Positions 1 through 64,000 of a stretch of DNA of 64,000 nt are shown here, in pieces. The translations under genes were made by a program, and so were the position numbers. The notes under the pieces were generated by a model. That model had not been told where the DNA came from and ran no database searches. It saw only the letters and a list, made by a program, of their open reading frames with translations. The stretch's first letter is position 1. Every line of letters begins with the position of its first letter. Location: the NCBI RefSeq assembly GCF_014058685.1, contig NZ_CP059055.1:868001-932000 (forward strand), given 5' to 3'. Origin of the DNA: Lactobacillus johnsonii. Its GTDB lineage: Bacteria; Bacillota; Bacilli; Lactobacillales; Lactobacillaceae.

Positions 1-750
1 AAGTTTTTTATAAAGTTTATCGGCTGCTTCAAGTTCTGCATTGATAGAATCCATATTAGAGTAAGTAGTATCTGGGTTCAAACCATAGGCTATCATTCTT
101 TGTCGTCTGATCTCGTTCAAAACGGACGGATCATTTGTTAAACCAATGATTTTCTTAGGATTAATCTTATAGATTTCATCTGGAATATGGGTTTGAGGTA
201 CAAGTGGTAAATTAGCGACCTTAAGATTCTTGTTAGCTAAGAATAAAGAAAGTGGAGTCTTAGAAGTTCGAGAAACACCAAGTAAAACAACGTCAGCTTC
301 TAAGAAACCTTTTGGATCTTTTCCGTCATCATACATAACAGCAAATTCCATTGCAGAAATTCTATCAAAGTAATTTTGCCCCATGTGGTGAACAGCACCA
401 ATTTCATGTTTAGGTTCTTCGCCAGTTAAAGCATGAATATTATCAATTACGCCAGATAGTAAGTCGACGTATTTCATATTATGTTCACGCGCAAATTTAA
501 TTACAGCCAATTGTTCATCTTCGTGAATCAAGGTAAAGGCAATTAATACGTTTTCAAATTCTGTGATTTCACTAAAAACTTTTTCTAGCTTTTCTCGATT
601 TGTAATAAAAGGATAGCGGCGGTAGTTAAACTTAACATTTGGATATTGGACCGCCCCAGCTTGTACCATGTTGAAAGCTGTATCCCCAACAGAGTCAGAA
701 ATAATAATTAGATTAACAATTTTTTGATTTTCTTTTTTTTCTTCAGTCAT
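1..750 (-). CDS. Pyruvate, phosphate dikinase regulatory protein (DUF299), 3' end off the window
   Basis: Reading the minus strand from an ATG at 750 gives an open frame of 250 codons that runs off the left edge. The family is the bifunctional serine/threonine kinase and Pi-dependent phosphorylase that switches pyruvate phosphate dikinase or PEP synthase on and off. Visible signatures are the N-terminal IISDSVGDTA segment and the P-loop-like GVSRTSKTPLS near residue 155, followed by the NPKKIIGLTNDP stretch usual for the family. A GAGGTGAAA ribosome site precedes the start. It diverges from rpsU, with about 150 bp between them. No dikinase or PEP synthase gene is visible here, so the target of the enzyme in this strain is unknown. 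Family assignment is confident from motifs; function is from family knowledge. Confidence 0.88.
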   Translation of the reverse strand, partial: MTEEKKENQKIVNLIIISDSVGDTAFNMVQAGAVQYPNVKFNYRRYPFITNREKLEKVFSEITEFENVLIAFTLIHEDEQLAVIKFAREHNMKYVDLLSGVIDNIHALTGEEPKHEIGAVHHMGQNYFDRISAMEFAVMYDDGKDPKGFLEADVVLLGVSRTSKTPLSLFLANKNLKVANLPLVPQTHIPDEIYKINPKKIIGLTNDPSVLNEIRRQRMIAYGLNPDTTYSNMDSINAELEAADKLYKKL

Positions 751-813
751 ATATTTCACCTCATTAATTATCTAAATTATACCAAAATAAGTAAGAAAAA
801 TGTTAATCGACTA

Positions 814-842
814 TTGACCGTTTTTTCTCGTTTAGCTATAAT
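814..842 (+). promoter_or_regulatory. Sigma-A type promoter for rpsU
   Basis: TTGACC at 814-819 and TATAAT at 837-842 are separated by 17 bp, close to the ideal housekeeping promoter. It lies about 60 bp before the rpsU start and faces it. This is the clearest promoter in the window. Confidence 0.8.
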
Positions 843-900
843 TTAACTATATTGTTGTGGCACATATTTGTGTGCCAAGAAATGGAAGGAGGGATCTCAC

Positions 901-1077
901 ATGGCTAAGACAATCGTTCACGAAAACGAGTCTATTGATGATGCTCTTCGTCGTTTCAAACGTTCCGTTTCTAGAAGTGGTACCTTGCAAGAATACCGCA
1001 AGCGTGAATTCTACGAAAAACCAAGCGTTAAGAGAAAGTTAAAATCCGAAGCTGCTCGTAAGCGTAGACATTATTAA
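901..1077 (+). CDS. rpsU: 30S ribosomal protein bS21
   Basis: A 58-residue basic protein beginning [20 protein letters not shown], the typical bS21 start, and ending in an Arg/Lys-rich tail (AARKRRHY). bS21 sits on the platform of the small ribosomal subunit near the anti-Shine-Dalgarno end of 16S rRNA. The longer frame opening at 868 is rejected because GGAAGGAGGG (884-893) is an ideal ribosome binding site for the ATG at 901. It has its own strong promoter upstream and a terminator just after the stop, so it is probably mostly a single-gene transcript, as expected of a highly expressed ribosomal gene. Confidence 0.97.
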
Positions 1078-1082
1078 TATAG

Positions 1083-1125
1083 AAAAAGCTCCTGGTAGAA
1101 AATTCTTCTATCAAGAGCTTTTTTT
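1083..1125 (+). terminator. Rho-independent terminator after rpsU
   Basis: Long stem: AAAAGCTCCTGGTAGAA pairs with TTCTATCAAGAGCTTTT, using a few G-U pairs, around a short loop, and ends in a T-run. It starts 6 bp after the rpsU stop. Confidence 0.85.
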
Positions 1126-1183
1126 ATATAAAAAGTTTAAAATAGACTGTGTAAGTTTTGATTAAAGAGGAGAATTAAATACA

Positions 1184-1627
1184 ATGTCACTAAATGATAC
1201 TTTAATGCAAGATATGAAAACAGCTATGAAAGCCAAAGATAAGGAAGCTTTAACTACAATTCGCTCGCTTAAGGCTGCAGTAATGAATTATAAAATTAAA
1301 GTGGGACATGATCTAACTAGTGATGATGAATTAACAGTTTTGTCCAGCGCTCTTAAACAACGCAAAGAATCTTTAGAAGAATTTACTAAGGCTGGCAGAG
1401 ATGATTTAATTAATCAAACAAAGAATGAAATGAAATTAATTGAAAAATACATGCCAAAGCAAATGTCTAAGGAAGAACTTGAAGAAACTGTTGAAGAAAC
1501 AATTAAAGAAGTTGGAGCAAGTTCTAAAAAAGACTTTGGTAAAGTTATGCAAGCTTTAATGCCAAAAATTAAGGGTAAGGCTGATGGTAAAGCAGCTTCT
1601 TCAATTGTTGGTAAAAAGCTTAACTAA
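1184..1627 (+). CDS. yqeY: GatB/YqeY domain protein
   Basis: A 147-residue protein of the YqeY family, related to the tail domain of GatB, the amidotransferase that makes Gln-tRNA(Gln). Conserved features include the basic N-terminal helix (MKTAMKAKDKEALTTIRSLK), the central YMPKQMSKEEL linker and the C-terminal GKVMQALMPKIKGKADGK segment. A clear AGAGGAGAA ribosome site precedes the ATG. It lies between rpsU and phoH, as in many Firmicutes. Its cellular role is not well defined; tRNA-related binding is inferred from its similarity to GatB. Length is normal for the family. Confidence 0.93.
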   Translation: MSLNDTLMQDMKTAMKAKDKEALTTIRSLKAAVMNYKIKVGHDLTSDDELTVLSSALKQRKESLEEFTKAGRDDLINQTKNEMKLIEKYMPKQMSKEELEETVEETIKEVGASSKKDFGKVMQALMPKIKGKADGKAASSIVGKKLN

Positions 1628-1654
1628 TAGCTTTTATTAAACGGAGGATTTTAA

Positions 1655-2614
1655 GTGGGACAAACTATAGAAGCAACATTTACACCAACTAAACCAGAAA
1701 CAATCATGAATTTAGTTGGAATTAACGATGCAAATTTGCGTTTAATTGAAGAATCTTATGATGTGCAGGTAACTGATACTGGTAGTGAAATCGAAGTAAC
1801 CGGAGAAGAAAGCATTGTTAAGAAAATTATGCAAATTTTTACTGCTTTGGATAAGGTTGTTACCCGTGGAGTTACTATTACTGCAACTGATGTTGTTAGC
1901 GCAATTAAGATGGCAGATAAGGGAACTTTAGAATTTTTTGGAGAATTATATAATAAAATTCTAATTAGGGATGCTAAAGGTCGCCCAGTTCGCGTTAAGA
2001 ATATGGGACAAAAACGCTATATTGAGGCTATTCAAAAATATGATGTCGTTTTTGGAATTGGACCAGCTGGTACAGGAAAGACTTTTCTAGCCGTAGTTAT
2101 GGCGATTGCAGCCTTTAAAAAAGGAGAAGTGTCCCGGATTATTTTGACTAGACCAGCAGTAGAAGCAGGCGAATCATTAGGATTTCTTCCAGGAGATTTG
2201 AAAGAAAAGGTTGATCCATATTTGAGACCAATCTATGATTCTTTATATGCCATTTTAGGTGTAGAACCAACCAATCGTTTAATGGAACGTGGAGTTATTG
2301 AAGTGGCTCCACTAGCATATATGCGTGGTAGAACTTTGGATGATGCTTTTGTAATTCTAGATGAAGCACAAAATACAACACAGGCACAAATGAAGATGTT
2401 TTTAACAAGATTAGGATTTAATTCTAAAATGGTTGTCAATGGGGACCAGACTCAAATTGACTTACCAGGGAAAGCAAAGAGTGGATTATTACAAGCTGAA
2501 CATATTTTACAAAATATTGAGCAAGTAAAATTCATTAACTTTACTTTTAATGATGTTGTTCGTCATCCCGTTGTGGCCAAAATTGTTAGAGCATATGAAG
2601 AAGAGGGACACTAA
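1655..2614 (+). CDS. phoH: PhoH-family P-loop ATPase
   Basis: A 319-residue protein starting at GTG 1655 behind ACGGAGGA. Residues about 1-90 form an N-terminal nucleic-acid-binding-like region; the ATPase domain follows with Walker A GPAGTGKT at 136-143 and Walker B VILDEAQN at 233-240. The QNTTQAQMKMFLTRLG and NGDQTQIDLP motifs are those of the PhoH helicase-like family. It is a cytosolic ATPase; in this gene neighbourhood (ybeY, era) it is linked by context to rRNA maturation or RNA turnover. Its stop lies 3 bp before the ybeY start, so the two are translationally close. Family call is sure; biochemical role is only broadly known. Confidence 0.94.
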   Translation: MGQTIEATFTPTKPETIMNLVGINDANLRLIEESYDVQVTDTGSEIEVTGEESIVKKIMQIFTALDKVVTRGVTITATDVVSAIKMADKGTLEFFGELYNKILIRDAKGRPVRVKNMGQKRYIEAIQKYDVVFGIGPAGTGKTFLAVVMAIAAFKKGEVSRIILTRPAVEAGESLGFLPGDLKEKVDPYLRPIYDSLYAILGVEPTNRLMERGVIEVAPLAYMRGRTLDDAFVILDEAQNTTQAQMKMFLTRLGFNSKMVVNGDQTQIDLPGKAKSGLLQAEHILQNIEQVKFINFTFNDVVRHPVVAKIVRAYEEEGH

Positions 2615-2617
2615 GAG

Positions 2618-3145
2618 TTGAATAATTTAGATATTTCTTTTAATGATGAAGTTAATTTCTTAAAAGATAGCGATAAAGATTGGATTCCATGGATTAGCAA
2701 CTTATTATTATCAGCAAAAAAAGAAATTCATAAAGAGAATGCTCAAGAAATGAGTATTAACTTTGTTTCTTCCGAAAAAATCCATGAAATCAATAAAAAA
2801 TACCGCGGGAAAGATCGTCCAACTGATGTAATTTCTTTTGCAATTGAAGATGGATTAGATGAAGACTTTATGAGCGCTTTTAGTGACGATCCTGATTTTG
2901 TAGAAGATATTGGAGATTTATTTCTTTGCCCTGAAGTCATCAAAAGACATAGTGTAGAGTATGAAACTGGATTTAATCGGGAGTTTGGATATACACTAGT
3001 TCATGGATACCTTCACTTAAATGGTTATGATCATATCGAAGATGATGAAGCCAAGGTAATGTTTGGTATCCAAGGTAAAGTTTTACGTGAATATGGACTT
3101 CCGCTTCATCCTGATCAAGAAAATCACGGAAAGCAAATTCACTAA
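2618..3145 (+). CDS. ybeY: Endoribonuclease YbeY (rRNA maturation factor)
   Basis: A 175-residue metal-dependent RNase needed for 16S rRNA 3' end processing and ribosome quality control. The zinc-binding HGYLHLNGYDH motif is present, with His129, His133 and His139, and the RGKDRPTDVISFA segment is characteristic. The start is TTG at 2618, directly after the phoH stop; the ribosome site GAAGAGGGA lies within the end of phoH, which suggests coupled translation. Part of the phoH-ybeY-era-recO run. Confidence 0.95.
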   Translation: MNNLDISFNDEVNFLKDSDKDWIPWISNLLLSAKKEIHKENAQEMSINFVSSEKIHEINKKYRGKDRPTDVISFAIEDGLDEDFMSAFSDDPDFVEDIGDLFLCPEVIKRHSVEYETGFNREFGYTLVHGYLHLNGYDHIEDDEAKVMFGIQGKVLREYGLPLHPDQENHGKQIH

Positions 3146-3169
3146 AACTTAATTAAAAAGGATGTAACA

Positions 3170-4081
3170 ATGATGGATGAAAAAAAAGACTTTAAATCAG
3201 GTTTTGTAGCTTTAATTGGTAGACCTAATGTTGGTAAATCAACTCTCTTGAATTATTTAGTGGGGCAAAAAGTGGCAATTATGTCACCACAACCACAAAC
3301 CACTAGAAATAAAATTTCAGGTATTTATACTGATGATCAGGAGCAAATAGTTTTTATTGATACTCCTGGGATTCATAAGCCAAAAAATAAATTAGATGAC
3401 TTTATGGATAAGTCAAGTTACTCTGCTTTAGATGAAGTGGATGTAGTTTTATTTATGGTTGAACCTGAACCAGCGGGTAAGGGTGACCAATATATTGCTG
3501 AACTTCTTAAGAAAATTAAAAAGCCTGTATTTTTAGTGATAAATAAGATTGATAAAGTCCACCCAGATGAGTTATTATCTATTATAGATTCATATAAGAA
3601 TCTAGGCGATTTTGCTGAAATTGTTCCAATTTCTGCTTCACAAGGAAACAATGTTTCTGAGTTGATTAAAACAATTGCTAAATATTTGCCAGAGGGTCCG
3701 CAATTTTATGATGCAGATCAATTGACTGACCGTCCAGAATATTTTATTGTAGCTGAATTAATTCGCGAGCAGGTTTTGAAGCTCACTCATGAAGAAGTTC
3801 CGCATGCTACGGCCGTGGTAGTTGACCGAATGCGGGATCATGAAGGTGGCAAGCTTCAAGTTGAAGCTACAATTTATGTTGAGCGTCCCGGTCAAAAGGG
3901 CATTATTATCGGCAGGAAAGGTCAAATGTTGAAGCAGATTGGAATTGCTGCACGTCAGGAAATTGAAGCTTTATTAGGTGAAAAGGTTAATTTACGCCTA
4001 TGGGTTAAGGTTCAAAAGAATTGGCGTTCTGATCCTGCCTTTCTTAAATCTATTGGCTACAACGCTAAGGAATTAAGATAG
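3170..4081 (+). CDS. era: GTPase Era
   Basis: A 303-residue ribosome-assembly GTPase that binds the 3' end of 16S rRNA. G1 GRPNVGKS at 17-24, G3 DTPG at 64-67 and G4 NKID at 125-128 are intact, and the C-terminal third is a KH RNA-binding domain with the [11 protein letters not shown] loop. Two ATGs stand in tandem at 3170 and 3173 behind AAAGGATG, so the true start is one or the other. The stop codon directly abuts the recO ATG with no gap, implying coupled translation. Confidence 0.97.
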
Positions 4082-4834
4082 ATGGCACGTGAACTTTGTG
4101 AAGTTCAAGGATTAATTTTTAAAAGAAAAAAATATAAAGAAGCTGATGTTCTAACCAAGATCATGACTAAAGATCATGGTATTTTTACAATAGATGTAAG
4201 AGGAGCACTGAGACCAAAGTCCAGATTAGGAGCTGCAACCCTTAACTTCTCTTATGGAAAGTATATTGTAAATACAAATTGGAAAGGAATCAGTACGCTG
4301 CGGACTTTCAAGGATGTAAAGCAGCTGGACCAGTTATATTTAGATTTAACGAAGAATGCGTATTCGAGTTATGTTTTAGACTTGCTTGACCATGCTTTTG
4401 TTGAATATAAAGATATTGGAAGTTTTTATGATTTGATTATAAAAGCGTTGCTGAAGATAAATTCAGGAGAAGATGCAGCAATTATTACCCAAATGGTACA
4501 ATTGAAGTTGCTTAATGCATATGGAGTAGCGCCACAATTAGATCGTTGTTTAATTTGTGGTAAAGTACAAGGTAAGTTTGACTACTCATTGGAATTAGGT
4601 GAAATTATTTGTAGTGATCACTTTAATAGTGTCAGTCAAAGGATGCATTTAGATCCTAAAGTAGTAGCCTTGATTCGTACTCTAGCTTTAGTTGATATTG
4701 ATCGTTTAGGGAAAATAAAAATTAATCCGCAATTAAAAAAGGACTCTGGCAAGGTGATCGATCGGATGTACGTTAACTATCTGGATCTTAATTTAAAAAC
4801 TAAAAAATTTCTTGATGAATTGGCGCTTTTTTAG
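4082..4834 (+). CDS. recO: DNA repair protein RecO
   Basis: A 250-residue recombination mediator that works with RecR to load RecA at gaps. The N-terminal OB-fold begins [18 protein letters not shown]; a zinc-finger-like set is visible as CLIC near residues 155-158 and CSDH near 183-186. It begins immediately after the era stop, the standard Firmicutes order. A terminator follows the stop, closing the phoH-recO transcription unit. Confidence 0.94.
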
Positions 4835-4857
4835 CTGTTGACTTTTTATATTCGTTT

Positions 4858-4892
4858 AAAGACTAGTGAGGTTTTCTTACTAGTCTTTTTTT
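4858..4892 (+). terminator. Rho-independent terminator after recO
   Basis: AAAGACTAG and CTAGTCTTT form the stem and a long T-run follows. It separates the recO unit from the T-box leader of glyQ. Confidence 0.8.
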
Positions 4893-4929
4893 GTAAAAGA
4901 TGATAAAATAGATACGTATTTTGACAACT

Positions 4930-5101
4930 ATAAAGGAATAGAAAAGTACCAATACAGCGAGTGCAGAATGGTGGAAGTGCATTTGGGAAAAGGCACCTTT
5001 TAGTCAAAGTTGTTAATTAAGGGCAGGAAGAATATTTTCCTGAATTAGGGTGGAACCGCGAAGTAAATCGTCCCTATGCAATTTTTGCATAGGCTTTTTT
5101 T
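4930..5101 (+). promoter_or_regulatory. T-box riboswitch leader of glyQS (glycine)
   Basis: The invariant T-box sequence AGGGTGGAACCGCG is at 5047-5060, and a terminator hairpin (CCTATGCAA with TTGCATAGG, then a T-run) follows at about 5073-5101. Upstream sequence folds as a stem I region; a GGC glycine codon at 4992-4994 (in GGGAAAAGGCACC) is a plausible specifier but was not verified by folding. Uncharged tRNA(Gly) should stabilise the antiterminator and allow transcription of glyQS, whose product charges that tRNA. The 5' boundary is approximate. Confidence 0.9.
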
Positions 5102-5128
5102 ATGCCTATGTTGTGAGGAGAGATATAG

Positions 5129-6046
5129 ATGTCAGAAAAACTGAATATCCAGGATATGATTTTTAAATTGGAGCAGTTCTGGGCCTCTAAAGGTTGTATG
5201 ATTATGCCTTCATATGATGAACAAAAAGGTGCCGGGACAATGAGTCCATATACATTTTTACGTGCTGTTGGACCAGAACCTTGGGCAGCTTGTTATGTTG
5301 AACCTTCAAGAAGACCTGCCGATGGTCGATATGGTGATAACCCTAATCGTTTATACCAACACCACCAATTCCAAGTAGTTATTAAGCCTGCACCAAAGGA
5401 CATTCAACAATACTATTTAGATAGTTTAAGAGTATTAGGTATTGAACCTCTTGAACACGATATTCGATTTGTTGAAGATAACTGGGCAAACCCATCTATG
5501 GGTTGTGCCGGTGTTGGTTGGGAAGTATGGCTTGATGGAATGGAAGTTTCTCAATTTACTTACTTCCAAGTAGTTGGGGAACTTGATGTTAAACCAACTA
5601 TGAGTGAAATTACTTATGGTGTAGAACGTCTTGCTTCTTACATTCAAGATGTAAACTCAGTCTTTGATCTGGAATGGGGCGATGGAGTTAAGTATCGTGA
5701 TATCTTCAAGCAACCAGAATATGAACATTCTAAGTATGCTTTTGAAGAAAGTGATCAAGAACAATTACTTAAATTCTTTGATATTTACGAAGCTACTGCT
5801 AAGCGCTTGTTGAGTCAAAATCTAATTCATCCAGCTTACGATTACATCTTAAAATGTAGTCATACCTTTAACTTGCTTGATGCACGCGGTGCAGTCTCAG
5901 TTACTGAAAGAGCGGGTTACTTATCAAGAATTAGAAACTTAGCTCATCTTGCTGCTAAGGGATTTGTTGAAGAACGTGAAAAACGTGGCTTCCCATTATT
6001 AAAGCACCAAGAAGAAACTAAGAAAGCGGGGCAAAACAATGACTAA
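5129..6046 (+). CDS. glyQ: Glycyl-tRNA synthetase alpha subunit
   Basis: A 305-residue class II synthetase subunit that forms glycyl-adenylate in the alpha2beta2 enzyme. Diagnostic segments are the N-terminal [20 protein letters not shown], the [16 protein letters not shown] stretch and [13 protein letters not shown]. The ATG has a GTGAGGAGAG ribosome site. It is controlled by the T-box leader upstream and its end overlaps glyS by 8 bp, so the two subunits are translated together. Confidence 0.97.
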
Positions 6047-8111
6047 AGATTATTTATTTGAAATTGGCACTGAAGAAATGCCAGCTCACGTTGTTTCTAA
6101 AAGTGTTAAGCAATTAGCTGATCGTACTAAAAAGTATTTAAAGGAAAATGGTTTGTCCTTTAAAGATATTAAGACTTATTCAACTCCACGTCGTTTAACG
6201 ATTTTAGTTGAAGATTTAGCTGAAAAACAAGAAGATATTGATGAAGTAAAAAAGGGCCCAGCTAAGAAGATTGCTCAAGATAAAGATGGCAATTGGACAA
6301 AAGCTGCTCAAGGATTTGTTCGTGGTCAAGGGATGACTACTGATGACATTTACTTTGAAGAGCTTAAGGGCACTGAATATGCTTATGTTCATGTTCAAAA
6401 AGAAGGTAAAAAAGCTTCTGATATCTTAATGGGAATGAGTGATATTGTTAAAGCAATGACTTTCCCAACTAAGATGCGCTGGGGTAGCTACGACTTCGAA
6501 TTTGTTCGTCCAATTCATTGGATGGTTTCTTTACTTGGCAGTGAAGTAGTGCCAGTTAAGTTACTAGATGTAGTAGCTGGTCGTAAAACTCAAGGTCATC
6601 GTTTCTTAGGTGACAGTGTTGTATTAGCTAACGCAGATGATTATGAAGAAGCATTAAAGAGCCAATACGTAATTGCTAATGCCGATGAACGTAAGGGTAT
6701 GATTCTTAACCAAATTCAAGAACTCGTTGCTCAACATAACTGGAAAGTTAATATTGACAAGGGATTACTTGAAGAAGTTACTAATTTGGTGGAGTATCCA
6801 ACTGTATTTGCTGGTTCTTTTGATGAAAAATACTTGAACATCCCTGATGAAGTATTAATTACTTCAATGAAAGATAATCAAAGATATTTTGAAGTCTATG
6901 ATGAAAACGGCAAATTAATTAATCACTTCATTTCAGTTAGAAATGGAAATAGTGAATACTTAGATAATGTCATCGCTGGTAATGAAAAAGTTCTTGTTGC
7001 TCGTTTAGATGATGCTCAATTCTTCTATGATGAAGATAAGAAGTACCCATTAGCTCACTTCGTTGATAAGCTTAAGAACGTATCTTTCCATGATAAGATT
7101 GGTTCGGTAGCTGAACATATGGCACGTGTTCAAATTATTGGTGATTACCTTGGTAAGAAGTTTAATGTTTCAGATACTGAAATGAAAGACTTTGACCGAG
7201 TTAGTGATATCTACAAATTTGACCTTGTTACTTCAATGGTCGGTGAATTTGCTGAATTACAGGGTGTCATGGGAATGCACTATGCACGCTTAATTGGTGA
7301 AAATGAAAATGTTAGTGTGGCAATTAAAGAAAGTTACATGCCAACTAGTGCTGAAGGCGACTTACCAAGTACTACTGTAGGTTCCTTACTTTCAATTGCA
7401 GATAAACTTGATACAATCATTTCATTCTTTGGTGCAGGAATGATCCCATCCTCATCTAATGACCCATATGCATTAAGAAGAAACGCATACGGAATTGTAA
7501 GAATCTTATTGAACGAAGGTTGGTCACTTCCTATTAAGGATGTTTTACCAGAATTGATTCAATTACTATCAGGTAAGACCGCAGCTAAGTTACCTAAGGA
7601 TGCTGAAGCTGAAAATGAAATTGCCGACTTTATTCGTGATCGTGTAAAGCAACAATTACAAGTTGAAAAATATGACTATGATGTAATTGACGCTGTTCTT
7701 GCATCTAGTCAGCAAGATCCAATTCAAATTTTGGCTGCTGCTAAGACCTTGCAAATGCATCATGATGATGCTGACTTTAAGCCAGTAGTTGAAAGCTTGA
7801 CTAGAATTACTAATATTTTGAAGAAAGCAAAATATAGAAATGCTAATGACATTGATGAAAGTCTTTTCCAAGATGTTAGTGAAGAAGAATTGTATGCTGG
7901 TGTAAATGCATTAGAGGAAAATACTGATTTGAGTATTGCCGATCTTTATAAAGGCTTTGTAGAATTACAACCAGTAATTAATAATTACTTTGAAAGCAAT
8001 ATGATTCTTGATAAGGATGAAAAGGTAAAGAATAATCGTTTGGCTCAATTATTAAAGGTTAATAACTTAGCTGATCGAATGGGTGACTTAAGTAAATTAG
8101 TAATTAAATAA
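6039..8111 (+). CDS. glyS: Glycyl-tRNA synthetase beta subunit
   Basis: A 690-residue beta subunit of the bacterial two-subunit glycyl-tRNA synthetase, providing most tRNA recognition. It opens with [15 protein letters not shown], the family signature, and contains the HD-type central region ([21 protein letters not shown]) and a C-terminal anticodon-binding-like helical part. Length matches the family. It overlaps glyQ by 8 bp and is followed after about 20 bp by dnaG. Confidence 0.97.
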
Positions 8112-8134
8112 TAGTTGATTGGGATGATCCATTG

Positions 8135-9946
8135 ATGGCAGGACGTATTCCTGAACAATTTATCGATGAAGTTAGAAACTCTGTCGATATTGTGGATGTA
8201 ATAAGTCAATATGTCTCTTTAGAAAAAAAAGGTAAAGATTATTTAGGACTTTGCCCCTTCCATCAAGAAAAAACGCCTTCTTTTACTGTTAATGAAGGAA
8301 AGCAGTTTTTTAAGTGCTTTGGATGTGGTAAAGGCGGAAACGTATTTAAATTCTTAATGTATCAGGATCATCTGACTTTTCCTGAAAGTGTAAGAAAAGT
8401 TGCTGAATTGGCCCATCTTCATATGCCAGAAGGCTACGGCGAAACGGTAAAGCCACTTAGCCCGTTAAAGAAGATGTATCGGCAAGCAACAGAATTTTAC
8501 CAGCATATTTTGCTAACCACTAAAGTTGGTGAAAGAGCACTTGAATATGCTCAAAAACGTGAATTAACTAGTGACCTCTTAGAGCATTTTAAGGTGGGAT
8601 ATGCGCCTGATAACGATACAATTTTATTAACTTATCTTCGTCAAGAAGGTTATACAGATGATGAACTGCGAGAAAGTGGTTTATTTGTAGAATCACAAGA
8701 TGGACAACTATTTGATCGTTTTCGTGATCGATTAATATTTCCTTTAGGGGATGAATCAGGTTATACAGTAGGATTTTCTGGTCGACGAATTAGTAATGAT
8801 AAAACTATTGCTAAATATATGAATAGCCCAGAAACCAAAATTTTTAATAAATCTAAATTACTATTTCACTTTGCTGAAGCAAAAAAAGCGGCAAGAAGTG
8901 AAAAACATTTAATTCTTTACGAAGGATATATGGATGTAATTGCTGCTTATAAGGCTGGTATTCAGTCTGGTGTTGCTTCGATGGGAACCAGCTTAACCAC
9001 GGAACAAGTATATATGCTGAGACGAATCACTCCCAATATCTTAATTAACTATGATGGAGATCCGCCTGGCATTCATGCTGCTGAAAGAGCAACGAAGCTA
9101 TTTGGGCAAGTACAGGGATTCAATTTAGGAATAATTGTTTTACCCGAAAATCTCGATCCAGATGAGTATGTAAAGAAATATGGAGTAGAGAAATATCAAA
9201 CAGAGGTTGCTGGTGCACTTAGCTCAATGGATTTTCTACTTGAAAGATTGGCTAATCAATATAATTTACATAATGATCGAGAGAAGCTAGGATATATTAC
9301 GGCTAGTGTACAAATGATTGCTGGCCTGAATGATCCAGTTGCGGCAGATTTGTATCTTGATAAATTAGCACGTCAAACTGGAGTTACTCGTGAATCATTA
9401 AAAGTAACTTTTGTGCGTGAAAGACGTAAATTACAGCGTGCAAAGAATCATCAGCAAGCTTATCAAGCTCCTAAATCACTTCCAATAGATCAGCCTAGTG
9501 AGCCGAAAGAAGAGCAAGCAGGTACTGACCTTGAGACAAGGAATCCGGCCCTTGATCGCTTGCTTTACCTATTCATACACAGTGATGAAGCAAGGGATTA
9601 CTTATTGAGTCAGCAATTTTTGTTTCCAGATGAACGTTATGCAAAGTTAGCAGAATTTTGGTTAAAATACCATCAGACTCATGAAGGGGCAGAGGTTACT
9701 GGCTTCATTGATTTTATTCCTGAAGAACTTCAAGGTATAATTATTAATATGGAGATGATTTCAATGCCTCCAGATTATTCTAAGCGCGAATTAGATGATC
9801 AATTGCGGGCATTGGAAAAAAGTAAGATTGATCAGCAATTAAATGATTTGCTTAATCAATTGAAGGATGCTCAAAGAAAACAAGACAATAGTTTAGAGCT
9901 TGAAATAGCGCAAAAAGTAATTGCGTTAAGAAGAAAGAAGTTTTAG
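8135..9946 (+). CDS. dnaG: DNA primase
   Basis: A 603-residue primase that makes RNA primers at the replication fork. The CHC2 zinc finger is seen as Cys40, His43, Cys61 and Cys64 (CPFHQEKTPSF and CFGCGKGG). The Toprim domain follows with YEGYMDV and YDGDPPG motifs, and the C-terminal part, from about residue 440, is the helicase-interacting region. A TTG one codon upstream (8132) could also serve as start; the ATG at 8135 gives the usual MAGRIPEQFI beginning. glyQS-dnaG-rpoD forms one continuous run, the conserved macromolecular synthesis arrangement. Confidence 0.96.
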   Translation: MAGRIPEQFIDEVRNSVDIVDVISQYVSLEKKGKDYLGLCPFHQEKTPSFTVNEGKQFFKCFGCGKGGNVFKFLMYQDHLTFPESVRKVAELAHLHMPEGYGETVKPLSPLKKMYRQATEFYQHILLTTKVGERALEYAQKRELTSDLLEHFKVGYAPDNDTILLTYLRQEGYTDDELRESGLFVESQDGQLFDRFRDRLIFPLGDESGYTVGFSGRRISNDKTIAKYMNSPETKIFNKSKLLFHFAEAKKAARSEKHLILYEGYMDVIAAYKAGIQSGVASMGTSLTTEQVYMLRRITPNILINYDGDPPGIHAAERATKLFGQVQGFNLGIIVLPENLDPDEYVKKYGVEKYQTEVAGALSSMDFLLERLANQYNLHNDREKLGYITASVQMIAGLNDPVAADLYLDKLARQTGVTRESLKVTFVRERRKLQRAKNHQQAYQAPKSLPIDQPSEPKEEQAGTDLETRNPALDRLLYLFIHSDEARDYLLSQQFLFPDERYAKLAEFWLKYHQTHEGAEVTGFIDFIPEELQGIIINMEMISMPPDYSKRELDDQLRALEKSKIDQQLNDLLNQLKDAQRKQDNSLELEIAQKVIALRRKKF

Positions 9947-9961
9947 AGGGGGCTTTTTTAC

Positions 9962-11080
9962 ATGGCAGAGAGTAAGACTACCAAAGAAACAACAATGACA
10001 CTTGATAAAAAGGTCAAGGAAGTTGTTAAGGAAGTTAAAAAAGACAAACAAATTACTGAAAAAGAATTTACTGCTCAACTAATTAAGCCATATGATCTTC
10101 AAGGAAAAGCGGTAGATCAACTAGTTCAAGAATTTGAAGACAATGGAATTAGTATTGTTGATGAAAATGGTGAACCTTCAAAATTAGCTTTAAAGAAGCA
10201 AAAAGACGTTGAGAAGGCTGAATTAAAAGATATGTCAGCACCTTCAAGCGTAAGAATGAATGATCCAGTCCGGATGTATTTGAAGGAAATCGGACGTGTT
10301 TCATTATTAAATGCCGATCAAGAAATTGCCTTGGCTAAGAGAATTGAATCAGGCGATGAAGAAGCTAAGCAAGAATTAGCTGAAGCTAACTTACGTTTGG
10401 TAGTTTCTATTGCTAAACGTTATGTTGGTCGTGGTATGTCCTTCTTAGACTTAATTCAAGAAGGTAACATGGGCTTGATGAAGGCTGTTGACAAATTCGA
10501 CTATCGTTTAGGATTTAAGTTTTCAACTTATGCAACTTGGTGGATTAGACAAGCAATTACTCGTGCAATTGCTGATCAAGCTAGAACAATTCGTATTCCA
10601 GTTCACATGGTTGAAACAATTAATAAGTTGATCAGAATTCAAAGACAACTTTTGCAAGATTTGGGAAGAGAACCAACTCCAGAAGAAATTGGTGCCGAAA
10701 TGGATATGCCAACTGATAAGGTTCGTGAAATCTTGAAAATTGCACAAGAACCAGTTTCTCTTGAAACACCAATTGGTGAAGAAGATGATTCTCATCTAGG
10801 TGACTTTATCGAAGATAAAGATGCAACTAGTCCTGAACAACATGCTTCATATGAATTGTTAAAAGAACAACTTGAAGAAGTACTTGATACTTTAACTGAT
10901 CGTGAAGAGAATGTTTTACGTTTACGTTTTGGTCTTGATGATGGACGTACTCGTACTCTAGAAGAAGTTGGTAAAGTATTTGGAGTAACTCGTGAACGTA
11001 TCAGACAGATTGAAGCTAAGGCTTTGCGTAAGTTACGGCACCCAAGTCGTTCAAATCAATTAAAAGACTTCTTAGATTAG
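9962..11080 (+). CDS. rpoD: RNA polymerase primary sigma factor (sigma-70/RpoD)
   Basis: A 372-residue housekeeping sigma factor. After a Lys/Glu-rich region 1.1-like N-terminus come region 1.2 ([13 protein letters not shown]), region 2 with [11 protein letters not shown] for -10 recognition and melting, region 3 ([15 protein letters not shown]), and region 4.2 with [18 protein letters not shown] for the -35. It is short and lacks the large insertion of proteobacterial RpoD, which is normal in lactobacilli. It lies 15 bp after dnaG and is closed by a strong terminator. Confidence 0.97.
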
Positions 11081-11097
11081 GATAAGAATTAACAGCA

Positions 11098-11138
11098 AAA
11101 ACCTTGTGGTAATAGCAATATTACCGCAAGGTTTTTTT
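11098..11138 (+). terminator. Rho-independent terminator after rpoD
   Basis: AAACCTTGTGGTAATA pairs with TATTACCGCAAGGTTT around a GCAA loop, then seven Ts. Very stable; it ends the glyQ-rpoD unit. Confidence 0.9.
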
Positions 11139-11162
11139 GCTATAAAATTGAACTACCTATGC

Positions 11163-11190
11163 TTTAAAATAACAAAAAATATGCTACAAT
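11163..11190 (+). promoter_or_regulatory. Probable extended -10 promoter for the small ORF at 11216
   Basis: TGCTACAAT at 11182-11190 fits an extended -10 (TG, one base, TACAAT). The -35 region (TTTAAA at 11163-11168) is weak, as is usual with an extended -10. It sits 25 bp upstream of the small ORF start and after the rpoD terminator. Confidence 0.5.
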
Positions 11191-11215
11191 AAATTCATAA
11201 GTTGGAGGTGTTACT

Positions 11216-11374
11216 ATGCAAGAATTAAGAAACAATACTCTCATTTCTCTGATTGGGGGGGTAGAAAGCCATTCTATCAACGTTTCTAAGGGATTTTCTA
11301 CTTTAAATCCTTATTTTCTTGTACAGTACATAAAAAGCCAAGTTAAAGATGACTTTAATGGGGTCATTCTTTAG
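11216..11374 (+). CDS. Small ORF, 52 aa: possible double-glycine leader peptide or attenuator leader peptide
   Basis: An ATG at 11216 with an excellent TTGGAGGTG ribosome site (6 bp spacing) opens a 52-codon frame ending at 11374. I do not recognise the product. Residues 1-15 (MQELRNNTLISLIGG) resemble a double-glycine leader: Leu at -4, -7 and -12 before Gly-Gly, which would leave a 37-residue mature peptide, mildly hydrophobic at its centre (NPYFLVQYI). No dedicated C39 exporter is adjacent. Alternatively, because the last 14 codons lie inside a terminator hairpin, the ORF may be a leader peptide whose translation opens that hairpin. The two Gly codons lie in a run of seven Gs; losing one G would create a stop immediately after Gly-Gly. 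Whether it is translated is unproven. Confidence 0.45.
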   Translation: MQELRNNTLISLIGGVESHSINVSKGFSTLNPYFLVQYIKSQVKDDFNGVIL

Positions 11375-11386
11375 CTTGGCTTTTTT
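11333..11386 (+). terminator. Rho-independent terminator overlapping the small ORF's 3' end
   Basis: AAAGCCAAGTTAAAGATGAC pairs almost completely with GTCATTCTTTAGCTTGGCTTT, followed by six Ts. The stem contains the small ORF's last codons and its stop (11372-11374), so a translating ribosome would disrupt it. Confidence 0.85.
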
Positions 11387-11436
11387 GCGTCTTCAATTAT
11401 TTTAATGCTAATAGCTCGAGTGTAGGAGGAAATAGA

Positions 11437-12324
11437 GTGAAAAGTAAGTCTTATAAGTATGGGATTGCTGCTTTAGTAGGTGTAAGTGCCTTAGCATTAG
11501 CTGGTTGTCAAAGTAATGAAAACCAATCAAGTACATCTAAGACTAATGCCAAGTCGAAATCTTCAATAGTTAAGATTGAAAAGAAAAGTAAATCTAAGAG
11601 TAGCAAGTCGGAAAAGCAAGAAGGTGAAGTGAAAAAACAGAGCAGTGAGAAGGTTAATAAGGCAAGTAGTTCGAAGAAAGATGTAGAAAAAGTACCAACA
11701 GCTACTGAATTGATGAATAATGTTTCGGCCTTTAATGAAGGTAATTTTGATATTCGGCTTAATTATGCAACTGTTAAAGGTTATGACACGGGAATAATTC
11801 AAGAAAATCCACGAGTAGTACATTATAAGTTCAACGGTGGGATGAACTCAGAGGTTTGGGCAACTGATCAATTTGTCTACAGTTTATCGGGTGATAAATG
11901 GACTAAAATTGGGCAAACTTATAAGATTGGAAGATTTGATCCGATGATTAGCCTTCCATCTCCCCTTATTAATCAAATGAAAGTCTCAAAAACTAGTGAT
12001 GGTTATCAAGCAAAATATGAGGGAAACTCTGCTGAAGCTAAAGAATTAATGGAACATTATATTGTTTGGGTTTCAAGTGAAAATAAATGGAATCCATTTG
12101 GAGACCAAGACTTTACATCAGCTACTCTAACTTATAGCTTTAATAAACAAAAACAGTTAACTGAGATTCATTATGATTGGACCGCTGGTTCAAATAAAGG
12201 AACAGCTTCTTACACTAATATCAATCAACAAAAAATTGCAGTTCCAAATGATGTAATTCAAGCAGCAGCTAAGAATTCTGACTCTATTGATAGTAACAAT
12301 GATGATAATAGTGACGATGAATAG
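11437..12324 (+). CDS. Putative lipoprotein, secreted
   Basis: A 295-residue protein starting at GTG 11437 behind TAGGAGGA. The N-terminal hydrophobic stretch ends in a lipobox (ALAGC, Cys about 24), so it should be diacylated and held at the outer face of the membrane. Residues about 25-85 are a Ser/Lys-rich flexible linker; the folded remainder (about 85-280) is a mixed alpha/beta domain with VWATDQFVYSLSGDKWTKIG, followed by an acidic Asn/Asp tail. Such lipoproteins with a linear linker are common in lactobacilli, but I know no function for this one. It is first in a three-gene group with two small membrane proteins. Confidence 0.8.
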   Translation: MKSKSYKYGIAALVGVSALALAGCQSNENQSSTSKTNAKSKSSIVKIEKKSKSKSSKSEKQEGEVKKQSSEKVNKASSSKKDVEKVPTATELMNNVSAFNEGNFDIRLNYATVKGYDTGIIQENPRVVHYKFNGGMNSEVWATDQFVYSLSGDKWTKIGQTYKIGRFDPMISLPSPLINQMKVSKTSDGYQAKYEGNSAEAKELMEHYIVWVSSENKWNPFGDQDFTSATLTYSFNKQKQLTEIHYDWTAGSNKGTASYTNINQQKIAVPNDVIQAAAKNSDSIDSNNDDNSDDE

Positions 12325-12336
12325 GGTCGAAAATAG

Positions 12337-12849
12337 ATGGATAAAATAAAAGAAAATAAATTTGTTATTAAAGCTAAGAAAATTTGGTCTAAGCATAAGA
12401 TCATTGTTTCGGTTCTAGGAGGCTTCTTGGTTCTGATATGTTTATTTGGAATTAGAGAGGCTAGTCTTGTTGATCCATTAGATGGTGTTCAACAAGTGGG
12501 ATGGAATTCGTATACGGGTTCTTGGTTTGTTCCGGATAAAGACCGAGATCGGATTGCAAGTAAAATTAGAGCATCCATATTAAAAAAGTATGGCGCAAGT
12601 AGTCAAACTATTAAGTATGTCGAAGATAATCCAAAGTGGGAATACGATTCAGATGACTATCGGCCAGTTAAATCCGATATTGGTGAAAGCAAAATGGATA
12701 AAGCGATTGATGAACTTAATTATGTGAAGTCGAGGCTTGATCTTTCTCGTGAAAGTGGAAATAAAATGGTTTTAAAAATTGATATGCCTAATGATAGGGC
12801 ACGTAAAGATGGAATCAGACTCGTTAATCATGAATTTGGTAGTAATTAA
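12337..12849 (+). CDS. Unknown single-pass membrane protein
   Basis: A 170-residue protein starting 12 bp after the lipoprotein stop. A basic N-terminus is followed by one membrane segment (about residues 24-42, IIVSVLGGFLVLICLFGI), then a charged soluble part of about 125 residues that is predicted to lie outside. No motif is recognised. The tight spacing to its neighbours suggests co-transcription with the lipoprotein and the following membrane protein. Confidence 0.7.
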   Translation: MDKIKENKFVIKAKKIWSKHKIIVSVLGGFLVLICLFGIREASLVDPLDGVQQVGWNSYTGSWFVPDKDRDRIASKIRASILKKYGASSQTIKYVEDNPKWEYDSDDYRPVKSDIGESKMDKAIDELNYVKSRLDLSRESGNKMVLKIDMPNDRARKDGIRLVNHEFGSN

Positions 12850-12867
12850 ATTTTATAGGTGGTAAGT

Positions 12868-13473
12868 GTGAGTTTTTTTGAAAGATTACTTAGTTTAAAG
12901 TGGTATTTTTACGTATTTACGCTAGGAACCATATATGCAATTTTCTTCTTAATAATCTTGTTTCCTATAATTTTAAATCCATATCGTCTCCCAAGTACAA
13001 TTTTATTGTTGTTTATCCTAAGTTCCGGTGTTATTACCTTTCCGTGGATTCAATTAGCATGGCATGGACGTTTTGGACATTTCACAATGTGGTGGCTAAA
13101 AAGTTTTGGGAGAGCTTATGTTAAACGTAATAGGGATGCTAAGAAAGCTTATGATCGTACGCCTGAAAAAACGGTAACTAGTGCTCAGTATAATCCTGAA
13201 AATAATACCATTACGTATTGGATTAGCTATGATGATTCACCTAAAAAAGACGCGAGTTTTAGAGAGAGAAATAAGTTTTCCACTGATTATGTTCGGTATA
13301 TGATGGTGGGATTTGTAAAGTATGTAGTAGAAGATATGCTAATTTTATTTTTTGGCTTTATTATTATTTTCTTTGTATTTAATAAGGCCTTTAAGAGAGC
13401 TGATAAATACGGATACTTGAAAAATAAGTATCAAGAAGGAAATATTAAAGATTCTAATAATGTTTCTAATTAA
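12868..13473 (+). CDS. Unknown multi-pass membrane protein
   Basis: A 201-residue protein, starting at GTG 12868 because TAGGTGG at 12856-12862 is the ribosome site; a GTG at 12859 overlaps that site and is less likely. There are two hydrophobic segments at about 13-35 and 43-62 and another near 148-170, with an intervening cytoplasmic-looking basic region (GRAYVKRNRDAKKAYDR). No family is recognised. Third gene of the lipoprotein cluster. Confidence 0.7.
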   Translation: MSFFERLLSLKWYFYVFTLGTIYAIFFLIILFPIILNPYRLPSTILLLFILSSGVITFPWIQLAWHGRFGHFTMWWLKSFGRAYVKRNRDAKKAYDRTPEKTVTSAQYNPENNTITYWISYDDSPKKDASFRERNKFSTDYVRYMMVGFVKYVVEDMLILFFGFIIIFFVFNKAFKRADKYGYLKNKYQEGNIKDSNNVSN

Positions 13474-13553
13474 GAGGTGGTAATAAATTCTATTTAGTCA
13501 TTTTAAAGAATCGAAAATCAAAATTATAAGTTAGATAAGGAGATTTTAAAATT

Positions 13554-15014
13554 ATGAATAAAAAGTCATTGTTAAAAACTGCTTTAGTTTCAGCTACTAT
13601 TCTTTCAGGTGCTGGATTATTTGCAAATAGTGCTCAAGCACAAGCTGCTACATCTGCAACTCACGCTAAACAAGTAAGAGGCGTTTTACAAGTAGTTGAC
13701 CATGAAAATCAAGGTGAAGTTCACTTATATGATCGCGATGGTCACGTAATGAAACAAACTGTTAAGAATGGCAAGAAGTACAAGGTTTGGGAAAAAGCTT
13801 ATATCAACGATGAGTTAATGTATCGTATCGGTACTGATAAGCAATGGATTCCAGCTAAGTACACTGACTGGAAAGCTGCTAAGTTAGGTCAAAATGTTGC
13901 TGTAGCAAGTAAAGCAACTAACGCAGCTTATAATCGTGAAAATTACGTTGGTGTTGCTACTATTAATTACCAAGGTTCAGGCAATGTTCGCTTAGTTAAC
14001 AGCCAAGGTAACTACACTAGTCAATACTTACCAAAGAACTCAACTTGGAAAGTTTGGGAAAAAGCTGACATTAATCATGAACCAATGTACCGTGTAGGTA
14101 ACCAAAGTCAATGGGTTCCTGCAAAATATGTATCAGTAAGTCAAACTAATACTAAAAACTTACAAAATAATGAAGTTCATCACGCTAGCGTTGTAGGCAA
14201 TACTGCTAACAAGTCTTCCGATACTATTCGCCATGCTTCTACTTCAAGACCTGTAAATAATTCTACTCATACTAATAAGGAATTACATCAAGGCAATGTT
14301 ACTGGAAACAAGAGTAGCAACAGTACTAACAATACTGCTCATAATACTACCCCTGTAAAACCAGTTACTCCAGCTAAGCCAGTAACTCCATCTAAACCAG
14401 TTACTCCAACTAAGCCTGCTGAAACAAAACCAGCACAGCCTGTAACTCCATCTAAGCCAGTAGAGCCAACTAAACCGGCTACTCCTAATAAGCCAGTTCA
14501 GCCTGTAACTCCAAGCAAGCCAGCTCAACCAGCTAAGCCAGTGACTCCTTCAAAACCAGTTACTCCAGCTAAGCCTGCTCAACCTGCAACTCCAAGTAAA
14601 CCTGTACAACCTGCTAAACCAGTTCAACCAGCTACTCCAGTTAACAATAGTAAGCAAGCTTTAACTACTGGTCAAATGGAACAAGTCTTCTGGGATAGAT
14701 ATATGGCTCCAGCAGGTTACCAAAAAGGTAATATCCCAATTACCAACGACATTATGAAAAATGGATCAGCATCAGATGACATTCCTTGGAGTGTTGGAGA
14801 TGCTCACACAGCATATATGACTTTGCATAATTATCATTATGTAAATACTAATGCAAGTAAAAATGAATTTTTACAAGATACTAAAGAAACGGCAGACCAA
14901 TATGGATGGAACGATATGACAAACAGCGATGGTCAAAAGTATCAAAAAGCTTCAATTCGTGTAACACAAAGTTCACCAAATGACATTCGTATGGACGCTC
15001 TTTGGTACAATTAA
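13554..15014 (+). CDS. SLAP-domain surface protein with Pro-rich linker and unknown C-terminal domain
   Basis: A 486-residue secreted protein behind a TAAGGAGA site. Signal peptide about 1-32 (LLKTALVSATILSGAGLF, then AQAQAA). Two SLAP repeats, about 42-105 and 120-190, share the pattern KYKVWEKAYINDELMYRIG/WKVWEKADINHEPMYRVG followed by QW.PAKY; these anchor S-layer-like proteins to wall polymers in lactobacilli. A Ser/Asn/Thr stretch leads to a long KPVTPxKP repeat (about 265-362) that would span the wall. The C-terminal 115 residues (from LTTGQMEQVFWDRYM) form a distinct domain I do not recognise. No LPXTG sorting signal. It has a private terminator and is probably transcribed alone. Confidence 0.85.
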   Translation: MNKKSLLKTALVSATILSGAGLFANSAQAQAATSATHAKQVRGVLQVVDHENQGEVHLYDRDGHVMKQTVKNGKKYKVWEKAYINDELMYRIGTDKQWIPAKYTDWKAAKLGQNVAVASKATNAAYNRENYVGVATINYQGSGNVRLVNSQGNYTSQYLPKNSTWKVWEKADINHEPMYRVGNQSQWVPAKYVSVSQTNTKNLQNNEVHHASVVGNTANKSSDTIRHASTSRPVNNSTHTNKELHQGNVTGNKSSNSTNNTAHNTTPVKPVTPAKPVTPSKPVTPTKPAETKPAQPVTPSKPVEPTKPATPNKPVQPVTPSKPAQPAKPVTPSKPVTPAKPAQPATPSKPVQPAKPVQPATPVNNSKQALTTGQMEQVFWDRYMAPAGYQKGNIPITNDIMKNGSASDDIPWSVGDAHTAYMTLHNYHYVNTNASKNEFLQDTKETADQYGWNDMTNSDGQKYQKASIRVTQSSPNDIRMDALWYN

Positions 15015-15019
15015 AATCC

Positions 15020-15052
15020 AATAAACCGATAATTATATCGGTTTATTTTTTT
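15020..15052 (+). terminator. Rho-independent terminator after the SLAP protein gene
   Basis: AATAAACCGATA pairs with TATCGGTTTATT around a short AT loop, followed by a T-run. Confidence 0.8.
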
Positions 15053-15122
15053 ATCAAAGTTTGTCATGGTAGATATGTATATATGATATAAATAGAAACA
15101 TTTGAAAATAGGATATTAAATT

Positions 15123-15980
15123 ATGAAGTTCAGTGAATTAATGAAAGCTCTTGGACATGAAGATCTAAACTGCATCACGAAGTATGGCGAGATAAAAGAA
15201 TATCAAGATGAATATTTTTATACTATAAATTCTCAAACTTCAGATCTTATGCAAGAAATTAAAAGTAAAGTTTCTGAGAAAAAGCCAATGTTTCCATACT
15301 TATCTGATAATAAGAGTCTTTCAGATATAGATAAGCCTATAAAATGGGATGTACTCCTATCTAATAAGTGTGAAACACGATCAGCTAAAGAATTAATCGG
15401 AAAATTTTATAGAGGTAATAGGGATCCTAAATCATCTTTTTTAGACAAAGGTCATTTAGTGGCACGGGAGTTTCAAAAATATATTTGCGGACAAAATGAA
15501 CCAACCGACAATTTTTTCTGTAAAAATGTAAGTTCAAACATAGCTTATCAATTTTGTGATAAAAATCGTGGTAATGGTAAGGAACGAGGACAACACCAGT
15601 TTGAACAAGCAGTCATGAATTGGTTCCAAAAAGCTAATGATACGGATAGTAAATCTAAGAAAGTAATAGTTTATTACGAAGTTGAACCTATCTTTCGCAA
15701 AAGTGGGGATAAAATCCCAATTGGAACTAGAATTTTTGCTTTTAGAGAAACTGACACAAGTGACCAAGTTAATAACTTTATAAGCCAAAGTAAGAAAAAA
15801 GATGAATTTAAAATAACTCTTCCTTATCATGTTTTTATTCCTAACTATATCGAAGATTATGAAGTAGAAAAAGGATTAAAAGTTTCAGAGATTGCAAAAG
15901 ATTTTAGAATGTTCTATGCAGGAGATATAGAAAGTATATCCAAATGGTATTCACATCAGAATACATCTAAGAATAAATAA
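15123..15980 (+). CDS. DNA/RNA non-specific endonuclease-like protein, apparently cytosolic
   Basis: A 285-residue protein with a beta-beta-alpha-metal nuclease signature: DKGHLVAREF near residues 112-121, a variant of the DRGHL motif carrying the catalytic His, followed by NVSSN and an Asn-containing segment (CDKNRGN) that could supply the metal-ligand Asn. Hydrophobic beta strands VIVYYEVEPIF and GTRIFAFRE follow, as in NucA-type nucleases. Unlike secreted nucleases of this family it has no signal peptide or membrane segment. No immunity or inhibitor gene is adjacent. It may act in defence or DNA uptake, or be a toxin-like domain; none of these is shown by the sequence. Its 3' hairpin is disrupted by an IS. 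Confidence 0.6.
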   Translation: MKFSELMKALGHEDLNCITKYGEIKEYQDEYFYTINSQTSDLMQEIKSKVSEKKPMFPYLSDNKSLSDIDKPIKWDVLLSNKCETRSAKELIGKFYRGNRDPKSSFLDKGHLVAREFQKYICGQNEPTDNFFCKNVSSNIAYQFCDKNRGNGKERGQHQFEQAVMNWFQKANDTDSKSKKVIVYYEVEPIFRKSGDKIPIGTRIFAFRETDTSDQVNNFISQSKKKDEFKITLPYHVFIPNYIEDYEVEKGLKVSEIAKDFRMFYAGDIESISKWYSHQNTSKNK

Positions 15981-16003
15981 AGTAGTTTATAGTATCAGCA
16001 ATT

Positions 16004-16016
16004 AAAAAGACATACG
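16004..16016 (+). repeat. Left arm of a terminator-like hairpin split by an IS
   Basis: AAAAAGACATACG here is the exact reverse complement of CGTATGTCTTTTT at 17563-17575, on the other side of the IS150-type element. Before insertion the two arms were about 50 nt apart and would have formed a hairpin with a T-tail. Confidence 0.7.
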
Positions 16017-16099
16017 TAAATCCAATTCGTTTTTAGAGAAGAATCTAAAGATGAATAGGGGAATGAAGTGCCATAGAAAAGTTAGACATTTATAAAATT

Positions 16100-16915
16100 T
16101 TAAAGATTTGATAATACACGATTTCTGTATTTTACAGGAGTCGTGTATTTTAATTTGTTTGATCTTCTAACATTGTTAAACCAATAAATATAATCTTTCA
16201 GAATTTCCTTCATCTCTTCTAAACTTCCAATCTTAAGTCGATTCAGTTTTTCTCTCTTCATTAAATTAAATATCGTTTCTCCTGGTGCATTATCATGACA
16301 ATTTCCTTTTCGGGACATGCTTTGGATTATATTCATTTTCTTTAGTCGAGCCTGATAGCCTGGATTCTGATATTGAAAGCCTTGATCTGAATGAAGGATA
16401 GGAGCAGCTCCTGGTGGAAGATTATCTGCTAGTTCATCTAGCATATTATAAATAGTTTTCATTTCAGGAGAATAACTTACTGCACAAGCTAGAATCTCCA
16501 AAGAAGCCTCATCTACTACAGGAGAAATATAAACTTTCTTGCCGCTAGTTAGTTTATATTCAGTTACATCGGTATGAAGAACTTTATAGGGGATTGTTTC
16601 ATCAAAAGTTTGATTTAGGATATTTGGTGCTTTCTTTCCTACATTACCCTTATACGAACTATATTTACCAGTATTTTTATGATAAATTGTTGTTTTTATT
16701 CCTAAACTTCTCATTAACTTACGTACTGTTTCTAGAGAAAGTTTAAATCCTTCATCTCTTAACGCTCCCCACATAGGACGATAACCATATGTTTCTTGTC
16801 CTTCATAGCCATAATAGATTTCTTGAATCTTCTCTTTTACTAAAGCATACTTATCAGCTTGATTAATTCTATTTTTTACATTGTCATAGTAAGTCTTTCT
16901 ATTTAATTTGAGCAC
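16100..16915 (-). CDS. IS3-family transposase OrfB (DDE integrase domain)
   Basis: A 271-residue C-terminal transposase half read from GTG 16915. The rve-type DDE core is visible: an HTDVTEYKL block, ILHSDQGFQYQ and, further on, MSRKGNCHDNAPGETIFNLMKRE with the final catalytic Glu. The same frame stays open upstream of 16915 into the end of orfA, encoding QDIRAKHHQIKLKVLFKVL, so the functional protein is expected to be an OrfAB fusion made by -1 frameshifting. A run of seven A residues (plus-strand T-run at 17017-17023) is the likely slip site. Confidence 0.92.
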   Translation of the reverse strand: MLKLNRKTYYDNVKNRINQADKYALVKEKIQEIYYGYEGQETYGYRPMWGALRDEGFKLSLETVRKLMRSLGIKTTIYHKNTGKYSSYKGNVGKKAPNILNQTFDETIPYKVLHTDVTEYKLTSGKKVYISPVVDEASLEILACAVSYSPEMKTIYNMLDELADNLPPGAAPILHSDQGFQYQNPGYQARLKKMNIIQSMSRKGNCHDNAPGETIFNLMKREKLNRLKIGSLEEMKEILKDYIYWFNNVRRSNKLKYTTPVKYRNRVLSNL

Positions 16916-16968
16916 TTTAAATAAGACCTTAAGTTTAATTTGATGGTGTTTTGCCCGAATATCCTGTA

Positions 16969-17502
16969 TTAATTGTGTTTTTTGTTTGTTGGATAACGTG
17001 GATATCGGGCAGCCACTTTTTTTAAGACAAGATTTTCCACTCTAAGTCTTTCTAATTCAGCTTCCTGCTTAAGAATTTTTTCTTCATACTTTTGCTTTTC
17101 ACTAAGTTCTAACTTTTTAGTTGTCTTCTTACTCTTTTTAGGCACTTTCCTAGGCCGACCTTTCTGTTTAGGCAGCAGCCCAGCATATCCTTCTTCATTG
17201 AACTTTTTAGCCCAATTGTATACTTGAGAATCACTAATATTAAACTTAGCCGCTACCTTTGAAACTCCAATAGAATGTGTTAAATAGTAGCGTACCACAT
17301 TTAGCCTAAAGTCAGAAGAATAAGTAGTTTTAGTATGTTTAACAGATAAGGCAGCTAAACCTTGACACTTAGCCTTATCAATCCATCTACGAATAAGAGT
17401 CCAATGAATATTATATCGTTTAGCTAAACCTTTTATTGAATCTTCATGATTTAAATATTTGGAAACAATTTCAATTTTTAATTCAGTCGAATATTTGGTC
17501 AT
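16969..17502 (-). CDS. IS3-family transposase OrfA (helix-turn-helix)
   Basis: A 177-residue protein starting at ATG 17502, behind GAGGT; the upstream in-frame ATG overlaps that ribosome site. Two HTH regions are visible, YLNHEDSIKGLAKRYNIHW and GVSKVAAKFNISDSQVYNW, followed by a basic stretch and a leucine-rich coiled coil (KILKQEAELERLRVENLVLKK). It binds the IS ends. Translation can slip to the -1 frame near its 3' end to make the full transposase. Confidence 0.92.
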   Translation of the reverse strand: MTKYSTELKIEIVSKYLNHEDSIKGLAKRYNIHWTLIRRWIDKAKCQGLAALSVKHTKTTYSSDFRLNVVRYYLTHSIGVSKVAAKFNISDSQVYNWAKKFNEEGYAGLLPKQKGRPRKVPKKSKKTTKKLELSEKQKYEEKILKQEAELERLRVENLVLKKVAARYPRYPTNKKHN

Positions 17503-17562
17503 AAAAAAATACCTCATAATTATTAGATTTTATGTCTAACAATTATGAGGCACTTCAGAAGG

Positions 17563-17575
17563 CGTATGTCTTTTT
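17563..17575 (+). repeat. Right arm of the IS-split terminator-like hairpin
   Basis: CGTATGTCTTTTT, complementary to 16004-16016; the T-run would form the tail of the pre-insertion terminator of the nuclease gene. Confidence 0.7.
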
Positions 17576-17691
17576 TACTATAACAAAAATGAATACTACG
17601 ATATAAGAAAATAATGCACTTACCTATTGTAACTGATTTAAAGTAAGTCTATAATACTACCAGTTACTTATTTTTGGAAAGAAGGGAAAAT

Positions 17692-18351
17692 ATGAGTTGG
17701 GCAATTATTCAGCAAAGTTTGCCACAATTTGTCAAAGGCTTTCAGGTAACAGTCTGGATGTCCTTTGTTGGAATTATTGGAGCGATGGTGGTTGGGCTCT
17801 GTTGTAGCTTGATTCAATATTTTCATGTTCCTGTAATTGATAAGATCGTCAGTGCATATGTTGAGCTTGCAAGAAATACACCGTTATTAATTCAGCTTTT
17901 CTTCTTATATTATGCTTTTCCGGTAATTGGATTAAAGATGAGCGCCATTACTTGTGGTTTAATTGGTTTGATATTTTTAGGTGGAGCTTATATGGCCGAA
18001 GCTTTCACTGGTGGATTTGATGGAATTAGCAAAAATCAAATTGAATCTGGTGAAGCAATTGGAATGTCAAAATGGCAATTAGCTCGTTATGTGGTCTTTC
18101 CACAAGGCTTTGCCTTAAGTGTTCCAGCGATTGCCGCAAATATTATTTTCTTAATCAAGGAAACATCAATTTTTTCAGTAATTGCTATTCCAGAATTAAC
18201 TAATACAGCATTAGATTTGATTGGCTTATACTACCATTCAAATGAATATCTATTTGTCTTAGTAATTGCATATGCAATAATTTTAATTCCATTATCTTTA
18301 TTATTAACTTGGCTTGAAAGGAGAGTTCGCTATGGGACATTCGGGGATTAA
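17692..18351 (+). CDS. Polar amino-acid ABC transporter permease (GlnP/HisM type), first subunit
   Basis: A 219-residue inner-membrane permease of the His/Glu/Gln family, with about five hydrophobic segments. The EAA coupling loop is ESGEAIGMSKWQLARYVVFPQ near 120-140. The ATG at 17692 follows GAAAGAAGGGA; the TTG at 17674 would overlap that site. It is the first of four genes that encode a complete importer. Its promoter must lie between the IS end and 17680, so the upstream IS may influence its expression. Substrate specificity cannot be read from the permease. Confidence 0.92.
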   Translation: MSWAIIQQSLPQFVKGFQVTVWMSFVGIIGAMVVGLCCSLIQYFHVPVIDKIVSAYVELARNTPLLIQLFFLYYAFPVIGLKMSAITCGLIGLIFLGGAYMAEAFTGGFDGISKNQIESGEAIGMSKWQLARYVVFPQGFALSVPAIAANIIFLIKETSIFSVIAIPELTNTALDLIGLYYHSNEYLFVLVIAYAIILIPLSLLLTWLERRVRYGTFGD

Positions 18352-19009
18352 TGTTTTATTCGAAGGAAGAAACTTTACCCGTTTGCTGGGTGGTCTCTGG
18401 ACAAGTGTTTGGATTGCAGTTCTTTCTTTAATAATTGGCTTGGCACTAGGGGCATTATTTGGTGTTTTAAGAACATCGAAAAGTCGCTTAGTAAAAGTGA
18501 TTTTTAGAATCTATCTAGAATTCTTTAGAATAGTGCCAACCGTAGTTTTATTATTCTTGTTCTATTATATTTTGCCTAGACAATTTAACTTGAATTGGCC
18601 GGCATCTGTTATGGCAGTGATTGCATTTGCTTTATGGGTTTCAGCTGAATTTAGTGATATTGTTCGTGGAGCGTTGATCTCGGTACCAAAAATTCAACGA
18701 GAATCAGGCTTAGCTCTTGGATTGAATAAATGGCAATTATTTATCTATGTCTTATTGCCGCAAGCTTTTCAATTAGAATTACCTGCAACAATTAATTTAG
18801 CTACAAGAGTAATTAAAACAACCTCTTTATTGATGATGATCAGTGTTATGGATGTTATCAATGTTGGACAACAAATTGTTGAAGCAAATAATCAAACTAA
18901 TCCTAACGGTGTTTTTTGGGTATATGGATTGATTTTCTTCTTATACTTCATCGTTGATTATCCTTTATCACTTTGGGCAAAACGATTGAGTAAGAGAAAC
19001 GAGGCGTAA
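18332..19009 (+). CDS. Polar amino-acid ABC transporter permease, second subunit
   Basis: A 225-residue paralogue of the preceding permease, overlapping it by 20 bp. ATG 18332 is chosen because GAAAGGAG at 18315-18322 lies just ahead. The coupling loop reads ESGLALGLNKWQLFIYVLLPQ. With the previous gene it forms the heterodimeric membrane channel of the importer. Confidence 0.92.
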   Translation: MGHSGINVLFEGRNFTRLLGGLWTSVWIAVLSLIIGLALGALFGVLRTSKSRLVKVIFRIYLEFFRIVPTVVLLFLFYYILPRQFNLNWPASVMAVIAFALWVSAEFSDIVRGALISVPKIQRESGLALGLNKWQLFIYVLLPQAFQLELPATINLATRVIKTTSLLMMISVMDVINVGQQIVEANNQTNPNGVFWVYGLIFFLYFIVDYPLSLWAKRLSKRNEA

Positions 19010-19012
19010 GGG

Positions 19013-19753
19013 ATGACTGAAAAAATATTAGAAGTTGAAGATTTAAACAAATTTTATGGAAATAAGCAAGTATTACATGATATTTCTTTTTCTCTAAATA
19101 AGGGAGAAGTATTAACATTACTTGGACCTTCTGGATCTGGTAAAAGTACCTTACTTCGCTGTTTAAATGGTTTAGAAGAATTTAAGAGCGGCACGATTAT
19201 TTTTGAAGGAAAGAAAGTAATTCCAACTGCCAAGAATTGGCAGCAACTTCGCCAAAAAATTGGGATGGTTTTTCAGAGTTATGATCTTTTTCCAAATATG
19301 ACGGTCTTAGAAAATATCTTGCTTGGTCCAGTTAAGGTTCAAAAGAGACCTAAGGCTGAGGTTGAAAAAGAAGCAAAAGCTCTATTAAAAAGAGTTCATT
19401 TAGAGCAGTATGCTAATTCATATCCACGACAATTATCAGGTGGACAAAAGCAGAGAATTGCAATTGTTCGTGCCTTAGCTCTTCATCCAGATTTAATGCT
19501 ATTTGATGAAGTTACTGCTTCACTTGATCCAGAAATGGTTAGAGGAGTACTAGAATTAATCAAGCAGTTATCTGATGAAGATCATATGACCATGATCATC
19601 GTTACTCACGAGATGAACTTTGCTAAGCAGATTGCTGATCAAGTTTTATTCTTAGAAAATGGAACAATTGTAGAAGATACACCTGGGAAAGAATTTTTTG
19701 AGCATCCGAAAACAAAGAGAGCAGAAGAATTTTTAGAAGGTATGGAATTTTAG
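19013..19753 (+). CDS. Amino-acid ABC transporter ATP-binding protein (GlnQ type)
   Basis: A 246-residue cytosolic ATPase with Walker A GPSGSGKST near 39-47, signature LSGGQKQR, Walker B LMLFDEVTASLD and the switch His in IIVTHEM. The sequence is typical of polar amino-acid importers. It begins 3 bp after the second permease and is followed after 11 bp by the binding protein. Confidence 0.95.
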   Translation: MTEKILEVEDLNKFYGNKQVLHDISFSLNKGEVLTLLGPSGSGKSTLLRCLNGLEEFKSGTIIFEGKKVIPTAKNWQQLRQKIGMVFQSYDLFPNMTVLENILLGPVKVQKRPKAEVEKEAKALLKRVHLEQYANSYPRQLSGGQKQRIAIVRALALHPDLMLFDEVTASLDPEMVRGVLELIKQLSDEDHMTMIIVTHEMNFAKQIADQVLFLENGTIVEDTPGKEFFEHPKTKRAEEFLEGMEF

Positions 19754-19764
19754 GGAGAGAAAAA

Positions 19765-20619
19765 ATGAAGAAACATAAATTTATTAAAAAGTTAATTGCT
19801 GCTGTTGGAATTTTAGCTGTTGGAGCCGTGACTTTAACTGCTTGCTCAAATAATTCAAGCAGTAGTTCATCAAGCAACAATCCTAGCTCAGTTGCTGCAA
19901 TTAAGAAACGTGGTACTTTAAAGGTTGCCGTATTTGGCGATTTACCACCATATGGTTGGGTTAATAAAGATGGCAAGCGTGTTGGATATGATGTTCGCTT
20001 AGCTCGTGAATTAGCTAAAGAAATGGGCGTTAAAGTTAAGTTTGTTCAAGTAAACGCTAATAACCGTGTTGATACCTTGAATGCAAACAAGGCTGATATT
20101 GTTTTAGCTAACTTCACTGTTACTTCGGAAAGAAAGCAAGTTGTAGATTTTGCTAAGCCATATATGAAAGTATCAGTTGGTGTTGTTTCACCTAAGTCTA
20201 AGCCAATTACTAATGTAAACCAATTGAAGGGTAAAAAGGTGATCGTAACTAAGGGTACTACTGCTGAAAATTACTTCACCAGTAAGCAACCAGATGTTGA
20301 TCTTTTGAAATTTGATTCTAAGACTCAACAATTTAACGCAATGAAGAATGGTCGTGCTGCAGCTTTAGCTGATGACAACTCTTACTTATATGCTTGGGTA
20401 AAGAACAATCCTAAGTATACTGTTGGTATCAAGCACTTAGGACCAAATTCATACATTGCTCCTGCTGTTAAGAAGGGCAATAAGTCACTTCTTGACTGGA
20501 CCAATAAGCACATTAATAAGCTTAACAAAGACGGCTTCTTTGTTAATGACTACAACCAAGAATTAAAGCCTTACTTTGGTGATGATGTTAAGCCATCAGA
20601 TATCATTATTAACAAGTAA
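19765..20619 (+). CDS. Amino-acid ABC transporter substrate-binding lipoprotein
   Basis: A 284-residue lipoprotein: signal peptide ending in TLTAC (Cys about 27), a Ser/Asn linker, then an SBP family 3 domain with GTLKVAVFGDLPPYGW, VGYDVRLARELAKEMGVKVKF and the hinge segment LKGKKVIVTKGTTAENYF. The DDNSYLYAW pocket region is present. The Arg/Asp pattern suggests a polar amino acid such as glutamine, glutamate or cystine, but the exact ligand is undecided. A terminator follows immediately. Confidence 0.92.
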   Translation: MKKHKFIKKLIAAVGILAVGAVTLTACSNNSSSSSSSNNPSSVAAIKKRGTLKVAVFGDLPPYGWVNKDGKRVGYDVRLARELAKEMGVKVKFVQVNANNRVDTLNANKADIVLANFTVTSERKQVVDFAKPYMKVSVGVVSPKSKPITNVNQLKGKKVIVTKGTTAENYFTSKQPDVDLLKFDSKTQQFNAMKNGRAAALADDNSYLYAWVKNNPKYTVGIKHLGPNSYIAPAVKKGNKSLLDWTNKHINKLNKDGFFVNDYNQELKPYFGDDVKPSDIIINK

Positions 20620-20636
20620 ATATAATTGAATTTTTA

Positions 20637-20673
20637 GCAATAAAGGATTAATTTAGCCTTTATTGCTTTTTTA
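20637..20673 (+). terminator. Rho-independent terminator after the amino-acid transporter
   Basis: GCAATAAAGG and CCTTTATTGC form a perfect 10-bp stem around ATTAATTTAG, followed by six Ts. Confidence 0.9.
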
Positions 20674-20711
20674 TGATTAAAAATTTTTTCAAGTAAGTTT
20701 GGGATTATCTA

Positions 20712-20720
20712 TGCTAAAAT
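20712..20720 (+). promoter_or_regulatory. Extended -10 element for trmK
   Basis: TGCTAAAAT fits an extended -10 and lies 20 bp before the trmK start, just after the transporter terminator. No good -35 is seen. Confidence 0.4.
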
Positions 20721-20740
20721 TTTTAATAAGAGGTGAGAGT

Positions 20741-21424
20741 GTGTTAGAAGAAAGACTAGCTCAAATTGGTAAAATGGTTGATCCACAAAGTCGCGTAGCA
20801 GATATTGGAACTGATCACGCATATTTACCAATTGCATTAGTAGAAGAAGGAAAAATAGATTTTGCAATTGCAAGTGACGTTGCAGCTGGCCCATTAGATA
20901 ATGCAAAACAAGATATTGAACAAGCAGGCCTAGAAGATAAGATTGAGACAAGATTAGGCTCTGGATTAGAAACTTTAAAGAGCAGTGACCAAATTGATAC
21001 AGTCGTAATCGCTGGAATGGGTGGAAAGCTCATGACTAATTTGTTAGAAACTGCTCATCAAGAGGGAAAGATCTATCCTACTTTAATTTTAGAGGCGAAT
21101 ATAGGTGAGCCTTTGGTTAGAAAATGGCTCGTTGATCATCAGTATGAGATAGTAGAAGAAAAGATTATCGAAGTAGCTGGCCACATTTATGAAATAATCA
21201 AGGCTAAGTTAACTGAGGCTAAACATAATTTATCTGATCAAGAATTAGAATTTGGTCCATTTTTATTAAAAGAAAAAAATCCAGTTTTTATTAAAAAATG
21301 GACTAAGCAACTTAATTACTATGAAAATCTAAAAGCTAATTTAAATAAGGCTAAAAATAAAGATGAGGCTAAAATTAGTCAGATAGATGATTTGATTGAA
21401 ATGATTGAGGAAGTACTAAAATGA
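20741..21424 (+). CDS. trmK: tRNA (adenine(22)-N1)-methyltransferase
   Basis: A 227-residue SAM-dependent methyltransferase that makes m1A22 in tRNA. The SAM-binding motif VADIGTDHAYLPIAL and the VIAGMGGKLMTNLL segment are diagnostic of the TrmK family. GTG 20741 is chosen because AGGTGAG lies just upstream; the longer frame from about 20699 begins within the promoter. It overlaps the next gene by 4 bp (ATGA), the standard trmK-Nif3 pair in Firmicutes. Confidence 0.92.
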   Translation: MLEERLAQIGKMVDPQSRVADIGTDHAYLPIALVEEGKIDFAIASDVAAGPLDNAKQDIEQAGLEDKIETRLGSGLETLKSSDQIDTVVIAGMGGKLMTNLLETAHQEGKIYPTLILEANIGEPLVRKWLVDHQYEIVEEKIIEVAGHIYEIIKAKLTEAKHNLSDQELEFGPFLLKEKNPVFIKKWTKQLNYYENLKANLNKAKNKDEAKISQIDDLIEMIEEVLK

Positions 21425-22218
21425 CAAAAGTAGCAGATATTGTAGCTCGCTTAAAAAAAGACTTTCCTGAAGAAATTGCTTCTGAAGGTGATCCAGTTGG
21501 GATGCAAATCGGATCAATGGATGCAGATGTTACCAAGGTAATGACTACCTTAGACGTTCGGCCACAAGTAGTAGATGAAGCAATTGAAAAGGGTGTTGAC
21601 CTCATAATTAGCCACCATCCAGTGATGTTTAGACCAGCTAAGAATCTTGATTTTGCTGATCCTCAAAATGCAATGTACGGTAAGTTAATTGCTAATGGAA
21701 TTACTGTTTATTCAATTCATACTAATTCTGATAAGGCTGAAAATGGTTCAGCAGATTGGCAAGCTGAAGAATTAGGCTTAGAAGAGGTTGAGCCTTTTGC
21801 CTTAGATACTGATGGAATTGCCATTGGTAGAAAGGGTAAACTACCTAAGAAAATGACAGCTAAGGAATTTGCCTATTATGTTAAAGACAAGATGCAAATT
21901 CCAATGGCAAGACTGATTACTGCTGATAATGATAGGTTAATCTCAACTGTAGCCTTTATTTGCGGAGATGGTGGTAAGTTCTGGAGTCAAGCTCTAGTTG
22001 ATGGAGTCGATGCATTTATAACCGGAGATGTATACTATCATGTTGGTCACGATATGATCTCTTCCGGGTTAACAGTAGTCGATCCAGGACACTACACTGA
22101 AAAACTTTTTAAATATAAGGTTGGAGATCGACTTGAAAAGTGGAATCAGGATTATAATTGGAATGTACCTGTAGTAATTTCAGAGGTATCAACTAACCCA
22201 TTTCAAGATTTATTTTAG
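21421..22218 (+). CDS. Nif3-like dinuclear metal centre protein (YqfO/GTP cyclohydrolase I type 2 family)
   Basis: A 265-residue protein of the Nif3 family. The metal-binding HHPVMF and the C-terminal VDPGHYTEK motif are present. It is the short form that lacks the PII-like central insertion found in Bacillus YqfO. Translation is coupled to trmK by a 4-bp overlap. Function is uncertain across the family; a hydrolase role is possible, and the GTP cyclohydrolase label should be treated with caution. Confidence 0.88.
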   Translation: MTKVADIVARLKKDFPEEIASEGDPVGMQIGSMDADVTKVMTTLDVRPQVVDEAIEKGVDLIISHHPVMFRPAKNLDFADPQNAMYGKLIANGITVYSIHTNSDKAENGSADWQAEELGLEEVEPFALDTDGIAIGRKGKLPKKMTAKEFAYYVKDKMQIPMARLITADNDRLISTVAFICGDGGKFWSQALVDGVDAFITGDVYYHVGHDMISSGLTVVDPGHYTEKLFKYKVGDRLEKWNQDYNWNVPVVISEVSTNPFQDLF

Positions 22219-22229
22219 GAGGATTAAAA

Positions 22230-23477
22230 ATGGCAGAATATCCAAATTTACTACCTAGATTTTTAAAATACGTTAAGGTGAATTCACGCTCTGACGAACA
22301 TTCAGATCGTTTCCCATCAACTGAAAGAGAAGAAAACTTTCAAAAAAATGTAATCATGAAAGACTTAGAAGAACTAGGTCTTAAAGATGTTCACTATAAT
22401 CAAAAAAGTGGATGTGTAATTGCAACTATTCCTTCAAATATTGATTATGAAGTACCTACTTTTGGTTTGTTAGCTCACTGTGATACAGCAGACTTTAATT
22501 CGGTTGATGTTAAACCGCAAATTACTGAAAACTATGATGGTGAATCTAAGATTCAATTGGGAGATACTGAATTTTATTTAGACCCAGAAGTTTTCCCTCA
22601 TTTAAAGAACTATAAGGGCCAAACTATTATTTCTGCTTCTGGTGATACTTTACTTGGTGGAGACGATAAGTGTGGTATTTCTGAATTAATGACTTTTGCA
22701 GAATACTTGATGGAGCATCCCGAAGAAAAGCACGGCGAAATTAAGTTGGCATTTACTCCCGATGAAGAAATTGGTACTGGTGCAGAGCACTTTGATGTTG
22801 AAGAATTTGGTGCAGATTTTGCTTATACTGTTGATGGTGAAGCACCAGGAAAACTCGACTGGGGTACTTTTTCAGCAGCGCAATTTGGCTTAGATATTCA
22901 AGGTGTTAATGTACACCCAGCTGTTGCTAAGGGCCAAATGATTAATGCTATTCAAATTGGGATTGATTTCCATAATCAATTGCCTGAACATGATCGTCCA
23001 GAACATACTGAAGGTCGTGAAGGGTTCTTCCACTTGATGAATTTTGATGGAACAGTTGATTCAGCACATATGGACTACATCATTCGTGACTTTGAACGTG
23101 ATGGTCTTGAAAAGAGAAAGAATCTAGTTAAAGACATCGTTAAGAAGATGAATGACGAGTTTGGTACTGAAAGAATTAAGCTGAAAATGTGGGATCAATA
23201 TTACAACATGGCTGATGAATTAGAAAAGCACATGGAGATTGTTGATTTAGCTAGGGATGCTTACAAGGCTGAAGGGCTTACTGTTAATGAAGATCCAGTT
23301 CGTGGGGGAACAGATGGTTCTCAATTAACTTATATGGGTCTACCTTGTCCAAATCTTTTTGCTGGTGAAGAAAATATGCATGGACGCTATGAATACACTG
23401 TACTCGAGAGTATGTGGAAAGCAGTAGACGTCTTGCGTAAGATTAATCAATTAAACGTTGAGAGAAATAAGAAGTAA
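22230..23477 (+). CDS. pepT: Peptidase T (aminotripeptidase)
   Basis: A 415-residue zinc M20 metallopeptidase that removes N-terminal residues from tripeptides in the cytosol, part of the lactobacillus peptide-use system. Metal and catalytic motifs: LLAHCDTAD, SGDTLLGGDDKCG, FTPDEEIGTGAEH and a C-terminal HGRYEYTVLESM. The ribosome site is TAGGAGGAT. It is 11 bp behind the Nif3 gene and probably shares its transcript; a terminator lies about 140 bp downstream. Confidence 0.96.
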   Translation: MAEYPNLLPRFLKYVKVNSRSDEHSDRFPSTEREENFQKNVIMKDLEELGLKDVHYNQKSGCVIATIPSNIDYEVPTFGLLAHCDTADFNSVDVKPQITENYDGESKIQLGDTEFYLDPEVFPHLKNYKGQTIISASGDTLLGGDDKCGISELMTFAEYLMEHPEEKHGEIKLAFTPDEEIGTGAEHFDVEEFGADFAYTVDGEAPGKLDWGTFSAAQFGLDIQGVNVHPAVAKGQMINAIQIGIDFHNQLPEHDRPEHTEGREGFFHLMNFDGTVDSAHMDYIIRDFERDGLEKRKNLVKDIVKKMNDEFGTERIKLKMWDQYYNMADELEKHMEIVDLARDAYKAEGLTVNEDPVRGGTDGSQLTYMGLPCPNLFAGEENMHGRYEYTVLESMWKAVDVLRKINQLNVERNKK

Positions 23478-23619
23478 ATAAGTGAAACAATTTTCAAGTG
23501 ATTCTGATTAAATTCTCTATTTTCTATGATTGCTTGAATGGCTAAAAACACTTATTTATCAATGATCTTAAATTAATTAAAAATTAAAAATAGTTTTACA
23601 CTGATACTATTAATCTGCT

Positions 23620-23672
23620 AAATAGTAGATAAAATGCTTGAAATAATAGCATTTTTATCTACTATTTTTTTA
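23620..23672 (+). terminator. Strong rho-independent terminator between pepT and the GntR operon
   Basis: AAATAGTAGATAAAATGCT pairs with AGCATTTTTATCTACTATTT (one bulged T) and ends in seven Ts. The remaining sequence between 23478 and 23787 shows only a weak AAATAAGTG/CACTTATTT inverted pair and the operator at 23745. Confidence 0.85.
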
Positions 23673-23739
23673 TTAAAAAATATATTTTCTAAATTGTGAA
23701 ACAAAATTATGGCTTGTATTTGAAAATGTATCTTGGTAT

Positions 23740-23770
23740 TATAATAGTGTAATAGATAAACCGTACACTA
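23740..23770 (+). promoter_or_regulatory. -10 element and inverted-repeat operator for the GntR operon
   Basis: TATAAT at 23740-23745 runs straight into TAGTGTA (23745-23751), which is mirrored by TACACTA at 23764-23770. A 7-bp inverted repeat at the transcription start, just before a GntR-type regulator, is a likely self-repression site. Confidence 0.6.
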
Positions 23771-23787
23771 GTAAAGAGGTGTAAAGA

Positions 23788-24156
23788 TTGCAATTTCAAG
23801 ATAATATTCCAATTTATGTTCAAATTGAAAAGTATCTTTATCGACAAATCGCTTTGGGGAAAATTAAGCCAGGAGAAAAAGTTCCATCAGTTCGCCAATT
23901 AGCTGTTGATCTAACAGTAAATGTCAATACGGTTCAGCGTGCTTTGAATCAAATGAATATCGAGGGAATTTTAGAGGTTAGGCGCGGACTTGGTTCGTTT
24001 GTAACAACAGATACAGAGTTGATTTTACAAAAGCGTAGAGAGCTAATTAAGGATACAATGAGTGAATTTTTAGAAAGTACTGCACAATTAGGCTTAACTC
24101 CAGAAAAGACGCTGGAAGAGCTTAAAAAGTTTATTGAGGAGAAGAAGGGAGATTAA
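23788..24156 (+). CDS. YtrA-subfamily GntR transcriptional regulator
   Basis: A 122-residue short GntR regulator with the winged-helix domain IYVQIEKYLYRQIALGKIKPGEKVPSVRQLA and the recognition helix VNVNTVQRALNQMN, followed by a short dimerisation helix; the small size is that of the YtrA subfamily, which usually controls an adjacent ABC transporter. The start is TTG 23788 behind AAGAGGTG. It is first in a four-gene operon and probably represses it through the inverted repeat at 23745-23770. Confidence 0.92.
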   Translation: MQFQDNIPIYVQIEKYLYRQIALGKIKPGEKVPSVRQLAVDLTVNVNTVQRALNQMNIEGILEVRRGLGSFVTTDTELILQKRRELIKDTMSEFLESTAQLGLTPEKTLEELKKFIEEKKGD

Positions 24157-24157
24157 A

Positions 24158-24865
24158 ATGAATAAACTACTTGAAGTAAAAGAATTAACATATCGAAAAA
24201 ACTTAAAAACTATTCTTGATAATGTGAACTTAGATGTTGATTCAGGAAAGATTATTGCCTTACTAGGTGAAAATGGTGCTGGTAAGACAACGTTAATGAG
24301 AGTAATTGTTGGTATTGCTAAGCATTATCAAGGTGAAGTACTGCTCAATGGGGATGGTAGTGAAGTTTACCGTAAAGCTAATATTGCCATGACTGACAAT
24401 TTAAAGGGATTGAGTGATTCCACTAAAATTGGGGAAGTAGAGGAATTCTATCAAAAATTATTTTCAGATTTTGACAGTAGTAAATTCGAACAATTACGTT
24501 CCTTCATGAAACTTAACAATGAGATGAAGTTAGGTCAATTATCGCGAGGAATGCGTGAAAAACTTGAAATTGCTGTTACTTTAAGTAGGGAAGCTAAGTT
24601 GTATTTACTGGATGAACCATTTTCTGGTATTGATCCAATGGCTCGAAAGAGAATCATCAATTCAATCTTACTTTGGAAGAATCCAGACAGTACAATTATT
24701 ATTTCTGATCACTTTGTAAATGAAATTACAACAATTTTAGATGAAGTAGTAATTGTAAAGGATAAAAAAATTGCCAGTCATCTTTCAGCAGATGATATAA
24801 GAGCACACGGAAAAAGTATTGAAGAGTATTATGAAAGCTTATACGCAGATGAAGGAGCTGAATAA
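24158..24865 (+). CDS. ABC transporter ATP-binding protein
   Basis: A 235-residue ATPase with Walker A GENGAGKTT, signature LSRGMREKL (a variant of LSGGQ seen in ABC-2 type exporters) and Walker B LYLLDEPFSGIDP. ATG 24158 follows GAAGGGAG; an earlier in-frame start would lie within the regulator gene. It lies 1 bp after the GntR stop. It should energise the two following membrane proteins; the substrate is unknown, but such YtrA-linked systems often handle peptides or lipid-active antibiotics. Confidence 0.9.
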   Translation: MNKLLEVKELTYRKNLKTILDNVNLDVDSGKIIALLGENGAGKTTLMRVIVGIAKHYQGEVLLNGDGSEVYRKANIAMTDNLKGLSDSTKIGEVEEFYQKLFSDFDSSKFEQLRSFMKLNNEMKLGQLSRGMREKLEIAVTLSREAKLYLLDEPFSGIDPMARKRIINSILLWKNPDSTIIISDHFVNEITTILDEVVIVKDKKIASHLSADDIRAHGKSIEEYYESLYADEGAE

Positions 24866-24867
24866 GG

Positions 24868-25683
24868 ATGACTACTTTTAAAGCACTATTTAATCAAATG
24901 GGTAAAAAGAAGCGCCGGAGTGTTTATCTGTTAGCTCTGTTGCAATTAGTAGCTGCATCTATTTTTGCACTTTGGGGACTTTTTTCTAATGGTGGATTTT
25001 CAAATTCAGATAAACCGATTGCGTGGTTTGTCATGGTATGTACTTTTACTCCATTAGCTGATATGGCCTATGTAGTTCTCTCTGCTTGGCAAAACGAAAA
25101 AGAGTATAGCTCTCAGACTTGGCGTTTAGTTCCAATTTCTTCAAGTAAATTTTACTTAGCAAATATTTCTTCTGCTATTGTTAATGGGCTTTACTTGGTA
25201 TTAATTCAAATTGGAATGGGGATTGTTACGTTTTTACCAGCATTCTTAAGTAAAGATGTTAGAACTAATATTTGGGAAATTAACCGGGCCCTTGCTAAAG
25301 AAACTCATGCGGGCGACTTTTGGCAAAAATTTTCTGATGCTTTTCCAATTGGAGAAATACTAAGTGCATTTTTAGCCTTTATATTATTTGCAATTTTGGT
25401 TTATAGCATTGTGACTTTGCTCAATCTATCAAGTAGAACCATTACTGACTTTCTTCCTGATAAACATAGTAAATTAATTCGTTTTGTCATTATGATTATT
25501 TTGATCTTTATCTTTATTGTTTTGACAAATAATCTAGGAAGTTTATTAAATCAAGTCCGTTGGGGTGACACTACTAATGGTCTAATGTCATTTATAGAAA
25601 ACAATTTAGTCTTGGCATTTATTGATATTGTTTTAGGTTCAATTAATGTTTGGCTTTTGAAGAACTTCCACGAAGGGAAGTAA
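24868..25683 (+). CDS. ABC transporter permease, first of a duplicated pair
   Basis: A 271-residue membrane protein with about six hydrophobic segments. The segment YSSQTWRLVPISSSKFYLAN followed by VNGLYLVLIQIGM is nearly repeated in the next gene, showing that the two arose by tandem duplication. It starts 2 bp after the ATPase stop. No known family motif beyond the ABC-2 type layout. Confidence 0.82.
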   Translation: MTTFKALFNQMGKKKRRSVYLLALLQLVAASIFALWGLFSNGGFSNSDKPIAWFVMVCTFTPLADMAYVVLSAWQNEKEYSSQTWRLVPISSSKFYLANISSAIVNGLYLVLIQIGMGIVTFLPAFLSKDVRTNIWEINRALAKETHAGDFWQKFSDAFPIGEILSAFLAFILFAILVYSIVTLLNLSSRTITDFLPDKHSKLIRFVIMIILIFIFIVLTNNLGSLLNQVRWGDTTNGLMSFIENNLVLAFIDIVLGSINVWLLKNFHEGK

Positions 25684-25689
25684 GAGTAT

Positions 25690-26526
25690 ATGGCAACTTT
25701 TTCATCAATATTTAAAGAATTGACTAAAAGCAAAGTACGCCTTGTCCGCCGACTAGCAATTTTACAAGTGATTGTTGGAATTCTTTTAGGTTTTTGGGCA
25801 CTCTTTAATTCAGCTTTTGAGGGTGAGAGTAAGGCTTATTTCTTAGTAGCTTTTCTGATGATCACACCACTATTTGATATAGCCTACTTAGCTCTTTCGA
25901 GTCGAAAAAATGAGGAAGTCTATTCGTCTCAAACTTGGCGATTAGCTCCAATTAAAGAAAGTTCTTTACTATTTGCAAATCTTTTATCAGCTGTTGTTAA
26001 TGGTCTTTATTTAGTGGTTTTGCAAATAGGTATGATTCTCGCTGCAGGAATACCTGTAATGGGAACAAATGAATTTTGGAAGACTACTTTTAAAAACTTC
26101 GGGTCAATCGGTGAAGGAAAGTTATGGCAAGAGATGCACATAATGGATTTATTGTCTAGCATTGTTTTGATAGTTCTAATTGGTATATTCATTTATCTTG
26201 CTGTGAGTCTCGTTAATTTTACGGGAAAAATAGTTAGTGATTTTCTTCCTGAAAGAATAAGTAAATTGGTTTATTTCTTAGTCGTGGTTTTATTAGGTTG
26301 TATTGGATTAATATTTTTGATTAATACTTACGATGTTATTTTTACCTCACTAACTGGCTTTTTGCAAAATGGAATGTTTTTAACTACTTTAAGTAAGGAT
26401 GCCAGTGATGTAAGATCAGACCTAACGAGTAATTACTTAACTTTATTTATAGTTCTGGGTGTAAATATAATTTTAGTTTTAGTGAATATTACTCTACTGA
26501 AGAAGTATCATGAAGCGCGGATATAA
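25690..26526 (+). CDS. ABC transporter permease, second of a duplicated pair
   Basis: A 278-residue paralogue of the preceding protein: YSSQTWRLAPIKESSLLFAN and VNGLYLVVLQIGM align with it directly, and both share a KxxSDFLPxxxSKLxxF block before the last segments. The central loop differs and is about 10 residues longer. The two presumably form a heterodimeric channel. It lies at the left edge of the IS-bounded region. Confidence 0.82.
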   Translation: MATFSSIFKELTKSKVRLVRRLAILQVIVGILLGFWALFNSAFEGESKAYFLVAFLMITPLFDIAYLALSSRKNEEVYSSQTWRLAPIKESSLLFANLLSAVVNGLYLVVLQIGMILAAGIPVMGTNEFWKTTFKNFGSIGEGKLWQEMHIMDLLSSIVLIVLIGIFIYLAVSLVNFTGKIVSDFLPERISKLVYFLVVVLLGCIGLIFLINTYDVIFTSLTGFLQNGMFLTTLSKDASDVRSDLTSNYLTLFIVLGVNIILVLVNITLLKKYHEARI

Positions 26527-26550
26527 GAAAAAGGAATAAGATTTTGATTT

Positions 26551-26880
26551 TGATATGAACCCAAAAATTAGGACATATTATTAAACTGTTTGATTTAAAA
26601 CCATATTTCGATATTGAATCGAAGTATGGTTTTTTATTGAGCTCTTAATTCTAAAATTATTGTAGTAATAAATATAGTCTTTGATTGCTTCTTCTAGTTC
26701 ATCTAGATTTTTAAAAGTTTTTTCAAAGCCATACCACATTTCTCGCTTTAAGATTCCAAAGAAGCCCTCCATTAATCCATCATCTAATGAGTTGCCTTTT
26801 CTAGACATTGATTGTTCAATACCATGATTTTTAAGCCAGTTTTGAAAAGCAGGATGAGCTTTTTGTTTATAGATGTGTCA
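26551..26880 (-). mobile_element. Left fragment of an IS3-family element (3' end of transposase OrfB)
   Basis: The terminal repeat TGATATGAACCC starts at 26551. On the minus strand, codons from about 26877 to 26581 encode HPAFQNWLKNHGIEQSMSRK and onward through GLMEGFFGILKREM, the last-Glu part of the DDE transposase, ending at the normal stop. All upstream transposase sequence is absent. Its end matches that of the right fragment at 31486, and the two fragments have the same orientation. Confidence 0.85.
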
Positions 26881-27088
26881 TCTTTGTAAGCCTTAAATCT
26901 AAGAATATTTTTATTGAACAGATTACTGTACAGAAAAAAGATAAATCAATTAGGACAAAATATAAATTATAATGTGTAGTTATAAGAGAATGCTATGTAC
27001 TTTTATAGTATGACAAAGGTAATATGAAAGGCTATATTACTTTTTAAAAGTTAATTCAGAAAAAGATAAGATAGTAAGAGTGATAATT

Positions 27089-27904
27089 ATGAAGATAGCG
27101 AATGGATTAAAACAAATTAGAAAAATGTTAGGGCTTAGTCAGGAAAAAATGGCAGGTAATATTCTAACTAAATCATATTATTCAAAAATTGAGCGAGGAG
27201 AGTTTGAAATAAAAGCTTGTGATTTAGTAAAAATTTTGGAATTGCATGATATAAAGCCGTCTAAATTTTTCTCCATGTTAGAAAAGAATAATAAGAAATC
27301 AAAATATGATTATTATATAGATGCTTTAAGAGAAAGTTATTATGAAAATGACTTGATTAGGATTCAGAAAGTAGTAGATAGTTTAAAGAATGAACATCAC
27401 GATAGACGAATTAATATTTTATTAGCACTTGCAGTCTTATTAGAAGCAAATCTAGAAGGTAACAGAGATAGAATACCTATTTCAGAAATAAATACAATTA
27501 AGAACTTAATTTTTGAAACTGACAATTGGGATAAATATAGTTTGTGTTTATTTTCAATGTCTATGAATTTATTTAATATTGAGGAATTAAATGTGATAAT
27601 GCGGCAAATCTTAGATAAATGTCATCATTATGCAAGTAATGATTTAAAAAAATTTATGTCAGCTATTCTGGTAAATTATTTAGATTATTCTTTTCGCTTT
27701 AGTAATCAAAATACAGAAACAGTTTGGCAATCGATAACACAGTTAAAACAAACAGAGCCAAAACCTAAAAATTGTTTTACGTTAATTATGGGAAAATATT
27801 ATGAAAGCTTGTTGAATAAGGATTATAAAAGAACACATGAAATTATAAACTTTTTGCAGCAAATAGGCATGAATGATTTTGTTAAAAAGATGTATAAAAA
27901 ATGA
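27089..27904 (+). CDS. Rgg/GadR/MutR-family transcriptional regulator
   Basis: A 271-residue cytosolic regulator. Residues about 2-57 are an XRE-type helix-turn-helix (GLKQIRKMLGLSQEKMAG, SYYSKIERGEF), and the rest is an all-helical repeat region typical of the Rgg peptide-binding C-domain. Rgg proteins usually sense short peptides re-imported by Opp and act on promoters next to their own gene. ATG 27089 is chosen; a GTG at 27080 is also in frame. It faces the downstream peptide ORFs and exporter. The gene is visibly richer in A/T than the flanking housekeeping genes, suggesting acquisition. No oligopeptide importer is in this window. Confidence 0.85.
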   Translation: MKIANGLKQIRKMLGLSQEKMAGNILTKSYYSKIERGEFEIKACDLVKILELHDIKPSKFFSMLEKNNKKSKYDYYIDALRESYYENDLIRIQKVVDSLKNEHHDRRINILLALAVLLEANLEGNRDRIPISEINTIKNLIFETDNWDKYSLCLFSMSMNLFNIEELNVIMRQILDKCHHYASNDLKKFMSAILVNYLDYSFRFSNQNTETVWQSITQLKQTEPKPKNCFTLIMGKYYESLLNKDYKRTHEIINFLQQIGMNDFVKKMYKK

Positions 27905-27925
27905 GTGTCATATGTGACACTTTTT
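27904..27925 (+). terminator. Hairpin at the regulator's stop codon, terminator or operator
   Basis: AGTGTCA, TATG loop, TGACACT and then five Ts. The stem begins inside the TGA stop. It reads as a terminator of the regulator gene, but the short perfect inverted repeat upstream of the peptide ORFs could also be a binding site. Confidence 0.65.
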
Positions 27926-27987
27926 AAATGCTGAAAATCCTAAACTAGTAATATAAGAATACAAAATTTAATAGATAGAGGTGAAAA

Positions 27988-28014
27988 GTGATGGGACCAT
28001 GTTTTCCTTTATAA
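27988..28014 (+). CDS. Very short ORF, 7-8 codons (VMGPCFPL): candidate leaderless peptide
   Basis: A strong AGAGGTGA ribosome site (27977-27984) is followed by GTG at 27988 and ATG at 27991, then a stop at 28014, giving MGPCFPL or one residue more. An in-frame stop just upstream rules out an N-terminal extension. A tiny hydrophobic ORF next to an Rgg regulator is the arrangement of SHP-type and leaderless signalling peptides (for example RopB with its 8-residue SIP). The Cys is notable. The residues VMGPC resemble VLGPS near the end of the next ORF. Expression is unproven; the ribosome site is the main support. Confidence 0.45.
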   Translation: MMGPCFPL

Positions 28015-28094
28015 ATCTAAAGAAGTCTAACCGATATGGAAAATTCCAAAGATACATAAAGTAATTGTTATGCTTGTATTAAGATAGGACTTGA

Positions 28095-28235
28095 ATGAAA
28101 AAAGATGATATTATGAAAGATTTAAATACATTTAGTGATTCATTAGGAAAATTACAAGAGGCAGAAAATCCAAGAGAAGAATTAGCGTGGTCGACATTTT
28201 CCGAGTTATATGTATTGGGACCTTCTGCAATGTAG
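28095..28235 (+). CDS. Small peptide, 46 aa, possible precursor peptide
   Basis: ATG 28095 to stop 28235, with a modest TAGGAC ribosome site. The product begins with a charged leader-like half (MKKDDIMKDLNTFSDSLGKL), a Glu/Asn/Pro-rich middle, and ends STFSELYVLGPSAM, a less charged tail. It has no signal peptide and no Cys. Its position directly ahead of an ABC exporter and an HExxH peptidase suggests a ribosomally made peptide that is cut and exported; this is inference. A second Met at residue 7 could be the start. Confidence 0.5.
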   Translation: MKKDDIMKDLNTFSDSLGKLQEAENPREELAWSTFSELYVLGPSAM

Positions 28236-28272
28236 TGAAAATATAATTTTTAAAGAAATGAGGTAATGCCTA

Positions 28273-29892
28273 ATGAAAGAAAAAGAAGTACAAATTAACT
28301 TGAAATGGGTGTTATCTGTTTTACCTGTTAACTTAATTGTTATTATCATTATCTTAGCAGTAACGAGTTCGTTTGAGGGAGTAATTAATGGTTACGTTTT
28401 AGGACAGATGACTAATATTTCTTTCCATAATTTTGCAAATGTTGGAACTTTTTTGCTTCTAGTATTTACTGCCTATTTAATTACTTATGTATCAGCCTAT
28501 CTATTTTTGTTAACTACTCAAAAGGCAATTCAATATTTAAATGAAAAGTTAAAGTATACTTTTTTTACTTCAGATTTTTATAAACAAAAGGATTTAAACG
28601 TAAGCTCATCAGACGTAATCAATAAGGTTACTAGTATTTCCAATCAAATTCAAAAGCAATATTTTCAGCCGCTATTTAATTTGATTCAGTGCTTAATGAC
28701 TATTATTTCAACTACAATTGTTGTTTTAAAAACTAATTTATTATTAGGGTTAATCTATATTATTCTTTCATTATTAAGTATGGTTCCTAATCAAATTGGT
28801 AAAAAAAGAATGAATCAAAAAATGGATTCATGGAGTGAGTGCAATTCATCGTTGATTACAGTCATGAAAGATATCTTCCAAGGGAAAAATGAAATTAGAA
28901 AATTTGACGTCAAAAATCTTTTCTTTAGAAAATTTATTAGCACGTTAAGCGAAGAGGAAGAGAGATATTTTCAATTAAATCGTGTTCAATTTTCCGTTCA
29001 ATTCTGTGCTTGGATGTGTTCTATTAGCGCTGACGTTATTCCAATGGGAGTTGGTCTGTTAATGGTGGCATATCATTTGGATGGCGTAGAAATAGGTACA
29101 ATTGTGACCTTGTCTTTGACCGCAGACCATGTTCTTGGTGGAATTCGTGAATTTTCAAGTTATCAAACACAAATTACAAGTACTAAAAACATTCGTAATA
29201 TTAAAATTATTCAAGATGATACTGATAAAGCGGTGAAAACTACCTCACAAAATCAACTCTCAGTGAATGGTATATCATTTGCTAGAGATAAAAAGTTGAT
29301 TTTTAAGCATGTTAATTTACAAATGAAAGATAGAGATAAGGTAATAATAACCGGAGATTCTGGAGTAGGAAAATCTACTTTGCTCAATATAATTTCTGGT
29401 CAATTAACTCCAATTTCTGGTCAAGTTAAATTTGGTCAAGGTTCGATTGCTTTGTCTGATTCAGTTCTAATTTCGCAAAAACCATGGTTGTTTAAAGGAA
29501 CTATTGCAGAGAACTTGTCTTTATATCAATCTTTCTCAGAAAAAAGATTGATAAAAGTGCTTAAAGAAGTTCACTTATGGAAAGAATTAGGCGCACAACC
29601 TTTGAATTTTGAAGTTGAAAGCAATGGGACTAATTTGTCAGGAGGACAAGCTCAAAGATTAGTGATTGCACGAGGCTTATTAAGAAAAAAGAATCTATTT
29701 TTACTTGATGAAATCACTTCAAGTCTAGATAAAGAAAATTCAACGAAGATTAGAACATTAATCTATCAATTACCAGTCATGATGATAGAAGTTGCACACA
29801 ATATAGATTTTAATTTGGTTAAGAAGTATAAGATTAAAATTTATACTTTAACAAAGGATGGGATCATTAATGAGCGACACCTGGAAAATTAG
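28273..29892 (+). CDS. ABC exporter, fused membrane and ATPase domains, no peptidase domain
   Basis: A 539-residue half-transporter. The N-terminal ~310 residues contain six membrane segments; the ATPase domain has Walker A GDSGVGKST near 361-369, signature LSGGQAQR near 455 and Walker B LFLLDEITSSLD near 475-486. The switch His is present (EVAHNID). It lacks the C39 peptidase domain of bacteriocin exporters, so any cleavage must come from another protein, possibly the HExxH protein translated next. Ribosome site GAGGTAA. It overlaps the metallopeptidase gene by 23 bp. Confidence 0.9.
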   Translation: MKEKEVQINLKWVLSVLPVNLIVIIIILAVTSSFEGVINGYVLGQMTNISFHNFANVGTFLLLVFTAYLITYVSAYLFLLTTQKAIQYLNEKLKYTFFTSDFYKQKDLNVSSSDVINKVTSISNQIQKQYFQPLFNLIQCLMTIISTTIVVLKTNLLLGLIYIILSLLSMVPNQIGKKRMNQKMDSWSECNSSLITVMKDIFQGKNEIRKFDVKNLFFRKFISTLSEEEERYFQLNRVQFSVQFCAWMCSISADVIPMGVGLLMVAYHLDGVEIGTIVTLSLTADHVLGGIREFSSYQTQITSTKNIRNIKIIQDDTDKAVKTTSQNQLSVNGISFARDKKLIFKHVNLQMKDRDKVIITGDSGVGKSTLLNIISGQLTPISGQVKFGQGSIALSDSVLISQKPWLFKGTIAENLSLYQSFSEKRLIKVLKEVHLWKELGAQPLNFEVESNGTNLSGGQAQRLVIARGLLRKKNLFLLDEITSSLDKENSTKIRTLIYQLPVMMIEVAHNIDFNLVKKYKIKIYTLTKDGIINERHLEN

Positions 29893-30582
29893 ATTAGGGG
29901 AAAATATTCTAGTTACGCAAAAAGAAGGTATAGAAAGTAATTTTGTAAGGTTAATTCATAACGAGTATGTTCCTCTGAGTGCTAAAATAGAAACTCATAA
30001 TTTGAAGAAAATAGGGTTCATGGCTAATGAATATTTGAAAACAGCTTTTGGCAAAAAATATAATTTTAAGATAAATTTTATGACAACTTTTAGTTCTAAA
30101 GTAATAATGCCTATTTATGTAGTAAAAACCAAAACTATTATCGTACCAAATAGATTAGTTTTGCTACAAAATAGTAATAATTTAATTGATCAAGAAGTTT
30201 TTTCTTTTTTGTGTATCATGAAATTGGACACGCTTTCTTAGATCAAAATAGAACATCTATATATAAATCTATGAAAATAAAGTCTATTTTTACATATTTA
30301 TGTGATAAATATAGTTTAGTAAAATTGAACATTAAAGATAAAACTTTAAGTTTAAATCTACAGCAAGTCTATAAAGAGTTTTTACCAGATTTTATAGCAA
30401 TGTTATTATTACAAAAACAATTTACAAACCTCTTTTATAGAGATTGGAATGCTTTCTTTGCTAGCTTTAATTACTTTAAAACTGATAAGGAAATTGTATC
30501 AATTTTTAATAAGGATCCACACGCAATAATTGAAGCTAGAATTTCTATCAGTAAACAAGCTGTTAAATATTTTAATATCTGA
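29870..30582 (+). CDS. HExxH metallopeptidase-like protein, split across two frames (frameshift or programmed -1 slip)
   Basis: Frame 1 starts at ATG 29870 behind AAAGGATGGG and ends at 30241. Frame 2, from about 30190 to 30582, encodes the zinc motif YHEIGHAFLDQ (HEIGH). Reading frame 1 to the T TTT TTG heptamer at 30205-30211 and then shifting -1 gives one protein of about 237 residues, with the HExxH near 117-121 and a possible third ligand in EFLPDF. The heptamer is in the correct phase for canonical -1 slippage. It is either a one-base deletion in a T run (a broken gene) or a programmed frameshift. No signal peptide or membrane segment, so it would act in the cytosol, plausibly on the peptide(s) encoded upstream. 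I do not recognise its peptidase family. Confidence 0.6.
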
Positions 30583-30604
30583 AAATTAAGATAACTACAC
30601 TTGG

Positions 30605-30635
30605 GGATCTAGGTGAAATTGGCCAGATCCTTTTT
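30605..30635 (+). terminator. Rho-independent terminator closing the peptide/exporter cassette
   Basis: GGATCT(A)GG pairs with CCAGATCC around TGAAATTGG, then five Ts; 23 bp after the metallopeptidase stop. Confidence 0.75.
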
Positions 30636-30759
30636 CTTTTTATTGAAAAAATCCTCTCCACCATTGATTAGCGTCTTACAACGCTTTTTCACATAATCGT
30701 GCTACGCTTGAGATAAGTATTGGTCTATTTTAGACAAAAGTGAAAGAGAGGTTAGTAAG

Positions 30760-30965
30760 ATGAAAGTTGAAGTTATTGGTGCATCTGGAATGGCAGAGTG
30801 GCTGACAAAGGAAAATCCGCAAACTGATATTACAGGCATCGTTAGACGTGAAAGTAAGGCTAAGGAAATCCTGGGTAATGATGCTAATCTAATTGTCGAT
30901 GATATTTTTGCCATCCATGATAGTATGATTAATAAATTTGATGTCATCATTGATGCTTTTGGTTT
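30760..30965 (+). pseudogene. Truncated NAD(P)-binding protein (NmrA/YwnB-like), 3' part lost
   Basis: About 68 N-terminal codons remain: the nucleotide-binding MKVEVIGASGMA, an IVRRESKAKEILG segment and FDVIIDAFG, all typical of NAD(P)H-binding Rossmann proteins of roughly 200 residues. After DAFG the frame runs into reversed IS sequence (LFGKQRRS) and stops at 31041. The helix after the glycine motif also looks short. It has a good ribosome site (AAAGAGAGGT), so a stub may still be translated, but it cannot be functional. Confidence 0.8.
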
Positions 30966-31486
30966 TCTCTTTGGGAAACAAAGGCGCTCAATTTTTTACA
31001 AATTCGTTTTCGACAGTAAGCTTGAGATTCTGCCGTTTTAAGTCTTTTACTTGTTTTTGAAGCTCTTGGATTTGTTGGTCTTTGCTTTTCATGAGATGGT
31101 CTGCCTTTCTTGTGATTAATGACATTCTCCTCATCTTCTTTATATTTGCGAAGCCAATTAAAGATCATGCCTGAGCTACGTAGCCCTAAATCTAATGAAA
31201 CCTGAGTGGCTGGTTCATCGTTAATCAATATTCTTTTAATGGCAGTTTTCTTAAATTCTACTGAATAAGAAGAATATGATTTATTCAAGATTTTTAAGCC
31301 GTGAAGGTCTATTAGACGGATTAAATAATATAAATTGTCAGGTCTTACTCTATATTCTCTACCTAGTTGAGATAGTGATTTATGATAACGCTCCCAATTA
31401 TTGTAGATGTAAATTTTGTCTTGCTTAGATAATTTAGACATAATAAAAACCTCGAAATTCTTGTCCGAATTTCGGGGTTCATATCA
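30966..31486 (-). mobile_element. Right fragment of an IS3-family element (orfA remnant and terminal repeat)
   Basis: On the minus strand from 31441 the OrfA N-terminus is intact (MSKLSKQDKIYIYNNWERYH, then LGLRSSGMIFNWLRKYKEDEE). Further on the normal coiled coil KSKDQQIQELQKQVKDLK lies in a different frame, so at least one frameshift has occurred. All of orfB is missing. The terminal repeat ends at 31486 as the complement of TGATATGAACCCC and agrees with the left fragment at 26551 for most of 25 positions. The left boundary of about 30966 is approximate. Confidence 0.8.
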
Positions 31487-31533
31487 TTTTTACCAAAACC
31501 TTATTCCTTTTTGTCTATTATTGAATAATTAAA

Positions 31534-31731
31534 TTAAGAGTTAGCTTGAATATAATCTAAAACTTGTTCAGCTTCTTCTACGGTATATTTAGCTTCTCCA
31601 GTTTTCATTGCATGGAGTTTTTCAACGGAAAGATGACTTGAAAAAGCAAGAGCAGTGTCATTGACATTATTCTTAACTTCAAATTCAATAATTGCATCGG
31701 ATAATTCTTCAGGACTCATTCTCTTCTTCAC
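31534..31731 (-). CDS. Small conserved-type protein, unknown
   Basis: A 65-residue acidic, helical protein starting MKKRMSPEELSDAIIEFEVK and ending in an EEAEQVLDYIQAN helix. No signal peptide, membrane segment or metal motif. The central part (LAFSSHLSVEKLHAMKTGE) resembles a small helix-turn-helix fold, but this is weak. It lies 15 bp downstream of signal peptidase on the same strand, so the two are probably co-transcribed. Function unknown. Confidence 0.65.
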   Translation of the reverse strand: MKKRMSPEELSDAIIEFEVKNNVNDTALAFSSHLSVEKLHAMKTGEAKYTVEEAEQVLDYIQANS

Positions 31732-31746
31732 ACTTTCTAAAATATA

Positions 31747-32316
31747 TTAGTACCAATTTATTTGATTAAATGGGAAATACCGTAATTTTACCTCACCAAT
31801 AATATCTTGTCTCTTGATAAATCCAATCATTCGGGAATCTTTAGAGACACTGCGGTGATCACCCATTACAAAGTACCAATTTTTAGGAACGCGTTTTACA
31901 TGATAAAGTTGTTCTAAACTAAAATTGTTAGTGTAAAGCTGACCTTTGGAAAGCTTTTTCTTGTACTCAGTCAAATATGGTTCTTTAATTGGCTTCCCAT
32001 TAATATACATTACATCATTTTTTGATTTAATGCTGTCTCCAGGCACTCCAATAATTCTTTTAATATATAGGGCACCTGGTTCATCTGGGGCTTTTAATAT
32101 TACAATGTCGCCCCGAGAAAGTTTAGAATGTCGTACTGCAATAACTCGGTCATTATTTTCAAAAGTTGGCTGCATCGATGGTCCACTGATAGTTTCATTA
32201 GCAAGTAAAAATCGAAATACAACTAAATATAATCCAATAATTATAATTGCTAAAATAAATACTTGTAGGAGCCAGTGACCAAAAGATTCAGCCGATTCAG
32301 TTTTATGTTTTGCCAT
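31747..32316 (-). CDS. lepB: Type I signal peptidase
   Basis: A 189-residue membrane-bound serine protease that removes signal peptides at the outer face. One N-terminal membrane segment (about 15-38); catalytic Ser47 in SGPSMQP and Lys86 in YIKRIIGVPGD; the MGDHRSVSKDSR box is present. ATG 32316 is used because AAGGAGC sits just before it; the frame opens earlier (32343), but that start has no ribosome site. Length is typical for Gram-positive SipS-type enzymes. Confidence 0.95.
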   Translation of the reverse strand: MAKHKTESAESFGHWLLQVFILAIIIIGLYLVVFRFLLANETISGPSMQPTFENNDRVIAVRHSKLSRGDIVILKAPDEPGALYIKRIIGVPGDSIKSKNDVMYINGKPIKEPYLTEYKKKLSKGQLYTNNFSLEQLYHVKRVPKNWYFVMGDHRSVSKDSRMIGFIKRQDIIGEVKLRYFPFNQINWY

Positions 32317-32405
32317 ATTTTTGCTCCTTAATTTTTGCATCACTTTTATTATACCTGTTTTTATTTCTTTTGAATGGTAAAATCATTGCATAAGGAAGAT
32401 ATAAA

Positions 32406-33134
32406 ATGAAGAAATATCAAAATAAACTTAACAAATTAGACAAAGAACTCAATTATTTACCACTTCATGAGCAAGTGATTGCCATTAATAATATAATTAC
32501 TAACCTAGAGAAAGGAAAAATTTTACAAAAATCACCTAATTCACTTGGCTTTTTACCCGATAGCTTAGATATAATGATAGAGAATACGGCAAGCAGCGAG
32601 AAGGCCCAAGAAGCAAATAACTTACTGAATAATTTTCGTAGCTTTCTTTCAAGAGAATATGGAATCTGGTCTTTGCCAAATTTGGAAACTGCTAAGTTAA
32701 TCAAACAAGAATATAATGCTAAATCAAGCTTAGAAATTATGGCGGGAAATGCATACTGGTCAAAAGCCTTAAGTGAGGTCGGTATAAAAGCGATCGCTAG
32801 TGATTCTTTTGCTTGGGCGAAAAGCTCAACAACAGGTGAATCTCCGATTTTTGAAACAGAAAATTTGGATGCCCTAAGTGCGATTAAAAAGCATCCCGAA
32901 GTTGATCTAATTATTTGCTCTTGGGCGCCCAATTTTGGGGAAGATGACGTAAATATTCTCAATCTTTATCGTCAGCTTGATTATCAGCCAGTTTTATTAT
33001 TTATTGGTGAAAAATTTGGAGCAACCAATTCTACTACTTTTTGGCAAGAGGCAAAAACTACGACTAATAAAAAGGTTAATCGGAGTTTTCGAAGCTTTGA
33101 TTTCATTAATGAAAAGGTGTTTGAGATAAAATAA
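32406..33134 (+). CDS. SAM-dependent methyltransferase-like protein
   Basis: A 242-residue protein. The C-terminal half has a Rossmann-like core: LEIMAGNAYWSKALSEVG (position of motif I, with an AGN in place of the usual GxG), IASDSFAW and VDLIICSWAPNFGEDDV. The N-terminal half is helical. The best guess is a small-molecule or RNA methyltransferase, but the degenerate motif I leaves doubt about SAM binding. Its stop overlaps the next ATG by 1 bp, and the third gene of the run is an rRNA methyltransferase. Confidence 0.6.
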   Translation: MKKYQNKLNKLDKELNYLPLHEQVIAINNIITNLEKGKILQKSPNSLGFLPDSLDIMIENTASSEKAQEANNLLNNFRSFLSREYGIWSLPNLETAKLIKQEYNAKSSLEIMAGNAYWSKALSEVGIKAIASDSFAWAKSSTTGESPIFETENLDALSAIKKHPEVDLIICSWAPNFGEDDVNILNLYRQLDYQPVLLFIGEKFGATNSTTFWQEAKTTTNKKVNRSFRSFDFINEKVFEIK

Positions 33135-34111
33135 TGAAAATAAAACGACTTAGTCTTTTAATAATTTCTTTTTTAGCTTTCTTAGGACTGGGCTTAATTT
33201 TGTCACGGCAGCAGTCTCAGAGAGCTGATCAAGTTTTAAGTAATAACGGTTTATCAAGCACATATTATGTTTTTAATCCTAAGAAAAAACACAATATTAA
33301 ACAGTTCCTAACTTATGTTAATAAAAATTTCTCTCATGATAAGGTGCAGATTCACTTTGAATCGGACTATATCCCAGACCGCGTTTTAATTTGGGCTAAC
33401 TATAATTTGAAAAGTCAACCGCTTGCTAAAGGAAGTTCTAGGTACTTTAGTAAAAATGACTTTGATGGAACAATTCCTTTTGCAGTTATCTCATCCGATA
33501 CTAAAGATCGAGTTGTAACCTTACAGAATAACCATTATCTAAAAGAGAATAATGATTATGTCACAATTATTGGTGAATTAAAGAAAAATAATGAGAGTCA
33601 AAATGGGGAGGCTGTTTACTATCTTTCAACTGGGATTAATCAGCCAACTGCAAAAGAATCAATTACCAACTATAAGGTAGTAGTAGATGGGTTGAATAAG
33701 AATGAGGCGAATGCCTTACAACATTATCTCCGGGGAAGTATGCAGATTAAGGACTTTAGTAAAACCTACAATAAGCAGCACGGGATCAGTCCAACTAAGA
33801 AATTAATCGGCGCAATTTTCTGTGTTGTAATTGCACTGATAGTTGCAGCAATTGCAGCGGTCCTAGCTGAAAATCCGGTAAACTTAAAATATGTTTCTAG
33901 TAAAATCTGGGCGCACTTATTGGCTGATTCTGGCTTACGTTTCTTTTTAGCCAATGGAATAATTGTTATTTTGACTAGTTTGGGTTTACAAACGTGGAGT
34001 TTTTACTCTAATCACAGTCAGTTATATGTCTTATTTTTAGTCGTTTTTGCAATGCAGATTATTACTTATGTATTAATGCTGCTGTTAATAAAAATTAAGA
34101 AGGAAAAATAA
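33134..34111 (+). CDS. Unknown membrane protein with large extracytoplasmic region
   Basis: A 325-residue protein with one N-terminal membrane segment (about 5-24), an extracytoplasmic region to about 225 (including YYVFNPKKKHNIKQFL and DRVLIWANYN), then three closely spaced membrane segments near 228-250, 272-292 and 298-320. No recognised domain. It overlaps both neighbours by 1 bp, so it is translationally tied to two methyltransferase-type genes although it looks unrelated to them. Confidence 0.7.
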   Translation: MKIKRLSLLIISFLAFLGLGLILSRQQSQRADQVLSNNGLSSTYYVFNPKKKHNIKQFLTYVNKNFSHDKVQIHFESDYIPDRVLIWANYNLKSQPLAKGSSRYFSKNDFDGTIPFAVISSDTKDRVVTLQNNHYLKENNDYVTIIGELKKNNESQNGEAVYYLSTGINQPTAKESITNYKVVVDGLNKNEANALQHYLRGSMQIKDFSKTYNKQHGISPTKKLIGAIFCVVIALIVAAIAAVLAENPVNLKYVSSKIWAHLLADSGLRFFLANGIIVILTSLGLQTWSFYSNHSQLYVLFLVVFAMQIITYVLMLLLIKIKKEK

Positions 34112-35502
34112 TGTCATTACCGATTGAGTTTGTTGAAAAATATAAAAATTTATTGGGAGAAGAAGAAAGTAGTAAATTCTTCACTGCAATTGATAGTCCA
34201 AGTAAAAAAGGATTTCGTTTAAACCCACTAAAGAATAATTATCAGGATGTGCAATATAGTCTTAAAGAACCAATTGAATTTACTAAGGACGGATATTATG
34301 GAGAAATTTCAGGGCGTGATAGTGAATGGACAGGCGGCTATGTTTACTCCCAAGATCCATCGGCCATGTATCCAGCAGTTTCTCTTAATGTAAAACCTGG
34401 CGATAAGGTACTGGATTTATGTGCTGCTCCAGGCGGTAAATCAACTGCATTAGCGAGTTTGCTAGATGATACAGGGATCTTAGTAGCTAATGAAATTTCA
34501 AAAAGTAGAGCAAAAGATTTAAGAGAAAATCTAGAAAGATGGGGAGCTACAAATGTTGTAGTCACCAATGAAAGCCCTGATCGCTTATCAAAAAAATTGC
34601 CTCACTTTTTTGATAAAATTTTAGTTGATGCACCGTGTTCTGGAGAAGGGATGTTTAGAAAAGATCCTGCTGCGACACAATATTGGTCTCCTGACTATGT
34701 ATTAACATGCCAAACTAGACAAAAAGAAATTCTGAGTGAAGCAATGAAGATGTTAAAGCCGGGCGGAGAGATCGTCTATTCTACTTGTACATATTCTCCA
34801 GAAGAAGATGAAGAAATAGTAGCGTGGTTAGTTGAGAACTATCCTTTAGAGATTGAACCTCTTAAGATTTATTCCGGAATGTCGGCCGGTAGACCAGAGT
34901 GGTCAGAATCTAACTTGCCAGAATTAAAGAAAACGGTTAGACTTTGGTTTCAAAATGGGGTGGGAGAAGGCCAGTTTGTTGCTCATCTAAAAAATATTGA
35001 AGAGAATCACGAGGTTTCAATTAAGGCTAAAAAGAGAAAGAACAAACGCCAGAAAAAGAGCACAATTACACGTTTAAATAAAGATGAGATTAGTGTGGTT
35101 GCAAAAGTATTAGATAATTTTGCTCTACCATCTAGTTTAGAAAAGTGGCAAAATGAGGTTTTGCAAAGTAATGGTCACGTCTTTGTCCCAGCTCTTGCCC
35201 CCGACCTGCTAACTGAACTACATGTTCTAAATAATGGTGTTGAATTAGGTTTACTTAAGAAAAAGCGTTTTGAACCGAGTCATCAACTAGCTGAGGTATT
35301 GGGACAAAAAGGACAAAAACAACTTATTAATTTTGAAGATAAGGCAGAGTATGAGCGATATATACATGGAGAGACGATTAAGGTAGATAGCAATTTGCGC
35401 GGCTTTGTTTTGGTTGCTTATCAAGACCATATTTTCAGTTTTGGAAAAATTGGAAATGATCAAATTTTAAAGAACTTCTATCCAAAAGGTTTAAGAAAAT
35501 AA
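34111..35502 (+). CDS. RsmF/YebU-type rRNA (cytosine-5)-methyltransferase
   Basis: A 463-residue m5C RNA methyltransferase. The SAM motif VLDLCAAPGGKSTALAS, the catalytic pair of motifs DAPCSGEGMFRKDP (motif IV) and YSTCTYSPEEDE (motif VI, nucleophile Cys), and a C-terminal PUA-like extension of about 130 residues are seen, as in RsmF-type enzymes. It probably modifies 16S rRNA in the cytosol; the exact position is not shown by the sequence. It starts 1 bp inside the upstream gene. Confidence 0.92.
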   Translation: MSLPIEFVEKYKNLLGEEESSKFFTAIDSPSKKGFRLNPLKNNYQDVQYSLKEPIEFTKDGYYGEISGRDSEWTGGYVYSQDPSAMYPAVSLNVKPGDKVLDLCAAPGGKSTALASLLDDTGILVANEISKSRAKDLRENLERWGATNVVVTNESPDRLSKKLPHFFDKILVDAPCSGEGMFRKDPAATQYWSPDYVLTCQTRQKEILSEAMKMLKPGGEIVYSTCTYSPEEDEEIVAWLVENYPLEIEPLKIYSGMSAGRPEWSESNLPELKKTVRLWFQNGVGEGQFVAHLKNIEENHEVSIKAKKRKNKRQKKSTITRLNKDEISVVAKVLDNFALPSSLEKWQNEVLQSNGHVFVPALAPDLLTELHVLNNGVELGLLKKKRFEPSHQLAEVLGQKGQKQLINFEDKAEYERYIHGETIKVDSNLRGFVLVAYQDHIFSFGKIGNDQILKNFYPKGLRK

Positions 35503-35528
35503 AAAACTGGCTGAGAAGCCAGTTTTTT
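35501..35528. terminator. Bidirectional terminator
   Basis: A perfect 12-bp stem, AAAAAACTGGCT and AGCCAGTTTTTT, around GAGA; T-runs on both strands serve the convergent rsmF-like and YbjQ genes. Confidence 0.9.
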
Positions 35529-35531
35529 AGA

Positions 35532-35858
35532 TTAATCAATAAATTTAACGGCGGTTCCGTAAGCAACGACAGATTGCATATCGCCAGCAATTGAGCCTGA
35601 ATCAAAACGCATCATAACTACGGCATCAGCACCCATTTCGGAGGCATTTTGACGAAGACGAGCAATTGATTGATCTCTTGATTCAGTTAACATTGACGTA
35701 TAAGCCTTAATTTCACCACCGACAATACTTTTTAAGCCAGCACCAAAATCTCGAATTGCATTTTTGGATTGAGTTGTAACTCCAAATACTTCACCGATAA
35801 TTTCATATTTTCTGCCTGGAATATTTTCAGTAGTTGTTACTAAAATTTGTTCTGCCAT
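35532..35858 (-). CDS. YbjQ/UPF0145 family protein
   Basis: A 108-residue cytosolic protein of the YbjQ (heavy-metal-binding domain-like) family. Signature stretches are [20 protein letters not shown], the [14 protein letters not shown] turn, and [16 protein letters not shown]. These proteins form pentameric rings; metal binding is presumed from the family name rather than established. GGAGGA ribosome site. It is convergent with the rRNA methyltransferase gene and shares its terminator. Confidence 0.9.
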
Positions 35859-35985
35859 TTCTTTGTCCTCCTAAAAATATTTTCTTAATTATACTGAATC
35901 AAAAACATGAAGACAATTATTTTTGTATAATTAAGAAAAAAGTAAGTACAGCTACTTACACTAGAATAAGGTGGTGAAATGATAA

Positions 35986-37026
35986 GTGGTCTTATCGTTT
36001 TCAATTGTGTTAGTTTTATTTTTACTAGCATTAGGAACATTTCTCTGGGTTTTAACCCACGAGAGGCGGAGTTTATGGTCAGGAATGACTTTAGTATGGA
36101 CAATAATTACTTTTGGCTTATTCACAGCTGTTAGTTTACTAATTGCTGCTGAAGTTTTTCCTATTACTCATCAAGTTATTTTGCTTATTTTTGTGCTAAT
36201 TTTACTGGCAATAATGTTTTCCGTTGTGGCCTTTATTGCGACTTTGATCATTATGTTTATTTACGATGGGATTAAGATTTTAATTCGCGAAGGTAATCGC
36301 TGGACTAATTTCTTATCGTTAGCAATGGGCATCGGAATTATTGCTTACTTATTTCTCTTTCCATTAGTCGGAAAATTAACCCATAATAATTTTGGAACTT
36401 ACATATATTTGTTTATTAACCTCGTAATAATTTATCTAATTTTTATTATGATGATGTATACTTTAACTTCTTGGATTAATCTAGTGAATATTAAGACTAA
36501 GAAGTTGGACTACGTGGTTGTACTTGGAGCAGGTTTAATGGGAAAAAAGGTAACACCGCTTCTTGCTGCAAGAATCAATCGCGGAATAGAGGTATATCGT
36601 CGTAATCCTGGCTCAAAAATCATTATGTCAGGTGGACAAGGACCAGGTGAAGAAATTCCTGAAGCAGTGGCAATGGCAAAATATGCTGAAGAAAAAGGTG
36701 TTCCGAAGCAAGATATTATTGTTGAAGATAAGTCAAAGACAACTAGAGAAAATTTGATTTTTTCACATAAATTGATGAAACCAGATTCTCGTTTTGCTAT
36801 CGTAACTAATTCTTACCATGTATATCGTGCCCTAGTTTTAGCAAAGAGATTAGGCCTACAGTGTATTGGTTATGGTGCAAAAACAAAGTGGTACTTTACC
36901 TTAAATGCCTTTGTACGTGAATTTATTGCCTACTTAACGATTACTTGGCGCTTGCAATTAAGCGTTGTGGGATGCATTGGATTAGGAGTTGTAGGATTAG
37001 CAATATTGAGGCAAATTATAAGATGA
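35986..37026 (+). CDS. DUF218 (YdcF/SanA-like) membrane protein
   Basis: A 346-residue protein: four to five membrane segments in the first 165 residues, a cytosolic-type DUF218 domain (DYVVVLGAGLMGKKVTPLLA, IIMSGGQGPGEEIPEA, EDKSKTTRENLIFS), then a final hydrophobic segment near the C-terminus. DUF218 proteins are linked to envelope integrity and vancomycin tolerance in other bacteria, but the activity is unknown. The start is GTG 35986 after AAGGTGGTG. It overlaps the phosphatase gene by 4 bp. Confidence 0.85.
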   Translation: MVLSFSIVLVLFLLALGTFLWVLTHERRSLWSGMTLVWTIITFGLFTAVSLLIAAEVFPITHQVILLIFVLILLAIMFSVVAFIATLIIMFIYDGIKILIREGNRWTNFLSLAMGIGIIAYLFLFPLVGKLTHNNFGTYIYLFINLVIIYLIFIMMMYTLTSWINLVNIKTKKLDYVVVLGAGLMGKKVTPLLAARINRGIEVYRRNPGSKIIMSGGQGPGEEIPEAVAMAKYAEEKGVPKQDIIVEDKSKTTRENLIFSHKLMKPDSRFAIVTNSYHVYRALVLAKRLGLQCIGYGAKTKWYFTLNAFVREFIAYLTITWRLQLSVVGCIGLGVVGLAILRQIIR

Positions 37027-37835
37027 AAAATATAAAAATAATCGCAATTGATGTTGATGGTACATTATTAAATTCTAAAAAAGAACTGACTCCAAAAGTA
37101 AGAAATGCAATTTTAAAAGCAAAAAGTGCAGGGATAAAAATTGTTATTGCTACAGGTCGACCATTGAGCGGAGTAGAAAAGATTCTGACTGAGTTAGGTT
37201 TAAATGATCAAGAAGATCAATACGTCGTTTGTTTTGGAGGCGGAGTAGTAGAAACAACGGCGGGAAATGTCTTATTTGAGAAAAAATTAACCTATGACAA
37301 TTATCTAGATTTAGAGACAATTTCCTTAAAATTAGGTTTACACTTCCATGCATCAACACCAGATAGAATTTATACCGCAGATCGAGATATTGGCGACTAT
37401 ACTTTATATGAAGCGAACCTAGTTAATTTAGGTATTTCGTACCGTACACCAGCTGAAATGAAGGATATTCCAATTATTAAGTGCATGTATGTAGATGAGA
37501 AAGATTTGTTAGATCAAAAAATTGCTGATCATAAGCCTTTTGCCCATCTAGATGATAAAATTACTTTTACTAAAACAGCACCCTTTTATTATGAAGCAAA
37601 TCCTAAAGGTGTTTCTAAAGGAAATGCTTTAAAATTTCTTTGTCACAAATTGAATTTAAGTAGTGAAAATTTGATGGCTATTGGAGACGAAGAAAATGAT
37701 CTAAGCATGATTAAACTTGCAGGTGTTGGTGTAGCAATGGGTAATGCAGTGCCTGCTGTGAAAGAAGCAGCTCAAAGAGTAACAAGTGATTGTGATCATG
37801 ATGGTGTAGCCGAGGCAATTGAAAAAATTTTATAA
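37023..37835 (+). CDS. Cof-type HAD hydrolase (sugar-phosphatase-like)
   Basis: A 270-residue HAD phosphatase with the nucleophile motif DVDGTLLNS near residues 9-17, IATGRPLSGV (motif II), and a C-terminal IGDEENDLSMIKLAGVGVAMGNA block holding the metal-binding acidic residues. The large C2 cap is that of Cof/YidA enzymes, which dephosphorylate sugar phosphates and similar small molecules. ATG 37023 overlaps the upstream stop (ATGA); longer in-frame versions overlap the DUF218 gene deeply and are rejected. Confidence 0.92.
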   Translation: MKNIKIIAIDVDGTLLNSKKELTPKVRNAILKAKSAGIKIVIATGRPLSGVEKILTELGLNDQEDQYVVCFGGGVVETTAGNVLFEKKLTYDNYLDLETISLKLGLHFHASTPDRIYTADRDIGDYTLYEANLVNLGISYRTPAEMKDIPIIKCMYVDEKDLLDQKIADHKPFAHLDDKITFTKTAPFYYEANPKGVSKGNALKFLCHKLNLSSENLMAIGDEENDLSMIKLAGVGVAMGNAVPAVKEAAQRVTSDCDHDGVAEAIEKIL

Positions 37836-37841
37836 GCAAAT

Positions 37842-37878
37842 AATAAGGCTTTTGGATTAAGTTCCAAAAGCCTTATTT
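37842..37878. terminator. Bidirectional terminator
   Basis: A perfect 14-bp stem, AATAAGGCTTTTGG and CCAAAAGCCTTATT, around ATTAAGTT; it lies between two convergent genes. Confidence 0.85.
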
Positions 37879-37884
37879 AATTTG

Positions 37885-39480
37885 TTAACGATGTTTAGGC
37901 GGAATTTTTGATTTTCTTTGTTTAAATAACTCCATTATTAGCTGGAAGAGGCCATAAATGATCAGTAAAATGCCCAAAATAATGACTGCTTGACGACTGA
38001 AATAATTAGGATTGACAATTACAATAATGCCAGCAGCAAAAGCAATTAAGCTTTCTATGATATCAATAATATTTTTGAAAATTCCATTTTTCTTATTTTT
38101 AACGATTACATTACGTAATCTGACATATGCAAAACCGATCAAGAAGACCCCTAGAACATAGTGAGCTAAGAAAGCCAATAAACGGTTATTAGAAATAATT
38201 GCAACAGCTAAGCCAAAAACAATGAGATAAGTAATAATAAAGAATTGCTTTGACTTGGGCACTAAATGGGAGTTAGCAGCTGTAACAATATGATAACCAC
38301 TCCATCCAATACAAAAGACGCCAACTATTCCTCCAAATGCTCGATAGGCATAATCAGGAATCATCAGGTTTACAATACCAAGAATAATTAATACCCATCC
38401 AATAATTGAATTGGGATTTATAAATAATTTCTCTAGATGAGTTGCTTTCATACTGCGCCAGATGGTTTCCCATAAACTTCCGAGAACAAATCGCGTTCTT
38501 CTAGATGAATTAGTAAGAGAGAAAAGAATAGCGCCAAAACCACCAAAACCATTTTTATTAAGTTCTGTAATTTTGGTTGCTCCACTAGCTGCAAAAGCAT
38601 TAAATAGATCATTTGTTAGAGCTTCACGTTCTTGAAGATTTGCTTCACCAATCCATTGATTTATGATTTGATTATATATTTTAGAAGTTGGATTGCGATG
38701 AGCTCTAGTAATAAAGTGAGAACCCGATACTTCCCAGCTCATTGGATCATGTTGAGCTAGTTTTGGCCGATCACTAACTAAAATTGTTGGGGTAATATTT
38801 TCTGGCTCAAAAAGCCGGCCAATGATACTAAATTCAGGCACATAACGTTTTAATTTATCAGTAACTCCATCAACTTGAGTACTAAGTCCCGGACTATCAA
38901 AAGTGTAAATAGTTTTGATTTGATTTTTTAAGTCATCAGGTAGGTTAACTGCTGCGTATTCAGCAAGATTACCGCCTTTGGAGTGACCAGCTAAACTGTA
39001 GACTTGCTTGGTAGTCTTTAAAATATTTGTCAGATACTTTAGGGCATATTTTTGTGCACCGGTTGTTCTAAAACTAATTTCAAAATCTTCTTTCCAGCCA
39101 ACTAAGCTGTCATCTGTTCCTCGAAAGGAAATAAAATTAGTATCATTATCTAGACTAATTTTGATCGCAGAAAATTGTATTCTATCAGTAAGAACATCTA
39201 CAAAGTAGGATAATTTCGCATCTCCAAAACGAACAGAATTTGCCATTAATTTTAGTAAATCTTGATACTTATAATGGTCGAGATGTTGATTTGAAGAATT
39301 AAAATATTTCTTAGCGGCTTCCTTTATTGAAATCTCTTTATTAGAATCAGGGACAATTCCGTCAAGATGAATATAAGAAAACGTGGCAATTACTAATGCA
39401 TCAACTTCGTCAAAGGGTCGTACAGAAAGGGAAATATCGCCACGCCATTTTATGTAAGACAAAATATTATTTGTATCCAT
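37885..39480 (-). CDS. Mbeg1-like alpha/beta hydrolase with C-terminal membrane domain
   Basis: A 531-residue protein. The N-terminal ~300 residues carry a lipase-type fold with nucleophile elbow YSLAGHSKGGNLAEY (GxSxG), FISFRGTDDSLVGWKED and YTFDSPGL, as in the Mbeg1-like (DUF2974) family. From about residue 350 there are six or so hydrophobic segments resembling a DUF308-type module. Whether the hydrolase part faces the cytosol is not certain; no signal peptide is present. Substrate unknown. It is a single gene with its promoter in the 39,481-39,690 gap. Confidence 0.82.
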   Translation of the reverse strand: MDTNNILSYIKWRGDISLSVRPFDEVDALVIATFSYIHLDGIVPDSNKEISIKEAAKKYFNSSNQHLDHYKYQDLLKLMANSVRFGDAKLSYFVDVLTDRIQFSAIKISLDNDTNFISFRGTDDSLVGWKEDFEISFRTTGAQKYALKYLTNILKTTKQVYSLAGHSKGGNLAEYAAVNLPDDLKNQIKTIYTFDSPGLSTQVDGVTDKLKRYVPEFSIIGRLFEPENITPTILVSDRPKLAQHDPMSWEVSGSHFITRAHRNPTSKIYNQIINQWIGEANLQEREALTNDLFNAFAASGATKITELNKNGFGGFGAILFSLTNSSRRTRFVLGSLWETIWRSMKATHLEKLFINPNSIIGWVLIILGIVNLMIPDYAYRAFGGIVGVFCIGWSGYHIVTAANSHLVPKSKQFFIITYLIVFGLAVAIISNNRLLAFLAHYVLGVFLIGFAYVRLRNVIVKNKKNGIFKNIIDIIESLIAFAAGIIVIVNPNYFSRQAVIILGILLIIYGLFQLIMELFKQRKSKIPPKHR

Positions 39481-39694
39481 ATTTCATCCGTCCTTTCTGC
39501 CAATTGTAATTTCATTATATAGATAAATGTTGTATTTTTTATTAACGAATTGCTAATAAAAAAGAAAATCACTTACTCTCCTTAAGTCTACCACATGGTA
39601 AATAAGGCGATTAAGTAACTTGCAGTATTGATAAATATTTGTAGCCAGTTTGAAATTAAAGAAAATTTTATTAATAAAATAGCTGGAAATAAAT

Positions 39695-39728
39695 AAAGAG
39701 ACTGAAAATAAAAAATCAGTCTCTTTTT
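39695..39728 (-). terminator. Terminator after pyrE
   Basis: AAAGAGACTGA and TCAGTCTCTTT form an 11-bp stem; on the minus strand a U-rich tail follows. The rest of the 296-bp gap 39,481-39,776 holds only AT-rich sequence with a short direct repeat (TTAAATTAACTAT twice near 39,727-39,752). Confidence 0.65.
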
Positions 39729-39776
39729 AAATTAACTATTTTTAAATTAACTATATGATGATAATCTTATTTAGAT

Positions 39777-40415
39777 TTAACTGTTAAATTTTTTACCCCA
39801 AGCCCATGGATCTTCATGCCAGGTTTTTAAAATATCATATTGGTCACTGGTAATATGACCAGATTCATTTTCTTTTTTAAGTAATTCAGGATAAGAAAGA
39901 AGGGGAGTATATTTTACATTTGCCTCTTTAAAGTTTTCTTTTGCATCTGGCAAATAATAAGTGAAGATTGAAGCAACCCCAGCTACTTTTCCGCCATCTT
40001 TTTCAGTAGCTTTAACTGCGTTTAAAACTGATCCACCAGTGGTAATTAGATCGTCAATTAAGACAATTTGATCATTTTCTGAAAAACGACCTTCAATTTG
40101 ACGGCCTTTACCGTGATCTTTAGGTTTTGGACGAACATAAATCATTGGTAAATGTAATTTTTCGGCAACTAAAGCAGCATGAGGAATACCAGCAGTTGCA
40201 ACTCCGCCAATAATAGTTGCTTGAGGAAATTCTGCCGCAATTAGGTTGGATAGATCACTAGCAATCATATCACGCAGGTCTGGGTAAGAAACAGTTAACC
40301 GAAGATCGGTATAGATTGGTGAAAGCATTCCACTTGCATAAGTGAAAGGTTTGTCAGGAGAAATAGTAATAATTTTTTCTTTGATTAATTGACTAATAAT
40401 TTGATCTTTATGCAT
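39777..40415 (-). CDS. pyrE: Orotate phosphoribosyltransferase
   Basis: A 212-residue enzyme that joins orotate and PRPP to make OMP. The PRPP motif VLIDDLITTGGSVLNAV and MIYVRPKPKDHGKGRQIEG catalytic loop are intact. ATG 40415 is chosen because AGGAGTT lies just before it; the longer frame starts inside pyrF. It lies 1 bp after pyrF on the same strand, so pyrFE are a two-gene operon transcribed away from pyrD, each arm with its own leader control. Confidence 0.96.
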   Translation of the reverse strand: MHKDQIISQLIKEKIITISPDKPFTYASGMLSPIYTDLRLTVSYPDLRDMIASDLSNLIAAEFPQATIIGGVATAGIPHAALVAEKLHLPMIYVRPKPKDHGKGRQIEGRFSENDQIVLIDDLITTGGSVLNAVKATEKDGGKVAGVASIFTYYLPDAKENFKEANVKYTPLLSYPELLKKENESGHITSDQYDILKTWHEDPWAWGKKFNS

Positions 40416-40416
40416 G

Positions 40417-41124
40417 TTAGTTGAACTCCTTTTTAATTGCTTCATATGCGGCTTCTGGATCAGTGGCTAAAGTAATTGGCCGACCAACAACAATCGCTGT
40501 TGAACCCCATTCTTTTGCTTGAAGTGGGGTGGCTACGCGTGATTGATCATCTTTAGCATTACCAGCTGGTCTAATTCCAGGAGTTACGTACAAAAAGTCT
40601 TCTCCAACTTTTTGACGTAAGTCTTTAACTTCGAGTGGAGAACAAATCACACCGTCTGCACCTGCTTTTTTAGCTGTTGTAGCTAAGCTTAATACTTGAT
40701 CATTCATCGATAAATTGCAATTTTGCTCATAATGTAGAATTTCGTCTGAAATAGAAGTTAATTCAGTTACAGCTAGTAATTTAGGAACATTTTTATCAAT
40801 CGGAGTTCCCGCAATTAACCCATCTTTTGCGGCCTTAATCATTTGACTGCCACCAAGTGCGTGAACCGTGGTGTAGGTAATACCCAAACGAGCTAATGCC
40901 TTTGCACCGTTATAGACTGTATTAGGAATATCGTTCATTTTTAAGTCTAAAAAGATTTGATAACCCTGTTCTGATAATTGTTTTACGATTTTAGGGCCTT
41001 CGTTAAAGAAGAGTTCCATCCCGATCTTAATAAAAACATTTTCAGGTTTACCTAGTTTCGGTAATAGTTCATTTAATTTCTTTTCATTGTCTAAATCTAA
41101 GGCAACGATAACAGGTCTACTCAT
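40417..41124 (-). CDS. pyrF: Orotidine 5'-phosphate decarboxylase
   Basis: A 235-residue TIM-barrel enzyme that converts OMP to UMP. The catalytic Lys-Asp network is visible as FLDLKMNDIPNTVYNGAKAL; RPVIVALDLDNE opens the barrel, and VVGRPIT near the end binds phosphate. ATG 41124 follows GGAGGAAAA. An attenuator that ends in a terminator lies immediately upstream. Confidence 0.96.
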   Translation of the reverse strand: MSRPVIVALDLDNEKKLNELLPKLGKPENVFIKIGMELFFNEGPKIVKQLSEQGYQIFLDLKMNDIPNTVYNGAKALARLGITYTTVHALGGSQMIKAAKDGLIAGTPIDKNVPKLLAVTELTSISDEILHYEQNCNLSMNDQVLSLATTAKKAGADGVICSPLEVKDLRQKVGEDFLYVTPGIRPAGNAKDDQSRVATPLQAKEWGSTAIVVGRPITLATDPEAAYEAIKKEFN

Positions 41125-41142
41125 TTTTCCTCCATAAAAAAA

Positions 41143-41223
41143 TCTATACCAAGCGCAGAGAGACACTAGGTATAGACTTTCCCAGATAATTTAAGCCAAT
41201 AATTCTAACTTGCGGTCTCTCTG
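41143..41223 (-). promoter_or_regulatory. PyrR-type attenuator upstream of pyrFE
   Basis: Read on the minus strand: CAGAGAGAC (41223-41215) can pair with GTCTCTCTG (41164-41156), which would block the terminator formed by TCTATACC (41176-41169) and GGTATAGA (41150-41143) with its T-run. Mutually exclusive stems directly ahead of pyrF are the layout of pyr attenuation; control by PyrR and UMP is inferred from that layout and from the two pyrR genes nearby. Confidence 0.8.
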
Positions 41224-41249
41224 TACCGTTTAAAGTTTAATCAAAATGA

Positions 41250-41278
41250 AGTTTAGCATCTTCGAGAAAGAATTACAA
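41250..41278 (-). promoter_or_regulatory. Promoter of pyrFE
   Basis: On the minus strand TTGTAA (41278-41273), 17 bp, then TAAACT (41255-41250) preceded by TGC, an extended -10. It leaves a leader of about 120 nt before pyrF. Confidence 0.7.
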
Positions 41279-41293
41279 ATAAAATTTTTAACT

Positions 41294-41321
41294 TTGAAAA
41301 AAATAAAAAAGCGTGTACAAT
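41294..41321 (+). promoter_or_regulatory. Promoter of pyrD
   Basis: TTGAAA at 41294-41299, 16 bp, TACAAT at 41316-41321. Back to back with the pyrFE promoter. Confidence 0.7.
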
Positions 41322-41339
41322 CAATTCTTGAAAAATAAT

Positions 41340-41359
41340 TGAATGACAGAGAGCATTCA
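41340..41359 (+). promoter_or_regulatory. Leader hairpin before pyrD ribosome site
   Basis: TGAATG and CATTCA enclose the loop ACAGAGAG, which shares the CAGAGAG sequence with the pyrF and pyrB leaders. It ends 5 bp before TTGGAGG (the pyrD ribosome site), and no terminator follows. A translational or RNA-stability control by PyrR is possible but not shown. Confidence 0.45.
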
Positions 41360-41373
41360 TTTTGGAGGAAAAT

Positions 41374-42297
41374 ATGATTAATACACACGTAAAATTACCA
41401 GGATTAGATTTAAAAAATCCAATTATGCCAGCAAGTGGTACCTTTGGTTTTGGTGATGTACCAGCAGCCAAGAAATTTAATTTAAATGATTTGGGAGCAA
41501 TGGTAATAAAGACAACAACTCCTCATAGTACAACAGGTAATCCGCAGCTCCAAATAGCTGTTTTAAATACTGGAGTTTTGAATTCAGTTGGATTAACTAA
41601 TCCCGGCGTTGATGCGGTAATCAAAGATAAGTTAACTCCTTTGCGTAGTGAATATCCTAACTTGCCAATTATGGCTAGCGTTGGTGGAGAAGACGAAGCA
41701 GGATATCTTGAAGTAGCTAAGAAGCTATCTGATTCTGGACTAGTCAATGCCTTAGAGATTAATGTTTCTTGTCCGAATGTGAATCAGGGCGGAATGAGCT
41801 TTGGCGTTCATCCTGATGTAGTGGAAGAATTGACTAAAAAAATTAAGTCACTCGTTAAAATTCCAATTTATGTAAAATTAACTCCTAATGTCACTGATAT
41901 TACGCAGATTGCGAAAGCAGCTGAAAATGGTGGCGCAGATGGATTGTCATTGATCAATACTCTTTTGGGAATGGAGATTGATGTTGAAACTAGAAAGCCT
42001 GTTTTGGGGCACAATATTGGTGGTCTTTCTGGTGAAGCCGTAAAACCAATTGCTATTAGAATGGTTCACCAAGTTCGAGAAAGTACAACTTTACCAATTA
42101 TTGGGATGGGTGGAATCAGTTCCGCTAAAGATGTAATTGAATTTATTCTAGCTGGTGCTAATGCAGTTGCTGTTGGAACTGCGCATTTTAAGGATAGTCT
42201 CGCTTCAAAGCATATTGCTGATGACTTACCAAAGGAATTAGAAAAGTTAGGGATTACAGATATTAATCAATTGGTGAATAAAGTCAATTTTAATTAA
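41374..42297 (+). CDS. pyrD: Dihydroorotate dehydrogenase, class 1B-like
   Basis: A 307-residue FMN enzyme that oxidises dihydroorotate to orotate. The [11 protein letters not shown] opening, [11 protein letters not shown] with the class 1 catalytic Cys, and the FMN-phosphate loop [19 protein letters not shown] are present. The SCPNVxxGG pattern and the N-terminus look like the NAD-dependent class 1B enzyme, which normally needs a PyrK electron-transfer subunit; no pyrK is in this window. ATG 41374 follows TTGGAGGA. Confidence 0.93.
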
Positions 42298-42357
42298 ATG
42301 GCTTGACAAAAATCATGAAGTACAGTAATTTTAAAACAATAAATGTCCTTTAAAATT

Positions 42358-42440
42358 AGTCCCGTGAGGCTAGCAAGGCAGGCTTAAATAAGTATGACTT
42401 AACTATAAGCTCCTAGTCTCAAGAACTAGGAGCTTTTTTA
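42358..42440 (+). promoter_or_regulatory. PyrR attenuator upstream of pyrR
   Basis: AGTCCCGTGAGGCT at 42358-42371 matches the PyrR-binding loop consensus (ARUCCNGNGAGGYU) at every position. A terminator, AAGCTCCTAG with CTAGGAGCTT and a T-run, follows at 42407-42439. UMP-loaded PyrR would favour termination. Confidence 0.88.
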
Positions 42441-42463
42441 TGGGCAAAATCAGGAGGAAAAAT

Positions 42464-43006
42464 ATGGCAAAGGAAATTTGGGATGCACTCGCAATGAAGC
42501 GTGCATTAACTCGAATTACTTATGAAATTATTGAGCAAAATAAGGGTACTGATAATCTTGTTTTAATTGGAATCAAGACAAGAGGAGTTTATTTAGCCAA
42601 GAGAATTCATGAACGAATTCAAAAATTAGAAAATGTTGATGTGCCAATCGATGAGCTAGATATTACTCTTTATCGTGATGATCGTCATGATGCTTCATTA
42701 AAACAAGATCCAGTAGTCAATTCTAACCAAATTGACGTTGATATTACCGATAAGAAAGTAATTTTAATTGACGATGTAATCTATACTGGGCGAACAATTA
42801 GAGCAGCGATGGATGCTTTGATGGATGATGGACGCCCTAGTTCAATTAAAGTTGCAGTTTTGGTAGATCGCGGTCACCGTGAATTACCAATTAGAGCTGA
42901 CTTTGTCGGTAAGAATATCCCAACTGCAGCTAACGAACAAGTTGCTGTTAACATGGTAGAAAAAGATGGTAAGGATTCAGTTGAACTGAAATCTCTATCA
43001 AAATAA
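42464..43006 (+). CDS. pyrR: Bifunctional pyr operon regulator / uracil phosphoribosyltransferase, first copy
   Basis: A 180-residue PyrR: RNA-binding attenuator protein that senses UMP/UTP and PRPP, with uracil phosphoribosyltransferase activity in the family. The PRPP motif [21 protein letters not shown] and the basic [21 protein letters not shown] surface are present. ATG 42464 follows CAGGAGGA; the frame's earlier ATG at 42440 lies in the terminator tail. A close paralogue sits at 49,686. Confidence 0.95.
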
Positions 43007-43033
43007 TTAAAAAATATTAATTTAATAGTCAAC

Positions 43034-43136
43034 CATTTAATTGACTCCAGAGAGGGCCAGAAGGGTTGCTATATTTTTCGTATGCAAGAATATGAAAAAT
43101 AGGCCTGGAGCAATTAAATGCTTCAGGCCTTTTTGC
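43034..43136 (+). promoter_or_regulatory. PyrR attenuator upstream of pyrB
   Basis: CATTTAATTG (43034-43043) is exactly complementary to CAATTAAATG (43111-43120), the latter lying inside the terminator AGGCCTGGAGCA/TGCTTCAGGCCT (43101-43131). Between them is ACTCCAGAGAGGGC, close to the PyrR-binding consensus. This gives the classic antiterminator, terminator and PyrR-loop arrangement. Confidence 0.88.
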
Positions 43137-43153
43137 TTTAGAAAGAATAAAAA

Positions 43154-44110
43154 ATGGAAAATTTAAATCTTGTTAGTTTACCACATTTTGTTAGTGTAGA
43201 AAATCTGAGTGTTGAAGAAGTTGAAGCTTTAATTAATCGAGCAGAATATTTTAAAAATGGCGGAGCTACGCCTAATCTAACAGAGCCCATCTATATTACT
43301 AATATGTTTTTTGAAGATTCAAGTAGAACGCATACTAGTTTTGAAATGGCTGAAAGAAAATTAGGTTTAACCGTAATCCCATTTGATCCTGCTCATTCTT
43401 CAGTTAATAAGGGAGAAACATTATATGATACATCCCTGATTATGGAAGCTGTGGGAGTGAATATTGAAGTAATTCGTCATTCACAAAATGAATACTATCA
43501 AAATTTAATCCGCCCTCAAAATCATCAACATTTAGATATTGGAATAATTAATGCCGGAGATGGCAGTGGTCAACATCCAAGTCAATGTTTGTTAGACATG
43601 ATGACAATTCATGAACATTTTAAGCAATTTAAAGGTCTAAAGGTAGCTATTGTTGGCGATATTACTAATTCACGAGTTGCTAAAAGTAATATGGAATTAC
43701 TCCATCGGTTAGGAGCTGAAGTTTACTTTTCAGGACCTGAATATTGGTACTCCAAGGAATTTGATAAATATGGAAAATATGAAGAACTAGATAAGTTGAT
43801 TTCCGAGATGGATGTGATGATGCTATTAAGAGTTCAACATGAAAGACATAGTGATGATCCTAATGAAAAGAATTTTGATGCAAAAGCATATCATGAAAAA
43901 TACGGAATTAATAACCAACGCTATCAAGAATTAAAGCCAAATGCAATTATTATGCACCCGGGCCCAATTAACCACGATGTTGAATTAAGTGCAAATTTGG
44001 TGGAAAGCGACAAGTGTATGTTTACTCGTCAAATGCAAAATGGTGTATTTATGAGAATGGCAATGATTGAAGCAGTCTTACGAGGAAGAAAATTAGGAGG
44101 ACTCAAGTAA
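43154..44110 (+). CDS. pyrB: Aspartate carbamoyltransferase catalytic subunit
   Basis: A 318-residue enzyme that makes N-carbamoyl-aspartate, the first committed step of pyrimidine synthesis. The carbamoyl-phosphate site [20 protein letters not shown] and the [16 protein letters not shown] and [12 protein letters not shown] blocks are all present. No regulatory PyrI gene is found, as usual in Firmicutes. It overlaps pyrC by 1 bp. Ahead lies its own attenuator. Confidence 0.97.
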
Positions 44111-45387
44111 TGACTACTGTAATTAAAAATGGAACTGTGTACCAAAACGGCCACCTAATCAAAGCCGATGTTTTAATCGATGGTCAAAAAATTAAGGCTA
44201 TTGGAACTGACCTAGAAGGGGAAGAAATAATTGATGCTAGCGGAATGATAGTTAGCCCCGGCTTAGTAGATGTTCATGTGCATTATCGTGATCCTGGTCA
44301 AACGTATAAGGAGGATATCAAAACTGGTAGCCAAGCGGCAGCACGTGGGGGTTTTACAACCGTTGGTGCTATGCCTAATGTCACTCCTGTTCCTAATACA
44401 GCTGAATTAATGGATAAAATGGTTAGAGAAAATCAAAAAAAGGGGTTAGTTCATATTCTCCAGTATGGTCCTGTTACTAATGATGAAACAACTGATATTA
44501 TTCCTGATTATGCGGCACTTAAGAAAGCAGGCGCATTTGCATTAAGTAATGACGGACATGGAGTTCAAAGTGCGCAGACAATGTATCTAGCCATGCAAAA
44601 GGCTAAAGAAAACAACTTAATTATTGCAGCCCATGCCCAAGATGATTCACTTTTTAATAAAGGAATTGTTAATGAAGGAATAGCAGCTGAAAAATTAGAC
44701 TTACCACCAGTTACAGAACTTGCTGAGACTACGCAAATTGCTCGTGATCTCCTTTTAGCACAAAAAACAGGAGTCCATTACCATATTTGTCATGTTTCGA
44801 CAAAAACCAGTGTAGAATTAGTTCGTTTAGCAAAAGCACGAGGTATTAAGGTAACGTGTGAGGTTGCACCGCATCATATTTTATTAACAGATAGTGATAT
44901 TCCTGAAGATAATGCTTACTTCAAGATGAATCCACCACTAAGAAGTAAAGAAGATCAGGTAGCTTTGTTAGTTGGCTTGCTAGATGGAACAATTGATTTA
45001 ATTGCGACTGATCATGCTCCCCATGCTAAAGCGGAAAAACAGGGTGGTATGCGAGGAGCCGCTTTTGGAATTACGGGAAGTGAGACAGCATTTAGCACCC
45101 TTTATACTAGATTTGTAAAGGAAGAAAAAGTTTTCACGCTTGAACAATTACTATCTCTTCTTACTGATAAGCCAGCTACAGTATTTGGCATAGAAAATGC
45201 AGGTCTTCTTGCACCGGGTGAGAATGCCGATATTGCGATTTTTGATATTGAGCATCAAAGAGAAATTAAAGAAGATGATTTTAAGTCTAAGGGAGTAAAT
45301 ACACCATTTACTGGTCATAAGGTATATGGCGAGACAGTGATGACGTTTGTTGATGGTAAAGTTGTATATCAAAGGGGAACAAAATGA
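44110..45387 (+). CDS. pyrC: Dihydroorotase
   Basis: A 425-residue amidohydrolase that cyclises carbamoyl-aspartate. Metal ligands are visible in DVHVHYRDPGQTYKEDI, with further His at CHVSTK and the catalytic ATDHAPHAKAEK. It is the long, class I form. Translation is coupled to pyrB (1-bp overlap) and carA (4-bp overlap). Confidence 0.97.
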   Translation: MTTVIKNGTVYQNGHLIKADVLIDGQKIKAIGTDLEGEEIIDASGMIVSPGLVDVHVHYRDPGQTYKEDIKTGSQAAARGGFTTVGAMPNVTPVPNTAELMDKMVRENQKKGLVHILQYGPVTNDETTDIIPDYAALKKAGAFALSNDGHGVQSAQTMYLAMQKAKENNLIIAAHAQDDSLFNKGIVNEGIAAEKLDLPPVTELAETTQIARDLLLAQKTGVHYHICHVSTKTSVELVRLAKARGIKVTCEVAPHHILLTDSDIPEDNAYFKMNPPLRSKEDQVALLVGLLDGTIDLIATDHAPHAKAEKQGGMRGAAFGITGSETAFSTLYTRFVKEEKVFTLEQLLSLLTDKPATVFGIENAGLLAPGENADIAIFDIEHQREIKEDDFKSKGVNTPFTGHKVYGETVMTFVDGKVVYQRGTK

Positions 45388-46472
45388 AACGCTATTTAAT
45401 TTTAGAAGATGGTAGTATTTATGAAGGCGAAGGCTTTGGAGCTGATTGTGAAAGTAGTGGTGAGGTTGTTTTTACAACAGGGATGACGGGCTATCAAGAA
45501 GCAATTACGGATCAAAGTTATGCCGATCAGATTTTGGTTTTTACTAATCCTTTAATTGGAAATTATGGGATTACTTTGGCTGATTATGAATCACTTGAGC
45601 CACAAATTAAGGGCGTTATTTGCCACCAAGTAGCACGTCACCCAGACAATTGGCGTATGCAAACAACCTTGCCAGAATTTTTAAAACAATTGAACATCCC
45701 TGGCTTGCAGGGAGTTGATACCCGTGAATTGGTTAAGAAATTAAGAATTCACGGTACCCTAAAAGGAAGAATTACTGATTCAAAGGAAAATGCAGTAAGT
45801 ATTGCTCAAGAATTAAAGCAAAAAAACATTACCCACGGTGTAATCAGCCGTGTTTCAACGAAGAACTCTTATCCAGTACCTGGCTCAAAAAGAAATATAG
45901 TTGTTATCGACTTTGGTATTAAGCATAGTATTTTACGAGAATTAGCGGAGAGAGACTGTAACTGTATTGTCTTACCTTACACTGCAACAGCCGAAGAAAT
46001 TTTAAATCTTAATCCAGATGGTGTGCTTTTATCAAATGGACCTGGAAATCCAGAAGAAATGCTTATGGCTGCAAAAATGGTCCAAGAAGTTGAAAAACAT
46101 GTTCCGCTATTTGGAATTTGTATGGGCCATCAAGTCTTTGCACTCGCAAATGGGGCTAGTACCTACAAAATGAAATTTGGACACCGCGGCTTTAATCATC
46201 CTGTAAGAGAAATTGCCACTGGTAATATTGGTTTTACTTCTCAAAATCATGGTTATGCGGTAGATCCTAAATCTATTGATAAAGAAAATTTGATGATTAC
46301 TCATGTTGAAGTAAATGATGGCACGGTTGAAGGATTACGTCATAAAAAATATCCTGCCTTTTCAGTCCAATTTCACCCCGATGCAACTCCAGGCCCTCAT
46401 GATGAAGACTCATTATTTGATGATTTTATGTCAATGATTGACCAAAGAAAGGAAGAAGAGCGTCATGCCTAA
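45384..46472 (+). CDS. carA: Carbamoyl-phosphate synthase small subunit
   Basis: A 362-residue glutamine amidotransferase subunit that feeds ammonia to CarB. The class I GATase triad is visible: Cys246 in [12 protein letters not shown], and the His/Glu pair in [14 protein letters not shown]. The N-terminal half is the CPSase small-chain domain. It overlaps carB by 8 bp. Being inside the pyr operon, it is the pyrimidine-dedicated copy. Confidence 0.97.
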
Positions 46473-49400
46473 GAGAACAGATATTCATAAGATTATGGTA
46501 ATTGGTTCTGGTCCAATTATTATTGGTCAAGCTGCAGAATTTGATTATTCAGGAACACAGGCTTGCTTAGCTCTTCGCGAAGAGGGCTATGAGGTAGTAT
46601 TAGTTAATTCAAACCCAGCTACAATCATGACTGACACTACCATTGCAGACAAGGTTTATATTGAACCCCTAACTGTGGAATCAATCTCAAGAATCATTAG
46701 ACAAGAGTATCCTGATGCAATTTTACCAACGCTTGGTGGGCAAGTTGGATTAAATATGGCCCTTTCATTAGCTAAAACAGGAATTTTGGATGAGTTAAAT
46801 ATTGAATTATTAGGAACAAGACTTTCTTCGATTGAACAAGCAGAAGATAGAGAGAAATTTAAAGAGTTATGTAAAGAATTGGGTGAGCCCGTTCCACCAT
46901 CAACAACTGTTAATACTGTTGAAGAAGCTTTAGAGTTTGGCGATAGAATTGGCTATCCAATTATCGTTCGTCCAGCCTTTACTATGGGCGGAACTGGTGG
47001 TGGTATTTGTAATAATCATGAAGAGTTAGCAAAAATTGCCAAGAACGGATTAGAACTGTCACCTGTTACTGAATGTTTAATTGAGAAATCGATTGCGGGC
47101 TATAAAGAAATTGAATTTGAAGTAATGCGTGATCATGATGATAATGCAATGATTGTGTGTTGCATGGAGAATTTTGATCCAGTTGGAATTCACACTGGGG
47201 ATTCGATTGTTTTTTCACCTAGTCAGACCTTGAGTGATAAAGAATACCAAATGCTTCGTGATTGCTCTTTACGTTTAATTAGGGCTCTTAAAATTGAGGG
47301 AGGTTGTAATGTTCAGCTAGCCTTAGATCCTAATAGCTTTGACTATGATGTCATTGAAGTGAATCCTCGAGTTTCACGATCAAGTGCATTGGCTTCAAAA
47401 GCAACCGGTTATCCTATTGCAAAAATGGCCGCAAAAATTGCAATTGGTATGACATTAGATGAAATTAAAAATCCGGTAACTAGAACAACATATGCTGAAT
47501 TTGAACCAGCTTTAGATTATGTCGTCTGCAAAATTCCTCGCTGGCCATTTGATAAGTTTTCTAAGGCCGACCGCACTTTAAGTACCCAAATGAAGGCTAC
47601 TGGTGAAGTAATGGCAATTGGCCGAACAGCTGAAGAGGCAATGCAAAAAGCGGTAAGGTCTCTTGAAATTGACGAAAAAGATCTCTATTCTAAAGCAGCT
47701 CATCATGCAAGTGATGAAGAGATAGAACAAAAGCTAGTTAAAGCACAAGATGACCGTCTCTTTTATTTAGCAGAAGCCTTTCGCAGAGGTTATAGTCTTG
47801 AAGATGTTCATGAATTAACCAAAATTAACTTTTATTTCTTAGATATTGTTAGTCACATGGTAGAGATGGAGAAAAATATCCAAGCAAATAAGGATAATCT
47901 TGAAACTTTACGTTTAGCTAAGAAATATGGTTTTAGTGATGCAACCATTGCTACTTTATGGAATGAGAGTATTGATCAGATTAGAGATTTGCGCAAAAAT
48001 AATGGGATCATTCCAGTCTACAAGATGGTTGATACTTGCGCAGCAGAGTTTGAATCAAAGACACCGTACTTTTACTCAACTTATGATGGTGAAAATGAAT
48101 CACATAAGTCTGGTAAAAAATCAGTAATTGTTATTGGTTCTGGTCCAATTAGAATCGGACAGGGGGTCGAGTTTGATTATGCAACTGTTCACTGCGTAAA
48201 AGCACTTCAAAAGATGGGCTATGAAGCAATTGTTATTAATTCAAACCCAGAAACTGTTTCAACTGACTTTTCAATTTCTGATAAATTGTATTTTGAACCC
48301 TTAACCTTAGAAGATGTATTGAATGTTTGTGATTTGGAAAAGCCCGAAGGTGTAATTGTTCAGTTTGGAGGACAAACTTCAATTAATTTAGCTGCTGGCT
48401 TACAAGATCATGGAATTAAAATCTTGGGAACTAGTGTTAAAGATCTTAACCGTGCAGAGGATCGTGAACTATTCGATCAGATAATTAAGAAACTTAAATT
48501 AAATCAACCAAAGGGCTTAACTGCAACAACACATGAAGGAGTTATTAAAGCAGCTGAAGAGTTAGGATATCCGGTCTTGGTCCGTCCAAGTTATGTACTT
48601 GGCGGAAAAGCAATGGAAATTGTTTACAACAAGGGTGAGCTTGAAGAATACTTACATGATCACGTAGATATTGCAGCTGATCATCCAATTTTAGTAGATG
48701 ACTATTTAGACGGTCGTGAGTGTGATGTCGATGCAATTTGTGATGGACAGGATGTTTTACTACCCGGAATTATGGAACACATTGAACATGCTGGTGTTCA
48801 CTCTGGAGATTCAATGGCGGTTTACCCACCACAGAACTTTACGGATGAAGTTAAAGATAAGATTATGGATGTTACGCGTAAGCTTGCTCTTACTTTGAAT
48901 TGTGTGGGAATTATGAACATTCAATTTATTGTGAGAAATGGTGAAGTTTATGTAATTGAAGTAAATCCTCGCGCAAGTAGAACAGTTCCATTTTTAAGTA
49001 AGATAACTGGAATTGAAATGGCACAAGTTGCCACCCGGGTAATTATGGGCGAAAGCCTAGCGCAGCAGGGCTACAGTGATGGTCTAGCACCTGAACCAGA
49101 ATTGATTAGTGTTAAGGCTCCCGTTTTTAGTTTTAGCAAGTTAGCTGATGTAGACTCATATCTTGGGCCAGAAATGAAATCAACAGGTGAAGTAATGGGA
49201 AGCGACCATACTTTTGCGAAAGCTCTTTATAAGGCTTTTGCCGGCGCTAAGATGCAACTACCTGAAAATGGAAATGTTTTGTTAACAATTGAAGACAAGG
49301 ATAAAGAAAAGATTCTCCCAATTGCAAAGAGATTTGCGAGAATTGGTTATCGGATTTTTGCTACTAAGGGTACAGCAGACTTCTTAAAGAATGATGGGTT

Positions 49401-49653
49401 ACATGTTGATCTTGTAACTAAAGTTCATGAAAACGAAAACGCAGATGACAACATCTTAAATGAATTAAGAGAGGGAAGAATTGATTTAGTGATTAATACC
49501 ATGGGGCATGATATTGAAAAGAATTCTGACGGCTTCATTATTAGACAAATGGCTATACAACAGAATGTCCCATTATTGACAGCACTGGACACAGCTGACG
49601 CACTTTTAACATCTCTTGAAAATAGATCATTTGCAACAGACGCTTTAAAATAG
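46465..49653 (+). CDS. carB: Carbamoyl-phosphate synthase large subunit
   Basis: A 1,062-residue synthase built from two duplicated ATP-grasp halves: [20 protein letters not shown] opens the first and [20 protein letters not shown] the second, near residue 555. The last ~130 residues form the MGS-like allosteric domain, from about 930, where UMP would act. ATG 46465 lies inside the end of carA with an AAGGAAG ribosome site; the earlier start at 46438 is rejected. It supplies carbamoyl phosphate to PyrB. Confidence 0.97.
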
Positions 49654-49673
49654 TAGAAATAATCCCTGATTGA

Positions 49674-50222
<549 letters not shown>

Positions 50223-50267
50223 AAAAAACTGTATCATTCTGAAAAATCAGATGATACAGTTTTTTTG
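50223..50267. terminator. Bidirectional terminator after the pyr operon
   Basis: ACTGTATCATTCTGA pairs with TCAGATGATACAGT (one bulge), flanked by A-run and T-run. It separates the pyr operon from the convergent hydrolase gene. Confidence 0.88.
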
Positions 50268-50273
50268 CTCTAT

Positions 50274-50822
50274 TTATTCTATTACTTTTGCGCCTAAGGC
50301 ATTTTTAAAATGATCTAAGGCCCATTCTTGACCATGTTCAGTAAAGGTAGTAACACCTTTACTTGGAATAGTTAAATTATAGTTTAAATTATAGGCAGTC
50401 ATAGCCGTATGAAGAACACAAATGTCTGTACATACTCCCGTTAACCATAGGTCGTTAATTTTACGTTCGCGTAAGTAGTTATCAAGATTAGTATTTTGGA
50501 AAGAAGAATAGCGATTTTTGTTAAATTTATATACTCGGTCACTAGACTTGTGAGCTTCATACCAATCTTTTAACTTACCGTATAACTCTTGTCCTGGTGT
50601 ACCAACAATATTATGTGGTGGGAAGAGCTTATATTCCGGACTAAATGTATTACCGGTATGTCCATCAGTTGGAAAAATTACATAGTCTCCATTATCATAA
50701 AATTTATTTGCTAATTCGATTAAATAATCTTCTAAAGCTTGAGCTGGCTTTCCACAGGTAAGAGAACCATTGTCTGCAATGAAGTCATTAGTGTAGTCAA
50801 TAATTAATAGTGCCTTTTTCAT
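50274..50822 (-). CDS. Nicotinamidase / cysteine hydrolase family protein
   Basis: A 182-residue isochorismatase-fold hydrolase. The catalytic Asp is in LLIIDYTNDF near residue 9 and the nucleophile Cys in WLTGVCTDICVLHTA near residue 136. Size and sequence fit nicotinamidase (PncA-like), which deamidates nicotinamide for NAD salvage, but other small amidases share the fold. It lies 22 bp downstream of ppc on the same strand. Confidence 0.82.
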   Translation of the reverse strand: MKKALLIIDYTNDFIADNGSLTCGKPAQALEDYLIELANKFYDNGDYVIFPTDGHTGNTFSPEYKLFPPHNIVGTPGQELYGKLKDWYEAHKSSDRVYKFNKNRYSSFQNTNLDNYLRERKINDLWLTGVCTDICVLHTAMTAYNLNYNLTIPSKGVTTFTEHGQEWALDHFKNALGAKVIE

Positions 50823-50844
50823 ATTTTGTCCTTAAAAATTAAAA

Positions 50845-53583
50845 CTATCCCGAATTACGTAAGCCAGAGGTTACCCCATTAATGGTAATCGGTAAAATAC
50901 TTTCATAAACGCCGGCAATCTCATCGACGCGGTCTCGTTTAATCATTTCAATTTGAATGTAGTTAAGAATATTGAAGTATGGCATCCGGTAATTTAAGCT
51001 CATCTTTAAACTTGGGTTATCTGCAAGTAATTCTTTGTTACCTTCAATTTGAAGGATTACTTCTTTAGTAAGTTTCCATTCTTGATAGATAGTATCAAAG
51101 ACTTTTTTAGTATCTTCATCTTCACATAGGTCCGCATATTGTTTGGCAATATCCATGTTAGATTTGGAAAGAACCATATCAACATTGGAGAGAAGGGAGT
51201 GGAAGAAAGGCCAACCTTGATACATCTTTTGTAAGGTGTGGAGGTTATTAGGATTGGCATCAATGAAGTGCTTGAAGGCAGAACCAACACCATACCAGCC
51301 AGGGAACATAATTCGACTTTGTGACCATGAGAATACCCAAGGAATAGCTCTTAAGCCTGAAAAATCAGTAATCTTCTTTCTTGCTGCTGGACGAGAACCA
51401 ATATTTAAGTTGGAAATTTGCTTAATTGGTGTAGCTTGCAAGAAGTAGTCAAGAAAAGCTGGTGTTTCAAAAACAAGCTTACGGTAAACTTTATTACTGT
51501 CTAAAACAATTTCATCCATTGAGGAACGGAATCCACCAATATCATCTTCACTTACAATTTGTTTAGAAACAATACGGTCGATAGTAGCTGAGGCCAGCAT
51601 TTCCAAATTGTAGTAAGCAGTATCTTGATTACCATACTTGTTTTGAATGATTTCACCTTGTTCAGTCATTCGAATACGGTCATTAATTGAGCCAAAAGGT
51701 TGAGCAGTAATGGCTTCATAAGAAGGACCACCACCACGTCCAACAGTTCCCCCACGGCCGTGCATGAAGGTAATATTAACACCCAATTTCTTGCCCATTG
51801 CAGTTAAGTCTTTCTGAGCCTTGTAAAGATTCCAGCAAGAAGCTAAGTAGCCACCATCTTTATTTGAGTCAGAGTAGCCCAGCATAATTTCTTGGTAATT
51901 ATTTTGAGAAGCAAGCCACTTTTTAACAATGTCAAGATTTAGAAATTCTTTCATAATTTCACGAGAGTTTTCTAAGTCTTCAACTGTTTCAAATAATGGC
52001 ACAACTTGAATGCGAGCTCCTTGATTATTTAAAAGATCATATTCTTTAAGCATGATTGCTTGTTCAAGAAGATCAGAGACACTTTCAGTATGAGAAATAA
52101 TGTGTTGTTTAATTACATCTTCACCAATACAATCCTTGAGTTGACGAGCAGTCTTGTAGATATTTAATTCCTTTTGGAGCAGTTCAGATTTTGGCTTGTT
52201 GTTAGCGTGAAGATTACGTGGATCATTGTTTAACTCATTAAGTAAAACTTTAACCTTATCTTTTTCTGGTAAGTCACTATAATCATCACAAATTCCGGCA
52301 CTCTTGAGTAATTCAGCAACACAAGCTTCGTTTACACTAGAATCTTGACGCATATCAATTGTTGCCAAATGGAAACCAAAGATATCAATTGCTTCTAATA
52401 GCTCAGTAAAGAAACTTCTAACTACAGCTTGGTCATGATCTTCTTCGAGCGATTCTTTAATTGTAATTAAATCAGCTTTAAAATCTTGTGGATTCTTGTA
52501 AACAGGAATTTTGTCTAAGTTTTCCAAATCGCGTTTTTTAACAAAACTATTTTTATCAGCTGTGCCTAAAAGAGTATATTCAGTATGAAGTAAACGGCTC
52601 TCAATATAGTAGAAAGCACGACGATATGGTTCATTCGTTCTAAATGGTGAATCATCATTTGAGAGATCTGATAATTTTTCAACAGCGGATGAAGGCTTCA
52701 TATAAGAAGTAGACATTGAAATCGTGCGGTAGAGCTTGTTTAGCTGTTTAATATAGTATTCAAAGATTACTTGGCTTTGCAAAGTGGCACTCAACTTTAA
52801 TGTTTCGGCAGTAACATATGGATTTCCATCACGATCGCCTCCGATCCACATTCCCATGGTAATTGGGGTGGCACCAGATAGATTTAAATTATGTTTTTTA
52901 GCTAATTCTTGATAGCGAGCTGTAAATTTAGTGATAGCTGGAATCAAAGCCTTAGGATAGTATGCTAAAACGTTTGTAATTTCATTAGAAACCTGTAGTT
53001 TGTGGCTACGAATAATATCGGTTTGCATTAAAATCTCAATGTAAGCGCGGAGTTTTTCAGTCCATTCAGCTTGGTTAATAGTTCCGTTTTTAACTTCACG
53101 ATAACTACGTAATAAACCATGGATTTGGTCAGTTAGTTCAAGGACAGTTTTTCTTTGAACTTGAGTAGGGTGAGCAGTTAAAACGGGAACTACATTAACA
53201 TGCTTAAGAATTTCACTTGCATTTTCTTTTTGAGAAACTAAGTCAATCGTATCTTCAAGTTTACCAAGATAGTCTTGATCCGTATTATTGAGTAGGTTAA
53301 CTTCACTAGCTAACTCTACATCTTCAGAAATATTAACTAATAAAGGTAAAGTTGCAAAATAACGTGCAACGACAATCATTTCTTGATTAGTAAGGCTAGC
53401 AATTTGCTCTTCAAGAGCATCGTAGTCTTTTTGGGCGGAGATTTTAATTAAATCTTGAATTTTATTAAAAATCACATCCCCACTTAATTGACGTATACTC
53501 TCGTTAAGTAAGTTGGTCAAAATTTTAACTTCTTCAGCTACCATTGCATGATCGCTGCTATTTTCTAACTTCTTAATGGACAT
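50845..53583 (-). CDS. ppc: Phosphoenolpyruvate carboxylase
   Basis: A 912-residue enzyme that carboxylates PEP to oxaloacetate, supplying aspartate, which feeds pyrB among other needs. Motifs: [16 protein letters not shown] with the catalytic His, [16 protein letters not shown], and [20 protein letters not shown]-terminal residues end LRNSG, close to the usual RNTG. AGGAGGAACC ribosome site. Length is normal. It is transcribed toward the pyr operon with the hydrolase gene behind it. Confidence 0.97.
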
Positions 53584-53650
53584 TAAAAAAGGTTCCTCCT
53601 TTTTGTGAAAGACTTAACATAAGAATAACACATATTTTTATGTTTGAATA

Positions 53651-54775
53651 TTAGTTTGAAATATAATTTTTTTGAGCATTTTTCATCATTGTTAGGACCT
53701 TTTTAGCAGAAAATTCAACTGTAAGAGATTTAGCATAATTTTGGTAATTTGTGCTCATGACTTTTAAATCTTTGGGATGATTAATCCAGTAATCAATTCT
53801 TTGAGTTAAAATTTCGCTTCTTCCAGCGGGAAAAAGATTGTTAGGACTTAAAGCATATGAACTGGTAGAAGAGAGAGGACTTTGGGCAATTATGGGTACA
53901 CACCCAGTCGCAAAAGCTTCCATGCAAGCCATCCCTTCAACTTCCACGTTAGCACAATGAACAACAATATTGGATTGATCCATGATCTGTTTTAAGTCAT
54001 TTCTAGAATAAAAGCCAAACTGAGCATTGATCTTTAGTCTTTGGCAAAGGGAGATATATTCATTCTTTAAGGGTCCTTTCCCAGCTAAAATTAATTTGAT
54101 TCTATCTTTGTATTTACTACGTCCGATAGCTTTAATTAAGGTCTTTTGATCCTTTTCATTTGAAAAACGGCCGATTGAAAGTATTGTAAAGGGATCAGTT
54201 GTTGTTGTTTTCTGATTATTTTGTAAATAATAATCACTAATCCCATTCGAGATAACTATTAACTTGGATTTGAAGTTATATTTTTTTAAACGCTGTTCGA
54301 CTTTCGAAGTTGGACATTGTAAATAGCTACAGTAATTAAAAGTAGTATCACGAAATAATCTCATAAAAGCAGAGTTGATGCTGGCATGGTCTAAAACTGG
54401 AACCGAAGCAGTTAGATTTTCAGGATAAAGATGAAAAGTACCTGTAATTGGCTTTCTCATCTGTTTGGCAATTTTAGCTGCGCTCCAGCAAACCGGGAAA
54501 GGGTCCTCTAAGTGGACTAAATCTGCCCATCTAATAGCGTCTTTGATTATTTCTTTTCTAGGTTTAGCAAAATGAAATCCTTCTTTAGCAATAATATTTT
54601 TAAAAATTGGGATGGTCATTATTGGAAGAGAGTAATCTGGTTCTCCGCCTGCAATGGAAGAAAGGATACGGACATCTTGACCCATTTTTTTAAATTCGTG
54701 AACAAAGCGCTGCGTTGAGATTGACATCCCATTACTTTTATTGAAATAATCATCGATAACAATTAAAATTTTCAT
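53651..54775 (-). CDS. GT4-family glycosyltransferase
   Basis: A 374-residue GT-B glycosyltransferase. The N-terminal domain opens MKILIVIDDYFNKSNGMSIS; the C-terminal donor-binding domain shows ILSIGRFSNEKDQKTLIKA and VEVEGMACMEAFATGCVPII, the E-x7-E motif of GT4 retaining enzymes. No membrane segment. The likely product is a glycolipid or wall glycan, by similarity to lipid glycosyltransferases; acceptor and sugar are unknown. It stands alone between ppc and the broken repair gene. Confidence 0.88.
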   Translation of the reverse strand: MKILIVIDDYFNKSNGMSISTQRFVHEFKKMGQDVRILSSIAGGEPDYSLPIMTIPIFKNIIAKEGFHFAKPRKEIIKDAIRWADLVHLEDPFPVCWSAAKIAKQMRKPITGTFHLYPENLTASVPVLDHASINSAFMRLFRDTTFNYCSYLQCPTSKVEQRLKKYNFKSKLIVISNGISDYYLQNNQKTTTTDPFTILSIGRFSNEKDQKTLIKAIGRSKYKDRIKLILAGKGPLKNEYISLCQRLKINAQFGFYSRNDLKQIMDQSNIVVHCANVEVEGMACMEAFATGCVPIIAQSPLSSTSSYALSPNNLFPAGRSEILTQRIDYWINHPKDLKVMSTNYQNYAKSLTVEFSAKKVLTMMKNAQKNYISN

Positions 54776-55350
54776 GATTATTCTCCCTCTAGTATTACTA
54801 TATGTATTTTAACAAGTAAGGAAACTGAAGTGAAAGAATTAGATAAGTATCAACAACTAAAACAAAAGTTAGTTGAAAATAGTGATCCCGAGTTAGCCAC
54901 ACAAATGAAAAAATATCTACGGAATAAATTTGAGTTTTATGGTTTGAAATCGCCTGAAAGACGGAAAAGTTACCATGACCTAATCAAAGTAGAAAAGAAA
55001 AATAAAAAAATTGATTGGAATTTTCTTGATCAAGCATGGTCCGATACACATCGAGAAGCACAATATTTCGTTTGTGATTATTTAATTTCATTAGAAAGAT
55101 TTCTAACGTTTGAAGACCTTGACCATATTTTTTATTATGTAAAGTCTAAGCAGTGGTGGGATACAATTGATAGTTTGATAAAGCCAATTGGAAAGATTGG
55201 GTTAAGGGATGGAAGAGTAGATGACCTGATGCTTGCTTGGTCAAAAGATAATGATTTTTGGGTAAGAAGAGTGGCAATTGAACATCAGCTCTTACGAAAA
55301 AATAAGATGAACACTGAATTGTTAGAGAAAATTTCGCAAATTGCAATAAT

Positions 55351-56507
55351 AAATTGAACACTTTTAGTTAAGCTGCTTGATAGATTAGATCTAATTCTCT
55401 TTCAAAGATTTCATCTGGTGTATGATAGGCCAGTATCTTTCTTGGCAAAGAATTGCACCAGGTTTCAATATTAATGATGTCTTGTAAAGAATAGTTAGCT
55501 ATTGCTTCTCCCTTAGGAATGAATCTGCGAATAAGACCATTGTGTCTTTCAACTGTTCCCTTATCACAAGAAGTGTAAGGATGGGCATAGTAAACCAGTG
55601 TATTGGATACTTTTTCTAGGTTGGAAAGATCTGCAAACTCTGAGCCATTATCAGTGGTAATGGTTTTAAAAATATCATTCCAATGTTCGCTGTATTGCCT
55701 TTGGAGTTCTTTAAAGGCCTGCATGACACTGACAGAAGTCTTGTCAGGAATACGAAGAATTAAAAACTCACGACTCATACGCTCAGATAAGGTTAGCAGT
55801 ACCTCATCATCTTTGCTCTTATGTCCGAGAACTAAATCGCATTCCCAATGACCGAATTCATTACGTTTATTGATCTCTTTAGGACGTTCTTCAATGCTTC
55901 TGCCAAGTTTTTTCTTATTTTTGCGAATACGATGAAGCTTAGTATTGCGTTTAAGCTTCTCTGGCAAGTCGTAATTATAAATTCCTAATAAGCCTTGATC
56001 AACGTAATTATAAAGAGTTTTGGTGCAGACAACATCGCTGCTAGCGAATTCGCCAACAGCAGTAGCACGATTACTGCACACATCAAGCGACCAGCCATCT
56101 TTAAAAAAATGCTTGTGGACATAGCGCATGAATTGAGCTTTCCTGAGAAAGTCTGATTTGCGCCCACAATTTTTACGATGAGCTTTATATGCATCATGCC
56201 CTTGAGTAGCCTTATATTTTTTGACTTTACCATGATACAGTTTTACAGTGCCACGCTTAACCTCATAGCTGATAGTAGAAGGAGAACAGTTAAGTTCACG
56301 GGCAATTGCACGCAAAGAATAGCCATCTTTCAAACGCAATTGAATAATAACTCGCTCTTCAAATGATAAATGCTTGCCTTTAACGTGCTGGTTCATGGTA
56401 GAATGTAAAGAGTCCATTTTGACCTCCAATAGAAAGTTTTTGTGGTTATTAACATTCTATCAAACAGGTCCGAATGGACTTTTTATTTTTTATCAAGTGT
56501 TCAATTT
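55351..56507 (-). mobile_element. IS30-family insertion sequence, complete
   Basis: A 1,157-bp element with terminal repeats AAATTGAACACTT (55351-55363) and its complement (56495-56507) and a 3-bp target duplication AAT (55348-55350 and 56508-56510). It contains one intact transposase on the minus strand. It sits in the DNA alkylation repair gene and looks recent because the host gene halves are otherwise undamaged. Confidence 0.93.
55368..56417 (-). CDS. IS30-family transposase
   Basis: A 349-residue DDE transposase. The N-terminal HTH is LSFEERVIIQLRLKDGYSLR with IARELNCSPSTISYEVKRG; the rve domain shows GHWECDLVLGHK, TITTDNGSEFADL and the final Glu in SCDKGTVERHNGLIRRFIPKG. ATG 56417 is chosen since GGAGG is just ahead of it; an ATG four codons earlier overlaps that site. 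Confidence 0.95.
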   Translation of the reverse strand: MDSLHSTMNQHVKGKHLSFEERVIIQLRLKDGYSLRAIARELNCSPSTISYEVKRGTVKLYHGKVKKYKATQGHDAYKAHRKNCGRKSDFLRKAQFMRYVHKHFFKDGWSLDVCSNRATAVGEFASSDVVCTKTLYNYVDQGLLGIYNYDLPEKLKRNTKLHRIRKNKKKLGRSIEERPKEINKRNEFGHWECDLVLGHKSKDDEVLLTLSERMSREFLILRIPDKTSVSVMQAFKELQRQYSEHWNDIFKTITTDNGSEFADLSNLEKVSNTLVYYAHPYTSCDKGTVERHNGLIRRFIPKGEAIANYSLQDIINIETWCNSLPRKILAYHTPDEIFERELDLIYQAA

Positions 56508-56706
56508 AATTTTACAATCAGCGTTAGAGAAAATTTTAGAAAATAATCTGAATAGTTCAGAATTTTTCATCAATAAGGCAATTGGTTGGGCCTTACGTGA
56601 TTACTCTAAAACTAACCGGGCCTGGGTAAAAAAATTTATTAATGATCATTATTCCGACATGGCCGCGCTTTCGATTAAAGAGGGAAGCAAGTACTTGCAC
56701 TCATAA

Positions 56707-56920
56707 GTTACAAGTCTAACAAAATGGGTCGTGAAATAAGAATACGAAAAGAAACCGTACGTGAAAAATAATGCAATCCCACGTAAAGATTTTAAGGTTA
56801 AGATCGAACCAAATAGTAAAGTTTAAAGTATTATTCTAGTTTCTAAAAAATGACATTTTAAAATTAATTTAATCATGATATCATTTAATTAATCTTATAA
56901 TTTCAATGGAAGGTAATTAG
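56707..56920 (+). other. Intergenic stretch with a possible coding remnant
   Basis: About 210 bp without an intact gene. From about 56770 one frame encodes VKNNAIPRKDFKVKIEPNSK before a stop at about 56825, with no start or ribosome site, so it looks like the tail of a decayed gene that I cannot identify. TATAAT at 56896-56901 is a possible -10 for pepO. Confidence 0.35.
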
Positions 56921-58864
56921 ATGAGAAAATACTTTAATATTCGCGGGGGTGCAGGTGACCTAACTAAGCCTGATATTAATACTAGACCCCAAGATAATCT
57001 TTACTTAGCCGTTAACTCAGAATGGCTTTCAAAAGCAAAAATTCCAGCTGACAGAACTTCAACCGGAATTAACTTGATTTTAGATATGCGAATCGAAGAT
57101 CAATTGATGAAGGATTTTGCCAAATTTGCTGACGGGAAAAAGGAGATTCCTACTATACCAAATTTTGCAAAAGCAATTAATCTTTATAAATTAGCAATTG
57201 ATTTTGATAAAAGAAATAAAGAACAGGCAGAGCCAATCAAAGCTGATTTAGAAAAATTAACATCATTAAATAGCTTTGAAGAATTTAATAAACAAGCTGC
57301 TGACTTGTTTGCAAAAGGATATGACTTACCATTCAATATTTTTGTAATGGAAGATATGAAGGATACTGATCATAATGCCTTATATGCAGAAGGACCAGGT
57401 ACATTTTTGCCAGATACTACTGCATATCAAAGTGATGATGCTGAAAAATTGCTTTCTACTTTGGAAAAGCAAACAGTTAAGTTACTTGTAATGGCTGGAG
57501 TAGAGGAAGAACAAGCAAAGACTTGGGCAAGTAAGGGTATTGAATTTGATAAAAAACTTGCCAAAGTTTTAAAGTCGACTGAAGAATGGGCTGACTATGC
57601 AGCTGTCTATAATCCAGTTAAATTGGCAGATTTTGAAGCTAAATTTGAAAATTTCGACATCAATGCTTTCTTAAAACAGCTTTTACCTGAATTACCTGAT
57701 CAAGTAATTGAAGCAGAGCCACGTTATTTTGATCATATCAATGAATTTTTAAATAATAGTGAATTTGACGAAATCAAGAGCTGGATGATTGTTAAGTTTA
57801 TTAATGGGGGAGCTAATTACTTATCTCAAGACTTTAGAGAAGCAGCTTTTCCATTTAGACAAGCTGTTTATGGGGTGCCTGAAATGCCAGCACAAGATAA
57901 GCATGCATATCGTTTAGCAAATGCGGCTTTTGATGAAGTTGTTGGGATTTATTACGGTAAAGCTTATTTTGGCGATGATGCTAAAAATGATGTAATTAGC
58001 ATGATTAAGAATATGTTGAAGGTCTATGAAGAAAGAATTCAAGATAATGACTGGCTTTCCGAATCAACTAAGAAACAAGCTATTGTTAAATTGCAAGCTT
58101 TAAAACTCAAAATTGGTTATCCAGAAAAGAATCAGGCCGTTTTTGACCGACTAGTAGTTGATCTAAATAAGAGTCTATATGAGAATCAAGCTCTTATTAA
58201 TCAAGAAAAGATTAAAGACAACTTGCAAAAGCTAAATCAAGTTCCTGATCGAAGCGTTTGGGCAATGCCCGGTAATCTAAACAATGCTTGCTATGACCCA
58301 CAAAAGAATGATTTAACTTTCCCAGCTGGAATTTTGCAAGCGCCATTTTATGATGCAAAACAATCTCGTGCAGCTAACTATGGTGGAATTGGAGCAACTA
58401 TTGGTCACGAAGTTTCTCATGCTTTTGATAATAATGGGGCCCAATTTGATGAAAAGGGTAATATGAAGAACTGGTGGACTAAGAAAGACTTTGCTGAGTT
58501 TAATAAACGTACTAAGGCCGTTGCTGATATTTTTGATGGCTTACAGTATGGACCAGCCAAGTTAAATGGTAAGCAAGTTGTTTCTGAAAACATTGCCGAT
58601 TTAAGTGGTCTTTCTTGTGCAATTGCTGCTAATAAAGCAGAAGGCGGGGAGATGAAAGATCTCTTTGAAACTTATGCGAAGAGCTGGATGCAAAAACAAC
58701 GTCCAGAATCAATTACAGCAGAAGTTCAATCAGACGTACATGCACCGCAACCAACAAGAGTTAATATTCCTGTTCAAAATCAAGATGAGTTTTACGAAGC
58801 TTATAATGTAACTCCAGAAGATGGAATGTGGCTAGATCCTGAAGATAGAATTACTATTTGGTAA
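56921..58864 (+). CDS. pepO: Neutral endopeptidase O (M13 family)
   Basis: A 647-residue zinc endopeptidase that cuts oligopeptides in the cytosol; it has no signal peptide or membrane anchor, unlike eukaryotic neprilysins. Zinc site IGHEVSHAFDNNG near residue 495 and ENIADLSGL near 553 supply the three ligands; NNACYDPQKNDLTFPAGIL is the substrate-binding block. The ribosome site is ATGGAAGG. It works with PepT and others in peptide use. A terminator shared with the convergent kinase gene follows. Confidence 0.96.
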   Translation: MRKYFNIRGGAGDLTKPDINTRPQDNLYLAVNSEWLSKAKIPADRTSTGINLILDMRIEDQLMKDFAKFADGKKEIPTIPNFAKAINLYKLAIDFDKRNKEQAEPIKADLEKLTSLNSFEEFNKQAADLFAKGYDLPFNIFVMEDMKDTDHNALYAEGPGTFLPDTTAYQSDDAEKLLSTLEKQTVKLLVMAGVEEEQAKTWASKGIEFDKKLAKVLKSTEEWADYAAVYNPVKLADFEAKFENFDINAFLKQLLPELPDQVIEAEPRYFDHINEFLNNSEFDEIKSWMIVKFINGGANYLSQDFREAAFPFRQAVYGVPEMPAQDKHAYRLANAAFDEVVGIYYGKAYFGDDAKNDVISMIKNMLKVYEERIQDNDWLSESTKKQAIVKLQALKLKIGYPEKNQAVFDRLVVDLNKSLYENQALINQEKIKDNLQKLNQVPDRSVWAMPGNLNNACYDPQKNDLTFPAGILQAPFYDAKQSRAANYGGIGATIGHEVSHAFDNNGAQFDEKGNMKNWWTKKDFAEFNKRTKAVADIFDGLQYGPAKLNGKQVVSENIADLSGLSCAIAANKAEGGEMKDLFETYAKSWMQKQRPESITAEVQSDVHAPQPTRVNIPVQNQDEFYEAYNVTPEDGMWLDPEDRITIW

Positions 58865-58867
58865 TAA

Positions 58868-58915
58868 TAAAAAACCTAGTACTGACACAATTATGTGAAA
58901 GTTCTAGGTTTTTTA
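58868..58915. terminator. Bidirectional terminator between pepO and the kinase gene
   Basis: AACCTAGTACT pairs with AGTTCTAGGTT, flanked by an A-run and a T-run. Confidence 0.75.
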
Positions 58916-60367
58916 TTATGATAATTTTTTTATCCAAGAAGACCATTCACTTGAATACTTATTTGCTGCATGTTTGTCCATTCGAGGAATATAAGTTTTA
59001 GAATAATGCATCCCATCAAATTGTTGCATTGAATTCATCGCAGTTCCCAGAGCACTTAACTCAGCGACTTCAGCAATCTTTACATTTTTTTGAGTGATAT
59101 TACTTAAATATTGCATTAAATATTTATTTTGTATCATTCCACCATCAGCATGAATTTCACTGTTCACTTGAGAAGAAAAGTGATGAAATGCCTGTAGAAT
59201 ATCATTGATTTGATAAACTAATGAATTTAGAGTGGCACGTACTAATTCTTTTTTACCAGTGGTAGCTGTCATATTAACAAATGCAGCTTTCATATTAGGG
59301 AGCCAATAAGGAGCGCCAAGTCCAGCAAAAGCCGGAATTAAAATAGTATGATCATTTGGATTAGCGGTTAGGGCCAGCATAGTAGTATCAGACGGATCGT
59401 GAATTAAATGTAGCTTGTCTTTTAACCATGTAACGCAAGCTCCTGCATAATTAATATTTCCTTCAAGAACGTAAGATTTTTTACCATTAATTGACCAGGC
59501 AAGAGATGTATTAAGCTGATTATTAATATTTTTTGGTAAATTATTACCTATATTTAACATCACAGAAGAACCAGTTCCAAACGTAACTTTAAAGTCACCA
59601 GGATTAAAACACTCATGAGCAAATAAGGCAGCTTGAGAATCACCTAAAACGCTAAGAATAGGAATTTTATGAGGAATGAGACCAAATAAATTAGTTTCAC
59701 CAAAATTAGCATTTGAATCAACAATTTTAGGAAGATCATTGAGATCAATACCAAAAATTTCACCTAAATCCTGATCCCATGTTCCAGTTTTTATATTCAT
59801 TAGCTCAGTTCGACAAGCATTAGAAACTTCAGTCTTAAAAGATTCGCCATTAGTGAGTTGATAAACTAGCCAAGAGTCTATTGTTCCTAAGCAGAGGTCA
59901 TTGTTAGCATGTGCTTGAATCACTCTGGGTTCATTTAAAAGCATCCAACCCCATTTGGCTCCAGTAAAATATGGAGAAAGAGCTAAACCAGTTTTGTTTT
60001 TTACTTTTCTAGCTAATTCTGGATATGTAATTTGATTGATTAATTGTTCTGAGCGATTATCTTGCCAAACAATAGTATAGCAAAGCGGTTCACCAGTTCT
60101 TCGAGACCAGGCAGCTGCCGATTCACGTTGGTTGGTAATAGCGACGGCTTCAAGTTGTCTAGAATCAACTTTTTCAAGAATCTGCTTAAATAGCTGTTTT
60201 AGATTATTTTTTATTTCATTTAAATTATGACTCACCCAGCCATTTTCATTAATGAGCTGTTGGTGGGAAAGGGAAGCCTTGAAGAAAATTTGATTCTGAT
60301 GATTGATTAGAAGTACCTTAGTTCCTTGGGTGCTTTGATCAATTGCTAAAATATATTTTTCAGTCAT
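58916..60367 (-). CDS. FGGY-family carbohydrate kinase
   Basis: A 483-residue sugar/polyol kinase. ILAIDQSTQGTKVLLI (phosphate-1 motif), AWSRRTGEPLCYTIVWQDNR, the FGTGSSVMLNIG loop and GLGAPYWLPN are typical of glycerol/xylulose-type FGGY kinases; HADGG near 425 binds ATP. GLGAPYW leans towards glycerol kinase, but the transketolase and isomerase neighbours point to a ketopentose such as xylulose or a related ketose. ATG 60367 is used; the longer frame runs into the transketolase gene. Ten bp separate it from the transketolase C-subunit. Confidence 0.85.
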   Translation of the reverse strand: MTEKYILAIDQSTQGTKVLLINHQNQIFFKASLSHQQLINENGWVSHNLNEIKNNLKQLFKQILEKVDSRQLEAVAITNQRESAAAWSRRTGEPLCYTIVWQDNRSEQLINQITYPELARKVKNKTGLALSPYFTGAKWGWMLLNEPRVIQAHANNDLCLGTIDSWLVYQLTNGESFKTEVSNACRTELMNIKTGTWDQDLGEIFGIDLNDLPKIVDSNANFGETNLFGLIPHKIPILSVLGDSQAALFAHECFNPGDFKVTFGTGSSVMLNIGNNLPKNINNQLNTSLAWSINGKKSYVLEGNINYAGACVTWLKDKLHLIHDPSDTTMLALTANPNDHTILIPAFAGLGAPYWLPNMKAAFVNMTATTGKKELVRATLNSLVYQINDILQAFHHFSSQVNSEIHADGGMIQNKYLMQYLSNITQKNVKIAEVAELSALGTAMNSMQQFDGMHYSKTYIPRMDKHAANKYSSEWSSWIKKLS

Positions 60368-60377
60368 AAGAAATGCC

Positions 60378-61319
60378 TCAATGCGTGAGGAGGTCTTCAA
60401 CTGCTTTTTCAATACCTGCACTATCCAAGCCATAATAGTGGAAGACCTCATCTTGTGTTCCTTGAATAGCTGGTTCATCAGGAAATCCTAAAATTGTTAA
60501 TTTAGCATGTCCAAATTTAGCTACTTCAACTGCTACAGCACTACCGATTCCATTGATTAGATCATGTTCTTCAACAGTAACTATCTGATTAAATTCCTGT
60601 GCTAGTTTATCAAGCATTTCAGCATCCAAAGGTTTAATTGATGCTAAATCAACAACTTCAGCATCAATACCATTTTTTGCTAATTTTTCAGCAGCTTGGA
60701 GAGTGAAATAAAGCATTTCACCAACAGAAATTAGACAAACATCTTTTCCTTTGCGAATAATTTTTGCTTTTCCAGGTTCAAACTTAAAATCTTCGTGATA
60801 AACATTATCAAGTTTTCTTTTACCGATCCGAACGTAAGCTGGACGAGGTGAGGTAAGCAGATAATTGAAAAGTGCTCTAGTCTGATATTGATCACATGGT
60901 TGATAGACTTCAAGATTAGGAATAGCACGAGTAATAGCTACATCATTTAAAGAATGATGTGTTGTTCCGAGCCAAGTGTAGGAGTTGCCACCAGAAATAC
61001 CAATTAATTTAACATTAGTTTGGTTAAATGCAACATCCACTTTGACTTGTTCAATTGATCTCATTGCTAGGAAAGCTGCTGGTGAGAAAACAAAGGGATG
61101 CTTTCCGGCATGAGCCATACCTGCAGCAACTGTAACTGCATTTTGTTCAGCAATTCCCATTTCAACAGTGCGATCGGGATGAGCATTAGTAAAATTAACT
61201 AACCCTGCAGAGCCACGTGAGTCACAGGTTACAACTAACAAATTAGGATCAACTTTAGTTGCTTTGTCTAGTGTATCAGCGATAACTGTATTGGCAGATA
61301 GTTTTTCTTCTTTAGTCAT
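60378..61319 (-). CDS. Transketolase, C-terminal subunit
   Basis: A 313-residue protein corresponding to the pyrimidine-binding and C-terminal domains of transketolase: NPTHP-type VTVAAGMAHAGKHPFVFSPA region with GIAEQNAVT holding the catalytic Glu, and IDAEVVDLASIKPLDAEML. Split transketolases of this kind work as a pair with the N-terminal subunit encoded just upstream, overlapping it by 8 bp. It uses thiamine diphosphate to move two-carbon units between sugar phosphates. Confidence 0.93.
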   Translation of the reverse strand: MTKEEKLSANTVIADTLDKATKVDPNLLVVTCDSRGSAGLVNFTNAHPDRTVEMGIAEQNAVTVAAGMAHAGKHPFVFSPAAFLAMRSIEQVKVDVAFNQTNVKLIGISGGNSYTWLGTTHHSLNDVAITRAIPNLEVYQPCDQYQTRALFNYLLTSPRPAYVRIGKRKLDNVYHEDFKFEPGKAKIIRKGKDVCLISVGEMLYFTLQAAEKLAKNGIDAEVVDLASIKPLDAEMLDKLAQEFNQIVTVEEHDLINGIGSAVAVEVAKFGHAKLTILGFPDEPAIQGTQDEVFHYYGLDSAGIEKAVEDLLTH

Positions 61320-62145
61320 TGTTAAGTCCCTCCAGCTGTGTATCTAATTCTTGTAATCCTTCTTGATACTCTTCTTTAGTCGGTATTTTGTGATGCCAAT
61401 CTGCCCGATTTTCTGCAACGGTAATTCCTTTACCTTTAACTGTGTTAGCAATAATAACTCTTGGTTTTCCGGTGTTATTTGGCTTATTTAAAACATCTAC
61501 TAAAGCATCAATATTGTTACCGTTTACTTCAATCGCATCCCAACCAAATGCTTCATATTTATTACTAAGTGGATTAGAACGCATAACTGAGTCCGTTGTA
61601 CCAGTAATTTGTAAGTCATTGTGGTCAATAATTGCAGTTAAATTGTCCAAGCTGTAGTTACTTGCTGCCATAGCAGCTTCCCAAACAGATCCTTCTGCTT
61701 GTTCACCATCACCCATTAAAACAAAAGTACGTTTCTTTAAATGATCCATTTTTGCAGCTAAAGCAACGCCAACGCCTAAACCAAGTCCATGACCAAGAGA
61801 GCCTGTATGAAATTCCATTCCTTTTACATCAGTAGTTGGATGACCAATGTAGGGACTATTAAAAGTGGAGTACCGTCTATCTAAATCTTCTTGATCAATA
61901 TATCCTTTGTCAGCAAGAATTTCGTACCAAATTTCTACTGCATGTCCTTTACTTTGAATATAGGTATCAGAGTTTTTGTCTTCAAAAGTATCGGGAGTTT
62001 GGTTGAGAACGCCATAATAGAGAGCAACTAAAATATCAGTACATGATAGGTCTGAACCTGTGTGACCGTTATGATGACGATAGATTAGTTGCCATGTTCT
62101 TTTCCTTAATTGAATGGCTTTTTTCTTTAAACTTAAACTATCCAT
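61312..62145 (-). CDS. Transketolase, N-terminal subunit
   Basis: A 277-residue subunit carrying the thiamine diphosphate-binding domain: HHNGHTGSDLSCTDILVALY, GSLGHGLGLGVGVALA, and VLMGDGEQAEGSVWEA with the GDG metal site followed by IDHNDLQ. ATG 62145 is taken as start; the frame opens upstream (62217), but that region contains the operator. It is first gene of the minus-strand operon tktN-tktC-kinase, 29 bp after a LacI/cre-like operator. Confidence 0.93.
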   Translation of the reverse strand: MDSLSLKKKAIQLRKRTWQLIYRHHNGHTGSDLSCTDILVALYYGVLNQTPDTFEDKNSDTYIQSKGHAVEIWYEILADKGYIDQEDLDRRYSTFNSPYIGHPTTDVKGMEFHTGSLGHGLGLGVGVALAAKMDHLKKRTFVLMGDGEQAEGSVWEAAMAASNYSLDNLTAIIDHNDLQITGTTDSVMRSNPLSNKYEAFGWDAIEVNGNNIDALVDVLNKPNNTGKPRVIIANTVKGKGITVAENRADWHHKIPTKEEYQEGLQELDTQLEGLNND

Positions 62146-62173
62146 TAGAAACACCTCAATTTGTTTATTATCT

Positions 62174-62187
62174 TGTAAATGCTTACA
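62174..62187 (-). promoter_or_regulatory. LacI-type/cre-like operator before the transketolase-kinase operon
   Basis: TGTAAATGCTTACA, a 14-bp palindrome (TGTAA, four bases, TTACA), 29 bp upstream of the transketolase start. A related box lies at 63364-63377 ahead of the isomerase gene, bracketing the LacI gene. Confidence 0.65.
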
Positions 62188-62278
62188 AAATGAGGGTATC
62201 ATGTTTATAGTTAACATAGATTAATTATTTAATTAGTTTAGTTTAGATTAGTAAATTTATTTAAGAAAGAAATAAAAA

Positions 62279-63298
62279 ATGAAATTAAAGATAAGTGATA
62301 TTGCAGAAAAAGCAGGTGTATCAAAAGCGGCTGTCTCTTTTGCACTAAATGGAAAAGCAGGAGTAAGTGAAAAAACGAGGAAGCATATTTTTAAAGTAAT
62401 AGAAGAAATGGGCTATGAACCACTAAGAAAGCATAAAAAGGGCGGTGTGAGAAAATTAACTAGCATTAGCTTAGTAATTATTAAGACTACTACAGGGTTA
62501 ATGAATCGAAGTTATGCAAGTTTACCGTTTTTTGATTCATTAGTATCTAATCTTTCTCAAAATGTTGGTGGATCTGGTGGACAAGTTCAAATTGTTACTT
62601 TAAATATTCGAAATTTGAAACAAGACATCGAAAATAGTACTGCTCTAAAGAAAAGTAAGGCGGCGATTGTTCTAGCAACAGATTTAAATAAAAAACAAAT
62701 TCTATTCTTAGATTCTAAAATTAAGAATGCTATCTTTATTGATAATTATTTTGAAGATGTAGATGCAGACTTTGTTTCAATTGATAACTTTCAAGGAGGA
62801 TATAATGCTGGAAAGTTTATTATAGAAAAAGGTTACACACAGATTGGTTATGTTGCATCAAATCGGATAATTACTAATTTTTTGAAGAGAAGAGAGGGTT
62901 TTAGAACTGCTCTAAAAGAAAAAAATCTTGAAATTCCGCCAGACTTTGTCTTTAGTTTAAATCCAGTTGAATTGAGGGGAACATTACCTAAATTTTTCTA
63001 TTCGAATAAAAAGTATCCGCATGCAATTTTTTGTGAAGATGATTATATGGCTCTACGTTTAGTTAAAGAATTAACCAAAATTGGTATTAAAATCCCTGAC
63101 CAATTGGCAATCATGGGTTTTGATGATATTTTTGAGGATACAATGATTAATCCGGAATTAACAACAATTCACGTTCCGATTGAACAAATCGTTAGACAGG
63201 CAATTAATCAACTAGAAGAAAAAGTAAGTAATACGCATTGGCTTAGCCAGAAAAGCTTTATCTCGACAAAACTAATTGTAAGAGAATCATTAAAATAG
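62279..63298 (+). CDS. LacI-family transcriptional regulator
   Basis: A 339-residue repressor. HTH at about 4-24 (ISDIAEKAGVSKAAVSFALN) plus hinge helix, then a periplasmic-binding-protein-like sensor with VSIDNFQGGYNAGKFIIEKG and MGFDDIFEDTMINPELTTIH. It lies between the divergent transketolase-kinase operon and the isomerase gene, and probably represses both through the two similar 14-bp palindromes. The inducer is unknown, presumably a sugar or sugar phosphate of this pathway. Ribosome site is weak (AAGAAAG). Confidence 0.93.
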   Translation: MKLKISDIAEKAGVSKAAVSFALNGKAGVSEKTRKHIFKVIEEMGYEPLRKHKKGGVRKLTSISLVIIKTTTGLMNRSYASLPFFDSLVSNLSQNVGGSGGQVQIVTLNIRNLKQDIENSTALKKSKAAIVLATDLNKKQILFLDSKIKNAIFIDNYFEDVDADFVSIDNFQGGYNAGKFIIEKGYTQIGYVASNRIITNFLKRREGFRTALKEKNLEIPPDFVFSLNPVELRGTLPKFFYSNKKYPHAIFCEDDYMALRLVKELTKIGIKIPDQLAIMGFDDIFEDTMINPELTTIHVPIEQIVRQAINQLEEKVSNTHWLSQKSFISTKLIVRESLK

Positions 63299-63363
63299 CT
63301 AGTTAAGTTTAATTAAGTAAATTAACTATTGATGTGTTAGGAAATACTAGCTATTGTAATTTG

Positions 63364-63377
63364 TGTAAGCGAATACA
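63364..63377 (+). promoter_or_regulatory. LacI-type/cre-like operator before the isomerase gene
   Basis: TGTAAGCGAATACA, 22 bp upstream of the isomerase start, matches the transketolase-side box in both outer arms with one arm mismatch and fits the cre pattern (TGWAANCGNTNWCA) except for one position, so CcpA could also bind. Confidence 0.6.
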
Positions 63378-63398
63378 TAAATTTGAGAGGTAATGAGT

Positions 63399-64000
63399 AT
63401 GACTAATTATGATAGTTTAAAACAAATTAAGATTGGCTTTGCACCAACAAGAAGAAACATTTTTTCTGCAACAGCAGCAATTGAATTTGCAAATAAAACA
63501 CGTGAAAAATTAGATGAACTAGGTGTCAATTATGTTGACATTAAAGAAGTAAATGATGACGGACTTCTGTACGACGATGATGGATTAGAAAAGATTACTG
63601 AGAAATTCAAGAAAGCAAAAATTGATGGGTTGTTCATTGCTAATGAGAATTTTGGTACTGAGTATGAAGTGGCAAGATTAGCTGCTAAACTTAATGTCCC
63701 GGTATTACTTTGGGGTCCAAAAGATGAAGCTCCAGCTCCCGACGGCTCACGTAGAAGGGATACACAGTGTGGATTATTTGCGATTGGAAAAGTTTTACGT
63801 CACTTTAATGTCCCGTTTACCTACATTAAAAATAGCGATATTGACGATCCTGCTTTTAGTAGAGGGATGATTGATTTTATCAAAGTATGTAATGTAGTTA
63901 AAACTTTTAAGAATACAAGAATTTTACAAATTGGTACTCGTCCCTTTGACTTTTGGTCAGTGATCGTTAATGAAGGAGAGTTATTAGAAAAGTTTGGTAT
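63399..64000 (+). CDS. L-fucose/L-arabinose isomerase-family protein, 5' part (runs off the window)
   Basis: The ATG at 63399 follows GAGAGG at 8 bp spacing; at least 200 codons are visible and the frame continues past the edge. The sequence (IKIGFAPTRRNIFSATAA, GLFIANENFGTEYEVARLAA, LNVPVLLWGPKDEAPAPDG and TRILQIGTRPFDFWSVIVNE) fits the N-terminal and middle domains of the fucose/arabinose isomerase superfamily. The metal-binding C-terminal part is beyond the window. With a kinase and a transketolase next door, it probably makes a ketose that the kinase then phosphorylates. Confidence 0.8.
   Translation, partial: MTNYDSLKQIKIGFAPTRRNIFSATAAIEFANKTREKLDELGVNYVDIKEVNDDGLLYDDDGLEKITEKFKKAKIDGLFIANENFGTEYEVARLAAKLNVPVLLWGPKDEAPAPDGSRRRDTQCGLFAIGKVLRHFNVPFTYIKNSDIDDPAFSRGMIDFIKVCNVVKTFKNTRILQIGTRPFDFWSVIVNEGELLEKFG

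Follow-up and report, generated by a model that had tools for sequence, protein, structure and literature searches.

Leaderless peptides paired with Rgg regulators of the RopB clan have been described in families including the Lactobacillaceae (PMC10518010), where RiPP clusters and ABC transporters are given as their likely targets and where a leaderless peptide induces an ABC transporter in L. reuteri. By that account, the combination of an Rgg, a leaderless peptide and a RiPP cluster or exporter is already a known kind, and the supplementary tables of the paper may hold some of the loci discussed below; the new parts here are the pheromone family and the retention of the exporter. Set beside the RopB-clan systems by description (our Rgg tree was built without a RopB sequence), the window likewise has an Rgg-type receptor gene adjoining an ultrasmall ORF led by a Shine-Dalgarno (SD) sequence. 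Whereas the described systems are predominantly divergent, the window's Rgg gene and tiny ORF are co-directional, and whereas most of the described peptides have 8–10 aliphatic or aromatic residues, the window's has 7 and is proline-rich (xP[WC][FY]PL). Among the listed titles and abstract openings, none connects Rgg in Lactobacillus with LanKC or with lanthipeptides of class III; the terms co-occur in PMC12016500 and PMC11002830.

The window, the whole stretch of 64,000 nucleotides of Lactobacillus johnsonii that was analyzed, spans positions 868001–932000 of a single-contig genome of 1,951,416 bases (G000). The original prediction had placed an undescribed peptide system inside a split insertion sequence (IS), and every gene and element that it listed could be found (Table 1), the HExxH gene, however, only in a frameshifted state. 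The split IS itself was borne out: its 20-bp ends at 26556–26575 and 31462–31481 are identical at 17 of 20 positions; the left remnant holds the tail of an IS3-type orfB, the right one a transposase-like orfA head. By eye, the block bounded by these ends lies inside the hairpin that terminates the flanking gene. The right remnant interrupts a gene fragment in which a Pfam search gave nothing over cut-off. G059, the sole other genome of the species that was searched, lacks about 26547–31474 and retains at the junction the letters GGGTTCA, as at the right IS end, which we read, on the basis of these 7 bases, as a deletion scar more than a virgin site. Palindromes similar to the hairpin behind rgg occupy the equivalent place in three related loci (L166, L028, and L121). 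The predicted closing terminator is readable in the sequence but was not listed by the terminator scan.

Table 1. Features of the block and its flanks, in window coordinates.
Feature	Position	Strand	Evidence
Left IS3-family remnant: terminal repeat and final ~75 aa of orfB (inner edge approximate)	26556..26886	-	rve_2 E 1.6e-24; NF033516 E 1.6e-19
Rgg-type regulator, 271 aa	27089..27904	+	Rgg_C E 3.4e-8; TIGR01716 38.6 bits over 36.9 cut-off
Hairpin after rgg, probably its terminator	27904..27921		Terminator scan
7-codon ORF MGPCFPL, AGAGGTG upstream; candidate leaderless pheromone	27991..28014	+	Sequence; counterparts in relatives
46-aa class III lanthipeptide-type precursor without core Cys	28095..28235	+	Homology to G035 precursor
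Half-size ABC exporter, 539 aa, C39 absent	28273..29892	+	ABC_tran over cut-off; ABC_membrane 24.2 of 28 bits
HExxH gene, N-terminal part, overlapping exporter end	29870..30241	+	31.7% identical to L029 protein
HExxH gene, C-terminal part with HEIGH, other frame	30211..30582	+	52.9% identical to L029, 35.3% to L035 protein
Hairpin and T-run at block end	30605..30641		Read from sequence
Gene fragment, by eye NAD(P)-binding-type protein	30760..30985	+	Reading of sequence
Right IS remnant: orfA-like head and terminal repeat (inner edge approximate)	30985..31481	-	phrog_151 transposase E 7.3e-10

Class III lanthipeptides share the core motif Ser-xx-Ser-x(n)-Cys. A cluster of this class in another genome of the genus (G035, locus L035) comprises a 39-aa precursor, an 832-aa LanKC synthetase (above cut-off for RamC_N and LANC_like; 266 of the 575 bits required by NF038151, E 6.8e-79), an exporter 51% identical to the window's, an HExxH gene and then an Rgg gene. 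The window's 46-aa ORF aligns with this precursor over 30 residues, with a score of 54 that was reached in 2 of 20,000 shuffles, and ranks first against it among 3,040 small ORFs taken from the loci, the next best scoring 35. In the alignment, ELAWSTFSELY faces QLSWSTLSQNC, placing WSTFSELY where G035 has WSTLSQNC; Ser-xx-Ser is present, and there is no Cys anywhere in the 46 residues. The leader contains LGKLQ, which we take to be the class III leader motif. The block resembles class III LanKC clusters in precursor type, leader, exporter and a gene order as in G035; it differs from them in its replaced core Cys and in lacking a synthetase, both at the locus and, as far as the search found, in the rest of the genome. 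An undescribed kind of system is not supported by the relatives of the block: they show a cluster of the class III lanthipeptide type, and it is the synthetase of such a cluster that the window lacks. By eye, a core-like STSLSRTC lies ahead of the exporter in L028.

Searches with NF038151 returned a single match in each of the G000 and G010 genomes, lying in frames of 665 aa and 684 aa, respectively, and limited to the kinase region. Some match to this profile occurs in 73 of the 75 genus genomes, with the kinase-part type in nearly all, and these matches are taken to be PknB; thus, neither G000 nor G010 seems able to make lanthionine via LanKC. Remnants were found in related loci. In G015 (L036), a 76-bp stretch, ~55 bp of which precede the exporter start, matches the end of the G035 LanKC gene (84%, E 1.2e-11). 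In G071 (L176), two pieces matching G021, 41 bp from the start of lanK (92.7%) and 39 bp from the end of the precursor gene (94.9%), lie a few bases apart ahead of the exporter, and in G070 (L178) a lanK start lies, by eye, close to a precursor end; the order in G021 (L122) is lanK (502 aa), lanC (370 aa), precursor, exporter. The exporter tree, in which long rows are unsure, places G035 beside G015, G073 (L121) beside G003/G005, and G021 beside G070/G071, so that rows with LanKC neighbor rows that lack it. Presence of LanKC requires 5 changes on this tree, and 500 of 500 shuffled labels require no more, so that the tree alone cannot part losses from gains and the direction is read from the remnants. 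The only remnants that indicate loss are those of G015 and of G071/G070; judging from them, LanKC has been lost repeatedly from related loci.

Relatives of the exporter at E≤1e-100 occur in 19 of the 75 genus genomes, the window's own included, and wider loci were taken for the other 18. Matches were also found on Lactobacillus plasmids, and a scan of the genome contigs gave one distant ABC protein. The exporter lacks a C39 domain, as predicted: no C39 Pfam match was obtained, and no curated match assigns it to the C39-type bacteriocin exporters. Its best NCBIfam match is the streptosactin exporter GggC (NF050039, E 2.5e-54), but it scores 185.4 bits where 750 are required, and the block contains no radical SAM gene. 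The streptosactin cluster is Rgg-controlled.

Where both loci of a pair lack LanKC, exporter dN/dS was 0.03 (L044/L045), 0.14 (L037/L040), 0.22 (L032/L034), 0.14 (L033/L038), and 0.20 (L176/L178, with a dS of only 0.02). The lowest value comes from G005/G003, with a dS of 0.96, no LanKC in either genome and both rgg genes broken. The L037 contig holds only 226 bp upstream of the exporter, and a piece of LanKC is present at another place in the same genome (G038). The exporter is thus under purifying selection in related loci that lack LanKC. Such retention without a product would most simply be explained by an immunity pump. For the window's exporter, dN/dS was 0.10 against L028 and 0.09 against L029 (68–69% identical), values that are no guide to selection in its own lineage because dS is saturated (2.1–2.6).

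The frame changes within the overlap of the two HExxH parts (30211–30241), so that no single ORF covers the gene; this frameshift could be an assembly error. An HExxH profile matched 3 of the 75 genomes (G000, G010, and G035), in each case directly behind the exporter. The predicted adjacency therefore holds wherever the HExxH gene exists (3/3), whereas general co-occurrence fails, the profile being missing from 16 of the 19 exporter genomes, some of which are incomplete. The same profile matched G000 and G035 among 397 genomes of a family sample, in which G010 was evidently not drawn, and G000 alone among 395 of an order sample; a search of plasmids with the HExxH protein gave no match. The protein is probably cytosolic, as had been proposed, with best 19-residue hydropathy values of 1.09 and 1.32 in two intact relatives. 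Assignment to DUF4344 was rejected, since scores fell below the gathering score (22.7 of 29.6 bits for the L029 protein; 13.3 bits, E 0.07, for L035), and no curated match supported ImmA/IrrE or another named HExxH family. Profile matches to two thioredoxin structures (E 0.009–0.011 over 59 positions) were judged to be chance, and AlphaFold modeled the C-terminal fragment alone with a mean pLDDT of 48.0, too low for use. Class III leader proteases named in PMC10885120 include FlaP (S9), AmyP (S8), AplP (M1), and PttP1/2 (M16). AplP and PttP1/2 are zinc metalloproteases, as the window's protein may be; none of these proteases is of its small HExxH type, which has ~243 aa and falls below every curated cut-off. 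In G010, Rgg and exporter genes are followed by an HExxH gene that is intact, although neither a precursor nor LanKC was seen, an arrangement that a pure leader-peptidase role leaves unexplained.

The Rgg matched solved chains annotated as transcriptional regulators (E 5.8e-7 to 7.2e-7), among them 4yv6, which we take to be Rgg2. Together with the leaderless ORF, it resembles a quorum-sensing pair, in keeping with the original prediction. Of the 19 exporter loci, 8 contain an Rgg gene: the window, L028, L029, L042, L035, L036 (identified by reading), and, in broken form, L044 and L045. In L041, an Rgg gene lies ~4.7 kb from the exporter on the opposite strand. The Rgg of G035 is only a remote relative of the window's, so that the peptide module may not share its history with the Rgg/pheromone module.

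Both small ORFs have counterparts elsewhere, the 46-aa ORF in G035 and the tiny ORF behind related Rgg genes. The closest Rgg, that of G016 (66% identical), is followed at the matching place by an SD-led MGPWFPL, whose DNA has three silent substitutions relative to the window's ORF and a single one that exchanges W and C; when the two post-rgg gaps were compared by blastn (E 1e-3), only the hairpin aligned. The window's ORF has 8 codons if the preceding GTG serves as the start. Other related Rgg genes are followed by MYPWFPL, MDPWYPL, MYPLFPF, MFIPWYPL, MFIPCYPL, and a longer ORF beginning MIPWYPC, and the W-to-C change occurs in both the window and G071. Across 1.38 Mb of partly redundant locus sequence, two in-frame patterns gave 6 distinct matches, each behind an Rgg gene, against 0 for four frame-shifted controls. 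A peptide regex, composed after the peptides had been seen, gave 12 matches (residue-shuffle mean 3.0, maximum 8). Two of these are one ORF with two starts, and seven distinct ones lie 82–125 bp behind an Rgg match; of the others, three come from loci in which no Rgg was matched, and one lies on the other strand, >2 kb from the Rgg gene of its locus. Among 20 post-Rgg regions, taken from many and mostly by score, 8 hold such a peptide, L178 holds a changed form (MFIPWYLL) and 11 hold none, two of the latter (L168 and L182) following broken rgg genes. In an Rgg tree from which L168, L182, and L184 were omitted because their rgg is broken or partial, presence of the tiny ORF clustered no better than chance (as low in 147 of 500 shuffles). 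A literature search for PWFPL, PWYPL, and PWFP gave no bacterial-signalling paper by title among the matches listed. The sequence comparisons support MGPCFPL as a gene, probably one for a leaderless pheromone.

The same Rgg/tiny-ORF cassette precedes chemically unrelated bacteriocin clusters. The downstream module is a lactococcin-972 family peptide in G016 (TIGR01653, 44.2 over 32.1 bits) and a relative of ATP-grasp maturases in G073 (TIGR04187 E 1.4e-30, 106.5 of 350 bits); a split LanKC is found in G021 and G073, and large exporters elsewhere.

Homology, gene order, the lack of a genomic LanKC match, and LanKC loss in related loci whose exporters are under selection make it probable that the block derives by decay from a class III lanthipeptide cluster controlled by quorum sensing, with the exporter kept, probably for self-protection, in an immune non-producer. 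For the ancestral system, we infer roles in signalling, processing and immunity. The Rgg would have bound its own leaderless peptide of 7–8 residues, taken up from outside, and switched the operon on; LanKC would have dehydrated and cyclised the precursor, the C39-less ABC exporter would have exported it, and the HExxH peptidase would have trimmed it. A peptide that is still made, cut and exported, as originally proposed, is not supported in view of the missing synthetase and the frameshifted peptidase gene; with the core Cys changed as well, no lanthipeptide is expected in this strain. The Rgg, pheromone ORF, precursor ORF and exporter are still intact, and the exporter most likely remains as self-immunity to lanthipeptides of producing relatives. 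Counting against decay, the 46-aa ORF is uninterrupted and has a plausible ribosome site, and comparison with the L035 region detected no LanKC remnant in the window.

The intact genes would also fit a working derived system, in which the peptide, after loss of LanKC, became an unmodified linear signal or bacteriocin that is exported, and lost its Cys for that reason, on release from thioether chemistry; this would be the original proposal built on a lanthipeptide scaffold. We consider this unlikely, given the frameshift in the HExxH gene and the lack of a second Cys-less member: a two-row precursor profile clearly matched only G000 and G035 (2 of 75 genomes; next best E 0.02), and no intact precursor was seen before the exporter in the LanKC-less relatives L028, L029, L044, L045, L176, and L178. 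That the whole block drifts inside the broken IS with no functional part is more doubtful still, for although the HExxH frameshift, missing synthetase, W-to-C pheromone difference, truncated flanking gene and absence from G059 would suit a dead remnant, the Rgg and exporter genes are full length and stop-free, and exporters at other LanKC-less loci are under purifying selection.

Beyond the decayed cluster itself, we suggest tentatively that the Rgg/xP[WC][FY]PL cassette might be a plug-in quorum-sensing switch that recombines before chemically unrelated antimicrobial-peptide modules, and that window-like loci might be selected 'listeners' that shed synthesis and keep sensing, with a shifted W-to-C code, and the exporter as inducible immunity to producing neighbors. 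With these comparisons, an unknown peptide system gives way to a testable one. The small, unassigned HExxH protein is a candidate for the protease that removes class III lanthipeptide leaders, and loci that have lost the synthetase while their exporter stays under selection offer natural experiments on immunity outliving production. Within one genus, clusters of the class III lanthipeptide, ATP-grasp RiPP and lactococcin-972 types appear to be under the control of a family of short proline-rich pheromones.

A further Rgg gene, in compared genome G073, is followed by a 10-codon ORF, MWWELPVILG, which is preceded by a strong SD. Next at this locus (L042) come a precursor-like ORF, 89 aa long, and a RamC_N/kinase gene whose 436-aa product gave no LanC match. 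In two loci, L122 (G021) and L121 (G073), the class III synthetase occurs in two pieces, a 502-aa lyase+kinase protein and LanC as a protein of its own, which in L122 has 370 aa; the precursor gene lies 3′ of the split synthetase genes. In G005 and G013, at loci L183 and L185, the Rgg gene is followed by an 18-codon ORF, MVIVPEPYGLIPEIKLYK; genes that also lie behind the Rgg gene appear by eye to encode a putative LanB and LanC, and L183 additionally has a Cys-rich 59-aa precursor-like ORF downstream of its Rgg gene.

Members of the exporter family also occur with no LanKC or Rgg match nearby (L032, L033, L037-L040, and L043). In these seven genomes one common 460-aa gene, which looks MurT-like on inspection of its sequence, adjoins the exporter; the exporter gene of L043 carries a frameshift. 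The window's own genome, G000, has a further exporter of the same superfamily, interrupted by stops (L087), and a 597-aa exporter flanked by two broken Rgg genes (L182); both Rgg genes are intact in G024 (L171).

Coordinates of the loci described (positions within the locus, except for L182, where they are genome positions)
Locus	Genome	Coordinates	Feature
L042	G073:C31	5100-6850 (locus orientation used)	Rgg, 10-codon ORF, precursor-like ORF and RamC_N/kinase gene
L122	G021	6464-9077	Split synthetase
L121	G073		Split synthetase
L087	G000	10800-12377	Further exporter, broken by stops
L182	G000	480500-489500	Locus with two broken Rgg genes and the 597-aa exporter
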